Part shown: one piece after another, positions 1 through 40,110 of the stretch | How the letters are laid out: the number at the start of each line of letters is the position of its first letter | Numbering within the stretch: position 1 is the first letter of the stretch | From: a virus | Reading direction: 5' to 3' (one strand) | DNA length: 40,110 bases | Virus record (IMG/VR): IMGVR_UViG_3300010883_000104 | Coordinates: 1-40,110 of that record | The notes under the pieces: model-generated | What the model saw: the letters and a program-made list of their open reading frames with translations, nothing else | Told to the model about the DNA's origin: nothing | The model's database searches: none | Program-made: the position numbers and the translations under genes

Positions 1-43
1 AAAGAGAGTTTAAGGTGTGGCCTATCAGCACGGGGGCACGTTC

Positions 44-337
44 TTATTTAGTTGGGCAGGTTCGTTTGTTGTGTCCTGTCTCTTTACACACTGAACAAAT
101 ACCTTTTTTTCCTGGCTTCTTTCCTTTACGACCCTGCACTTTCTTTGCTACGGTTGAGGCTTTTACACTTTTTTTTTTTTTAACTTCGGGAATAATCTGC
201 TCGGGTGCGTTAGGGTTAGCAGTGCTAATGCCTACGCTGGCGAAGTTCAGGCTATCCGCTACATCGTCAAAGACGCCATAGCCATCGTCTAGGCTATCAC
301 AAAAGGAGTTGAGGTCAAATGCAAAATCTTCGTTCAT
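44..337 (-). CDS. Small zinc-knuckle protein
   Basis: 97 aa from the ATG at 337. An in-frame ATG at 394 is rejected because it lies in the promoter -35 box. The N-terminal half is acidic (many Asp around residues 1-35), followed by a Lys-rich linker and a C-terminal zinc knuckle of the form C-x2-C-x4-H-x4-C (CSVCKETGHNKRTC), which usually binds single-stranded nucleic acid. The leader AGAGAAG lies before the ATG and a consensus promoter lies at 366-394. A 13-A run codes for four lysines in the linker. The same GHNxRxC knuckle occurs twice in the protein at 8866-9639. The motif is clear; the biological role is unknown. Confidence 0.8.
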   Translation of the reverse strand: MNEDFAFDLNSFCDSLDDGYGVFDDVADSLNFASVGISTANPNAPEQIIPEVKKKKSVKASTVAKKVQGRKGKKPGKKGICSVCKETGHNKRTCPTK

Positions 338-365
338 GTGATGCTTCTCTATTAAGTTATACCCT

Positions 366-394
366 ATTATCTCAAATATTAAAGGGCTTGTCAA
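366..394 (-). promoter_or_regulatory. Sigma-70 promoter for the 44-337 gene
   Basis: Read on the minus strand: TTGACA (394-389), 17-nt spacer, GATAAT (371-366) with an extended -10 TG. An A-rich tract lies upstream. The predicted start is about 23 nt before the ATG. Confidence 0.85.
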
Positions 395-557
395 GTACTT
401 TTTTAACTTTTTTTTCTTTTTATGAGTCTCGCCGGTTATCTTTCCCTGGGCGATAGTTCAACTAAGTGCTTGATATGATTGGCGTTTGAAAAGTGGGTAG
501 TTTGTGCTTAGATGCCCTCCAGCAACTCGCGCTCATACCCAGGAGCAGACAATGCGC

Positions 558-794
558 TTAGATTGAGCCTAGGCGCGGCTTGTGATCAGCAACGCCACTG
601 CGCGTATCGTGCCAGCCGCCGTCAATGCTGCTAAGGCCGCACGCCTTAAGGAATAGGTCCCGGCGGAAGTTCTTGTTGTTAGGGGCGCATACGTCATCGG
701 CTAGACGGCATGCAGCGATAACCCGGTCTTGCGGGTCCGTGAAGGGAATGTTCTTGATTGTGTTAGCGATTGCTTCAAAGTGCTTACGAGTCAT
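558..794 (-). CDS. Small phage protein of unknown function
   Basis: 78 aa. The start MTRKHFEAIA followed by an Ala/Arg-rich helix and RRDLFLKACG resembles a small family I remember from many phages, but I know no function. It has its own promoter (822-850) and an AAGAGAA leader. The C-terminus looks abnormal. After residues KPRL the frame ends at once, while the frame two bases along stays open through about 16 more protein-like residues (SALSAPGYERELLEGI) to a stop near 507. This may be a frameshift scar. Local G+C is higher than in neighbouring genes. Confidence 0.75.
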   Translation of the reverse strand: MTRKHFEAIANTIKNIPFTDPQDRVIAACRLADDVCAPNNKNFRRDLFLKACGLSSIDGGWHDTRSGVADHKPRLGSI

Positions 795-821
795 TTGATT
801 CTCTTAATTAAGTTATTACTT

Positions 822-850
822 ATTATCTCATAGTTTAAAGCCGAAGTCAA
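822..850 (-). promoter_or_regulatory. Sigma-70 promoter for the 558-794 gene
   Basis: TTGACT (850-845), 17-nt spacer, GATAAT (827-822) with TG one base before the -10. It overlaps the last codons of the gene at 828-1025. Confidence 0.8.
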
Positions 851-1025
851 GCTTTATTTTCATTTTATTTTGCTTTTCTTTCGGTGTCATGGGTTTGACG
901 GGGCTAGGGTGACTGAATATTGACACTTTACAAGATGGATTATGTGTGGTAGTCTTAGGTACAGTACCCCTTTTCCACTTGCACACCAACTCTCTAACTA
1001 AACTATTTATGCTTAATACTATCAT
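828..1025 (-). CDS. Possible small basic protein, unknown
   Basis: 65 aa, basic, no recognisable domain. Support comes from context. The upstream sequence contains the CTTAAGAGAG leader seen before other genes here, though 14-17 nt from the ATG, and the 3' end overlaps the next promoter as many real genes in this window do (C-terminal KLDFGFKL spans TTGACT). Composition is poor (Lys, Pro, Ser), and no promoter of its own is visible. It could be a decayed gene. Confidence 0.45.
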   Translation of the reverse strand: MIVLSINSLVRELVCKWKRGTVPKTTTHNPSCKVSIFSHPSPVKPMTPKEKQNKMKIKLDFGFKL

Positions 1026-1060
1026 GTCTTACTTTATTACTCTCTTAAGCCTTTATTATA

Positions 1061-1315
1061 TTATCGGTTAACGGTTGGAATGATAGCCGCGCTTAGGTGG
1101 TCCCAATGTAAAGTACGCAAGCCTTCGTCGGTTACTACGTCGTAACATCCATTCTGTTGGAAGTTATCGTTCTTTCCTAAGAGCCAACCGAAACTATACA
1201 AACCACCTGATTCATGAATACGTATATCAGAACCTTGTTCTGTGAATCTTAGTTTGTTTATAGTCATGTTTGTTAGGTTGTAGAATCCGAACTTCATATT
1301 CATATCTTTACTCAT
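1061..1315 (-). CDS. Small protein, unknown
   Basis: 84 aa, no recognised family. Mixed composition with several aromatic residues, suggesting a small globular domain. The leader GAGAGAGAAAAAAATA before the ATG matches the G-A-rich ribosome-binding leader used repeatedly in this region. The upstream promoter has lost its -35 box (see 1356-1384). Confidence 0.7.
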   Translation of the reverse strand: MSKDMNMKFGFYNLTNMTINKLRFTEQGSDIRIHESGGLYSFGWLLGKNDNFQQNGCYDVVTDEGLRTLHWDHLSAAIIPTVNR

Positions 1316-1355
1316 TATTTTTTTCTCTCTCGCTATTATTACTTACTACACTTAC

Positions 1356-1384
1356 AGTATATCAAATATTTTATTATAACTCTC
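1356..1384 (-). promoter_or_regulatory. Degenerate copy of the repeated promoter
   Basis: TGATATACT (an extended -10, with TATACT at 1361-1356) is preceded by an AT-rich spacer like the other promoters, but the -35 position reads GAGAGT. That stretch encodes the C-terminus of the gene at 1374-1577. It may act as an extended -10 promoter or be inactive. Confidence 0.4.
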
Positions 1385-1577
1385 GCAAAGATTCTAATAG
1401 TAGTTGCTCAAGTTCTTCTAGGTCATCAGTCGGGCATAGTCCTAACTCAAAGAGTACTGGGATTCTATCTTCATGTTTCTCTACTAACGAACGGGCGATA
1501 CTTTCGTGCGTACTTGTTATAAGTTCGTCAAGTAGATTGTTAATAACAGGTTCAAGGTTTTCTTTAACATTACTCAT
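1374..1577 (-). CDS. Small acidic helical protein, unknown
   Basis: 67 aa, very acidic, probably all helical, with a Leu/Glu-rich C-terminal segment (DDLEELEQLLLESLREL). The leader GAGAGAAGGAAAAAATAAA precedes the ATG. No consensus promoter is visible directly upstream, so it is likely cotranscribed with the gene at 1632-1880. No family recognised. Acidic helical proteins of this size in phages are sometimes inhibitors, but nothing in the sequence shows that here. Confidence 0.65.
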   Translation of the reverse strand: MSNVKENLEPVINNLLDELITSTHESIARSLVEKHEDRIPVLFELGLCPTDDLEELEQLLLESLREL

Positions 1578-1631
1578 TTTATTTTTTCCTTCTCTCGGAT
1601 TAAATCTTTCTAGTCTATCCTTAAACCTACT

Positions 1632-1880
1632 TTACCAACGGGACTCTTTCTCGCAGCAATCAGGTTGACCCCAGTTCTCATACTGCCAGTCGGATATTTC
1701 GTTATTCTTACAAAGCATATCAGTAAAGTTATTCCATTCTTCTCGTCGCATTGTGCCGTCAACATATGCTTTGCCGCCGTTGTTGCGTTGTTCAACCTGA
1801 CGAATAGCAGGAAGATATTCCTGTTTGAACATCTCTACTGCTTGTTCCCATAAAATAACTGTGTTAAGATCTGTAGCCAT
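1632..1880 (-). CDS. Small protein, unknown
   Basis: 82 aa, Trp- and Glu-rich, predicted helical. The C-terminal part is unusual (three Trp and two Cys in the last 18 residues). It is first in its unit behind a consensus promoter at 1913-1941. The overlapping reading at 1610-1795 is rejected because it lacks a ribosome-binding site and has poorer composition. No family recognised. Confidence 0.7.
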   Translation of the reverse strand: MATDLNTVILWEQAVEMFKQEYLPAIRQVEQRNNGGKAYVDGTMRREEWNNFTDMLCKNNEISDWQYENWGQPDCCEKESRW

Positions 1881-1912
1881 ATTTTTCTTACTCCGCGATT
1901 GTTTATATTAAT

Positions 1913-1941
1913 ATAATAACATATCTTTCATAGGTTGTCAA
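1913..1941 (-). promoter_or_regulatory. Sigma-70 promoter for the 1632-1880 gene
   Basis: TTGACA (1941-1936), 17-nt spacer, TATTAT (1918-1913) with TG one base before. The -35 lies inside the last codons (LDNL) of the gene at 1928-2149. Confidence 0.75.
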
Positions 1942-2149
1942 GCATTATTTCAATATTATTTTCATTTCTATGACTTTCAATCAGAATGCTTGTGCGAGGG
2001 TATGGGCTATCATTAACAAATATGGGACGGTCTAGGTCCAGATATAGGTTTTGCCCGTGTGTACTGACCTCAGTGTGCCAGATTGAACCTGTAAACGAAT
2101 ATTCGCCCAAGTACATGCCCTTAATCTTATCACCTTTCTCATATGCCAT
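1928..2149 (-). CDS. Small beta-rich protein, possibly KxGDLV-like
   Basis: 73 aa. The start AYEKGDKIKGMYLGEYSFTG resembles the K-G-D opening of the KxGDLV family, followed by beta-strand-like segments (YLDLDRPIFV, SILIESH). It follows the stop of the gene at 2160-2411 by 10 nt, with AGGAG upstream of the ATG. Its C-terminal MLDNL is encoded by the -35 region of the next promoter. Family membership is a weak inference. Confidence 0.7.
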   Translation of the reverse strand: MAYEKGDKIKGMYLGEYSFTGSIWHTEVSTHGQNLYLDLDRPIFVNDSPYPRTSILIESHRNENNIEIMLDNL

Positions 2150-2159
2150 AGGGAGGCTC

Positions 2160-2411
2160 CTAAACCTTGCGGATCCATTCTTTATGATAGTGATAGGTCG
2201 CCTTTTCTTGGCCGGGTACGGCTACGAGATAGCAGTCTTTTGCGCCCAAACCTAACTCATGACCACTTGGCCCTTTGTCTTCAGGACGTGACATGCGAAT
2301 AACAAGACCGATTGATGAATGTCCTGGGAGTAGGTCATCTTTCGCGCACTCGACACTGTGCATGTAATCCCAAATCTGGACTGTCTCTTCATTCTTAAAC
2401 TCTTTGCTCAT
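2160..2411 (-). CDS. Small protein, unknown
   Basis: 83 aa. A short acidic helical N-terminus is followed by a beta-rich part with an RPEDKGPSGHELGLGAKD loop. First gene behind the promoter at 2446-2474, with a long GAGAGAGAGAAAAA leader. No family recognised. It forms a two-gene unit with 1928-2149. Confidence 0.7.
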   Translation of the reverse strand: MSKEFKNEETVQIWDYMHSVECAKDDLLPGHSSIGLVIRMSRPEDKGPSGHELGLGAKDCYLVAVPGQEKATYHYHKEWIRKV

Positions 2412-2445
2412 TTTTCTCTCTCTCTTTCTTGATTGTTATATATAT

Positions 2446-2474
2446 ATTATCTCATATATTTAAACAAAAGTCAA
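2446..2474 (-). promoter_or_regulatory. Sigma-70 promoter for the 2160-2411 unit
   Basis: TTGACT (2474-2469), 17-nt spacer, GATAAT (2451-2446) with an extended -10 TG. Confidence 0.8.
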
Positions 2475-2490
2475 GTATTATTTTTATTTT

Positions 2491-2751
2491 TTATGCTCTT
2501 TCTTCTTCGCAGAAGTTTTTAATGTCGAGCAAAGGAAGCTCTTCAACATAAAGAAACTCAGCGCCACATGTGATGTCGGTCCACTGTTCGACAAGGCTGG
2601 AAGCGGGCATGTTGTCAGGAGTGAGCGGACCCCACTCGTCAATGTACATTCCAGCCCATTGTTCAAGTTGCCACGATGCACCCTCGCGAGTCCTGAATGC
2701 TCGCTCGTCCGTGCCGTGCTTGTGCTCGTATTTTGCTAAGAAGATTTTCAT
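2491..2751 (-). CDS. Small protein, unknown
   Basis: 86 aa, acidic, with a Trp-rich middle (WQLEQWAGMYIDEWGPL). Its ATG shares bases with the stop codon of the upstream gene (TAATG at 2751), with GGAGGAAG as ribosome-binding site, so translation is probably coupled to the KxGDLV protein before it. The 2484-2681 reading in another frame is rejected as a shadow. No family recognised. Confidence 0.75.
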   Translation of the reverse strand: MKIFLAKYEHKHGTDERAFRTREGASWQLEQWAGMYIDEWGPLTPDNMPASSLVEQWTDITCGAEFLYVEELPLLDIKNFCEEERA

Positions 2752-2960
2752 TATAGTCTTCCTCCAATCATTTTGTTCTCGTCGTATCCAATAACTTCTA
2801 AGTCCACAGTGTCAACATGAAATGGATGAATACGGCCATCGACCATAACTTGCCATACTGGGCTTCCGGTTGAATAACCAGGGCCAACAAGCATTCCAAC
2901 CTTTCCTTTGTACTCGGGGTAGAACTCTTCATTGAACTTCACTAAATCACCGACTTTCAT
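2751..2960 (-). CDS. KxGDLV-family small protein
   Basis: 69 aa from the ATG at 2960; an in-frame ATG at 2972 is too close to the promoter. Starts MKVGDLVKF, then KGKVGMLVG, a central VWQVMVDGR and a C-terminal DLEVIGYD. This order (KVGDLV, G-x-V strand, V-x-W/V strand, L-x-V-I near the end) recurs in about fifteen proteins of this window and suggests a small SH3-like or KOW-like beta barrel. Function unknown. First gene behind a perfect TTGACA/TATAAT promoter. Confidence 0.85.
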   Translation of the reverse strand: MKVGDLVKFNEEFYPEYKGKVGMLVGPGYSTGSPVWQVMVDGRIHPFHVDTVDLEVIGYDENKMIGGRL

Positions 2961-2987
2961 TTTACTTCTCAATTAAATTATATTACT

Positions 2988-3016
2988 ATTATAGCAAACA
3001 TATTATTGGTTGTCAA
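2988..3016 (-). promoter_or_regulatory. Strong sigma-70 promoter
   Basis: TTGACA (3016-3011), 17-nt spacer, TATAAT (2993-2988), TG one base before the -10. A perfect consensus. The -35 lies in the last codons of the gene at 3003-3221 (LDNQ). Drives 2751-2960 and 2491-2751. Confidence 0.9.
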
Positions 3017-3221
3017 GAACTTTTTTAAGATGATCTGGATTTTCTCCAGTTTCGTCGTAGTCTGACCATCTCACAGTAATCTCTCCGTCGTATTCGTCAA
3101 CATGTATTACCTTTCCAACCGGAAAGGTTTTTATGGTTGAGCTTTGGCCAGGTAGATTCAAACCATCAATAATGGTTACCTTGTCGCCAATCTTAAATAA
3201 TGTGTCTTGTGTGTTTTCCAT
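3003..3221 (-). CDS. KxGDLV-like small protein
   Basis: 72 aa. After ten residues it reads FKIGDKVTIIDG, then VGKVIHVDEYDGEITVRW, matching the family pattern of a KxGD strand, a G-x-V strand and a V-x-W strand. This looks like a KOW/SH3-type barrel. Leader GGGAGAAGAAA before the ATG. It follows 3239-3829 closely, so the two probably share the promoter at 3860-3888. Role unknown. Confidence 0.8.
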   Translation of the reverse strand: MENTQDTLFKIGDKVTIIDGLNLPGQSSTIKTFPVGKVIHVDEYDGEITVRWSDYDETGENPDHLKKVLDNQ

Positions 3222-3238
3222 TTTCTTCTCCCTATTTT

Positions 3239-3829
3239 TTAAAACTGCTCAATCAATCGCACTTGTGCTGCTCTCTTTTCTTTCAAATAGTTAGCAATTA
3301 CGGGCACTTGGCGAGATTTATATTCTTCAGGTCGGAACAGGAAAATTAGTTCATCGGTCGGTATCTGAACCGTGAAACAATCTTTAGTTTTCTTAACATA
3401 TTTGTGAACAACTTCAGGAGATGCCAGTGCCACAGAAAAACTATGAGGACCACCTGTGTCGACAATCTGTAATACATCGTACTTTGATTCATACGTGCGG
3501 TTCTCGTCATCTCCAAGAGTATTCAACAACCGGATTGCTGCCGTGGTTTTTTTAAGGCTTCCGGTCTTCGTGTACAAAACGTGTTGTTGTGTCTTCTGTT
3601 CTGACTTTAGATTTACCGCTCCAGTCCTGCCGGGAGTTATGAAGTTATAAACGTGGTCATAACCTACTTGGTCAACCCATTCCAACTTCCCTTGGGAAAA
3701 CCATGCAGTTGCACATTCAAGTACATCGGATTTGTCGAATCGATTCTTACGTTCATTCAGTTGATTCCCTAATGATTCCACTAAGTTAAAGAAACGATTG
3801 TATTCTACTTCTGGAAATGTGTGCTGCAT
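3239..3829 (-). CDS. Unknown 196-aa protein, possible nuclease fold
   Basis: 196 aa, beginning MQHTFPEVEYNRFF, with a helical N-terminal part and alternating strands after residue 75. A segment around residues 50-82 (E in KLEWVDQ, D in GYDHVYNF, then VNLKSEQK) loosely resembles a PD-(D/E)xK nuclease core. The match is by eye and weak. It is one of the larger unknowns of the left region and leads its unit behind a consensus promoter, with leader GAGAGAGAAAAAAA. It could equally be a DNA- or RNA-binding regulator. Confidence 0.75.
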   Translation of the reverse strand: MQHTFPEVEYNRFFNLVESLGNQLNERKNRFDKSDVLECATAWFSQGKLEWVDQVGYDHVYNFITPGRTGAVNLKSEQKTQQHVLYTKTGSLKKTTAAIRLLNTLGDDENRTYESKYDVLQIVDTGGPHSFSVALASPEVVHKYVKKTKDCFTVQIPTDELIFLFRPEEYKSRQVPVIANYLKEKRAAQVRLIEQF

Positions 3830-3859
3830 TTTTTTTCTCTCTCGATTAAATATATTACT

Positions 3860-3888
3860 ACTATAACAAATATATTATCAGTTGTCAA
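3860..3888 (-). promoter_or_regulatory. Strong sigma-70 promoter
   Basis: TTGACA (3888-3883), 17-nt spacer, TATAGT (3865-3860), extended TG. Predicted leader about 25 nt to the ATG at 3829. Confidence 0.9.
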
Positions 3889-3898
3889 GAACTTTTTT

Positions 3899-4171
3899 TT
3901 ATTGTGAGCCTGATGCCACGATTGCAAAGTTTTTTGAAGGCCAACAAAAGTTGTTTGTTAGCCATCGATGAACACTCTCATTGAATGCTCCCTCGTGATC
4001 TGGACGCAAGTCCCATGGCACGTCGGGATCTGGCTCCATTGCTTTCAAGTCTGCCCATTCCAAACTTAATTCGTCGGGAAGGGTGACCAAGGAAGGCAAG
4101 TACTCTCTCTGCATTGCGATACCAGGATGGTTAAGGTCCCATTCAACGGCTATCAAGGTTCTCAGAGTCAT
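3899..4171 (-). CDS. Small acidic protein, unknown
   Basis: 90 aa, acidic and Trp/Pro-rich (DPDVPWDLRPDHEG), no recognised family. The ATG immediately follows the TAG stop of 4172-4375, so translation is probably coupled. Last gene of an operon running from 5083 down to 3899. Confidence 0.7.
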   Translation of the reverse strand: MTLRTLIAVEWDLNHPGIAMQREYLPSLVTLPDELSLEWADLKAMEPDPDVPWDLRPDHEGAFNESVHRWLTNNFCWPSKNFAIVASGSQ

Positions 4172-4375
4172 CTATTCCCCTTCAGGCATTGGGTCGATTG
4201 TCATCTTAGAGGGTGATGAAAGCATGGAGTTTTTAATCACGCTTGTCGCTAGTTGCACTAGCCGTTCCTCTGTCTCTTTGCCTGTTATGACCATCCGAAA
4301 ACTGTACTTTTTACCGTTCTTTAAGGTGGCTTTTACCATAACAACTTTATTTTTATTACTGATTGGTACATCCAT
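4172..4375 (-). CDS. Small protein, unknown
   Basis: 67 aa with two strand-like segments (KVVMVKATLKNG, KYSFRMVITG), then a helix and a Pro/Met-rich tail. It may be a small beta-hairpin plus helix domain. GGAGAG is the ribosome-binding site, formed by the last codons of the upstream KxGDLV gene. No family recognised. Confidence 0.7.
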   Translation of the reverse strand: MDVPISNKNKVVMVKATLKNGKKYSFRMVITGKETEERLVQLATSVIKNSMLSSPSKMTIDPMPEGE

Positions 4376-4380
4376 CGTCT

Positions 4381-4611
4381 TTACTCTCCTTTTGCTTTAT
4401 TAACTAGTATCTTGAACTCGTTTGGGTAACGCTCTAAATCACCAACAGCAAAGTAAAGTGCTAGGGTTTCACCCGACCAAAGGACGGAGGCTTTTCTACC
4501 ACCGGGTGACAACTTCAGCACGATACCAACCTGATTGTGCTCGCGAGCGTCACTTTCTGTGTCATAGTATTGATGGTGTGGAGTATATAATATTAAATCA
4601 CCGACCTTCAT
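4381..4611 (-). CDS. KxGDLV-family small protein
   Basis: 76 aa. MKVGDLILYTPHHQ, then NQVGIVLKLSPGG, a central ASVLWSGE and the C-terminal FKILVNKAKGE fit the family order (KVGDL, G-I-V strand, V-x-W strand, L/I-x-I-L end). Lies in a run of three family members (4381-5083), suggesting tandem duplication. No strong ribosome-binding site; it may be coupled to the tiny ORF at 4598-4669 that overlaps its start. Confidence 0.85.
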   Translation of the reverse strand: MKVGDLILYTPHHQYYDTESDAREHNQVGIVLKLSPGGRKASVLWSGETLALYFAVGDLERYPNEFKILVNKAKGE

Positions 4612-4669
4612 TTATAATATCCAGTTTATACCTCTGTACAATGAGAGCGCCGTATACTAACTGACTCAT
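4598..4669 (-). CDS. Possible 23-aa peptide
   Basis: Reading MSQLVYGALIVQRYKLDIIN and three more residues, stop TGA at 4600-4598. It starts 13 nt after the stop of 4683-4922 with AGGAAAAA upstream of the ATG, and runs into the start of the KxGDLV gene at 4611. It may serve mainly to couple translation. Very short, so uncertain. Confidence 0.35.
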   Translation of the reverse strand: MSQLVYGALIVQRYKLDIINEGR

Positions 4670-4682
4670 TTTTTCCTGTGCC

Positions 4683-4922
4683 TTATTCATCTTCGGCTAC
4701 CTCGCTTACCACTACTAAATATTTCTTGTAAGATTTTTTGACATGATTTGCTGCAAAGAAAAGTACTTCAGCAACCTCTTGCGATTCTTTTCCATACGCT
4801 GGCCAGTGGGTGGAGACGACAACACCTACTTCGCCATGATGAACGACCCAGGGTTTATCGGTTGTTCTCCTTTCAATGACTCCTAGTTCGTAATCATATA
4901 TTACTAAGTCACCGATCTTCAT
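4683..4922 (-). CDS. KxGDLV-family small protein
   Basis: 79 aa. MKIGDLVIYDYELGVIERR, then HHGEVGVVVSTHWP, EVAEVLFFAANH and the C-terminal KKYLVVVSEVAEDE. Same strand order as its neighbours. Its ATG overlaps the TGA of 4919-5083 (ATGA), so the pair is translationally coupled. Function unknown; the repeated fold suggests a small nucleic-acid- or protein-binding barrel. Confidence 0.85.
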   Translation of the reverse strand: MKIGDLVIYDYELGVIERRTTDKPWVVHHGEVGVVVSTHWPAYGKESQEVAEVLFFAANHVKKSYKKYLVVVSEVAEDE

Positions 4923-5083
4923 TTAACAATTAACAATTCCAGTGCGTCAGGCTGGATTCTCAATGTTTTGTTTTGTGCAAACAAAACTTCATAGTTGTCT
5001 ATCTCGCCACTGCTGTTCGCAAATGAACTCATAACAACGCCTATGCCTTCAGACTTGTGCTTAACTAAATCACCAATATTCAT
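4919..5083 (-). CDS. KxGDLV-family small protein
   Basis: 54 aa from the ATG at 5083, chosen over an in-frame ATG at 5125 because AGGGAATAAG sits before it and the product then starts like its paralogues (MNIGDLVKHKSEGIGVVMSS). The middle EVLFAQNKTL and the end DALELLIVK complete the family pattern. It is the shortest full member seen here and shows the minimal core of about 54 residues. Confidence 0.8.
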   Translation of the reverse strand: MNIGDLVKHKSEGIGVVMSSFANSSGEIDNYEVLFAQNKTLRIQPDALELLIVK

Positions 5084-5139
5084 CTTATTCCCTTTTATTA
5101 AATCACGGTTCTTCATTAGAACCAACTCTATATACGCAA

Positions 5140-5328
5140 CTATACGAACCCAATGCGGGGCTTTGTTGCTCGTTCACGGTCCTCAGAGCCCATGAAGTAC
5201 TCTACAACCTTGTGAGCGCCATCGATTGACGCTACCATAAGTTGGACGCCATCAGGCAACGACACAAGACATGAGCCATCTTGATTCTTTACTACAACTG
5301 GAAGCCCAAGTTCGATTGATTGATCCAT
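5140..5328 (-). CDS. Small protein, unknown
   Basis: 62 aa. Short strand-like segments (LPVVVKNQDG, SCLVSLPDGVQLMVASIDG) then a charged C-terminus. Behind the promoter at 5357-5385 with leader GAGAAACAAA. First gene of the operon that continues into the KxGDLV run. No family recognised. Confidence 0.7.
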   Translation of the reverse strand: MDQSIELGLPVVVKNQDGSCLVSLPDGVQLMVASIDGAHKVVEYFMGSEDRERATKPRIGFV

Positions 5329-5356
5329 TTTGTTTCTCGATTAAGTTTATATTATT

Positions 5357-5385
5357 ACTATATCAAATATTTTATTGTTTGTCAA
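5357..5385 (-). promoter_or_regulatory. Strong sigma-70 promoter
   Basis: TTGACA (5385-5380), 17-nt spacer, TATAGT (5362-5357), extended TG. Heads the operon 5328 to about 3899. Confidence 0.9.
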
Positions 5386-5397
5386 GAACTTTTCTTT

Positions 5398-5634
5398 CTA
5401 AGGCTCTGCTAGGTCACGACCAAAGGATTCGACGGACTCTTCATTCGCCTCCATATCAGTCATTATTTTAAGTCGCTGGGGGTGCTCGGTGACATTCACA
5501 GTCTCCTCTTCTCCAGTGTTCCACTGAAGTTTAGCAACCTCCATATAACTTGTAGGTGTTGAAAGGTTAATCATGCCAGTAATAACTCCGTTCTTCTCGA
5601 ACAGTTGGCACTTTACCAAATCTCCTGTCTTCAT
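5398..5634 (-). CDS. KxGDLV-family small protein
   Basis: 78 aa. MKTGDLVKCQLFEKNGVITGM, then EVAKLQWNTGEE, QRLKIMTDM and an acidic C-terminal tail not present in most relatives. AAAGGAG precedes the ATG. Behind its own promoter at 5667-5695. Function unknown. Confidence 0.85.
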   Translation of the reverse strand: MKTGDLVKCQLFEKNGVITGMINLSTPTSYMEVAKLQWNTGEEETVNVTEHPQRLKIMTDMEANEESVESFGRDLAEP

Positions 5635-5666
5635 TTCTTTACTCCTTTAAAGTTTATAGATAGGGG

Positions 5667-5695
5667 ATTATAACAGTTTTTTTATTCTTTGTCAA
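5667..5695 (-). promoter_or_regulatory. Strong sigma-70 promoter
   Basis: TTGACA (5695-5690), 17-nt spacer, TATAAT (5672-5667), extended TG. The -35 encodes part of the C-terminal LDKE of the gene at 5682-5897. Confidence 0.9.
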
Positions 5696-5897
5696 GTTTT
5701 TCTTTTTCTTCTTGTTTCTTTTTTCTTCCAACAACGACAAGCTCTTCTTCGTATCTCCATTCACTTGTGGCGTTCTCTGCAAAATAAACCTTGACCAATT
5801 TCGGGGCGCTGTTGATACCATTCTTTTCTTCTATGATATCAATGATTAAACCAAAGCCTGGATAATACCAATCCAACACTAAGTCTCCGACTTTCAT
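5682..5897 (-). CDS. KxGDLV-family small protein
   Basis: 71 aa. MKVGDLVLDWYYPGFGLIIDI, then KLVKVYFAENATSEW, EELVVVGRKKK and a highly charged Lys/Glu tail. Same strand order as its relatives. Ribosome-binding site GGAGGGC. The 3' end overlaps the next promoter. It follows the small membrane protein gene at 5947-6078. Confidence 0.85.
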   Translation of the reverse strand: MKVGDLVLDWYYPGFGLIIDIIEEKNGINSAPKLVKVYFAENATSEWRYEEELVVVGRKKKQEEKEKLDKE

Positions 5898-5946
5898 TTC
5901 GCAGTGCCCTCCGCTTCATTTCTAAGTAGAGCACCACTAGTGTTAT

Positions 5947-6078
5947 TCAGTTATGGGGATCCTTTTTTTGTGTGCTATCTTCGTCTTCCTCTGTGAACCG
6001 CCATGGTGCAAAGAACACCAAGTGAGCAGCGACAACGACAACACTTAAACATATAAATATTATTTCATCTGTTCTCAT
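5947..6078 (-). CDS. Tiny single-pass membrane protein
   Basis: 43 aa, MRTDEIIFICLSVVVVAAHL then VFFAPWRF and an acidic/Lys tail, ending in TGA at 5949-5947. Residues about 6-25 form one hydrophobic transmembrane segment. The ATG lies one base after the TAA of 6080-6307, indicating coupled translation. No family recognised. It is one of several such tiny membrane proteins in the left region. Confidence 0.75.
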   Translation of the reverse strand: MRTDEIIFICLSVVVVAAHLVFFAPWRFTEEDEDSTQKKDPHN

Positions 6079-6079
6079 C

Positions 6080-6307
6080 TTAGTCTTCAAAAAACTCTAA
6101 CTTAAGTTCTCTTTGTTCTGGTGTCGCAACATCCGTCACCGTTCTCTCTACTTCAGGTACTCCAAAGACGTGTGTCTTGTTGTTGTAGGTAACAAACCAT
6201 GCCTGAACTAAGCGAACAAAGTCATCGGTCATTGATTCGAGATCTCCCCGAGTTATGTTGTCGTTCTTATCTTGAACTGGAACATCTATAGAAAAGTTTA
6301 TCTTCAT
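6080..6307 (-). CDS. Small acidic protein, unknown
   Basis: 75 aa, acidic. Starts MKINFSIDVPVQDKND, and the middle (DDFVRLVQAWFVTYNNKTHVFG) looks like a helix followed by a beta hairpin. AAAGGAAAC precedes the ATG. It follows the VWA gene by 18 nt, so it is probably in the same transcript. No family recognised. Confidence 0.7.
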   Translation of the reverse strand: MKINFSIDVPVQDKNDNITRGDLESMTDDFVRLVQAWFVTYNNKTHVFGVPEVERTVTDVATPEQRELKLEFFED

Positions 6308-6325
6308 TGTAAGTTTCCTTTTTGC

Positions 6326-7594
6326 TTATCCTTTCTCTGTGATCGCTATCACGCGCTCATTAGTTTGGAAGTAAGGGTTCGACGCATAATACTCTGTGGT
6401 CATCCACATGCGCTGACACTTACTAGCCTTTGGCTTTGGCGCACACAAGTCTGTAAGGACGATGTGCCCATCAAAGCCACGGGCATTAACGTATTCAGTA
6501 GGAGGGTTGAAGTCCGTACCACCGGAACGAACTCGTTCCCACTTTCGCTTCTCGCCCTTCTTCCATTGATATACTTGGTCTTCTGCAACGCTAGTATCAA
6601 AGGGGATGACTGTGAAAGTGGCGAGATCAGACAACTTGTTAAGTTCTGCGAAGAACGCTGAAAGCATTGAGTCTGATACAGATCCAGATTGGTCGATAGA
6701 CACGGCGATATTGGCCTGCCTGTTGGTCTTCCGACCTGGATGCACGTAAGGGTAGCGTCGGTTGATTCGCTTGATTGTAGACGATTTACGGGCCTTCTGG
6801 GATGTCTTCACGAAGTAACGCAATACCTTCTTCCAGTCAACGAATCCACTGATTCGTTTCATAATATCCTTTCGGATTGACTGAGGGACAGAACCCCATG
6901 AGTTTGACTTCGATGCTTCCTCCGCAGCCTTGCGGATTGTGTCCTTCAGTCGCTCCTTGGCGATCTCTCGTGTGGTCGCGTCAACATCGCCCCAGCCTTC
7001 GTGGGAGTCGAACTGACCCATGTCTCCCTGACCATCACCGTCGCCTTGGCCTTCGCCTTTGTCGCCTTCTTCATCGTATCCATCAGGCGGATCTTTCTTA
7101 AGTTTATCTAAGTACCACTCGGCAGTCATGCCGGATGGATAGTCCTTGAACATATCATGGCCTGGACGGAGACAACCTGGGGGGAGATCTCGCAAGTGAC
7201 TGTTGATCGCAAGATCAGTTGCGAAGTTCCATGCGCGATTTTTTTCCCCTTCCGGTCGTCGGTCGGTCAAGTGCTCGAAGATGATATGATACATCTCGTG
7301 TTTGATGATGTCCCTCTTTTGCGGGTCGGTAAGTGTAGCAAAGAAGCGAGGGTTGTACTTCATCTCAAACTGCCCTGTGTTCGGATTGACTAACACGCCA
7401 GCAGTCGGTAGCATTTCGGTTGCTTGTTTATCAACTCGACGTGATAGCGCAGCAAAGAACGGCTCGTTCATAAGTAAACGGGCTACATGGATGTTGAGGT
7501 CGAAGTCGGGAAGGGGTTCATACTCGGGAGTAGTGGGGGCCGCTTCTACGACTTCTTCGACGTTATCCTTTTTATCTTCTTCTTTATCGGACAT
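6326..7594 (-). CDS. VWA-domain protein with N-terminal metallopeptidase-like (HExxH) domain
   Basis: 422 aa. Residues about 30-160 carry HEMYH (H99, E100, H103) followed by WNFATDLAIN, the signature of the putative metallopeptidase domain usually fused to VWA-like domains. A Gly/Asp-rich linker (about 172-205) leads to a helical region and a C-terminal VWA domain. Its metal-ion site looks complete: DQSGS at 301-305, Thr in GGTDF (360) and Asp in LTDL (382). In bacteria such proteins work with a MoxR-type AAA+ ATPase, and that ATPase is the next gene upstream (7688-8779). The substrate is unknown; a chaperone-like or protein-remodelling role is inferred from the family. Confidence 0.9.
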   Translation of the reverse strand: MSDKEEDKKDNVEEVVEAAPTTPEYEPLPDFDLNIHVARLLMNEPFFAALSRRVDKQATEMLPTAGVLVNPNTGQFEMKYNPRFFATLTDPQKRDIIKHEMYHIIFEHLTDRRPEGEKNRAWNFATDLAINSHLRDLPPGCLRPGHDMFKDYPSGMTAEWYLDKLKKDPPDGYDEEGDKGEGQGDGDGQGDMGQFDSHEGWGDVDATTREIAKERLKDTIRKAAEEASKSNSWGSVPQSIRKDIMKRISGFVDWKKVLRYFVKTSQKARKSSTIKRINRRYPYVHPGRKTNRQANIAVSIDQSGSVSDSMLSAFFAELNKLSDLATFTVIPFDTSVAEDQVYQWKKGEKRKWERVRSGGTDFNPPTEYVNARGFDGHIVLTDLCAPKPKASKCQRMWMTTEYYASNPYFQTNERVIAITEKG

Positions 7595-7623
7595 TTTCCC
7601 TGCCTTTCTATATTATGTATATT

Positions 7624-7652
7624 ACTATACAATATTTTAGTGGGTTTGTCAA
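7624..7652 (-). promoter_or_regulatory. Sigma-70 promoter for the VWA gene
   Basis: TTGACA (7652-7647), 17-nt spacer, TATAGT (7629-7624). TG directly abuts the -10 rather than one base before. Lets the VWA gene be expressed separately from the MoxR gene. Confidence 0.85.
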
Positions 7653-7687
7653 GAGGTTTGTGGAAAATTTTTTCGCGGCGGCTTTCT

Positions 7688-8779
7688 TTACTTCTTAGTA
7701 TCCTCTTCATCCTTCTTGCCGTCGTCGGCTTGAAGCATCTCAACCATGCGCTGTGAGACAGGCACGCCGTGAACCTTCGCTTGGTGCAATCGGATTGTGT
7801 TGTTGATGTCATTCTCGGAAGCACCTAGGACTGTCCACAACTTCATGGCAACCTCAGAAGGAAGCCCAAAGAAATAGGCTGCAAGGTTTTGTACCTGCTC
7901 CTCCTTCAAGGCTTCTGCAAACATCTTAGAGGACTCCAACTTCTCTACAAAAGCAGTGTGGTCATTGATACCCCAGTCTTCAACTAACTCCAACTTGCCA
8001 TCAGTAACAACATCGTGGATGGATACTTGGCGGTCATAGTTCTGAACGAAGTCGTTGAAAGATACAGCAGCCTCGAAACCAAGGAATGCAGAGGCGAGAT
8101 TAAACACCTCTGGGCTTGCACCTTGTTCAAGGAACTCTCCCGAAACCATACACTCGTTGAATCGATCCCAAGAGCGTCGAGAAGGGTATACCTTGTTAGG
8201 CTCGAACTCGTCTTTGTGCTCAAGATGTACACGGTTCTGGTTGATGAAGTCCCAAACCATTTTGTGAACATTATCTTGAGCCCAACTAAGCCAGTCCTCA
8301 ACGGTAGGCTCCACGTCAAATACAGTCCAACGATCCAACTCGGCAGGGTCCATCTCACCAACCTGATACTGTGCTCCGTGTTCACCGCCATTGATTGCAG
8401 CAAAGATGAGCGTCTCAGGGTGGAGTCGATGTCCGTTCAACTTACGACTATCTGTAAGTTCAAAGATGCCTTGGCGTACCTCGATGGTTGCGCGGTCAAC
8501 TTCGTCTAAGAAAAGAACAACTGGTGACTCACATGCCGTGGTAAACCAGTCAGGGGGACAGAACGAGGTTACGTTGCCGTCAGTCTTTGGAAGGCCAACC
8601 AAGTCACCCTCGGTCATCTGAGAGGCTCGTCGCTCTACAACTGAGTACCCAATATTCTCAGCGAACTGGTATACTACCTCTGACTTTCCTATTCCATGTC
8701 GTCCTCTAATAAGGATTGGTTTTTTAATCGCGGTTACATGCGGGGCAACGTGGAGGAATGTTTTAAAATCTACAGCCAT
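7688..8779 (-). CDS. MoxR-type AAA+ ATPase
   Basis: 363 aa. Walker A GRHGIGKS at 26-33, Walker B VVLFLDEVDRA around 87-97, then an Asn-containing sensor-like stretch (LIFAAINGG) and a C-terminal helical lid. This is the MoxR branch of AAA+ proteins, which pair with VWA-domain partners to remodel or load cofactors into target complexes; the partner follows directly at 6326-7594. AAGGAGCC precedes the ATG. The 55-nt leader is longer than for other genes here. The substrate cannot be deduced. Confidence 0.92.
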   Translation of the reverse strand: MAVDFKTFLHVAPHVTAIKKPILIRGRHGIGKSEVVYQFAENIGYSVVERRASQMTEGDLVGLPKTDGNVTSFCPPDWFTTACESPVVLFLDEVDRATIEVRQGIFELTDSRKLNGHRLHPETLIFAAINGGEHGAQYQVGEMDPAELDRWTVFDVEPTVEDWLSWAQDNVHKMVWDFINQNRVHLEHKDEFEPNKVYPSRRSWDRFNECMVSGEFLEQGASPEVFNLASAFLGFEAAVSFNDFVQNYDRQVSIHDVVTDGKLELVEDWGINDHTAFVEKLESSKMFAEALKEEQVQNLAAYFFGLPSEVAMKLWTVLGASENDINNTIRLHQAKVHGVPVSQRMVEMLQADDGKKDEEDTKK

Positions 8780-8840
8780 GATAAGGCTCCTTTATATAAA
8801 TAGGTTGCTCAGTTGTCTCTTTAATGATTATTATGCTTAT

Positions 8841-8869
8841 ACTATAACAAATATTTATTTATTTGTCAA
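8841..8869 (-). promoter_or_regulatory. Strong sigma-70 promoter for the MoxR gene
   Basis: TTGACA (8869-8864), 17-nt spacer, TATAGT (8846-8841), extended TG. Overlaps the stop codon of 8866-9639: the TGA is part of TTGACA. Confidence 0.9.
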
Positions 8870-9639
8870 GCAGTTTCTTTAAGTTCTTGTTCTTCTTCAA
8901 GTTTCCAGAAGTCACAACTATCGAGTTTGGAACCGTCTTCGCCGGTATAATTCCACTCCCATGATTCTCGTTCGTTAAAGAACTCACCTAGTCCGTAGTG
9001 ATTTTCAACCCAACCTTCAGGCGGTCTAAGTGGACCAGGAGCCTTGCTAACTACCTTCAGACTGTAAGAATCTTCAAGCCAACGGTCGCTCTCGAAGGCT
9101 CCACCAAGCGGCCAATCTGAAGGAATCTTGATTGTATAAGCATCCTGAAAACCTTCTTGACCCATTTTTTTAACAGGCTTCGCGATGAAAACACGGGGAA
9201 TACCAGCACAAGCAGCAGACCAGACATTAACTCGTGACCAATCGACGCGATCAACATAATGAAGAGAGTCGAGTTTATCAAACCTCCCGGCTCTGGTGTC
9301 CCTGATGAATGCACCAACTCCGAGCCCAAGCTCATTACACCTTTGTAGAAAAGCCTTCTTGAATGCTACGTCCTGTTTAAACACGTAGTCTTTATGGGCT
9401 TTGAGCTTCTCGCAACCTCTCCGGTTGTGACCAGCCGTTTTACAATAAGTACACTTGCGTTCACGATGATAGGTTTTGCTGTGAGTTACTTCGCGAACAA
9501 TACTTTTTTCCGAATAACTTCGATCTTCTTCTGGGATCAATAATATTTCTTTGACTCGCTCTTTCATCCTTTCACAACTCCGGCGATTGTGCCCTTGACG
9601 CCCGCACCAACTACAAGTCACTGTTCCGTTCCATGCCAT
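8866..9639 (-). CDS. Protein with two N-terminal zinc knuckles
   Basis: 257 aa. Two C-x2-C-x4-H-x4-C knuckles lie at about residues 10-23 (CSWCGRQGHNRRSC) and 63-76 (CTYCKTAGHNRRGC). The remaining 180 residues are Trp-rich and unassigned. Zinc knuckles of this type bind single-stranded RNA or DNA, so a nucleic-acid target is likely but unproven. It is monocistronic between two consensus promoters. The knuckles match the one at the C-terminus of the 44-337 protein. The function of the large C-terminal part is unknown. Confidence 0.85.
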   Translation of the reverse strand: MAWNGTVTCSWCGRQGHNRRSCERMKERVKEILLIPEEDRSYSEKSIVREVTHSKTYHRERKCTYCKTAGHNRRGCEKLKAHKDYVFKQDVAFKKAFLQRCNELGLGVGAFIRDTRAGRFDKLDSLHYVDRVDWSRVNVWSAACAGIPRVFIAKPVKKMGQEGFQDAYTIKIPSDWPLGGAFESDRWLEDSYSLKVVSKAPGPLRPPEGWVENHYGLGEFFNERESWEWNYTGEDGSKLDSCDFWKLEEEQELKETA

Positions 9640-9670
9640 TTTTTCTCTCTACTATTAAGTTTGTGTTTAT

Positions 9671-9699
9671 ACTATAACAAATATATTACTGTTTGTCAA
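9671..9699 (-). promoter_or_regulatory. Strong sigma-70 promoter
   Basis: TTGACA (9699-9694), 17-nt spacer, TATAGT (9676-9671), extended TG, A-rich tract upstream. About 25-nt leader to the ATG at 9639. Confidence 0.9.
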
Positions 9700-9706
9700 G
9701 AACTTT

Positions 9707-10210
9707 TTACGCTGCTTGTTGTGGCATACTGGCAATAATATTATCTTGTCGCCATCGAATCGTCCCAGGCTTAACCTTGGTTATCTGATACTTGCCGTCG
9801 ACAAAGATAGTCATCTTGTTTCGACCAACTGATACGACCAGACAATGGCGCTTATTGAGAGTCACTAGACTACCAACGGGTGGCATCTCTGCGTCAACCT
9901 CGAAGGGGATGTCCAGCTTGTGGTAGACCTTCTTCTGTCCTTCAACAGCGTATGCACCTTCCTTGGTCTTCTTGAAGACCTGCTTAATCTTCTTGGGCTT
10001 CGCCGTCATTGAGACAAACTGTTCGGCCTCAACTTCAAAGGTGTTCTTCCCTTTCTTCTTACAGGACAATACCCGAAGAACAATCGAGCGATACCTTGGG
10101 AAACTTACTGCTACGTGAGCACCGCCGCCACCCATTTCAACATGGCTCTCTAGTTTGTTATAGGAAACTCCGAAACACCACTTCTTCAATAACACGTCGC
10201 CTTTCTTCAT
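9707..10210 (-). CDS. Beta-rich basic protein, KKGDVL start
   Basis: 167 aa, basic. The start MKKGDVLLKKWCFG recalls the KxGDLV proteins, but the protein is twice as long. A second strand set occurs near the C-terminus (VGSLVTLNKRHCLVVSVGR, then KMTIFVDGKYQITKV), so it may hold two related barrels. Many Lys suggest nucleic-acid binding. Its first codons, leader and promoter are duplicated about 930 bp upstream (11129-11204), in front of the GIY-YIG cassette. Function unknown. Confidence 0.8.
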   Translation of the reverse strand: MKKGDVLLKKWCFGVSYNKLESHVEMGGGGAHVAVSFPRYRSIVLRVLSCKKKGKNTFEVEAEQFVSMTAKPKKIKQVFKKTKEGAYAVEGQKKVYHKLDIPFEVDAEMPPVGSLVTLNKRHCLVVSVGRNKMTIFVDGKYQITKVKPGTIRWRQDNIIASMPQQAA

Positions 10211-10275
10211 CGCTTGTCTCTCTATTAAATTAAGTTATGTTATTACTATAACAGATGTTTAATTAATTGTCAAGA
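10196..10275. repeat. Direct repeat copy A (start codons, leader and promoter of 9707 gene)
   Basis: About 80 bp covering the first codons MKKGD, the leader GAGAGACAAGCG and the whole promoter. Nearly identical to 11129-11204, apart from a 5-nt gap near TTAAATTAAG and a few substitutions. The copies flank the nuclease gene 10263-11060. Confidence 0.85.
10245..10273 (-). promoter_or_regulatory. Strong sigma-70 promoter (repeat copy A)
   Basis: TTGACA (10273-10268), 17-nt spacer, TATAGT (10250-10245), extended TG. Overlaps the LLDN end of the nuclease gene. Confidence 0.9.
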
Positions 10276-10508
10276 AGTTTCTTTTCTTTGTTGGCTTTGT
10301 AGTATTCTTTGGCGTACTTTGCAATCTTTTCTTTATTGGCTTCGCGGTATTCTCTTCGCTGCTTTGCAATCTCTTCTTTATTGGCTTCGTAGTATTCTTT
10401 CTTAGTCTTTAAAATCTTTTCTTTGTTGGCTTCGTAGTATTCTTTATCCCGCTTTGCAATCTCTTCTTTATTGGCTTCGTAGTATTCTTTGTTGGCTTCG
10501 CGGTATTC
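10263..10508 (-). repeat. Five 45-bp tandem coding repeats
   Basis: The 3' end of the nuclease gene holds five 45-bp units and one partial unit, each encoding a Lys/Glu-rich 15-residue repeat with the core EANKEK/EANKEE. Units are visibly similar at DNA level, so the number may vary between relatives. Confidence 0.85.
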
Positions 10509-11060
10509 TCTTAACCTGGTGTTGGTGCATTGTTTGCAAGGGGAGTCATATGATTCTTTATCTCTGCGGTAATAAAATTCTTCGAGTGGCTTTTCAATCT
10601 TGCACTTTGTACAAAAACGCTTGGACATGTCGGTACCGTTGCGTAGTGGAATTCTTTTATTCAACAAAAACGGATCGGCATAACAACTCCTAATGAGATC
10701 TCTTTCTGCTATTCTCATCTCTTCGGGATCTTGAAATTCCTTAACAACACTATATTTCAGATCTTCTTGGCTCAAAGAGTTTTCTTTAATATGTTTGGAA
10801 AGAGTAGTGCTTCCCTTCGCTCTAATATGACACCTTCTTCTTTGCTCGATACCGACGATTGTTGATCCAATATAATAGTATCCGCTGGGGCACTCTACTT
10901 TGTACAGATGATTAGCCTTTGGGCGCTCGTGCGCTGCCCTACGCATACACCCTTTACATCGAGATCTCCACTCATGAGTGTCTTTACGATTGCGAGCCGT
11001 TTTTTTATAAAACTCGGTAATCTCTTTTTCTATTTTACATTTGCTGCAAGTTTTCTTCAT
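10263..11060 (-). CDS. GIY-YIG nuclease with two zinc-ribbon-like motifs and tandem repeats
   Basis: 265 aa. A Cys4 motif (C5, C8, C35, C38) precedes a GIY-YIG nuclease core at about 52-135: LYKVECPSGYYYIGST, then RRRCHIR, the catalytic Glu in AERDLI and Asn in LLNKR. A second Cys4 motif (C150, C153, C175, C178) follows. The C-terminus is five 15-residue repeats (EYYEANKEEIAKRDK type, 192-265) plus a partial unit. It looks like a homing or mobile endonuclease with zinc and repeat DNA-binding parts. It lies between two copies of an 80-bp promoter segment, and its weak ribosome-binding site suggests coupling to the 25-aa ORF just upstream. Confidence 0.88.
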   Translation of the reverse strand: MKKTCSKCKIEKEITEFYKKTARNRKDTHEWRSRCKGCMRRAAHERPKANHLYKVECPSGYYYIGSTIVGIEQRRRCHIRAKGSTTLSKHIKENSLSQEDLKYSVVKEFQDPEEMRIAERDLIRSCYADPFLLNKRIPLRNGTDMSKRFCTKCKIEKPLEEFYYRRDKESYDSPCKQCTNTRLREYREANKEYYEANKEEIAKRDKEYYEANKEKILKTKKEYYEANKEEIAKQRREYREANKEKIAKYAKEYYKANKEKKLLDN

Positions 11061-11065
11061 ATTTT

Positions 11066-11143
11066 TTAGAGCAACCCGGCTTCCTCAAGTACAGTCACAT
11101 ACGTGCTGGGCTTGTGCCTCTTGGGGTAGTCGCCTTTCTTCAT
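11066..11143 (-). CDS. 25-aa chimeric leader ORF
   Basis: Starts MKKGD exactly like the 9707-10210 protein, using a duplicated leader and promoter, then changes to YPKRHKPSTYVTVLEEAGLL and stops (TAA 11068-11066) five bases before the nuclease ATG. The second part looks like the C-terminal tail of an unrelated protein, so the ORF is probably a recombination joint. It has the better ribosome-binding site of the pair and may couple translation into the nuclease. It could equally be a non-functional remnant. Confidence 0.55.
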   Translation of the reverse strand: MKKGDYPKRHKPSTYVTVLEEAGLL

Positions 11144-11204
11144 CGCTTGTCTCTCTATTAAGTTATGTTTATACTATAACAGATGTTTAATTAAAAGTCA
11201 AGCA
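11129..11204. repeat. Direct repeat copy B (upstream of GIY-YIG cassette)
   Basis: Second copy of the segment at 10196-10275: MKKGD codons, GAGAGACAAGCG leader and promoter. Divergence is small, mainly TTGACT for TTGACA and a shorter leader. Confidence 0.85.
11173..11201 (-). promoter_or_regulatory. Sigma-70 promoter (repeat copy B)
   Basis: TTGACT (11201-11196), 17-nt spacer, TATAGT (11178-11173), extended TG. Heads the 25-aa ORF and the nuclease gene, and overlaps the stop of 11198-11914. Confidence 0.87.
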
Positions 11205-11914
11205 GAAAGTAAATTATATTTTTGTTCATATGTCTCGGCTAGTGCTGCCAACTGAGATCTGTGAGAGGATTTCACTTCTGAGCGGTTAGGTAAATGTCTG
11301 AGGGTGAGTGAATATTCTTTCTCGATTTTTTCGGCTCGATTTCGATGAAGGTGATCGAGGTGTCGAGCACTCTTACCTGATGTGTAGTAAGTGCCAAGAG
11401 GCTCATTGTTCTCAAGTTTTGCCTTTTGGCGTTCAAGATAAGCCTCCAAGTTCTGAACTATGTCATCAAATCGTCTCTTGAATGTATATTTGGTGTACGG
11501 TTCGCCGCTGCAGAAGGTGTCCTGCTTAGTTTCGATAATCTGAGTGGCATCGACTCTAGCAAGAAATTGTGACAATTCATCCGGATTAGAAATATACTCG
11601 GAATCCATTTCCGAGGTAATACTAAAGTGAAGGCTACGACCATCAGGACGGCAGAAGCCCCAGCGACGGTCGTAGTCGCTGTCGAAGTCTCCTCTTTCTT
11701 TTAACTGTTTTATTTTGCTCTCAAGTTCAGACACACAATTATCAATGGATGTCCGCCTCAACTCATCAGCGGCTATATCCAGACGTTCATTGAAATCTTC
11801 AACAAAATCGGCTGACTGCCACGCTTTAATAAAAGATCCTGTCGTTAATCGGCAGTTCCGGTAATTCGAGCCTGGTTCGAATTCTAATTCTACACTTTTA
11901 AGTAAGTCATTCAT
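11198..11914 (-). CDS. Charged 238-aa protein, unknown
   Basis: 238 aa, strongly charged and mostly helical. Likely coiled-coil stretches lie around residues 55-75 and 155-175 (IVQNLEAYLERQKAKLENNE), with a beta-like middle (RWGFCRPDGRSLHFSIT). AGGAGAAATAG precedes the ATG. Monocistronic, with its own promoter at 11950-11978. The TGA stop is part of the next promoter's -35 (TTGACT). No family recognised. Confidence 0.75.
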   Translation of the reverse strand: MNDLLKSVELEFEPGSNYRNCRLTTGSFIKAWQSADFVEDFNERLDIAADELRRTSIDNCVSELESKIKQLKERGDFDSDYDRRWGFCRPDGRSLHFSITSEMDSEYISNPDELSQFLARVDATQIIETKQDTFCSGEPYTKYTFKRRFDDIVQNLEAYLERQKAKLENNEPLGTYYTSGKSARHLDHLHRNRAEKIEKEYSLTLRHLPNRSEVKSSHRSQLAALAETYEQKYNLLSA

Positions 11915-11949
11915 CTATTTCTCCTGTTTTCCACATAAAATATAATCCC

Positions 11950-11978
11950 ACTATAGCAAATATATTATTGTTTGTCAA
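11950..11978 (-). promoter_or_regulatory. Strong sigma-70 promoter
   Basis: TTGACA (11978-11973), 17-nt spacer, TATAGT (11955-11950), extended TG. Confidence 0.9.
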
Positions 11979-11985
11979 GAAGTTT

Positions 11986-12234
11986 TTAATCTTCTTCTTT
12001 CTTTTTAAAGTCAACGCTGATGATGTTCTCTTCTTTGCTTATAACTTGTAGAGAAAGTTTCTTAGACTTCTGTCTACAGTTCTTAGCAACGTCGATGACC
12101 ATCTGGCTTATCTCTGGGTCATCATCACTCATGCCTGTTATTTTTATGAAGTCAACAAGAAGTTCCAAGTCCTCGGCTAACACTTGATAACAAAGACTAA
12201 GTGTTTCTCTTCTGTCCTTTGGGAATTTTGGCAT
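11986..12234 (-). CDS. Small helical protein, paralogue of 14052-14336
   Basis: 82 aa, helical. AEDLELLVDFIKITG and the C-terminal ISVDFKKKEED match AEDIELLVAFMELTE and KVDFKSISNKKERKE of the protein at 14052-14336, so the two are paralogues. Both end in the same VDFK plus charged tail, which may be a binding element. Preceded by the tiny membrane protein gene 12245-12328. No known function. Confidence 0.75.
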   Translation of the reverse strand: MPKFPKDRRETLSLCYQVLAEDLELLVDFIKITGMSDDDPEISQMVIDVAKNCRQKSKKLSLQVISKEENIISVDFKKKEED

Positions 12235-12244
12235 TGTTACACTC

Positions 12245-12328
12245 TTACCATTTGGGGTTTTTTATCTCCAAGTATATCACTGTGGCTGTAGCGGCTATCC
12301 ATATAAATGCAAAAACAGTTAGGTCCAT
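12245..12328 (-). CDS. Tiny single-pass membrane protein
   Basis: 27 aa (MDLTVFAFIWIAATATVIYL then EIKNPKW). One hydrophobic segment spans nearly all of it, with a charged C-terminal tail. AGAGG lies nine bases before the ATG. It sits between 12362-12532 and 11986-12234 on the same strand. Too short to assign to a family. Confidence 0.65.
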   Translation of the reverse strand: MDLTVFAFIWIAATATVIYLEIKNPKW

Positions 12329-12361
12329 AATTTATACCTCTTCTATTTCTACATATATTCC

Positions 12362-12532
12362 TCATGGAAAAATCATTCCTTCCTTTATCAACGCTGCTGC
12401 CATTCGACCATAGGAGCCTTGCAATTTCCAGGCGAGTCCTGTGTCGACAAGTCTTTGAAATAACTCAACAACTTCCGAATCTGGAAGTTCGCCTTTCTCA
12501 TATTCAGTTATCTTTTGGATCAGGTCTTCCAT
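12362..12532 (-). CDS. Small conserved phage protein (unknown function)
   Basis: 56 aa from the ATG at 12532, chosen for the strong AAGGAGAG site; the longer frame to 12580 is rejected. The pattern ITEYEKGELPDSEVVELFQ, then LVDTGLAWKLQGSYGRMAAA and LIKEG, matches a small family I remember from many phages, especially aquatic ones, with no known function. Its start overlaps the end of the membrane protein gene 12504-12632, indicating coupling. Confidence 0.85.
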   Translation of the reverse strand: MEDLIQKITEYEKGELPDSEVVELFQRLVDTGLAWKLQGSYGRMAAALIKEGMIFP

Positions 12533-12632
12533 TTTTATTATCGCTCTCCTTTCTTTCCTTGGTCGGTTGGACGTTGGCATAAATTAAAAAGGCAGTCATG
12601 GATAACCACACTACCCAAAATGTACTACTCAT
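12504..12632 (-). CDS. Tiny single-pass membrane protein
   Basis: 42 aa: MSSTFWVVWLSMTAFLIYAN followed by a charged tail (VQPTKERKESDNKNGRPDPK and DN). One N-terminal transmembrane segment with the charged tail probably in the cytoplasm. The ATG overlaps the end of 12625-12906 and its end overlaps the start of 12362-12532. No known family. Confidence 0.7.
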   Translation of the reverse strand: MSSTFWVVWLSMTAFLIYANVQPTKERKESDNKNGRPDPKDN

Positions 12633-12906
12633 TACAAAACTCCACCTTGTTGAGATACTTCCTAACCTTACCACCGTAATCAATGGGGAACATTCCCCAG
12701 GCTCCTCCTGTGGTCATGTGAAGAAAGTATCTTTCTGACTTAGTTATTGGCCAGGGCTTGGCCTGCTCGATGACTAAGAGTCTGCGCTTGCGAGGGAAAA
12801 GGTCTTGCCAGTTCTTGGTGATATCCTCCCTGGCATACTCTTGATAGATTCGGTAGTCAACTCCACCGATCTTTACTCTTTTATAGTTATTGTTATTCTT
12901 CTTCAT
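12625..12906 (-). CDS. Small basic protein, unknown
   Basis: 93 aa, basic, with an Asn/Lys-rich start and several Trp and Arg (KNWQDLFPRKRRLLVIEQAK, GGAWGMFPIDYGG). Its ATG lies inside the end of 12893-13234, so translation is coupled. No family recognised; could bind nucleic acid. Confidence 0.72.
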   Translation of the reverse strand: MKKNNNNYKRVKIGGVDYRIYQEYAREDITKNWQDLFPRKRRLLVIEQAKPWPITKSERYFLHMTTGGAWGMFPIDYGGKVRKYLNKVEFCNE

Positions 12907-13234
12907 AACTTTCCCATCCTCTCTTGTTCTCTCTTATCAACTCTAAGTAAGGATAAATATTTTTTATATGTTCACCTGGGACATAATACAATTGTCCAGC
13001 GATCATAAACATATGCATCTTATAGTGGCCCTGCTTGTTCGTGTGTGTCGGCTTGCTAACTGGACCACAGTATAATGCTGGCTTGCCTTTGAGACAGTGC
13101 TTGTCACTTCTCCACTGCACTGCATGTTCTGCCATTGGGATTGATACCTCGTTGTTCTTCCAGATCACTACGCACACCCTAGGATTAGTATCGATCCCAT
13201 AAAGATCTCCCGTGATCAACTCTGACACCTTCAT
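12893..13234 (-). CDS. Small beta-rich protein, unknown
   Basis: 113 aa. Starts MKVSELITGDLYGID, which recalls the small-barrel openings elsewhere in the window, and continues with strand-like pieces (RVCVVIWKNNEVSI, HMFMIAGQLYYVPG). His- and Cys-containing middle part. ATGA overlap with the gene before it and GGGAGC as ribosome-binding site. No family recognised. Confidence 0.75.
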   Translation of the reverse strand: MKVSELITGDLYGIDTNPRVCVVIWKNNEVSIPMAEHAVQWRSDKHCLKGKPALYCGPVSKPTHTNKQGHYKMHMFMIAGQLYYVPGEHIKNIYPYLELIRENKRGWESYEEE

Positions 13235-13446
13235 TCTGCTCCCTCTGTGTTAACTGTCTGCCCTGTTACCTTTTGCCATGCCTGTGCTATAGCATACCTC
13301 TCATCATCATTCAACCAGTCTTTTGTGTCAACGCTGGTGTAGTGTCTGTCTATTAGGTGTTCCAAGTATTTCTCGTCCTTGTAGTGCAAAGCCCATGAAA
13401 TTTCTTCTTCGATAAATTTTCTGATGTCTTCGTTTTCAGTTGGCAT
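13231..13446 (-). CDS. Small acidic helical protein, unknown
   Basis: 71 aa from the ATG at 13446. A longer frame to 13458 exists, but the 13446 start overlaps the TGA of 13446-13592 (TGATG) with GGAGAGG just upstream. Acidic, helical (FIEEEISWALHYKDEKYLEH). No family recognised. Confidence 0.75.
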   Translation of the reverse strand: MPTENEDIRKFIEEEISWALHYKDEKYLEHLIDRHYTSVDTKDWLNDDERYAIAQAWQKVTGQTVNTEGAE

Positions 13447-13592
13447 CAGCCTCTCCACTTATATTTGCGGCAGGCTTTCTTAGAGTTCTCCTTTCGTTTA
13501 TCCCCATGGTTTCCTGCACCTGTTCTATTGTGAGCATGCACGGCGAACCAGTTACGAATACCGATCTTCCTCTTCTTTACTTTTTTAGCCAT
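13446..13592 (-). CDS. 48-aa very basic protein, apparently leaderless
   Basis: MAKKVKKRKIGIRNWFAVHA, then HNRTGAGNHGDKRKENSKKA and CRKYKWRG. Very rich in Lys and Arg with an NRTGAG-HGDKRKE segment; similar tiny basic proteins occur in many phages, as far as I recall without known function. The -10 of the promoter at 13599-13627 ends six bases before the ATG, so the transcript may start at the ATG itself. First gene of the operon running down to 11986. Overlaps the next gene by TGATG. Confidence 0.8.
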   Translation of the reverse strand: MAKKVKKRKIGIRNWFAVHAHNRTGAGNHGDKRKENSKKACRKYKWRG

Positions 13593-13598
13593 CATTAT

Positions 13599-13627
13599 AT
13601 CCTACCATAGATAAATAGAATTGTCAA
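13599..13627 (-). promoter_or_regulatory. Sigma-70 promoter abutting a start codon
   Basis: TTGACA (13627-13622), 17-nt spacer, TAGGAT (13604-13599), extended TG. Only six bases separate the -10 from the ATG at 13592. A perfect TATAAT at 13599-13594 has wrong spacing (22). Confidence 0.7.
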
Positions 13628-13632
13628 ATTTT

Positions 13633-13719
13633 TTATATATTGTACCACACGACAAGTGCAAAGTAGGTTGAACCTACGAAGAAAGAAAACTTTATTAATT
13701 CTGCTGCGCTACCAATCAT
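13633..13719 (-). CDS. Tiny single-pass membrane protein
   Basis: 28 aa: MIGSAAELIKFSFFVGSTYF then ALVVWYNI. Almost entirely one hydrophobic helix. AAAGGAGATATGAG is a strong ribosome-binding site before the ATG, and it has its own promoter at 13754-13782, which together make it a convincing gene despite its length. Function unknown. Confidence 0.7.
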   Translation of the reverse strand: MIGSAAELIKFSFFVGSTYFALVVWYNI

Positions 13720-13753
13720 CTCATATCTCCTTTATTATATAAGAACGGCACAC

Positions 13754-13782
13754 AGTATAGCAAATATCCTTATGTTTGTAAA
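13754..13782 (-). promoter_or_regulatory. Sigma-70 promoter for the 28-aa membrane protein
   Basis: TTTACA (13782-13777), 17-nt spacer, TATACT (13759-13754), extended TG. Confidence 0.8.
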
Positions 13783-13794
13783 GGACTTTCTTAT

Positions 13795-14052
13795 TCAAAT
13801 GTCTTCTTGTACGCGGGTGGTGGCTTTGTTACCAGCGGTAGGAAATGGACGGCTATTGTCTACCAAGTCGATACGAGCCGAAACAGCCTGAAGATAATCG
13901 CTGAACTTTGTGCGATCAAAATTACACTGAACACAGGTAGTGGTACAATTATAACCCACTCTCACTAAATTACTTTCAGTGAGCACTTGTTGAAGGTGTG
14001 CTTCGACCTCGCGCAATAGACTGATTGCGTCAGTGTAAGGAGAATTACCCAT
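13795..14052 (-). CDS. Small protein with a CxxC pair, unknown
   Basis: 85 aa. Helical start (TDAISLLREVEAHLQQVLTE), then NCTTTCVQCNFDRTKF with three Cys in nine residues, and a polar C-terminus. A single CxxC could bind metal with partners, but no second pair is present. TAATG overlap with 14052-14336. No family recognised. Confidence 0.7.
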   Translation of the reverse strand: MGNSPYTDAISLLREVEAHLQQVLTESNLVRVGYNCTTTCVQCNFDRTKFSDYLQAVSARIDLVDNSRPFPTAGNKATTRVQEDI

Positions 14053-14336
14053 TATTCTTTCCTCTCTTTTTTATTGCTTATAGATTTGAAATCAACCTTC
14101 AGCACGTTGCCCACTTGTTCAACTGGCATGTGTTGATCTAATTGTATCACTCTCTGCTTGAGAACTTCCGATACAACTGCCAGTGTGTTGTAACACCCTT
14201 CTTCGATTTTTTCTAACTCTGTCAGTTCCATGAAGGCTACTAGTAGTTCGATATCCTCTGCTATACAGTCGAGGGCAAACCTCTTGCCTTCGTCATACAT
14301 GTTGAGTCTCTGTCTTATCTCATCTTTATGATCCAT
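14052..14336 (-). CDS. Small helical protein, paralogue of 11986-12234
   Basis: 94 aa. AEDIELLVAFMELTE and the C-terminal VLKVDFKSISNKKERKE line up with the protein at 11986-12234. Both pair with a tiny membrane protein gene immediately upstream (14348-14473 here, 12245-12328 there), so the pair of genes may have been duplicated together or function together. Function unknown. Confidence 0.78.
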   Translation of the reverse strand: MDHKDEIRQRLNMYDEGKRFALDCIAEDIELLVAFMELTELEKIEEGCYNTLAVVSEVLKQRVIQLDQHMPVEQVGNVLKVDFKSISNKKERKE

Positions 14337-14347
14337 CGATTTCTCTC

Positions 14348-14473
14348 TTAATAAAATAAATAAATTAATAACAACGGGACGACGTTTAACATCACCAAAA
14401 GTATTGTTCTCTTGATGGTGCTACGGACATCTCTTTGTCGATCTGGGTGTATGCTGCTCATGTCTCCCGCCAT
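14348..14473 (-). CDS. Tiny membrane protein with C-terminal anchor
   Basis: 41 aa: MAGDMSSIHPDRQRDVRSTI, then KRTILLVMLNVVPLLLIYLF and Y. A soluble basic N-terminus is followed by one transmembrane helix at the extreme C-terminus. AGGAG precedes the ATG, which lies one base after the TAA of 14475-14693. No family recognised. Confidence 0.72.
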   Translation of the reverse strand: MAGDMSSIHPDRQRDVRSTIKRTILLVMLNVVPLLLIYLFY

Positions 14474-14474
14474 G

Positions 14475-14693
14475 TTATACTCCTAAGTATGGGTTGTATT
14501 CTTTAGCCATCTTCAGTGCTCTCATGATTTGATCTGCAATATGCTTACGTGCCACATCTGAGTTTATCTGCGTTCCACTCTCTGCAAATTGTTCCAAGAT
14601 GTATAACACCTTTTCCTTCTCTGTGAGTTCGCAGACCTGTAAGTAGGTAATCGATGAAAGGGATTGGGGATTATCTGACGTCTTTTTCAACAC
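14475..14693 (-). CDS. Small helical protein, GTG start
   Basis: 72 aa. The frame begins GTG-TTG-AAA at 14693, with GAGG upstream inside the end of 14671-14856. TTG at 14690 is an alternative. Helical (TEKEKVLYILEQFAESG, DQIMRALKMAKEYNPY). No family recognised. Confidence 0.68.
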   Translation of the reverse strand: MLKKTSDNPQSLSSITYLQVCELTEKEKVLYILEQFAESGTQINSDVARKHIADQIMRALKMAKEYNPYLGV

Positions 14694-14856
14694 TCTCGAC
14701 CTCTTCCTTTGTTAGTTCTTCTTCGTCTATCTTAAAAGCCTGCATGCATGACTGCACCGTCGATTCAAGATGTCCTAGGGCATAGCCCAGTTGATAAATC
14801 GCATAACTATATAGCCAAAAGATGACTACTATTGATGCTAAAGTTAAATAAAACAT
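14671..14856 (-). CDS. Small N-terminally anchored membrane protein, apparently leaderless
   Basis: 61 aa. Residues about 3-26 (YLTLASIVVIFWLYSYAIYQ region) form one transmembrane helix, followed by an acidic cytoplasmic-type tail (KIDEEELTKEEVESVEKDVR). The -10 box of its promoter ends six bases before the ATG, so the mRNA probably starts at or next to the ATG. First gene of an operon with 14475-14693, 14348-14473 and others. Confidence 0.78.
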   Translation of the reverse strand: MFYLTLASIVVIFWLYSYAIYQLGYALGHLESTVQSCMQAFKIDEEELTKEEVESVEKDVR

Positions 14857-14862
14857 GTCCCT

Positions 14863-14891
14863 ACTATACTATAATATTTCTTTTTTGTCAA
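14863..14891 (-). promoter_or_regulatory. Sigma-70 promoter abutting a start codon
   Basis: TTGACA (14891-14886), 17-nt spacer, TATAGT (14868-14863), then six bases (AGGGAC) and the ATG at 14856. A second overlapping TATAGT lies at 14873-14868 with a 12-nt spacer. Confidence 0.82.
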
Positions 14892-14906
14892 GCAATTATT
14901 TTATTT

Positions 14907-16208
14907 TTATTCTGCTTTCTCTTCAGTGCTGTATATAATCAACGGAGTCTCCCCGTTCCTAATGCAGTCTTCATTTATGATAACAGCCTTTGCGCCGTCC
15001 TGTGATGGGACTTCGTACATCGTTTCAAGCATCACCGATTCAATAATAGCACGGAGTCCACGGGCTCCTGTCCCTCTTTGGATTGCCTCCTCTGCTATCG
15101 CTCGCATCGCTGACTCTGTAAACTGAATGTCAATCTTCTCCCACTCAAATAGTTTTTGGTATTGTTTAAGGATTGCGTCTTTAGGTTCGTTCAATATCCT
15201 CAGCAAAGAATCCTGATCTAACTTTCCTAGGGAAGCAATGATTGGAACACGACCTATGAACTCTGGGATCAATCCGAACTTAACTAAGTCGTTTGGCTCC
15301 ACATCAAACATGTAGTCTGCATTTTCGTCGACCTTTTTTATTACTCTTTGTGGGGCTAGGCCGGACTTGAATCCGATAGATCTAGTACCTATTCTCTTCT
15401 CGATGATCCCCTCAATGCCACTGAACGCACCACCACAAATGAATAAGATATTCGTTGTGTCAAGTTCAATGAACTCTTGGTTCGGATGTTTCCTTCCTCC
15501 CTTCGGGGGTATCTTAGCGACGGTTCCCTCAATGAGTTTGAGTAGTGCTTGTTGAACGCCCTCGCCTGACACGTCACGAGTCGTTGATATGCCCTCTGTT
15601 TTCTTTGCCAACTTATCTATCTCATCAATATAAACGATGCCCTTCATGGCTAAGTCTACGTCGTCGTCTGCATTACGAATCAAGGACAGGAGTATGTTCT
15701 CTACGTCCTCTCCCACATAACCAGCCTCGGTTAGACTTGTGGCATCTGTGATCGCAAAGGGAACCTTTAACAGCTTGGCTAGTGTTCGTGCGAGTAGTGT
15801 CTTTCCTGAACCAGTGGGGCCTAGCAATAAGATGTTCGATTTCTCTATCTCTATTTCATGTGGATCGCCTTTACGTCGACGTTTGGATTTACTCTCTTCA
15901 TTGATGTGAAGTCTTTTATAGTGATTATAAACTGCTACTGATAATACTTTCTTTGCCTGGTCTTGTCCAATGATATAATCATCAAGCATCTCTTTTATTT
16001 CTTTTGGCTTTGGAAGTTCAGTCATCTCCTCCAGTGCTTCTTCTAATCCTTCCTCATCAATTATGTCATTACAAATTGATATGCACTCGTCACATATAAA
16101 AGAATCATTTCCTGCAATTAACTTCTTAACTTCTTTCTGCGACTTACCACAGAAGGAACACAGCAAGCGATTTATTCTATTCCCGTTATCGTCTTCGTTG
16201 TCACTCAT
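14907..16208 (-). CDS. clpX: ClpX, AAA+ unfoldase of the ClpXP protease
   Basis: 433 aa, full length. N-terminal zinc-binding domain with C17, C20, C39, C42. AAA+ module with Walker A GPTGSGKT (130-137), pore-1 loop GYVG (163-166), Walker B IVYIDE (191-196), the RKH loop (239-241), the ClpP-docking IGF tripeptide (278-280) and the GLIPEFIGR arginine region. All functional elements of cellular ClpX are kept, so it should unfold tagged substrates and dock on a ClpP, either the host's or the phage's (29031-29756). AAGGAAAT precedes the ATG. No promoter of its own is visible; it follows small genes starting at 17110 or earlier. Finding clpX on a phage is uncommon. Confidence 0.97.
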
Positions 16209-16289
16209 ATAATTTCCTTGTGTTCAAGAGTAAAATAGCGGGCAGTTTTAAATGACAATACCCAGGTCACTAGAGAGAGAGCCAATGTT

Positions 16290-16490
16290 CTAATTCTGAG
16301 TCTCGTAAATGGATTGAAGTCTTGGTACCAAACCTCTCTCAAGGAGATAGGCTTTGTATTCTTCAATTTCTTGCTGTGAAGCCCTCTCAAGCTCGTCGGC
16401 TTGTTGCTGGCTGTCACAAGGAATCAACTCTCCGTCAGCCATTTCAAGATACCATTTGCCCTCTACCATATCATAAACTGAAGTTGTCAT
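16290..16490 (-). CDS. Small acidic protein, unknown
   Basis: 66 aa. Short beta-like start (GKWYLEMADGELIPCDS) then a Glu/Gln-rich helix (QQADELERASQQEIEEYKAY). AGGAGG precedes the ATG, one of the best ribosome-binding sites here, implying high translation. Directly upstream of clpX, so it could be an adaptor or modulator; that is a guess from position only. Confidence 0.75.
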   Translation of the reverse strand: MTTSVYDMVEGKWYLEMADGELIPCDSQQQADELERASQQEIEEYKAYLLERGLVPRLQSIYETQN

Positions 16491-16511
16491 GAGTTTTCCT
16501 CCTATAAGTAA

Positions 16512-16640
16512 CTATATGTCTCGACGTCGTTTAGACATCAAATATAAACTTAAAATACATCCCATCGAAAACCCGACTATAAAAGTGCCTGCGGTGAGAA
16601 AAGTCTGTGCTTCTTCTGTTGTTAGTGTTTGCCAAATCAT
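16512..16640 (-). CDS. Tiny single-pass membrane protein
   Basis: 42 aa: MIWQTLTTEEAQTFLTAGTF, then IVGFSMGCILSLYLMSKRRR and DI. One transmembrane helix (about 15-36) followed by a positively charged stop (KRRR). The -10 of its promoter ends nine bases before the ATG, leaving essentially no 5' leader. No family recognised. Confidence 0.72.
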   Translation of the reverse strand: MIWQTLTTEEAQTFLTAGTFIVGFSMGCILSLYLMSKRRRDI

Positions 16641-16649
16641 ACAATAACT

Positions 16650-16678
16650 ACTATATCAAAGTTTTTGTTGTTTGTCAA
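16650..16678 (-). promoter_or_regulatory. Sigma-70 promoter very close to a start codon
   Basis: TTGACA (16678-16673), 17-nt spacer, TATAGT (16655-16650), extended TG. Nine bases to the ATG at 16640. Likely also serves 16290-16490 and clpX. Confidence 0.85.
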
Positions 16679-16919
16679 GGGCCTTGCTTATTATTTTTAA
16701 TGTTATCTGGGGAGACCTGTATCTTCTGGACTCGATAGGTTTCCACGTAAGCCAGACAACATCAACATAATTCTCCGTGCAAATGCCATCACCGTAAATC
16801 CTGGTGTCTTCTTCCCCTACTTCAACAATAACACCTATGGCATCATTACTTGCGGCCTCTGTCATAAGGTCAGCGTCTACAGCGAATTTAACTAAGTCTC
16901 CCATCTTAAAGTTATTCAT
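16656..16919 (-). CDS. KxGDLV-family small protein
   Basis: 87 aa. FKMGDLVKFAVDADLM, then DAIGVIVEVGEEDTR, YVDVVWLTWKP and the C-terminal ITLKIISKALDKQ. Last of four consecutive family members. GGAGAGATAG precedes the ATG, which overlaps the end of the gene at 16916. The 3' end overlaps the promoter of 16512-16640. Confidence 0.87.
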   Translation of the reverse strand: MNNFKMGDLVKFAVDADLMTEAASNDAIGVIVEVGEEDTRIYGDGICTENYVDVVWLTWKPIESRRYRSPQITLKIISKALDKQQKL

Positions 16920-17110
16920 AATCTATCTCTCCTAGGCATCAAAACAATGAGTAACTCACTAGTAGCGATCTGTTGTTTGTAGGCCAGTTGGTACCACCAA
17001 ACGGTTGCATAACCATATTTTTCATCAACTTCCAAAACAATACCTAAGTGTGAAGAAGGAGGGGAGGCCCATTGTTCCCAGTTGTATCCAACTAAATCAC
17101 CGACCTTCAC
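16916..17110 (-). CDS. KxGDLV-family small protein, GTG start
   Basis: 64 aa. Start codon GTG at 17110 gives MKVGDLVGYNWEQW, with GGAGACGATAA upstream. SHLGIVLEVDEKYG, YATVWWYQLAY and SELLIVLMP complete the family pattern. Overlaps 17097-17345 by 14 nt and 16656-16919 by 4 nt. Confidence 0.87.
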   Translation of the reverse strand: MKVGDLVGYNWEQWASPPSSHLGIVLEVDEKYGYATVWWYQLAYKQQIATSELLIVLMPRRDRL

Positions 17111-17345
17111 TTATCGTCTCCAGTTCGTGCACATATTCTACATACGTGTACCCTGCCTGAAGCCAGAACACTCGGCACAACTCAATAGCAGGCCAAGTAG
17201 TATCATCGTCATTGTTATAAAAGTAATATGATTTCGCCATCTCATAGAAAGCCGTGTTCTCCTGAACCTCTCCTAAGAGTTCCACCACAACGCCAACTAA
17301 GCCATACTCTGCTTCTTTATATGTTACTAGATCCCCCACACGCAC
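17097..17345 (-). CDS. KxGDLV-family small protein, GTG start
   Basis: 82 aa. GTG at 17345 gives MRVGDLVTYKEAEYGLVGVV, followed by an insertion rich in Tyr, Asn and Asp (YYFYNNDDDTTW), a CRVFWLQAG strand and HELETISEGR. Third of the four-gene tandem run. Overlaps 17317-17595 by 29 nt. GGAGGAG lies about 15 nt upstream. Confidence 0.85.
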   Translation of the reverse strand: MRVGDLVTYKEAEYGLVGVVVELLGEVQENTAFYEMAKSYYFYNNDDDTTWPAIELCRVFWLQAGYTYVEYVHELETISEGR

Positions 17346-17595
17346 TTACTAACTCAAGCTCCTCCAAAAAGCAATCACCAAATCTCTCAATGTCTAGCCA
17401 ATATACTCTAGTCACTTCTTCATTGGTATAACTAAGTATGTAAATTTTAGTTATAATTCCAAATTTGTTGTAAGAGTCATAGAGACGATCCCGATCATGG
17501 GGTGGCACGGAGTCGGATATATATTCTACTAAGTCTCCTACTTCAAGTTTCCTTTCCTTCTTATTGACCACGGGGATAATAGGCCCCTCGGACAC
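17317..17595 (-). CDS. KxGDLV-family small protein with N-terminal extension
   Basis: 92 aa as the longest frame (GTG at 17595). A second GTG at 17571 would shorten it by eight residues and reduce overlap with the upstream gene; I cannot decide between them. The family core starts at LEVGDLVEYISD, then KFGIITKIYILS, EVTRVYWLDIE and LEELELVSA. First of four tandem family genes, which all overlap by 4-29 nt. Confidence 0.82.
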   Translation of the reverse strand: MSEGPIIPVVNKKERKLEVGDLVEYISDSVPPHDRDRLYDSYNKFGIITKIYILSYTNEEVTRVYWLDIERFGDCFLEELELVSACGGSSNI

Positions 17596-17830
17596 AACCT
17601 ATTGACTGATTTCTTTCACAGTCCAAGAGATGTTCTGTCAACATGTCGACACCTTCTCGTAAGTAACTGTTCTGTTCCTCAAGGGTGCCGGCATAGTTTA
17701 CCAGTTCTCTGCTATCCCCTGACAACTCATCTATACAACTATGGAGTGCTCTCCTGTGTGTGAAGGAGCCTACTAAAAAGCCACTACAGAATACAACCCC
17801 TAGTATACCTATCCATCTACTCCTGTTCAT
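17561..17830 (-). CDS. Small membrane-anchored protein with coiled-coil tail
   Basis: 89 aa from the ATG at 17830, which overlaps the TGA of tdk (ATGA). The longer frame to 17857 is rejected. N-terminal anchor RWIGILGVVFCSGFLVGSF followed by a predicted coiled coil (RELVNYAGTLEEQNSYLREG) and a Cys/Gly/Tyr-rich end. One anchor plus coiled coil is the layout of inner-membrane spanins, but also of other phage membrane proteins, and no outer-membrane partner gene is seen. Function unproven. Confidence 0.75.
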   Translation of the reverse strand: MNRSRWIGILGVVFCSGFLVGSFTHRRALHSCIDELSGDSRELVNYAGTLEEQNSYLREGVDMLTEHLLDCERNQSIGCVRGAYYPRGQ

Positions 17831-18375
17831 TGTGCTGGCCCCCAATGGTCTCGGCATGTTGCCATGTAATGATCGTGCTCACCAACTAAGACTGTGCCAG
17901 AAGTTTCAGAAGTTCTGTATGTATGTGTTGCGTCATCGCCACACACCTCGCACACGGCAGTCAGTTTTGTTACGCTCTCTGCGGTCGCCAGGATGCCCCC
18001 CATTGGCCCGAAAGGTACACCATCGGAGTCCATATCAAGCCCAGCAAGAATGACTCTCTTACCTGATTGTGCTAACGATAGCACCGTGTCTAACAGTTGT
18101 GAACTAAAGAACTGTGCCTCATCTATTGCAACAACCTCCGTGTCCTCATCAACTAGGTCTAATACATTCCGTGCGAACTTCACAGGAGTGCATTTCATTT
18201 TTTGCCCTGCATGAGATATAACTTCGTCCTCACTATATCTGTTATCTATTTCTGGTTTAAATAACTGGAATTTTCTTTTGGCAATTCTTGTGCGATTGAG
18301 TCGGCGCATAAGTTCTTCAGATTTACCTGAGAACATAGGGCCGCATACTACTTCTACCTTTCCTGTCTTTTTCAC
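17827..18375 (-). CDS. tdk: Thymidine kinase (type II)
   Basis: 182 aa. P-loop GPMFSGKS at 12-19, the catalytic DEAQFF at 85-90, GLDMDSDGVPFGPM substrate region and a zinc site built from CEVC and CRDH near the C-terminus. It makes dTMP from thymidine with ATP, feeding phage DNA synthesis together with dUTPase (32892-33371). Start is GTG at 18375, overlapping the TGA of the gene before (GTGA), with AGGAGAAAGAA upstream. Normal length for the family. Confidence 0.95.
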   Translation of the reverse strand: MKKTGKVEVVCGPMFSGKSEELMRRLNRTRIAKRKFQLFKPEIDNRYSEDEVISHAGQKMKCTPVKFARNVLDLVDEDTEVVAIDEAQFFSSQLLDTVLSLAQSGKRVILAGLDMDSDGVPFGPMGGILATAESVTKLTAVCEVCGDDATHTYRTSETSGTVLVGEHDHYMATCRDHWGPAQ

Positions 18376-19034
18376 TTCTTTCTCCTGTAGGGTTTTAGAT
18401 ATCTCTCTTCTATTACTCTGGACTTTGTATCTCCCACAATTAAAATCTTATACTTCTTGGTTCCCTTCGCTGCTGATGTTACCGCTTTCGTATCCGTCTC
18501 CAATACTAGAGCACAGTTAGGAAGCCTGTTCGTGCGGCGGCGGTCGTTGGCATACGCATGGGGTGCCCCTTGTCTGAAAGAAACAAACGAGCCAACCTCA
18601 TATCGAGGGGGAGCCTCTGTGGCTTCGATCACTTTCCTTGCGTACTTGTTCGTACACATGGCACGCCATTGTTTCTCAGTTGGAACAAAACTTTCATCTG
18701 TCAAAACGCTTTTGGCCAATTTTTTAAAGTAGCGTGGGCCTGCGGAGGAATAATAATACGCAGCACAAATCTTGGCTATCTTTCTTTTCTCTTTGTCATA
18801 CCGCTTCTCTACCCAACTAGCCTTCTTAAGTTGCGCTTGTGTGTTGTGATCCTTGTATAACTCGTTCCACCACGAAACCTGTGCCTCTGACAAAACTCTG
18901 GTTTTCTGTTGCTCGCAAATACTTTTAATAAACTCACACTCTTTCTGTGTGAGTTCGCTCGACGACAGAACTTGGTCGACCTGTTCACCACTGATCCTAT
19001 CCCTGACCTCTACTTCGCTTTCCTCTTTTCGCAT
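18372..19034 (-). CDS. Unknown protein with C-terminal KxGDLV-like domain
   Basis: 220 aa. The N-terminal 130 residues are charged and helical with a Trp/Tyr-rich middle (VSWWNELYKDHN, AAYYYSSAGPRYF). The last 75 residues read PPRYEVGSFVSFRQG, then LPNCALVLETDTKAV, KYKILIVGDTKS and EERYLKPY. This matches the strand order of the small KxGDLV proteins, so it looks like a fusion of that fold to a larger domain. GGAAAGA precedes the ATG, which overlaps the end of 18997-19125. Function unknown. Confidence 0.8.
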   Translation of the reverse strand: MRKEESEVEVRDRISGEQVDQVLSSSELTQKECEFIKSICEQQKTRVLSEAQVSWWNELYKDHNTQAQLKKASWVEKRYDKEKRKIAKICAAYYYSSAGPRYFKKLAKSVLTDESFVPTEKQWRAMCTNKYARKVIEATEAPPRYEVGSFVSFRQGAPHAYANDRRRTNRLPNCALVLETDTKAVTSAAKGTKKYKILIVGDTKSRVIEERYLKPYRRKK

Positions 19035-19125
19035 GATTCTTTCCAGTCTTCTGTTTAGTGTAGTAAGAGTGTTTTCCCTTACCTTGTCTAGTTTTCTTTC
19101 CTTTCTTTTTAGTTCTAACAGCCAT
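18997..19125 (-). CDS. 42-aa highly basic protein
   Basis: MAVRTKKKGKKTRQGKGKHS, then YYTKQKTGKNHAKRGKRSRG and QG, stop TAG. About half of the residues are Lys or Arg, with a Gly-Gln-Gly end. It directly follows the TAA of 19126-19347. Such proteins usually bind nucleic acid or acidic partners; comparable tiny basic proteins are common in phages, without known function. Overlaps the start of 18372-19034 in another frame. Confidence 0.75.
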   Translation of the reverse strand: MAVRTKKKGKKTRQGKGKHSYYTKQKTGKNHAKRGKRSRGQG

Positions 19126-19347
19126 TTATTCTTCTACCCTATTTATCTTCTCCAACTTTACGTCATCTACAATTAGCCTTCGGTTGTCTTCAAATACATA
19201 AATATCATACCACATGTCCTCTGTATTGTCAACCGCCTCGTACTCTCCCAAGATCAAAGCTGCCTTCCTGATCAAATCGCTTTGACCATCTGCGTTGGGA
19301 AAGTGTCCCTTCCACCAACAGAACCACACTAGTTGCCCTATCTCCAT
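19126..19347 (-). CDS. KxGDLV-family small protein (divergent)
   Basis: 73 aa. MEIGQLVWFCWWKGHF replaces GDL by GQL. KAALILGEYEAVDN, WYDIYVFED and VDDVKLEKINRVEE fit the later strands. GAGGTGG is upstream of the ATG. Gene order (this, the 42-aa basic protein, the fusion protein, tdk) suggests one transcript. Confidence 0.8.
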   Translation of the reverse strand: MEIGQLVWFCWWKGHFPNADGQSDLIRKAALILGEYEAVDNTEDMWYDIYVFEDNRRLIVDDVKLEKINRVEE

Positions 19348-19388
19348 ACATTAAATACCACCTCGATACTTAAAACAGACGATTTCTG

Positions 19389-19661
19389 TTACTTAATGTG
19401 TGGATGAGGGGCCTCTTCTTCAAAAACAAGCTCAAGCACTCGTGCCTTAATATCCCTGGCGCTCTTGAATTTTTCATGAGAAAAGTCTAATGGCTCTGGA
19501 ATTTTCGATCCCCACGTCCACAACCTGTATTTCCACTTGCTGCCTTGCTTAACAATCTCAGCATGCACTTCAGGCTCCTTCCAGATATACCAAGCGTACA
19601 TCTCATAGTGGCCGGGGTTCTTTCTTTTCCATCTAATAGTATCTTTTGTATTCCAACTCAT
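19389..19661 (-). CDS. Small basic Trp-rich protein, apparently leaderless
   Basis: 90 aa with eight Trp (RWKRKNPGHYEMYAWYIWKE, KWKYRLWTWGSK), beta-rich in the first half, helical in the second. The -10 of its promoter ends six bases before the ATG (TATAGT-TGTTCT-ATG), so the transcript should begin at the ATG and no Shine-Dalgarno sequence is possible. First gene of a long operon to tdk and beyond. No family recognised. Confidence 0.78.
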   Translation of the reverse strand: MSWNTKDTIRWKRKNPGHYEMYAWYIWKEPEVHAEIVKQGSKWKYRLWTWGSKIPEPLDFSHEKFKSARDIKARVLELVFEEEAPHPHIK

Positions 19662-19667
19662 AGAACA

Positions 19668-19696
19668 ACTATACTATACTTTGTTTTATTTGTCAA
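19668..19696 (-). promoter_or_regulatory. Sigma-70 promoter abutting a start codon
   Basis: TTGACA (19696-19691), 17-nt spacer, TATAGT (19673-19668), six bases, then the ATG at 19661. The -35 overlaps the end of 19693-19986. Confidence 0.85.
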
Positions 19697-19986
19697 GGTT
19701 TTTTTATTAAAGTAAACTTCTTTCTCTTCTCTTCTGCCTTCTTCTTTTTCTTCTCGTCTTCCATTACTTGCCCTTGTGTGTCAAGCCATTCTAGGTAATC
19801 AGAGACATACTCAGTTTGATTCATACAGAACTTTATAAAGTTCATCTGCATGTAGACATCAATATTGTCTGGGCCTGGGCCTTGTGGGTATATAAAGATG
19901 GGGACTGCCTCATCTCGTAAGATCACCGCACCCTCTTTTACAGTGACTCCCAACTCTACTCTGTCTTTGTCTTCGTCGTCACTCAT
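19693..19986 (-). CDS. Small acidic/charged protein, unknown
   Basis: 97 aa. Acidic start, strand-like GVTVKEGAVIL and VPIFIYPQGPG, a helix (NFIKFCMNQTEYVSDYLEWL) and a Lys-rich tail. ATGA-type overlap with 19979-20230. No family recognised. Confidence 0.72.
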   Translation of the reverse strand: MSDDEDKDRVELGVTVKEGAVILRDEAVPIFIYPQGPGPDNIDVYMQMNFIKFCMNQTEYVSDYLEWLDTQGQVMEDEKKKKKAEEKRKKFTLIKKP

Positions 19987-20230
19987 CTTTTTTTGACACC
20001 ACCTTTAATTTTCCTATCTGCTCTAGTATACCAGCGGCTATCCATTCCTCTTCGCCGCGTGCAGTTGGTAGTACATTAATAACATACCAATGAACTTTGA
20101 TGTAGAAGTCATCCTTCACTTCAGTTATGAAACCTAGGCTTGAAGACAAGGGGTACGCGGTCACACCTGTTCCTGGTATGTACTCTATGACATCCCCCAC
20201 AAGAAACTTAGACCTTATATTATTGCTCAT
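19979..20230 (-). CDS. KxGDLV-family small protein (divergent)
   Basis: 83 aa. FLVGDVIEYIPGTGV, SSLGFITEVKDDFY, IKVHWYVINVL and GKLKVVSKKDE follow the family strand order, with VGDVIEY for VGDLVEY. The upstream region lacks a good ribosome-binding site but shares the 14-mer ACCTATTTATATAA with the leader of the MoxR gene. Confidence 0.82.
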   Translation of the reverse strand: MSNNIRSKFLVGDVIEYIPGTGVTAYPLSSSLGFITEVKDDFYIKVHWYVINVLPTARGEEEWIAAGILEQIGKLKVVSKKDE

Positions 20231-20262
20231 ATACTATGCCCCATTCTTATATAAATAGGTGT

Positions 20263-20391
20263 CTAAGAATTATAACAAGTGCAAGATATCATTCTTGCGA
20301 GGTCGCTCATTGACTTGGTATACAGGTCACCCCGGTTTCTTTTAGCGTAGTCGTCCATCAATCTTTGCACCTTATCTAAAGTCTTGGACAT
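20263..20391 (-). CDS. 42-aa protein, unknown
   Basis: MSKTLDKVQRLMDDYAKRNR, then GDLYTKSMSDLARMISCTCY and NS, stop TAG at 20265-20263. The amphipathic helix-like sequence with a conserved-looking SDLARMISCTCYNS end looks coding, but no clear ribosome-binding site precedes the ATG. Lies between the phosphoesterase gene and 19979-20230. Confidence 0.5.
   Translation of the reverse strand: MSKTLDKVQRLMDDYAKRNRGDLYTKSMSDLARMISCTCYNS
20269..20277 (-). promoter_or_regulatory. Possible extended -10 promoter
   Basis: TGTTATAAT (TG one base before TATAAT) lies at the end of the 42-aa ORF. No -35 at 17 bases. It could start the transcript for 19979-20230 and 19693-19986. Confidence 0.3.
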
Positions 20392-20438
20392 GTTGAAGTA
20401 AGTCTGAGTGTAGTGGTTTTAAAGTTGGTGTCATAAAG

Positions 20439-21179
20439 TTAGAAGTGGTTTTGAGATAGTAACAAAGATGTTTTATAAAGATCGTAATCTTTGTGTACAG
20501 TGTCCAAGAAGACGAGATCGTGTCTGCCCTCGACTCTTGCCCCACTATTTAAATAGAGTGCACCATAAAGTTCTTTCTTCATAGGGTGATGTGAATGCCC
20601 CGTCACAACAATACCACATCCTCGATCCTTTGCAACCATGGCGGACATCTTCTCGAAGTCTCCGATGGGCCAGGAATCTTCTAAGGCTTTCTTCTTGCTG
20701 ATCTTGTTCATATTATTTGTCCAGTCAAACCCTAGTCTAGCAAACCAACCACCTGCCCATACTCCAAGATGTTCAAAGTGGTTTGTCCAAAAGTCTGATA
20801 CCATAGGGTCTAGTTGATGTCCGTGCATCAAATATATTTTCTCGCCGTGGTCCTCTAATATTAAATCTTTCTTAGCACCTAAAAGTTTAACAGTGTCAAG
20901 GTCATGGTTGCCTTGTATCAGTTCATACTTAGGATTGTCTAAAATTCTGGATGCAAACTCTGGGTATGCTTTGAGTATTCTTACTAATTCCTTTTCAGTG
21001 TTGAAGGTCTTTGCTCTGAGTGTCTCAAAGACGTCTCCTAGTAATACTATTTTGTCTACAGTTCGTTCAAGATAATCCAATAAAGAATATAATTGCTGCT
21101 CTGCTCCCTCTGCCCTATAAAATTGATCTAATTTGTCCTTTACGCCCAAATGTAGATCACTCAAAACTGCGACCTGCAC
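20439..21179 (-). CDS. Calcineurin-like metallophosphoesterase
   Basis: 246 aa. All five metal-site motifs are present: SDLHLG (7-12), LLGDVFE, QGNHDLD, MHGHQ and TGHSHH. The size and the long insert between GNHD and GHSH resemble LpxH-like and phage-type phosphoesterases acting on nucleotides or phosphodiesters; the substrate cannot be told. Start is GTG at 21179 with AGGAGG upstream. The leader holds a 7-bp perfect hairpin (21218-21237). Confidence 0.9.
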   Translation of the reverse strand: MQVAVLSDLHLGVKDKLDQFYRAEGAEQQLYSLLDYLERTVDKIVLLGDVFETLRAKTFNTEKELVRILKAYPEFASRILDNPKYELIQGNHDLDTVKLLGAKKDLILEDHGEKIYLMHGHQLDPMVSDFWTNHFEHLGVWAGGWFARLGFDWTNNMNKISKKKALEDSWPIGDFEKMSAMVAKDRGCGIVVTGHSHHPMKKELYGALYLNSGARVEGRHDLVFLDTVHKDYDLYKTSLLLSQNHF

Positions 21180-21217
21180 CTCTCGTCCTCCTAATATTAC
21201 TGTTAAGCTATGTTGAA

Positions 21218-21237
21218 GTGCGTAGAAAAGTACGCAC
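21218..21237 (-). promoter_or_regulatory. Leader hairpin upstream of the phosphoesterase gene
   Basis: Perfect 7-bp inverted repeat GTGCGTA / TACGCAC around a 6-nt loop, G+C-richer than its surroundings. No U-tract follows on either strand, so it is not a normal terminator. It lies 39-58 nt before the GTG start. It could be an operator or RNA structure. Confidence 0.5.
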
Positions 21238-21282
21238 CTATCTATAACTATACAGTATTAGAAGTAAAACTTAAATTTTTTC

Positions 21283-22023
21283 TTAAGAAATCGACATTTT
21301 TTTATCATAAGAGTCGTTTATGACATCCAAAAGCCTTCCAATATCACCTGAGCGTCTTAAAAGTTTGAACGCTAGGTTCTCTACAGAGTATACTCCGCGC
21401 TCTTCTAGGCCAGACTGTCTCATCTTTTTGATCTTATCTTTTATTTTCTTGGCATATTGTATTGCCTTGTCATACTTCTCTTTCTTCATGAACTTCTCTG
21501 CGTCGTCGATCTGTCTTACGAGGTCTTCAGCCTTCTTAACTGAGTTCTCCATGTCTATTCTAGCCGTAACATTTTCCGGTTTTGTGTTCCACTTATCATA
21601 CTTCAGAGAGTAGACGCCTGGGGATTCATGTGGCTCTCCCCTATTCTCAAAGTATAATTCAACCTCGTAGTCACCGATAGTTATCATATGTTCACGGTTC
21701 CATGCACCTTTCTTAGCATTCAAGAAGTCTTTAACCAGTTCTATGTTCTCGTCTATCTGTGCAAAGTCTAAGATGATATGCAAATCAAAGTCTGAGTACT
21801 TGGACCAGTTGTACGCTGCTAGTGATCCAGTAAGAACTATGTCCTGTATTTCAAATTTATCTAAGCCAAGTTGGTTGATGAAGTCTCTGGCAATCTTAAG
21901 GAGCCTTTCTGAGATCTCTGGCTTTATCTTATCGTCGGCTTCCCAAACCTGTCGGTCTAAGTCGTCCTGTACCTTCAGGGAGTCCGTGTCAAGCTCTTCA
22001 AACATATTTGTGTAATTAAACAT
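21283..22023 (-). CDS. Pol-beta-type nucleotidyltransferase
   Basis: 246 aa. LTGSLAAYNWSKYSDFDLHI (about 64-83) holds the GS and DxD motifs of the minimal nucleotidyltransferase fold, with a third acidic site likely in YEVELYFE. The C-terminal half is helical and Lys-rich (KAIQYAKKIKDKIKKMRQSG). Such proteins transfer nucleotides to RNA, protein or small molecules; the target here is unknown. AGGATAT precedes the ATG. Confidence 0.82.
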   Translation of the reverse strand: MFNYTNMFEELDTDSLKVQDDLDRQVWEADDKIKPEISERLLKIARDFINQLGLDKFEIQDIVLTGSLAAYNWSKYSDFDLHIILDFAQIDENIELVKDFLNAKKGAWNREHMITIGDYEVELYFENRGEPHESPGVYSLKYDKWNTKPENVTARIDMENSVKKAEDLVRQIDDAEKFMKKEKYDKAIQYAKKIKDKIKKMRQSGLEERGVYSVENLAFKLLRRSGDIGRLLDVINDSYDKKMSIS

Positions 22024-22028
22024 ATATC

Positions 22029-22655
22029 CTATATATCCTCTTCATCAAGTAAAGTGTAAGTAAAAGAGTTGCCAAACTTATCAGCGGATTTATTACAAAC
22101 CTCTAAGAACTCTGCAAACTCTTTACTATTCTTAAACACTTGGCAACCTGCTGAAGAACCACGAACATACTCTTTTTCTGCTGGGCGGGCGTGCCTGTGT
22201 ATATTAATACCAAACATCCCAGACTGGATGCTCGACTCTTCTTTGTCGAGATCACGATCCTTATTCGCATCACGGTAGACCTTAACAGGCCCTCCTCTTT
22301 GAACCAAGGCAGTGTGTCGGAAGGAGCCTCCGTGAGATCCTATCTTATATGTCCCTCTGTATTGTCCCGGCACTAATATCGCCGTGCCGTCAGGGTTAAT
22401 AGGCTTGCGAAGAATTGATGGCCCTGGTTCTGTGGTCATCTGGTATGTTTCAACTTGCCAGTCTAAAACAAGATTTCTATAGATAACCATCAGACAATCA
22501 TCAAAGCACTTAGAAGCATTAGAGTTGCTTCGCACACTGATGATGTTTAAGTTATAAGATTTGTTCCCGTCAAAAAAAGCATAGCCTTTATCTTCAAGTA
22601 CCTCTTTGAATAGTTCCGCTGTAAGCCTAGCGTGTAGTCCTTTTATAGTGCTCAT
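22029..22655 (-). CDS. Possible L,D-transpeptidase-fold lysin or peptidoglycan enzyme
   Basis: 208 aa. The C-terminal half has LVPGQYRGTYKIGSHGG, a Gly-rich strand region, then GINIHRHA and GSSAGCQVF. A His followed by an S/T-x-G-C motif is the pattern of YkuD-type L,D-transpeptidases (H...SHGC), with Cys as nucleophile, though spacing and the SSAGC form are unusual. A cell-wall role fits a phage. The N-terminal 60 residues are unassigned. AAGGGG precedes the ATG. The next upstream gene is a nucleotidyltransferase. Confidence 0.62.
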   Translation of the reverse strand: MSTIKGLHARLTAELFKEVLEDKGYAFFDGNKSYNLNIISVRSNSNASKCFDDCLMVIYRNLVLDWQVETYQMTTEPGPSILRKPINPDGTAILVPGQYRGTYKIGSHGGSFRHTALVQRGGPVKVYRDANKDRDLDKEESSIQSGMFGINIHRHARPAEKEYVRGSSAGCQVFKNSKEFAEFLEVCNKSADKFGNSFTYTLLDEEDI

Positions 22656-22693
22656 TGTTATAACCCCTTGGTCTAATAAATAGTTGTTATAAC
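22655..22693. repeat. Two direct copies of a 10-mer holding a palindrome
   Basis: TTGTTATAAC occurs at 22655-22664 and 22684-22693, 29 bp apart, around the start of 22029-22655. Each includes the palindrome GTTATAAC. Possible operator pair; could be chance in AT-rich DNA. Confidence 0.35.
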
Positions 22694-22935
22694 TTCATTT
22701 TTTCGTTTTTTAAATCAGCGTGATGCACTTTTACTCTGCCAGCTTTGTTATACAAAATCAGTTCACCAGATAAAACCCGTGGGGGCTCAGGCTTTTGCGG
22801 CTCTGGTTCTGGCTCTGGTTCAGTTTCTTCAGGGGGTTGGGGCGGTTCTACAACCTGCTGTTCCAACCCACACCATTTTAAATGCGCCGCTGGTATTGAC
22901 ACCACTGGTGAGACTCTAGTTATCTTTTCCACCAT
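22687..22935 (-). CDS. Small protein with Pro/Glu repeat
   Basis: 82 aa. A central EPEPEPEPQKPEPP stretch forms an extended acidic linker between a short N-terminal segment (SIPAAHLKWCG) and a C-terminal strand pair (GELILYNKAGRVKVHHADL). AGGAGAAGT precedes the ATG, which overlaps the thioesterase gene by 20 nt. Function unknown; such linkers are common in TonB-like and virion proteins. Confidence 0.72.
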   Translation of the reverse strand: MVEKITRVSPVVSIPAAHLKWCGLEQQVVEPPQPPEETEPEPEPEPQKPEPPRVLSGELILYNKAGRVKVHHADLKNEKMKL

Positions 22936-23311
22936 ACTTCTCCTTGATATACTGTGCTATTGGTACGGCTTCTCCGTCTCCATCGATGCGAACGAACTTC
23001 ATGTTGGTGCGGCACACTATCTTTTGAGAGCCGTTGTACACACTGTGTCTTCTTGCCTCTATGGTCAAGACACAAGAAGACGTTCCAAATCTTTCTATCT
23101 TTCCGTATATCTTTATTATTTGTCCGGGGCGCACTGGTTTAAGAAACTCAACCTTGTCCAAAGAAACTGTCACCATTCTAGCCGTGTCGCAAATCTGACA
23201 AGCATATGCCACCGCCGCTTCATCGAGCCATGTTAACATCATACCTCCAAACAGATTGCCGTGGTATCCGCAGTCGCCTTCCTTGCACATATGTGTCGAC
23301 AACAACTCCAT
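22916..23311 (-). CDS. Acyl-CoA thioesterase (hotdog fold)
   Basis: 131 aa. HGNLFGGMMLTWLDEAA (about 17-33) is the signature helix of YciA/BACH-type acyl-CoA thioesterases, with the catalytic Asp in LDEAA; the later strands VTVSLDKVEFLKPV and GQIIKIYGKIERFG complete the hotdog fold. It should hydrolyse acyl-CoA to free acid and CoA. Start overlaps the stop of gmk (TAATG). A lipid-metabolism enzyme is unusual on a phage. Confidence 0.9.
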   Translation of the reverse strand: MELLSTHMCKEGDCGYHGNLFGGMMLTWLDEAAVAYACQICDTARMVTVSLDKVEFLKPVRPGQIIKIYGKIERFGTSSCVLTIEARRHSVYNGSQKIVCRTNMKFVRIDGDGEAVPIAQYIKEKYGGKDN

Positions 23312-23946
23312 TATAATCTATCGGCTAAGTCCTTTGCCTTGGCTATTGTTTGTGGAATGTCATCTTCCATTATAACATAGTCCGCCATTGATATGATCTT
23401 TTGTTCTCTTTCTATTTCTTTCTCTAACTCAGCCATTCTCATTTGCATCTGCTGCTGATCTTCATACTCGCCTGTCTTGAGTCTCTTTGTCTGTCTTTCT
23501 AACAGTGTCTCTGGTGGGGCGGTTACGTACACTGTGACAACTCTTTTACCCAGTGCCTCCATCTCCTTCTTCAGTTTGGGGATGGATGTTTTATCCGTTA
23601 TCATGATGCCTCTTTTAGTTTCCTTAACCCTCTTCTTGTCTGTGCCGTAGGAGTTGCCTGCATATGATAAATTGACGTTCATAAGCATGTTGCCATCGTT
23701 TAGTTCACTGAACTCCTCTGGGGATACAAAGTCGTACTCGTGAGCACTCTCTTCTAATGCACCGGGGCGAGGTGGTCGGGTGGTGTACGAAACTAATTTG
23801 TCCCACCCCTCCTGCACAAACACGTCCCTAGCAACTGATTTGCCTGAAGATGTTGGTCCATATATCGCTACGATAACTCCGTTATATTTGTTCTCTTTAA
23901 GATAACAAGCCCATCCGTTATAGTTTTCGTTTCCCCATTCGCCCAT
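23311..23946 (-). CDS. gmk: Guanylate kinase
   Basis: 211 aa. After a 22-residue N-terminal extension, the P-loop GPTSSGKS (30-37) is followed by SYTTRPPRPGA (GMP-binding), the EYDFVSPEEF region and a C-terminal helical lid. Converts GMP or dGMP to the diphosphate. TAATG overlap with the downstream thioesterase and with the upstream gene. Pairs with the IMPDH-family enzyme for guanine nucleotide supply. The N-terminal extension (GEWGNENYNGWACYLKE) is unusual. Confidence 0.9.
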   Translation of the reverse strand: MGEWGNENYNGWACYLKENKYNGVIVAIYGPTSSGKSVARDVFVQEGWDKLVSYTTRPPRPGALEESAHEYDFVSPEEFSELNDGNMLMNVNLSYAGNSYGTDKKRVKETKRGIMITDKTSIPKLKKEMEALGKRVVTVYVTAPPETLLERQTKRLKTGEYEDQQQMQMRMAELEKEIEREQKIISMADYVIMEDDIPQTIAKAKDLADRL

Positions 23947-24332
23947 TATCTCTCCGCTGAATTGATGTTCATGATTCTAATTCGTATAACTTCTGGCATT
24001 ACTGCGATTTCCTTAAGAAGGGCATTCATGTAAGCCTGTATCGAACCGCTCTCTAGTGCGATCTTAATATCGATAAAATGTCGACGTAAGTTGCCTCCGG
24101 CATCGGTTGCTTCACCCTGTGGGCTAGTTCGTGTGACACCCTTCAGTGCTCGAATTTTATTTAAAATATCAGTAGTGTTTATTTTTTTATCGTAAACGAT
24201 TGTTGCTTTCAAGATGTAAAGATCAACCTCACCTTCTATAAGTTTAAGGAGTTCCTCTACCTTCTCTTCTTCTTCTAGTGCCTGACACTCTTCTACAATA
24301 AGTTTTCTAAGTTTTTGTTTAGTTATTTTCAT
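23946..24332 (-). CDS. Small ferredoxin-like-fold protein, unknown
   Basis: 128 aa from the ATG at 24332; GAGG lies about ten bases upstream, and a GTG at 24347 is the alternative start. The N-terminal KITKQKLRKLIVEECQALEE is the helical motif often seen at the start of phage head and portal-region proteins. It is followed by two strand-helix-strand units (LYILKATIVY, HFIDIKIALE, VIRIRIMNIN) that look ferredoxin-like. Function unknown. Confidence 0.75.
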   Translation of the reverse strand: MKITKQKLRKLIVEECQALEEEEKVEELLKLIEGEVDLYILKATIVYDKKINTTDILNKIRALKGVTRTSPQGEATDAGGNLRRHFIDIKIALESGSIQAYMNALLKEIAVMPEVIRIRIMNINSAER

Positions 24333-24363
24333 ATTCAACAGCCTCACTATAAGTAGTCTAGTA

Positions 24364-24729
24364 TTATTGGACAGTTAAATTAATTCCCCATTTATTATAA
24401 AGAATCAAATCATTGGACATAATCAGGTTCGCTTGGCTTCTCATTAAAGCGGTTTGAATACCGTCGAGGAGATACTGCTCCTTGTCTATTTTCTTATTCA
24501 ATTTTAATCCGTTTGTCTGCACTTCTTCCATCAGCCTCTTAAAACTAGTGGCGTTAACAATATACTCGCACAACAGAACCTTTAGGTCTTCCGAGCCTCC
24601 CTGGCTCACATTCTCTTCTAACAAATGATTTAGATAAACTAGAACGGTAGAGATCTCTTCTTCCTGTTTAGAGCGTACTTCCGGGTCGAACCAATATTTT
24701 TTATCTTTACTGTAAAAGTTGTCCCACAT
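24364..24729 (-). CDS. Helical protein, possible small-terminase-like
   Basis: 121 aa, mostly helical. LKVLLCEYIVNATSFKRLME and the following EVQTNGLKLN resemble, by eye only, the central region of small terminase subunits of the P27 type. No large terminase is in the window. Weak ribosome-binding site; the start lies two bases after the upstream stop. Low-certainty assignment. Confidence 0.68.
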   Translation of the reverse strand: MWDNFYSKDKKYWFDPEVRSKQEEEISTVLVYLNHLLEENVSQGGSEDLKVLLCEYIVNATSFKRLMEEVQTNGLKLNKKIDKEQYLLDGIQTALMRSQANLIMSNDLILYNKWGINLTVQ

Positions 24730-24731
24730 TT

Positions 24732-25040
24732 TTAATCTTTTAAAACTCTAGTTGCCTTGTCCTGACTATAAATCTTTCTTTGTATTTGTTGCGGAGAGCC
24801 TACAACGACCACATCAATACCAGACTGTCCTCGATTCAAGTGTATCCTTGTGAACTTTTGTTCGCTATTAAGGCCACTTGGTAACTTGTTTTCTGTAAGT
24901 AGAGATTGATATTGTATGTCTTCTCTGAGACATACAACCTGCTCTGGATTAATAAAAACCTCTCTGAGGTCATAGGTTCTGTTTTTTTGGTTTGAGTGCA
25001 CTTTCGTATTCTCAAAAAGTTCTACTAATGAAACTATCAT
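24732..25040 (-). CDS. Small protein, FlbD-like pattern
   Basis: 102 aa. YDLREVFINPEQVVCLRED, then FTRIHLNRGQSGIDVVVVGS and QQIQRKI resemble the small FlbD-type fold (Pro-x-x-V then R-I-H-L then V-V-G-S), which I recall also among small phage proteins. Function unknown. Immediately follows the stop of 25041-25289, with GGAGAC upstream. Confidence 0.72.
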   Translation of the reverse strand: MIVSLVELFENTKVHSNQKNRTYDLREVFINPEQVVCLREDIQYQSLLTENKLPSGLNSEQKFTRIHLNRGQSGIDVVVVGSPQQIQRKIYSQDKATRVLKD

Positions 25041-25289
25041 CTATGCTGTCTCCGTTTTGTTTAGTGCATATGCTCTGTGCTTTGGTATAGACCAACGCCT
25101 ACCACCATATAAAATCTCACAATAGGGCTGGCCTGCGGCACCCATCATATCTTCGCAATCATCGCTGACCATCAAAGCGGGGGCAGGCTGATGTGTTGTT
25201 ATGTGTTCTGTCACTACTCCTCCCTCGAAACGAAAAAGGACCGTATGCGATGGCACATACACAAGGTCTCCTTTCTTTACACTTTTCAT
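25041..25289 (-). CDS. KxGDLV-family small protein (right-arm member)
   Basis: 82 aa. VKKGDLVYVPSHTVLF, a long loop (HITTHQPAPALMVSDDCEDM), then EILYGGRRWSIPKHRAYALN. The only family member to the right of 21 kb, in a virion-type neighbourhood, which suggests the fold is used for more than one task. One base after the stop of 25291-25704. Confidence 0.78.
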   Translation of the reverse strand: MKSVKKGDLVYVPSHTVLFRFEGGVVTEHITTHQPAPALMVSDDCEDMMGAAGQPYCEILYGGRRWSIPKHRAYALNKTETA

Positions 25290-25290
25290 T

Positions 25291-25704
25291 TTATTTGGCT
25301 TTAGTGTTTTTCTTTCTTGAAGTGGTCTTCTCTTTTGCCGTTGGGGCTGGAGCCGTTGCTGCTGCTGTTACGGCGTTAACCACTTCCTGTGCTTCTTGTG
25401 CTTGAGCATTGGCTCTGGTGATTGCCTCCTGCTCCATAGTATCCAAGACTGACAGGTACCCGTGAGAGATGCTCACAATATCATCATACATTGAAGCCAC
25501 TTCTTGAAGTGTCGTTTGCATCTCCATCATATCACGAACTGCAAACAGAATCTTCTCTTTGCTGTTGCTGCCAACAAGGCGAGAATTGTTCGTCATTCGA
25601 CACATAATTTCTTCATGTACCTTTGTGTTTAATTGCTCAACTAGTTCTTCTACTTTATTAGGAATGTTTTCTGTCTCGATTGAATGTTGAATTTGTACTT
25701 TCAT
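25291..25704 (-). CDS. Coiled-coil protein with Ala/Pro/Lys tail
   Basis: 137 aa. Helical throughout the first 110 residues, with a central MMEMQTTLQEVASMYDD stretch, then ANAQAQEAQEVVNAVTAAAT, an APAPT linker and a basic KTTSRKKNTKAK end. AAGGTA precedes the ATG. May be a virion-associated or scaffold-type protein; no family recognised. Confidence 0.72.
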   Translation of the reverse strand: MKVQIQHSIETENIPNKVEELVEQLNTKVHEEIMCRMTNNSRLVGSNSKEKILFAVRDMMEMQTTLQEVASMYDDIVSISHGYLSVLDTMEQEAITRANAQAQEAQEVVNAVTAAATAPAPTAKEKTTSRKKNTKAK

Positions 25705-25720
25705 TTTTTACCTTGTTATA

Positions 25721-25987
25721 TTATAATATATGTTGAATCCACAATGCGCTTCCTAAAGAGAAAAGACTTCCTAGAAGCATCCACATCAACTTCGAGGAGG
25801 TGCCTTTCCAGTTCTCCAGATCACGCAAGCGTGCGTGAAGTCCTTCGTCTGGCTCAAACACGTCCTTATGGATCTCGGAGATCTCCTGTGACATGACCTC
25901 TTGTCTTTCCTTCATGAAATCTATCGAATCGATTACTCTTTCGAGTTTGCCATTAAGTTCTATTAGTGCTTCTTGTGGTGTTAACAT
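25721..25987 (-). CDS. XhlA-like coiled-coil protein with C-terminal membrane anchor
   Basis: 88 aa from the ATG at 25987; a frame start at 26017 lies in the promoter. Heptad-like N-terminus (LERVIDSIDFMKERQEVMSQ), then DEGLHARLRDLENWKGTSSK and a C-terminal transmembrane helix (LMWMLLGSLFSLGSALWIQH). This is the layout of XhlA-type holin-associated proteins, so a lysis or membrane-docking role is plausible. AGGTAAT precedes the ATG. Own promoter at 26006-26034. Confidence 0.75.
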   Translation of the reverse strand: MLTPQEALIELNGKLERVIDSIDFMKERQEVMSQEISEIHKDVFEPDEGLHARLRDLENWKGTSSKLMWMLLGSLFSLGSALWIQHIL

Positions 25988-26005
25988 TTTTATTACCTGT
26001 ACCCG

Positions 26006-26034
26006 ACTATAACACAATAACTATATTTAGTCAA
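26006..26034 (-). promoter_or_regulatory. Sigma-70 promoter
   Basis: TTGACT (26034-26029), 17-nt spacer, TATAGT (26011-26006), extended TG, with an A-rich tract upstream. Leader about 12 nt. Probably the main promoter for genes down to about 21.3 kb. Confidence 0.82.
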
Positions 26035-26044
26035 GTGTTTTTTT

Positions 26045-27613
26045 CTAAACTTCAATAATTGCATAATTTGTTGTAATTAATGTCGAAGCAACGGATACAG
26101 CGTTTTGCAATGCTGTTCTCGTTACCTTGGCTGGGTCAATGACGCCTTCCTCAAGCAGGTCAACAATCTCTCCTGAATAAAAATTCATTCCCATCGAACC
26201 TTTCTCAGCCAGAACCTTTTCTATTATAACATCTGGGGAAAGACCGGCATTGGTGGCCATTTGTTTCACGGGATCTTTTACAGCCTCCATGATTATCTTT
26301 ACACCTAATCCCTGGTCATCATTGGCAACATCGACGTGAATGCCCCTAGATGCTCTCAAAAGGGTTACACCACCTCCTGGTACGATACCTTCTTGTTGCG
26401 CGGATCTGACGGCCTCTAGGGCGTCTTCAATGCGATGTTTCTTTTCGATCATCTCTACTTCGGTAAGACCACCCGCTCGGATGATTGCCACACCACTTGC
26501 TAACCTAGTAATCCTGTCCTGGATTCTCTGGGCTTCGTGCATGTTTTCTGTCTGTTCAAGTTCTACTTTTAAGTTTTCAATTCGTCTTTCGACGTCTTCA
26601 ACGTCGCCTTTGCCGCCAATAAAAGTCGTAGTGTTCTTTGTAATATCAACCGTAGAAACCACACCTAGGTGCTCTAGCTTGACATCTCCTAGGGTAACAC
26701 CTGATGTTCGATTGGCCATGGTCGCACCAATAGATGTCGCTAAGTCTTTGAGAGTGCTTCTCCTCTCTTCGCCATATAAAGGTGCCTTAATCGCTGCGAC
26801 CCGCATTGTTCCTCTAAGAGCGTTCATGATAAGTGCTGCGAGGGCCTGCCCCTCTACGTTCTCTGCGACTATTAATAAAGGTCTGTTCTCTCTTGAGACC
26901 AGTTCAAGTGTCGGTAGGATCTGTTCTACGGCCTCAACAGACTCGTCGGTTATTAAAACATAACAATCCTCATACTTAACCGCACCCCTTCGTTCCTGGT
27001 TAATGAACTGAGGAGAGATGTACCCTGACTCTACTCGGAAGCCCTCCACAAAATCAATACTTGTGTCGACTGATCTTGCTTCCTCAACAGTAATCGAGCC
27101 GTCCTTACCTACTCGGTCGACGGCCATGGCAACAAGTTTGCCAATCTTCTCATCGTTGTTGGCAGATATTGTTGCAACATGTGCAATGTCTTCCTCGCTT
27201 GAGATGGGGCTGGATAGGTCTTCAATGTTGTCTACAATCACTTTAACCGCTTTGTCCATTCCCCGCTTTAGTTCGGTTGGTGAAGCACCTGCTTTAAGAT
27301 AACGTTGTGCTTGGTTAAGGATTGCTCTGGCTAATACAGTTGCCGTAGTCGTGCCATCACCAGCATCATTGTTTGTTTCTTCGGATGCTTGCTTGATAAC
27401 CTGTGCTCCAACATTCTGAAAAGGATCCTCCAGATCAATAAACTTTGCGATGGTCACACCATCTTTCGTAATGATTGGGCGCTTACCCTTCTCTTGAAGA
27501 ATAACGTTGCGACCCTTTGGGCCTAGGGTACTAGCAACATTGTCTGCTAATTTATTTACACCTTTCAGTATCTCATCTTGGAGAGCACTGGTGTCACAAT
27601 ACTTTTTAGTCAT
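26045..27613 (-). CDS. groL: GroEL chaperonin
   Basis: 522 aa. AGDGTTTATVLARA (84-97, catalytic nucleotide loop), GPKGRNV, the apical domain and RIEDALEAVRSA with the ATPase Asp are all present, as is IVPGGGVTLL. Should form the GroEL ring and fold proteins, perhaps bulky virion proteins. Unlike most cellular GroEL it ends at AIIEV and lacks the C-terminal Gly-Met tail that lines the ring floor. No groES gene is found in this window. It has its own strong promoter at 27641-27668 and AGAGG before the ATG. Monocistronic placement suggests dosage control separate from its neighbours. Confidence 0.97.
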   Translation of the reverse strand: MTKKYCDTSALQDEILKGVNKLADNVASTLGPKGRNVILQEKGKRPIITKDGVTIAKFIDLEDPFQNVGAQVIKQASEETNNDAGDGTTTATVLARAILNQAQRYLKAGASPTELKRGMDKAVKVIVDNIEDLSSPISSEEDIAHVATISANNDEKIGKLVAMAVDRVGKDGSITVEEARSVDTSIDFVEGFRVESGYISPQFINQERRGAVKYEDCYVLITDESVEAVEQILPTLELVSRENRPLLIVAENVEGQALAALIMNALRGTMRVAAIKAPLYGEERRSTLKDLATSIGATMANRTSGVTLGDVKLEHLGVVSTVDITKNTTTFIGGKGDVEDVERRIENLKVELEQTENMHEAQRIQDRITRLASGVAIIRAGGLTEVEMIEKKHRIEDALEAVRSAQQEGIVPGGGVTLLRASRGIHVDVANDDQGLGVKIIMEAVKDPVKQMATNAGLSPDVIIEKVLAEKGSMGMNFYSGEIVDLLEEGVIDPAKVTRTALQNAVSVASTLITTNYAIIEV

Positions 27614-27640
27614 AAAAACCTCTTAAATGTTAGTGTATAT

Positions 27641-27668
27641 ATTATATCAATTTTTTCAAAAAAGTAAA
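27641..27668 (-). promoter_or_regulatory. Strong promoter of groL
   Basis: TTTACT (27668-27663), 16-nt spacer, TATAAT (27646-27641) with extended TGA. The only promoter of the set with a 16-nt spacer. About 25-nt leader to the groL ATG. Confidence 0.78.
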
Positions 27669-27677
27669 GGGCTAAGT

Positions 27678-29000
27678 TTATTTTTCTTTACTTAATTGTC
27701 CTGCCGCCTCTTGTTCGACCACTTGAGCATTCTTAACGGCTTCTTCGCCACCCTTGATTGCTTTGCTTCGGTCTTTAGCGACAAAATATGTGTTGAGGTT
27801 CTGAGAAAGATTAGCGACGGCCTCAAATAGATCTACCACTGAATCACCTAGAATATCCAGGTATCCAGAGGCTGTGCTATAAATCTTCTCTGGCGAGACT
27901 TCAAGTGTGCCTAAGTTCTGATAGTCTATAATATCGTTTACCTTAGTAGCCAACTGCGATGTGGACAGCGACCACTGGGTCTTTCCACCTTCTTTGGCTT
28001 CGGCTAATACCTGTTGTTCCCACTTGCTTCTTAATGACTCTGCTGTAACTGCTACAGGCTCCTGCTCCTCTGGAGTCTCTTCTTGCTGCTCAGGTGCTTC
28101 TCCTGGCATTGGGATAGCCTGCCCTGTGTATCCAGCAGTCCTAGTAAGGAGCGCATATTGTGTAGGCCAATCTAACTCTGGGTTTGTAAGGATACTCAGT
28201 GACTCTTGAGGGGACTTGCCTTCAAGGGAAACCAATTTTTGCCCACCACTGTTAATCGTTATCGCCTGGAGGAAGTTATCTCTCCTGAACACAAACTGTC
28301 TCATATCAATCTCTGATACTTCTCGGTCTCCACCCTCTTTGTACACAACAACGTATACCATTTCTTGGAACTCGTTCAAAGCATCAATCAAATTTGTATA
28401 ACTGCCTTTCACATCTGTGGTGTTCTTCAGCAACTTTAGACTCATTGGTACATTTGCCGATCCATATTCCGTAAAGGCTATGATATCTTGGATAGGAAGG
28501 TTACCTTTTTCAGAAACCTCTGCCTCTTGTTTACCACCAAGTAGTGCAGCGAGGAAACCTTCAAACACAAACCCAGCAGTACTAGCACCGAAACTATTAA
28601 TAGTTGCGTTTAGTGCCTCTAGTACAATCAAAGTACTGATGACTCTTCTAGGAGACGAGATATTGTTGTCCGGCTCTTGCAGTCTCTTTATGAATGCGAG
28701 CTTCTCTGGAAGACTCGCGCCTCCACCGATGGCTCTGAAGATCTGGTTTACCTGTCCTCTTTCTAAAGAAGCAGGGTCTCCCCAGTTCTCAGTGGGAGAA
28801 AACTTTGGAAGAGACAATACAAACTTCTTTCCGGCCTCAACGTCCACTGGGGTTGGGTCCGAGGGTGCGGCCTCCGTAATTTGCACCTTATCACCTAGAG
28901 ATTTGATCTGCTCTTCAACAATATCGATCAAGTCCTTCAGTCCAACACCGACGTTGTGGGTCGTTTTAAAATGTTTCTCTATTAGTTTTTCTAAACTCAT
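27678..29000 (-). CDS. Large unknown protein, possible PD-(D/E)xK-like domain
   Basis: 440 aa. Residues about 143-190 read FVFEGFLAALLGGKQ, then LPIQDIIAFTEYG and PMSLKLLKNTTD: a Glu, then Asp, then x-K, in the spacing of a PD-(D/E)xK nuclease core. The protein also has a Glu/Pro-rich linker (about 300-320) and a helical C-terminus. It sits between clpP and groL. It may be a virion-associated nuclease or a structural protein with a degenerate fold. Weak ribosome-binding site, and no clear promoter upstream. Confidence 0.78.
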   Translation of the reverse strand: MSLEKLIEKHFKTTHNVGVGLKDLIDIVEEQIKSLGDKVQITEAAPSDPTPVDVEAGKKFVLSLPKFSPTENWGDPASLERGQVNQIFRAIGGGASLPEKLAFIKRLQEPDNNISSPRRVISTLIVLEALNATINSFGASTAGFVFEGFLAALLGGKQEAEVSEKGNLPIQDIIAFTEYGSANVPMSLKLLKNTTDVKGSYTNLIDALNEFQEMVYVVVYKEGGDREVSEIDMRQFVFRRDNFLQAITINSGGQKLVSLEGKSPQESLSILTNPELDWPTQYALLTRTAGYTGQAIPMPGEAPEQQEETPEEQEPVAVTAESLRSKWEQQVLAEAKEGGKTQWSLSTSQLATKVNDIIDYQNLGTLEVSPEKIYSTASGYLDILGDSVVDLFEAVANLSQNLNTYFVAKDRSKAIKGGEEAVKNAQVVEQEAAGQLSKEK

Positions 29001-29030
29001 GCTTTAAATAGTTAATATTATAAGTAAATT

Positions 29031-29756
29031 CTAAATAATTATGTCAGCAATCCCAAGTTCTACTGCTTGCTCTGCTGTAAGGTAAACGTTTACCTTTCTA
29101 TCCATTAGTTTCTTGAGATATCTCTTTGTCATATCTGTCTCTTCAACAAGGCAGTCTATGTGTTGTTCCTGTAGATAACGTATCTCGTCCATCTCATTCT
29201 CAAGACTGTGAAGTGCACCATGACTTGCGCCAATAACACTGTGCATCATGATACGACAGTTCTTCATAATCTTTCTTTTACCCTTAGTGCCTGCTGATAG
29301 CAACAAGACTCCAGCGGACATAACCTTTCCTATCCCGAATGTTTCTACGTCACAGTCTTTCTTAACCATTCTCATGGTGTCATAGATCCCGAACATCTCT
29401 GAAGCGGAACCTCCGTGAGTAGAGATTAGAAGTTCGATTGGCTCATAAGTTGTTATCTCTTCCGACTCTGGGTCTTCTGGATCCTTCAACTCTGTCTTCT
29501 TGCCCATTCTTTTAAGCATCATCAGAGAGTATATTAACTCTGATGCGGACTCCTCGTTAATCTCTCCATGGAGAGATAGGGTTCTAATCTTGGGTTTAGC
29601 CTCTTCTTCGGCTGGTTCCATGAATAGATATGGAAGCATGTCGGCTAGAGTTGGCTCTTCGCCTTCGGCGCTTTCAGGACTGGTCTCCAGCTCTTCTTCT
29701 GGTTCTTCGACCTTTTCCTTGATCTTCTTTGTTGTTATAATTTTCTTTACATTCAT
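29031..29756 (-). CDS. clpP: ClpP-like serine protease with Asn in the triad
   Basis: 241 aa. A 55-residue acidic N-terminal extension precedes the ClpP core. Catalytic Ser147 (GKVMSAG) and His172 (CRIMMHS) are present, and ISTHGGSASEM and the oligomer helix are recognisable. The residue matching catalytic Asp171 of E. coli ClpP is Asn223 (KVNVYLTAEQA), as in a few cellular ClpP proteins such as Listeria ClpP1, which are weak alone. Could partner the phage ClpX (14907-16208) or be a virion-maturation protease. ATGA overlap with 29753-30160. Confidence 0.88.
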   Translation of the reverse strand: MNVKKIITTKKIKEKVEEPEEELETSPESAEGEEPTLADMLPYLFMEPAEEEAKPKIRTLSLHGEINEESASELIYSLMMLKRMGKKTELKDPEDPESEEITTYEPIELLISTHGGSASEMFGIYDTMRMVKKDCDVETFGIGKVMSAGVLLLSAGTKGKRKIMKNCRIMMHSVIGASHGALHSLENEMDEIRYLQEQHIDCLVEETDMTKRYLKKLMDRKVNVYLTAEQAVELGIADIII

Positions 29757-30160
29757 GGCTTTTGTTCCCGCTTTCTTTTTATGTCTCTCTTATAAATACG
29801 TTCCAACTCTGCCATTGCACCTTCCCAATCTTCATATTTTAAAATAAACTTGTATGTTCTAGGGAAATGTGTTATCAGATTGGAGACTGAGACAAGTTTC
29901 CATGTCTCAAAGGTTCGGTCATCCAATCTTTTTATCTCTTGCAGTTCTTCTTCTGGGATCCCAGTCTTATGTAGATTAGTATACTTTAGTTCTCTGGCCA
30001 AACTTAAGTCGGCAGAGACTATTCCAAGAAGTGTCAGGCATTGTTTATTAATCTCAGTCATCATGTTAACAAGATGCCCATAGCTTAACACCGTGGTTAG
30101 CCCTCTGTACGCAAACACGCCCAGCATAAACCAAATTAAATCATTGTATTGTCCAAACAT
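29753..30160 (-). CDS. Small N-terminally anchored membrane protein, apparently leaderless
   Basis: 135 aa. Residues about 3-28 (YNDLIWFMLGVFAYRGLTTV region) look membrane-inserted; the rest is helical and ends in a basic tail (KRDIKRKREQKP). The -10 of a perfect extended promoter ends nine bases before the ATG. First gene of the unit running to clpP. Function unknown. Confidence 0.75.
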   Translation of the reverse strand: MFGQYNDLIWFMLGVFAYRGLTTVLSYGHLVNMMTEINKQCLTLLGIVSADLSLARELKYTNLHKTGIPEEELQEIKRLDDRTFETWKLVSVSNLITHFPRTYKFILKYEDWEGAMAELERIYKRDIKRKREQKP

Positions 30161-30169
30161 ACGGACCTT

Positions 30170-30198
30170 ATTATATCAAAAGCCGGAACTTTTGTAAA
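30170..30198 (-). promoter_or_regulatory. Strong promoter of the clpP unit
   Basis: TTTACA (30198-30193), 17-nt spacer, TATAAT (30175-30170), extended TGA. Only nine bases to the ATG at 30160, so the leader is at most about three bases. Confidence 0.85.
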
Positions 30199-30200
30199 GA

Positions 30201-30881
30201 TTAAACTTCAGTCTTCTGTGTGAGTCTACGGAAGATCTTCTCAGAAAGTTCTTCAGCAAGTTGGTCTTTGTTTTGCTCGGTGAGCTTTGCTTGGACCTTT
30301 GCGAAAACTGCTTGGAAGAACTCGTTCTGCTCTGTTGTCTGAACTTCTGTGATGGTTGTGTCATTTCCTGCGTCGATATTTGTGTTTATGTTGGCAGTAG
30401 TGGCAGTCTCTGTAGTTGTGGTAGTGTCGGTGTTATCCGTTGTGTCGGTAGTCGTACCAGCATCAGTAGTTTCGGTGGTGTCAGTGGTGCCTGTGCCTTC
30501 CTGCATCATGTTATCACGATACATTGCAGCGCCTTCTTCCTCATCGTCATCGTCCATCTCCATGTCCATCTCCATGTCCAAATCATCGGCGGGCTCTTCA
30601 GCGTCACCAGCCTCGACATTAACCTCGACGTCAAGGGCATCCTCAAGTGCGGCGGCTACAGCGACTGCTACCTTTTGTGCGAGATCCTCTGGGGACTCAT
30701 CGGCATCGTCAGCCATAACTGCGTCGATTTCTTCGGCATCTTCCTGCGCCTCTTCTGTGTCAAATTCACCTTCCTCGACCTCATTTTCGGCTACGAAAGT
30801 TTCCGCAAGTGGTCTAAGGTCTGCCAACTTCATAAAGCGGCGAATTGTTGCTTCGTTAAGAATTGTCTTTTTACTCATCAT
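30201..30881 (-). CDS. Acidic scaffold-like virion protein (putative)
   Basis: 226 aa (or 225 from the second ATG). Starts MMSKKTILNEATIRRFMKLA, a helical motif typical of phage head-region proteins, then becomes extremely acidic (about 35-130, including a Met/Glu/Asp repeat DLDMEMDMEMDDDDEEEG). It continues with a Thr/Asp-rich low-complexity stretch (TTDTTETTDAGTTTDTTD) and ends in a helix (FQAVFAKVQAKLTEQNKDQL). Acidic low-complexity proteins of this kind are often scaffolds or cores. AAGGAGC precedes the ATG. Assignment tentative. Confidence 0.75.
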   Translation of the reverse strand: MMSKKTILNEATIRRFMKLADLRPLAETFVAENEVEEGEFDTEEAQEDAEEIDAVMADDADESPEDLAQKVAVAVAAALEDALDVEVNVEAGDAEEPADDLDMEMDMEMDDDDEEEGAAMYRDNMMQEGTGTTDTTETTDAGTTTDTTDNTDTTTTTETATTANINTNIDAGNDTTITEVQTTEQNEFFQAVFAKVQAKLTEQNKDQLAEELSEKIFRRLTQKTEV

Positions 30882-30955
30882 TTTGCTCCTTGAAAAAAAG
30901 ATTCAAATTAAATAGTCCTTTAAATGCTAAAGTGCTTTAAATTATATACTTTTTC

Positions 30956-31198
30956 TTATATTCTGTTGTTGTTTATTCTCTTTAATAATTTTTTTTGGGC
31001 GGCGTTTTCTATTTGTTTTACTCTCACAAAACTAATCCCGAGTCTGTCGCCAACTTCTCTAAGTGTCATTCTACCGTTTTTATCGATTGCAATCAAGGAA
31101 CAGTTCAGGTCCTTTCCATAGTCTATCCAATGTTTGCAATCGTCTATAAGACACTCCACATCTTTATCCTTACACATGTCTTTACACATTTTTTTCAT
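30956..31198 (-). CDS. Sigma-region-4-like HTH protein with Cys-rich N-terminus
   Basis: 80 aa. The C-terminal MTLREVGDRLGISFVRVKQI plus ENAAQKKLLK matches the helix-turn-helix of sigma-70 region 4, the part that reads the -35 box (TLxEVGxxLGISxxRVxQIE). The N-terminal 35 residues carry five Cys (C5, C9, C16, C21, C33), suggesting a metal site. No regions 2 or 3 are present, so it is not a full sigma factor; it may redirect host RNA polymerase, for example to later genes. ATGA overlap with 31195-31512. Confidence 0.82.
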   Translation of the reverse strand: MKKMCKDMCKDKDVECLIDDCKHWIDYGKDLNCSLIAIDKNGRMTLREVGDRLGISFVRVKQIENAAQKKLLKRINNNRI

Positions 31199-31512
31199 AA
31201 TTCATCGGTCTCCTCTGCTATAATGTCAAATATATTTTCTATCTCTTCATCTGAAAGAGAAAAATTCTTTTTGGTTTCTTTCGCTTTTGCATAACTTTTA
31301 TTCAATATCTTTTTCCTTATCCCTGCTTGATCTTTATATTTTTCTAAGAACTTCAGAAAGTCTTCATCCTGTTCGATATATGCTGTAACCACAGCCCTAA
31401 AGAAATCTCCCTGCTTTAGTTCATCAACATGCAGTCTGATTCTTAAGTCTGCATGCCTCTTGTCTGTGTCGCCAAAGACAATCTTCTTTTCATATTCTCC
31501 GTAACTGATCAT
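31195..31512 (-). CDS. Small protein, unknown
   Basis: 105 aa. KKIVFGDTDKRHADLRIRLH, VDELKQGDFFRAVVTAYIEQ, then a charged helical tail (EEIENIFDIIAEE). The middle resembles a ribbon-helix-helix-like arrangement (strand then two helices), which would make it a DNA-binding regulator, but this is only by eye. ATGA overlaps on both sides tie it to the IMPDH gene and the region-4-like protein. Confidence 0.72.
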   Translation of the reverse strand: MISYGEYEKKIVFGDTDKRHADLRIRLHVDELKQGDFFRAVVTAYIEQDEDFLKFLEKYKDQAGIRKKILNKSYAKAKETKKNFSLSDEEIENIFDIIAEETDEL

Positions 31513-32615
31513 CTTCTTAATATATGGGTGCTACTTTCTATCTGCCCTGCGGGAGTCTGTTGGACGAAGCGAGCCTTTCGATGGAACTCTTCAATCGTTC
31601 GACAACCAGAGTAAGAAAGTCCGGAGCGGATTCCTCTTCTCAACTCATCTAATATGAGATCAACCTTACCTTTGTACGGTATTGTGGTCGAGATACCTTC
31701 AAGAGAACTGAACCTTCCGTGCCAATCAATCTGGGCTTCTTTACTCGCCATGCCTCGATATGCTTTATATTTTTCTCCACGTCTATTCTCATAGATGTCC
31801 CCAGGAGACTCATCCGTTCCTGCTAAAAGAGATCCTAGCATTACGGCATGAGCACCTGCGGCGAGTGCCTTTACAATGTCTCCGCTGGTCTTTATGCCTC
31901 CGTCTGCAATCAGTTTTACTTTTCTATCAGTCCTCGCACAATCAACTATAGACTGAAATGTTGGCATGCCGTGGCCTGTCTGGATCCTGGTTGAACAGAT
32001 ACTACCACCGCCGATGCCAATTCTAACGCTGTCGGCTCCCCAGTCTGCTAAATCATCGACGGATTCCTTAGTCGCTACGTTGCCAGCCATAATGTGTGCA
32101 TTGTTACCGAAGGTCTTCTTGAGTGACTCAAGAGCATTCTTTACCAGAGAGTGGTGTCCGTGTGCAACATCAAGGCAAAAAACATTAACGCCTTGTTCAA
32201 ACAATGCGGTTGCTCTTTCGAGGTAATCGCCTGTTGTACCAATGGCTGCGGCCACGTTATAGTTATCTTCTGGTTCGATGTCGGCTATATATCCACCACT
32301 CATAATATCAATCTCTGCCCAATGCTGGCTCATTACTTTATTGGCCATCTCGGCTTGTTCGGAAATAGAATTATATCTATGTAGCACGCCTAGGCCACCG
32401 GCTTCTGATAAGGCGATTGCCATTGCTGATTCAGTTACCGTGTCCATGGGACTTGATATAACCGGAAGGGTCAGAGTAACTGGTCCTAGATTATTGGTCA
32501 GATCAACCTCTTTCCTGCTCTCTATTTCTGAATACTGAGGAACCAACAGAACGTCTTCAAAAGCATATGCTTTCTGAAATTGCTCTTCTTGTTCTCCCTT
32601 CTCGTTAATTATCAT
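31509..32615 (-). CDS. guaB: IMP dehydrogenase/GMP reductase family enzyme without CBS domains
   Basis: 368 aa TIM barrel. [20 protein letters not shown], then the active-site loop [17 protein letters not shown] with its Cys, [37 protein letters not shown] and the C-terminal [16 protein letters not shown]. The C-terminal pattern favours IMP dehydrogenase over GMP reductase. The two CBS regulatory domains of cellular enzymes are missing, so the enzyme should escape nucleotide feedback. It fits with gmk for guanine nucleotide supply. GAGGGG precedes the ATG, inside the end of 32605-32892. Confidence 0.88.
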
Positions 32616-32892
32616 CTTTAGTTCCCCTCTTGTTGAAGTCCTCGATTATCTTGTTTGCCTTTTCCCAGCACGGAGGGCAGTAAAGATTGACCTTCTTCTC
32701 CTCTTGCCTGACACAAACATTCCACAAGCTTAACATATCTTTATTGGTTTTGTCAAATGGATCGTGACAATTTGTACACTCATCTGGTAATTGAAAGAAG
32801 AGGCCCACCTTTTCATTGATATCGTTTTGTGCCTCTTTTTTCTTTTTAGCCAAACCTGCTCGCTCTATCTTTCTTTTCATTTTGTTTCCCAT
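32605..32892 (-). CDS. Small zinc-ribbon protein
   Basis: 95 aa. Basic N-terminus (MKRKIERAGLAKKKKEAQND), then CTNCHDPFDK and CPPCWEKA forming a Cys4 ribbon (C39, C42, C72, C75), linked by a strand hairpin (WNVCVRQEEKKVNLY). I recall similar proteins in large phages, without known function. TAATG overlap with dut. Could bind nucleic acid through its basic start. Confidence 0.82.
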   Translation of the reverse strand: MGNKMKRKIERAGLAKKKKEAQNDINEKVGLFFQLPDECTNCHDPFDKTNKDMLSLWNVCVRQEEKKVNLYCPPCWEKANKIIEDFNKRGTKDDN

Positions 32893-33371
32893 TAAAACTC
32901 TCCTGTTGAACCGAACCCGCCTGAGCCTCGTGAAGTATTCATGAGCGCGGGATCTTGCTTTGTTTCCACAATCTGTGGTGTTGCTATTGGCACTACAACA
33001 ACTTGTGCGAGCTTTTGCTTTGGCTCTATAAGTTGATTCTCGTTGCCTATGTTCTGTAAGTTTACATATATCTCGCCAGTATATCCGCTATCGATAACAC
33101 AAGCGCCAACTATTAATCTTCGTTTGGTCGCTACAGAAGACTTGTTCTTAACCTCTAACATGTAACCTGCTGGTAAATCAACCTTGAGTCCTGTTGGTAT
33201 CAAACAACTTTGCCCTGCTGCCACCATGATGTTGCAGTCCTCCCATAGGCACTTGGTACTCCACTCTGGGTCGTAACAATAAAACAGGTCTGCTCCAGCA
33301 TCTGTTTTGTGTTCCCTGACTGGTAACTTGGCCTCTTGCCTGACTTTATAAAAATATATTTTCTCTACCAT
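32892..33371 (-). CDS. dut: dUTPase
   Basis: 159 aa trimeric dUTPase. Motif 1 DAGADLF, motif 2 NKSSVA, motif 3 VIDSGYTGEI, motif 4 KLAQVVV and the C-terminal Gly-rich motif 5 RGSGGFGSTG are all present. Removes dUTP and yields dUMP for dTMP synthesis. GGGGGGGAAGA precedes the ATG. Confidence 0.96.
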   Translation of the reverse strand: MVEKIYFYKVRQEAKLPVREHKTDAGADLFYCYDPEWSTKCLWEDCNIMVAAGQSCLIPTGLKVDLPAGYMLEVKNKSSVATKRRLIVGACVIDSGYTGEIYVNLQNIGNENQLIEPKQKLAQVVVVPIATPQIVETKQDPALMNTSRGSGGFGSTGEF

Positions 33372-33381
33372 TCTTCCCCCC

Positions 33382-36300
33382 CTATCCTATTAATCTCAAA
33401 TTATATCTAATTGATCTTGTTGAGAACCCCCACTGCTCTTCCCAGTTTAATCTTCCAACATAAGGTCTATTGATATAAACCTTGTCATCGGACTTGACTC
33501 CCCAACATTTAATTGAAGTAGAGATGTTGTTGGAGTCGATGACTCGAAGAATCCAATAGTCCTTACCATTCTTTGTCTTCCTCTTGATAATCTCTCTTGG
33601 GATAAACCAGACCACCTCTAAGTCCGGATCATACTCGGATATTGCTGGAATGAAGTTCTCATCAAGTTTTTTACGTGTGTTTTCATTCAACACTAAATCC
33701 ATTGGAAAGAGCCCAGTGAGTTCCGACAAGTGATGTATCTTCTCCTCAACTGAAAACTCCCCTTCCTCCATGTAAGATTCAATAGACTCGTTGAGTTTCT
33801 TCTGACTCTTAGGTCTATCAGCGATGGCTGCTGCCCAGAAGTGTTTCATACCCGTGAACCGATCATCGCTAAGTGTGTCTAATGCTCCCGCTCGACACAT
33901 CACGTCAAGAGTCTTTTTATTAAGTTTACTATAAACAATCTCCTCGTTGAAGAGTAACTCCTCCACTGTGTGGAATGGCCTGTGGTTCAATATTTGTTGA
34001 ATAGCCGCATCCCCCAGACCCTTGATCGAAGTCAGAGGTTGGATCAGCGTCTCTCCATCCTGTGATATTTCCCACACTGTTCCGGAAGTGTTGATGTTTA
34101 GTTTTTCAATATTAAATCCAAAAGATTTGGCGATGTTGATTGCTCTTTCTTTTCGTTTCTCCGGCTCTTTATCCAAGAAAGCGGCCATCCACTCAGAGGG
34201 ATAGTAGTTAAGAAGATGGGCACACTGATAACTAAGAATGCTGTAGCTGACAGCGTGGGACTTATTAAAGCCATACCCTGAGAAGTACTCGAATGTTTGC
34301 CAGAGTTCTTCTGCTTTCGACTTCTGAAGTCCGTTATCGACACAACCTTCGACAAACTTGTTGTAGATCTTTTGCTTTTTCTTTTCATGGTCTCCAGTGC
34401 CCTTCTTAGTTAGTAGTTTGCGAAGGGTGTTTCCTTCGTCTAGTGTGATGTTTTTACCCAACTTGTGAGCCAGAAGAGCAATCTGTTCCTGGAAGATAAG
34501 GTACCCGTACGTTTCCGAAGTCACCTCTTTAATAATTTCATGGGCGTAACTAACTTCAGAAGGGTTATTCTTTGCCTCAACATAAGTCTGGTCAACCTTA
34601 GCACTCAGTGGGCCGGGGCGGTAAATAGATGTGATAGCAGAGATATCAATGATGTTCTTTGGCTTGGCTCGGACACAGAATTCTTGGGCTCCCTTTTCGC
34701 TAAACTGGAAGACGCCTGCCCACTTTCCCTTGTGAAAGATATTCTTATAAACGTTCTGGTCTTCCAGGTTAATAACATCTGGGTGGAGTTTCTCATCGTA
34801 GTATGATTTAATCTCGTCAAAAGTGGGTTCCTGAACATTGTGGTGTCTGCGGAGAATGTGTCGGATACAATCCTCAATCATTCGTAGAGACGCCAGTCCC
34901 AGAATATCAAACTTAATAAACCCTAGGGGCTCTAAGTGTCGTACATTCTGTCCCTCACTCCATGGTGTCTGCCGTACTCCCCCGCTATTGATTAAGGGCA
35001 TCCACTTATCTAAATCCTCTCCGATAACCACTCCGCCTGCATGACGGGAAACGCTGCGGACTTGTCCTAGTAAGGCTTCAACGTGAGTTTTAACATGCGG
35101 GTATGTATCCAAGAATCTTTTAAGAGACTCTGAGTATTCCATCACCTCTTCAAAGTTTGGTACATATACACCTGCCTTGATTCCATGAGCCTTCTTGGCC
35201 AGTGGTGTGGCTTCTTGAATCATCCGACCTGTGACTAGGTTTACTTCCGAGAACGGAATGTCGTAAAATTTGGAAACGTCCTTGATGAGCGATCTAAGCT
35301 GAAGAGTGTTATAATTTGAAATAGGAACAACTGTAGAGTCTCCCCACTCCTCGATCAACATCTCTTTTAACTCCATAGGGTTTGACACATCATAGTCAAT
35401 ATCAGGGTAGTCAACTGCGTCTCTTCGCAAGAAACGAGAAAACAGAAGCCCATACTTGATTGGGTCAACTTGTGTAATGTCCAGTACATAAGCAACCAAA
35501 GACCCTGCTGCGGATCCACGGCCAGGGCCTGTGATCTGTACAGATGCAGCCTTGTCGGCAACTGCTTGCATCGTTAAGAAATATTTTGCGAACCCCCTGT
35601 CTTTGATTACTTCAAGTTCCAGTTTCAGTCTGTCAATGTATTCTTGACTCTGGTGCAACTCCTTGTCTTTAAGACCAGTGATACAGTTTTCAGTTAATGC
35701 CTGAATGTCTGTTTTGCCTTCGGGGACAACAAACTGTGGGAGTCGAACATTATCATCAGGCATGAAGTCTTCAATGATATCGTGTGCGATGTGGTGCGTC
35801 CTCGTTATTGAATCCATAACTAAGTCGTCGTCATACTCAACTCCGGCTTCACTGGAGTACTTGATATAACTTTCCCACATTTGATCCCCGTTCTTAGGGT
35901 ACAACTCGTAACCAATCTCCTCAACACCAGGAGGCAACTCTTCATCCATATAAGAAGGGAGCCCTCCTTTGCCAAGCCAACCGATTCTTTTATATAGTTC
36001 TCGGTCCTTCCACGCATCAGGGGTTGGGTAATGACTATCAGCAGTAGAAACCAACTCTACATTCATTTCCTGGCAAACCTGGATGATGTGTTTGTTTAAC
36101 TGATGCTGATCTGGTATGTTATTCCACTGTAGTTCTCCATACCAACGATCACCAAAGACACTCTGCATACGACGAGTTGTTGACCTCATCGCCTCCAGAA
36201 TCGCTTCAGGACCATCTTCCCGATTGTCCCAATAATTACCAGCGTATACTCCGCCAAGACAAGCACTGGCAGCAATAACACCATCACTATAGCGAGACAA

Positions 36301-36789
36301 AAGATCATAATCCATTCTAGGATATCGATAAAAGTTTCCATCTTTATAACTCTCCGAAACAAGCTTAAATATGTTGTTCAGCCCCGTTTGGTTCTGTGCA
36401 AGAAGAATTAAATGATTTCTCTTCTTAAGAATATTAGTCACTTTTTGCTTAGATGCTGATTCATCTTCAATACTTAGGCTTACATCTTTGTCGATCTTTT
36501 TCTTTTGTTCTTTTGCTTTCTGATATTCTTCTCGCCAATCTTCCAGCGATGGCAAAAAGTATGCCTCAACCCCAAAGATAGGTTTAAAGTTTTCTCCTGC
36601 GCTCTTCAACTTCTTCGCAAAAAGAACCTGATATGGCAGACCATTCATGTGTCCGTGGTCCGTTAATGCTAGTGCGTCGGAACCATTCTCTAGTGCAAAC
36701 TTCATGTGGTCTTGTGGGTATCCAAGACCGTCATTAACACTAAGGCCACTGTGGGCATGCAAGCCCACGAAAGGTATATCACTACTCAA
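33382..36789 (-). CDS. dnaE: DNA polymerase III alpha subunit (DnaE type)
   Basis: 1135 aa. N-terminal PHP domain (7-260) with a full set of likely metal ligands: H11, H13, D20, H45, E75, H126, C177, D251, H253. Polymerase core with GPGRGSAAGS (421-430), catalytic D463 and D465 (YPDIDYD) and D628 (KFDILGL). A helix-hairpin-helix (SIKGLGDAAIQQIL) and an OB-like C-terminal domain follow. Close to cellular DnaE length. The start is TTG at 36789 (TTG-AGT-AGT) with GGAGAAG upstream; no in-frame ATG or GTG precedes it. The promoter is at 36819-36847. A C-family replicase is uncommon among phages. Confidence 0.95.
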   Translation of the reverse strand: MSSDIPFVGLHAHSGLSVNDGLGYPQDHMKFALENGSDALALTDHGHMNGLPYQVLFAKKLKSAGENFKPIFGVEAYFLPSLEDWREEYQKAKEQKKKIDKDVSLSIEDESASKQKVTNILKKRNHLILLAQNQTGLNNIFKLVSESYKDGNFYRYPRMDYDLLSRYSDGVIAASACLGGVYAGNYWDNREDGPEAILEAMRSTTRRMQSVFGDRWYGELQWNNIPDQHQLNKHIIQVCQEMNVELVSTADSHYPTPDAWKDRELYKRIGWLGKGGLPSYMDEELPPGVEEIGYELYPKNGDQMWESYIKYSSEAGVEYDDDLVMDSITRTHHIAHDIIEDFMPDDNVRLPQFVVPEGKTDIQALTENCITGLKDKELHQSQEYIDRLKLELEVIKDRGFAKYFLTMQAVADKAASVQITGPGRGSAAGSLVAYVLDITQVDPIKYGLLFSRFLRRDAVDYPDIDYDVSNPMELKEMLIEEWGDSTVVPISNYNTLQLRSLIKDVSKFYDIPFSEVNLVTGRMIQEATPLAKKAHGIKAGVYVPNFEEVMEYSESLKRFLDTYPHVKTHVEALLGQVRSVSRHAGGVVIGEDLDKWMPLINSGGVRQTPWSEGQNVRHLEPLGFIKFDILGLASLRMIEDCIRHILRRHHNVQEPTFDEIKSYYDEKLHPDVINLEDQNVYKNIFHKGKWAGVFQFSEKGAQEFCVRAKPKNIIDISAITSIYRPGPLSAKVDQTYVEAKNNPSEVSYAHEIIKEVTSETYGYLIFQEQIALLAHKLGKNITLDEGNTLRKLLTKKGTGDHEKKKQKIYNKFVEGCVDNGLQKSKAEELWQTFEYFSGYGFNKSHAVSYSILSYQCAHLLNYYPSEWMAAFLDKEPEKRKERAINIAKSFGFNIEKLNINTSGTVWEISQDGETLIQPLTSIKGLGDAAIQQILNHRPFHTVEELLFNEEIVYSKLNKKTLDVMCRAGALDTLSDDRFTGMKHFWAAAIADRPKSQKKLNESIESYMEEGEFSVEEKIHHLSELTGLFPMDLVLNENTRKKLDENFIPAISEYDPDLEVVWFIPREIIKRKTKNGKDYWILRVIDSNNISTSIKCWGVKSDDKVYINRPYVGRLNWEEQWGFSTRSIRYNLRLIG

Positions 36790-36818
36790 TATTCTTCTCC
36801 AATTATTTTTATAGTACT

Positions 36819-36847
36819 AGACTAACATAGTTTTTACTGTATGTCAA
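36819..36847 (-). promoter_or_regulatory. Promoter of dnaE
   Basis: TTGACA (36847-36842), 17-nt spacer, TAGTCT (36824-36819), extended TG. A weaker -10 than others. About 24-nt leader to the TTG start. Confidence 0.7.
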
Positions 36848-36855
36848 GTGTTTTT

Positions 36856-37866
36856 TTAATCAGTGGCTATTGTATTTGGCAGAGACAATGCGCGAATGAA
36901 AAGGTCCGGATATTCGGCCTGATCTGTGCCTCCCCACTTCCAAGTATGGTTGGCGTTTCGACCTGTTGTTCCTACAAAATAAGTGTAAGAAGTCCCTGCT
37001 GTCAGGCCAGTCAGATACCAACTGTGTGTTATAATGTCATGACTAGAACCTGCACCGTCAGTTGACGGAACTCGAACTTTCTTTTCATACTGAGTTCCAA
37101 GTGAGTTATAAGTATCTGAATCGGAAAGCCCTAAGTACAAGAAGTCAAAACCACTGGAGGTATCTGAGTGGCAATAGCCTTGAAACTGAATCTCGACCTT
37201 GCCACTGGCTGGTGCAGTAAAGGTAACTTTCCAACGATTGGTTGGTACAGCCATACTTGTAGTAACAGCGTAAGATGTGCTACTGCTTCCACCACTATTG
37301 TTTAAGATTGAAATTCCAAGAAGAAGACCGCCCATTTCATAAAGATCAAGCGGGTTCTGGGGAGCAGTTGTTCCAATACCTACGTTACCGGCAGAATCGA
37401 TTCTCATTCTTTCGGGAGTAGCAGTGTTCATATCATCGCCAATGTTAGCAGTACCAAAAACAAGATAGCCGCCTTTGTTCGTTATTGAGTGGTTTTCGGC
37501 AGCATACCCGGCGACGTAAGAAGAAGCTTCAAGTATTTGACTAGGGATACCGGCAACAGGATCTGCATTGTCGAAACCGACACCACCCAAAAGATTATTT
37601 GTATAAACAGCGCCGTCATAACGGACTATCATAAGACCTTGATCCCCGTCACCACCCTCATGTTGAATTTCTACATGGTGTGTAGGCGCTATGAAACAGC
37701 CTAGGCCAACTCTGTCGTTGCCAGCGTCGACGTAGAAGGCATAAGGTCTGTTGTCCGATTCGATTCGGAAGTCTACATCCTTGCTCTCTTCGTTAAAAGT
37801 GGCCGAACCTGATACTGCCAGCGATCCAGAAATGCTAGTGTTATCTCCAAACTCTGATCCAGACAT
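36856..37866 (-). CDS. Tail-fibre-like protein
   Basis: 336 aa. The N-terminal MSGSEFGDNTSISGSLAVSG and SATFNEES, then DAGNDRVGLGCF and RIDSAGNVGIGTTAPQNPL are typical of phage fibre proteins with repeated DSxGNVGIGTxxP motifs. The C-terminal 150 residues (RWKVTFTAPASGKVEIQFQG) look like a fibronectin-like or C1q/TNF-like receptor-binding domain. Probably decorates the tail or capsid and contacts the host surface. GGAGTAGAAACA precedes the ATG. Confidence 0.85.
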   Translation of the reverse strand: MSGSEFGDNTSISGSLAVSGSATFNEESKDVDFRIESDNRPYAFYVDAGNDRVGLGCFIAPTHHVEIQHEGGDGDQGLMIVRYDGAVYTNNLLGGVGFDNADPVAGIPSQILEASSYVAGYAAENHSITNKGGYLVFGTANIGDDMNTATPERMRIDSAGNVGIGTTAPQNPLDLYEMGGLLLGISILNNSGGSSSTSYAVTTSMAVPTNRWKVTFTAPASGKVEIQFQGYCHSDTSSGFDFLYLGLSDSDTYNSLGTQYEKKVRVPSTDGAGSSHDIITHSWYLTGLTAGTSYTYFVGTTGRNANHTWKWGGTDQAEYPDLFIRALSLPNTIATD

Positions 37867-37871
37867 TGTTT

Positions 37872-38714
37872 CTACTCCTGTTTCGGTATCTTGTTAAGTT
37901 TCTTTCTTTTTAAAATAAAACTTGATACCGGGATTAATTCTTTTGATTCTTGTGAACCAATATAAGTAGAGTAGTCTTCCCAATTATCTATCGGATAATA
38001 CCAAGATATGGGTATTGTAGTTCTTTCTTCAGGCTTGAGATAACAAAACAGATCCTCAAGTTTCGTATCTTGAACACCCTTCTTCATTGTTTTATACTTC
38101 TCTTTAAAAGTATCTCTCAATAAAAAGAAATCGTCTGCATCGAAAGAGAATCCTAGATACCCCCCATTCATCACGCTCTCATCTTCGTGAACCAGTGTGA
38201 CCTTCTTTTTGCTGGAGATTGCTCGCCTATGATGGCGGATAGGTTCGGGATCATAAACTCCCCATGGAAAAGAAACATAATATCTATCAGGAGTAACCCA
38301 TCTACTAATCTTTTTACTTACAAAATAAGAAGAGTTCGCTCCATAAAGAACACTCCATGCTACCGAATCCCTTTTGAATCTATCTTTAGGATGTATTGAA
38401 ACATAGAATATTGGTATTTGCTTCTGAAATTCAGTAGGGTGTTTCTTAAATCTATTGGTGGCGGATATTGGATCGAGAATGAAGTCGCCTAGGCGATGTT
38501 TTATAAGTGGTTGTGTATCCTCATTGCAAACTATCCATATAGTTTCGCAACCGGCGTAGGCACATTCAAGGACCGACCTTTCTATCGCTAGATAGTTTTC
38601 TCCAATAGCCATAAGTGAATCATCCCACGGGAAACCAAAACCAAGAGGTTGTCCGGATATAGGAACGACACCAGCAAGGTGAAACGAGCTTATGTTTTCT
38701 TCACCCTTATCCAT
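37872..38714 (-). CDS. Nucleotidyltransferase-like (GT-A fold) protein
   Basis: 280 aa. LAGVVPISGQPLGFGFPWDD, then AIERSVLECAYAGCETIWIV and CNEDTQPLIKHRLGD resemble the opening of sugar-nucleotidyltransferases (a Gly-rich phosphate loop, then the G-C-E-x-I-W-I-V strand). The signature Gly-x-Gly-x-R is not clear, so catalysis is unsure. Neighbours are the tail fibre and a Rossmann-like protein. May modify a virion or host glycan. Overlaps the upstream gene start by eight bases. Confidence 0.72.
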   Translation of the reverse strand: MDKGEENISSFHLAGVVPISGQPLGFGFPWDDSLMAIGENYLAIERSVLECAYAGCETIWIVCNEDTQPLIKHRLGDFILDPISATNRFKKHPTEFQKQIPIFYVSIHPKDRFKRDSVAWSVLYGANSSYFVSKKISRWVTPDRYYVSFPWGVYDPEPIRHHRRAISSKKKVTLVHEDESVMNGGYLGFSFDADDFFLLRDTFKEKYKTMKKGVQDTKLEDLFCYLKPEERTTIPISWYYPIDNWEDYSTYIGSQESKELIPVSSFILKRKKLNKIPKQE

Positions 38715-39609
38715 TAATTAATTTAAGTATTCTATATTGTTCTGAATTTTTGTCTGGTTTGTAGTGACTCAAAATAAAAGTGTCCTCAAGGTCAACAAAA
38801 GTTAAATTGTCAGTATCATCATATGAATCCATATTTTTCTTCTCTGTCTTTCTGTATGAAGTCGTTAATCTAATCTGGTGGTATCTCTGTTTGGTTGAGT
38901 CTTGTGGATCAACACCATTCTTAGGTCCTTTGATTCCCGCCTCAACCATGTGTTCTGCTACTTTAAATCTTGACATCGTATCTGAATAATCAAAATGATA
39001 AATCTCTTCCAGTGTTAGTTCAGACAACGCCATTATGGTTCTACCTGTTGTTGCTAATTTGTGATTCTGTACAAAATGAAACTCTTTTACAAACTTATCA
39101 CCCGTTCTTACGTAATCTAGTTCGTGAGGACCACAGGCGTTGACATTAATAAAGTCAGTAACACTATAAAGATCACACTTCTTCTTTGCTTCTGGTAATC
39201 CTCGTAGCATTGTATCGTCAAACACAATCAATTGGTTAAAATTTATAGTTGGCAGGCCGTTAATGACCGTTAGGCCGCGAATCATACCCTCATCTGGTTG
39301 CACGCGGAGACTTAACATTCGATCCCCACCCAGAATAAGACCTGCTGCGTTCAAAGAGAACATTAACTTGGTCCACAACTCTACTTTTTGCAGGCCCCAT
39401 GTAACTTCACCCTCTGGAGTTCTAAAAAGATTCTCTGTGTTATCGAAAAAAAGTTTACTTAAATCGATATCGGCTGCAAAATAATCTATCTCGTCTGGCT
39501 TCTTCTTATTAAGAAAGATTATGGGGATTGAATGGAAGAATGAGTACAATACTGCACTTAAATTGCTTCCAACTATAACCTTATCGCAGTCTCTATCAAA
39601 CTTACTCAT
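38707..39609 (-). CDS. Rossmann-like protein, unknown
   Basis: 300 aa from the ATG at 39609; AGGG precedes it and it overlaps the end of the transglycosylase gene. Starts CDKVIVGSNLSAVLYSFFHS then IPIIFLNKKKP, a beta-alpha-beta unit resembling the dinucleotide-binding start of NAD- or FAD-binding folds such as UDP-galactopyranose mutase, with GSNLSA in place of the usual GxGxxG. The remainder is unassigned. Together with 37872-38714 it suggests sugar-nucleotide chemistry linked to the tail genes. Confidence 0.75.
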   Translation of the reverse strand: MSKFDRDCDKVIVGSNLSAVLYSFFHSIPIIFLNKKKPDEIDYFAADIDLSKLFFDNTENLFRTPEGEVTWGLQKVELWTKLMFSLNAAGLILGGDRMLSLRVQPDEGMIRGLTVINGLPTINFNQLIVFDDTMLRGLPEAKKKCDLYSVTDFINVNACGPHELDYVRTGDKFVKEFHFVQNHKLATTGRTIMALSELTLEEIYHFDYSDTMSRFKVAEHMVEAGIKGPKNGVDPQDSTKQRYHQIRLTTSYRKTEKKNMDSYDDTDNLTFVDLEDTFILSHYKPDKNSEQYRILKLING

Positions 39610-40108
39610 AACACCCTGGTACATCCGGATCGGCGTAACCCTCGGATTCTATTGCTCTCATTTCTCTTTCAATTTTCCTGGATGTTCTAAGTACTTTTCT
39701 GGCGTATCTATGCCCCTTGTTATGAGCAGACGTTCTCTTACATCTGCTGCCGCCGGCGTTGTAAGCGCAAAGACTTCTTTTATAGTTGCCACGGTATCTT
39801 TTAAGGTGATAGCTTAAAATCTGTATGCCCTTGTGGATGCTGGCTTTTGGATTAAACAGCCCTCTACAAGTGAGTCTTTTTCCAAACCTATTGCGATACC
39901 CAGAAGTATATCTAGGCAAAACCTGCGTCAAGCCGCAGGCCCCGTCGCGAGAGACTGCGCGTGTGGTCCATCTGCTTTCAACAAAAATTAGTGAAACCAT
40001 AACCGTTGGTTCAACATCATATTTTTCTGCTACCCTCACAACGTGCTCCATATTTTCGCATGCTGTGTCGGCATTAGGGAACGCTAGCGCCACATATGCG
40101 GCACACAT
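39602..40108 (-). CDS. SLT-type lytic transglycosylase, cut by window edge
   Basis: 168 aa visible; the frame may extend beyond 40110, so the true start is uncertain. The catalytic Glu in SLIFVESRW (about 43), GACGLTQVLPR and CAYNAGGSR are the signature motifs of soluble lytic transglycosylases, which cut peptidoglycan glycan strands. It begins MCAAYVALAFPNADTACENM, possibly the end of a secretion signal. The likely role is cell-wall opening at infection or lysis. The C-terminal 30 residues are basic then acidic. Confidence 0.9.
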   Translation of the reverse strand: MCAAYVALAFPNADTACENMEHVVRVAEKYDVEPTVMVSLIFVESRWTTRAVSRDGACGLTQVLPRYTSGYRNRFGKRLTCRGLFNPKASIHKGIQILSYHLKRYRGNYKRSLCAYNAGGSRCKRTSAHNKGHRYARKVLRTSRKIEREMRAIESEGYADPDVPGCYE

Positions 40109-40110
40109 TA

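Follow-up and report, generated by a model that had tools for sequence, protein, structure and literature searches.

A putative GIY-YIG homing gene between two copies of its neighbour's promoter and first five codons in an environmental phage

In a large environmental phage represented by a metagenomic contig, we found a gene for a GIY-YIG protein lying between two copies, each about 80 bp long, of the promoter, leader and first five codons of the neighbouring gene orf167. We assign a probability of roughly 0.55 to the reading that a GIY-YIG gene entered at the start of orf167 and that its entry left these two copies of the orf167 5′ end. In arriving, the nuclease gene probably did no harm to orf167 and also came to have a promoter. 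How a nuclease gene enters a compact phage genome without damaging its neighbour, and where its promoter comes from, is usually inferred from the end state only; here, the duplicated promoter and five codons record the junction, and relatives with a single copy show the older state. The case is ordinary in kind, a small twist on known phage selfish genes whose unusual feature is the copied coding start, and its weight is limited by being a single case in one metagenomic contig. It offers a testable picture of how a selfish gene does no harm when it arrives and is afterwards shielded from being lost cleanly.

The window, i.e., the whole stretch of DNA that was analysed, is the 40,110-base IMG/VR virus record IMGVR_UViG_3300010883_000104, in which proteins resembling a chaperonin, ClpX, ClpP and DNA polymerase III alpha were recognised by eye among the reading frames. 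Around the repeat, the minus strand carries, in this order, orf82, orf238, a mini-ORF, orf265 (the nuclease), orf167, a zinc-knuckle gene and an AAA ATPase, with the following features:

11986..12234, minus strand: orf82, conserved, to the left of the variable region, where the relative L002 is collinear
11950..11978, minus strand: promoter of orf238, directly after orf82, at the left edge of the variable region
11198..11914, minus strand: orf238, a protein without assigned function upstream of copy B; its stop codon TGA lies within the -35 box of promoter B
11129..11205, minus strand: repeat copy B, with promoter TTGACT-17-TATAGT at 11201-11173, leader, AAGCG and ATGAAGAAAGGCGAC
11066..11143, minus strand: mini-ORF of 25 codons (MKKGDYPKRHKPSTYVTVLEEAGLL*), codons 1-5 copied from orf167, the remaining 20 without a match
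10263..11060, minus strand: orf265 (nuclease), with a Cys-rich motif, the GIY-YIG domain, a second Cys-rich motif and 45-nt (15-aa) repeats
10196..10277, minus strand: repeat copy A, with promoter TTGACA-17-TATAGT at 10273-10245, a leader with a tandem duplication of TTAAT, AAGCG and ATGAAGAAAGGCGAC
9707..10210, minus strand: orf167, the neighbour gene with the duplicated 5′ end, conserved in relatives and without assigned function

Copies A (10277-10196) and B (11205-11129) are identical at 72 of 82 aligned positions (87.8%; E about 1e-22 to 1e-25 within the 40-kb record), and they form the strongest direct repeat in the window once the 45-nt repeats inside the nuclease gene are left out. Each consists of a sigma-70-like promoter with a 17-nt spacer, a leader that runs from AACTTAAT to AGAGAGACAAGCG, the sequence AAGCG before the ATG, and the 15-nt coding start ATGAAGAAAGGCGAC, which is identical in both. 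The copies differ by a 5-nt tandem TTAAT insertion in A, by TTGACT in B for TTGACA in A, and by a few substitutions. The sequence-only reading had described an 80-bp segment repeated almost exactly; the repeat itself stands, but "almost exactly" is too strong for copies that are separated by a 5-nt indel and share an exact run of only 33 nt (TTAATAGAGAGACAAGCGATGAAGAAAGGCGAC). Similarity ends at codon 5 of orf167 (MKKGD), beyond which the sequences are unrelated. Because similar promoter-leader units are dispersed across this genome and its relatives, part of the 80-bp match is expected, and the specific duplication is marked only by the spacer TTAATTAAACATCTGT, the AAGCG and the five codons, the rest belonging to the promoter family. 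Among the listed promoters, this spacer occurs in A and B only; a 21-mer containing it was present in no contig of a 2.9 M viral collection, and the repeat unit was found in no other genome. The RNA folds of the A and B regions were not clearly better than those of shuffled sequences (z = 0.38 and -1.76, respectively), and no terminator-like site lies beside either copy. As a transposon target-site duplication, 80 bp would be unusually long, and no transposase gene was seen in the insert.

Within the 265-aa product of orf265, residues 46-145 scored 24.7 bits against PF01541 (cut-off 22.6), in keeping with the earlier placement of a GIY-YIG gene between the two copies, while searches with the full-length protein and a six-frame family search missed the domain. 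The motifs YKV..YYYIGST, RRRCH, AERDLI and LLNK can be read in the sequence, and with its GIY...YIG, R..H, E and N motifs the protein falls within the PF01541 superfamily. Like a free-standing homing endonuclease gene, orf265 is a gene of its own, is intergenic, and is missing at the same site in relatives; its product may be an active nuclease, and the gene may home. Similar Cys-rich stretches, as here at the N-terminus and in the centre, and similar 15-aa repeats, as here at the C-terminus, are seen in phage HNH and GIY-YIG proteins; at the locus L017, a GIY-YIG protein also has repeats of this kind at its end. No close relative of orf265 was found, most matches being limited to the Cys-rich and repeat parts common to HNH proteins, and a single-sequence AlphaFold2 model was too poor for use (pLDDT 48). 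The repeats themselves occupy window positions 10280-10504, where the nuclease gene ends in four to five tandem 45-nt units; each specifies a 15-aa KEYYEANKEKIAK-like unit, of a kind that occurs also in phage HNH proteins.

Downstream of B, MKKGD continues in frame into YPKRHKPSTYVTVLEEAGLL and then a stop, and the nuclease ATG follows 5 nt past it. No Shine-Dalgarno sequence lies near this start; the closest purine-rich sequence, GAGGAAG, lies about 20 nt before the ATG and is, judged by that distance, too far from it to serve well. Since there is no nearby Shine-Dalgarno and the start lies 5 nt after the mini-ORF stop, the nuclease is probably translated by coupling (termination-reinitiation) from the mini-ORF. 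The 20-codon tail of the mini-ORF was found in no other genome: nothing matching it turned up in annotated phages, among viral contigs (searched with two degenerate patterns) or in the fetched loci. A regulatory RNA hairpin over the mini-ORF was considered and found unsupported (z = -0.14). At the other end, the orf265 frame closes with ..KKLLDN*, its last codons coming from the promoter A flank and -35 box: the -35 box of promoter A (10273-10268) lies inside orf265, and the stop codon TAA (10265-10263) lies in the promoter A spacer, an overlap of the orf167 promoter with the nuclease coding region of the T4 type. Because the reading frame enters promoter A and stops there, the nuclease gene probably acquired its present 3′ end when the junction arose. 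Similarly, orf238 ends inside an embedded promoter, in the -35 box of B. A complete sigma-70-like promoter stands intact before both orf167 and the nuclease, which agrees with the earlier proposal that orf167 had its promoter restored and the nuclease gained one.

A viral-contig scan with orf167 yielded two close relatives, L001 and L002, each with 89% aa identity in orf167; a profile search added homologues in L034 and L035, and a scan with the ATPase (80 loci) further ones in L046, L047 and L052/L053, while bacterial genomes, scanned with orf167, yielded no relative. Both L001 and L002 have a single promoter-MKKGD copy, and one copy is also present in the five more distant homologues (L034, L035, L046, L047, L052/L053). 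No match to orf265 or orf238 was found anywhere in the 55-kb contigs L001 and L002, which are fragments. The expectation that a nuclease-less relative should have one copy of the segment was thereby borne out. The two copies are identical at 66 of 80 positions, compared to 56-60 for either copy against L001 or L002, and A and B have derived states in common that are absent from the relatives. Because each copy resembles the other more closely than it does the promoter of either relative, the duplication arose in the lineage of the window; by this comparison, the duplicate pair postdates the divergence from L001 and L002 and is hence lineage-specific. The B leader is nearer to the L001 leader than the A leader is, and for this reason neither copy is the pristine original.

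The upstream neighbours of orf167 differ between the window, L001 and L002. In L002, orf81 (equivalent to orf82) and a promoter are followed by two D12 methyltransferases that flank a 443-aa protein without family, then by a weak-HNH protein (its HNH match is below the cut-off), a promoter and orf167. In L001, a D12 methyltransferase is among the genes that precede orf167, and the orf82 homologue is on the downstream side. Because each close relative carries different DNA upstream of orf167, this site is, on these comparisons, a swap hotspot whose edge in all three genomes is the orf167 promoter. The same difference in neighbours means that a one-step insertion cannot be read off: none of the close relatives has an empty site, none equals the window minus the insert, and orf238, for which no relative was found in phages, viral contigs, L001 or L002, is lineage-specific as well. 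The idea of an insertion by target-duplicating recombination is partly supported, with the single copy in relatives and the lineage-specific duplication in its favour, and the other cargo at the site and the absence of orf238 there against it. The L002 segment from orf81 to orf167 (1134-5920), with its two D12 adenine methyltransferases, its 443-aa protein (possibly a restriction enzyme) and its weak-HNH protein, is likely restriction-modification cargo at the same site as the nuclease insert.

The promoters of A and B belong to a dispersed family, with about 14 promoters in the window similar to them in -35 box, -10 box and leader, and 9 and 14 in the two close relatives. Near-identical sigma-70-like promoters with the shared leader precede many genes, at window positions 3016, 3888, 5385, 7652, 8869, 9699, 10273, 11201 and 11978, and the same family occurs in L001 and L002; homology blocks often start at such promoters. 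Such units could serve as homology between co-infecting relatives that exchange promoter-plus-gene blocks, in which case the nuclease block (promoter B, five codons, mini-ORF and nuclease) would have come from a close relative with the nuclease as a passive passenger, a course of events that we consider possible though on the unlikely side. In line with it, orf167 homology extends to 7-11 nt beyond the -35 box on its upstream side whenever two of the window, L001 and L002 are compared; orf82 and orf167 flank other cargo in L002; and 13 of 94 alignment 5′ ends fall at promoters versus 0.7 expected, a count that takes each alignment in both directions and is inflated by promoters aligning to one another anyway. 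Other promoter pairs in the window match at 77-92% over 37-74 nt and end about at the start codon, whereas the A-B match runs 15 nt into coding sequence and includes a spacer unique to the pair, neither of which a generic promoter swap would give. Promoter shuffling accounts for the block edges, not for the coding extension.

An unlikely alternative history has two steps, with the nuclease arriving separately and the 5′ end of orf167 either partly duplicated in tandem beforehand or broken after codon 5 and then rebuilt from an intact copy. The same end product is expected from it, B does end within the coding region, and SegB of T6 shows that a GIY-YIG enzyme can bring about segmental amplification in tandem while its own C-terminus is shortened (PMC13096335); yet no remnant of the remaining orf167 lies upstream of A, and no relative has two copies without the nuclease. 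A tandem duplication of the full orf167 gene was also considered and rejected, as no further trace of orf167 is present inside the insert. That the structure is an assembly artefact, two strains having been joined at the repeat, is extremely unlikely: this is a single instance in a metagenomic contig with a 33-nt exact repeat, but exact identity covers only a short stretch, ten aligned positions, among them the 5-nt indel, set the copies apart, and reading frames as well as promoters make sense through both junctions.

Under our preferred reading of a nuclease entry at the start of orf167, a free-standing GIY-YIG gene would have come in between the promoter and start of orf167 and whatever lay upstream, by recombination, most likely illegitimate or short-homology, that retained about 80 bp twice (orf167 promoter, leader and first five codons). 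General promoter shuffling may have supplied the homology. Copy A would restore orf167, and copy B would provide the promoter, ribosome-binding site and start of a new cistron, in which the five B codons would continue into 20 codons of imported DNA up to a stop, with the nuclease start 5 nt on. We infer that this was one event, as well as the order of the steps. Because a GIY-YIG enzyme can promote local duplication in T6 (PMC13096335), a role of the enzyme in the duplication here is plausible, not proven.

The arrangement has several parallels. Insertions of seg/mob genes in T4 displaced promoters, and downstream-gene promoters now lie inside the endonuclease genes, where such embedded promoters at the gene ends are thought to favour nuclease retention (PMC2988022). 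Like the T4 seg genes, orf265 is an intergenic GIY-YIG gene that runs in the same direction as its neighbours, and the downstream promoter overlaps its end, so that a deletion would harm the neighbour (PMC2988022). Unlike in T4 seg, the orf167 promoter and five codons are present twice at this putative homing gene, and the nuclease seems to be driven from the upstream copy by way of the mini-ORF. The PeSL mobile regulatory cassettes of T4-type phages, as described in PMC4503421, resemble the present case in that dispersed promoter units edge shuffling gene blocks, a repeated promoter lying at the shuffling boundaries here too; they differ in that no stem-loop or terminator is found next to A or B and in that our repeat takes in coding sequence. 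Phage nuclease genes at exchange boundaries, where recombination occurs between intragenic repeats (PMC10448857), share with orf265 the GIY-YIG type, the repeated DNA-binding elements and the position at the edge of an exchanged region; those genes, however, are T5orf172/IPA-HNH near essential genes, whereas the target orf167 is without assigned function. In the T6 tandem segmental amplification, the SegB C-terminus was trimmed apparently by microhomology (PMC13096335). As there, a GIY-YIG enzyme lies beside a duplicated segment and the nuclease 3′ end is altered at a junction; unlike there, where the nuclease and tRNA genes were amplified in tandem, only 80 bp of the neighbour are duplicated here. 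We consider it very unlikely that phage nucleases in general enter by copying the neighbour's promoter, ribosome-binding site and first codons, which would make this a self-insulating mode and not a one-off; if true, each insertion would build a fused mini-cistron that drives the nuclease while the neighbour stays intact.

Some further observations concern the promoters and the start of orf167. A displaced ancestral promoter of orf167 was considered as the source of the orf238 promoter, which matches L002 at 91% over 47 nt; this idea was set aside as too weak in view of the shared promoter consensus. Another 80-bp promoter-region repeat, 78% identical and with another -10 style (GATAATA), lies at window positions 880-802 and 2504-2427. 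Lastly, runs of small genes starting with MK(V/I/P)GDLV occur at L002 6400-8000, L035 4239-9500 and L001 8363-9187, apparently a paralogous family expanded in these phages, and the start of orf167 resembles theirs.
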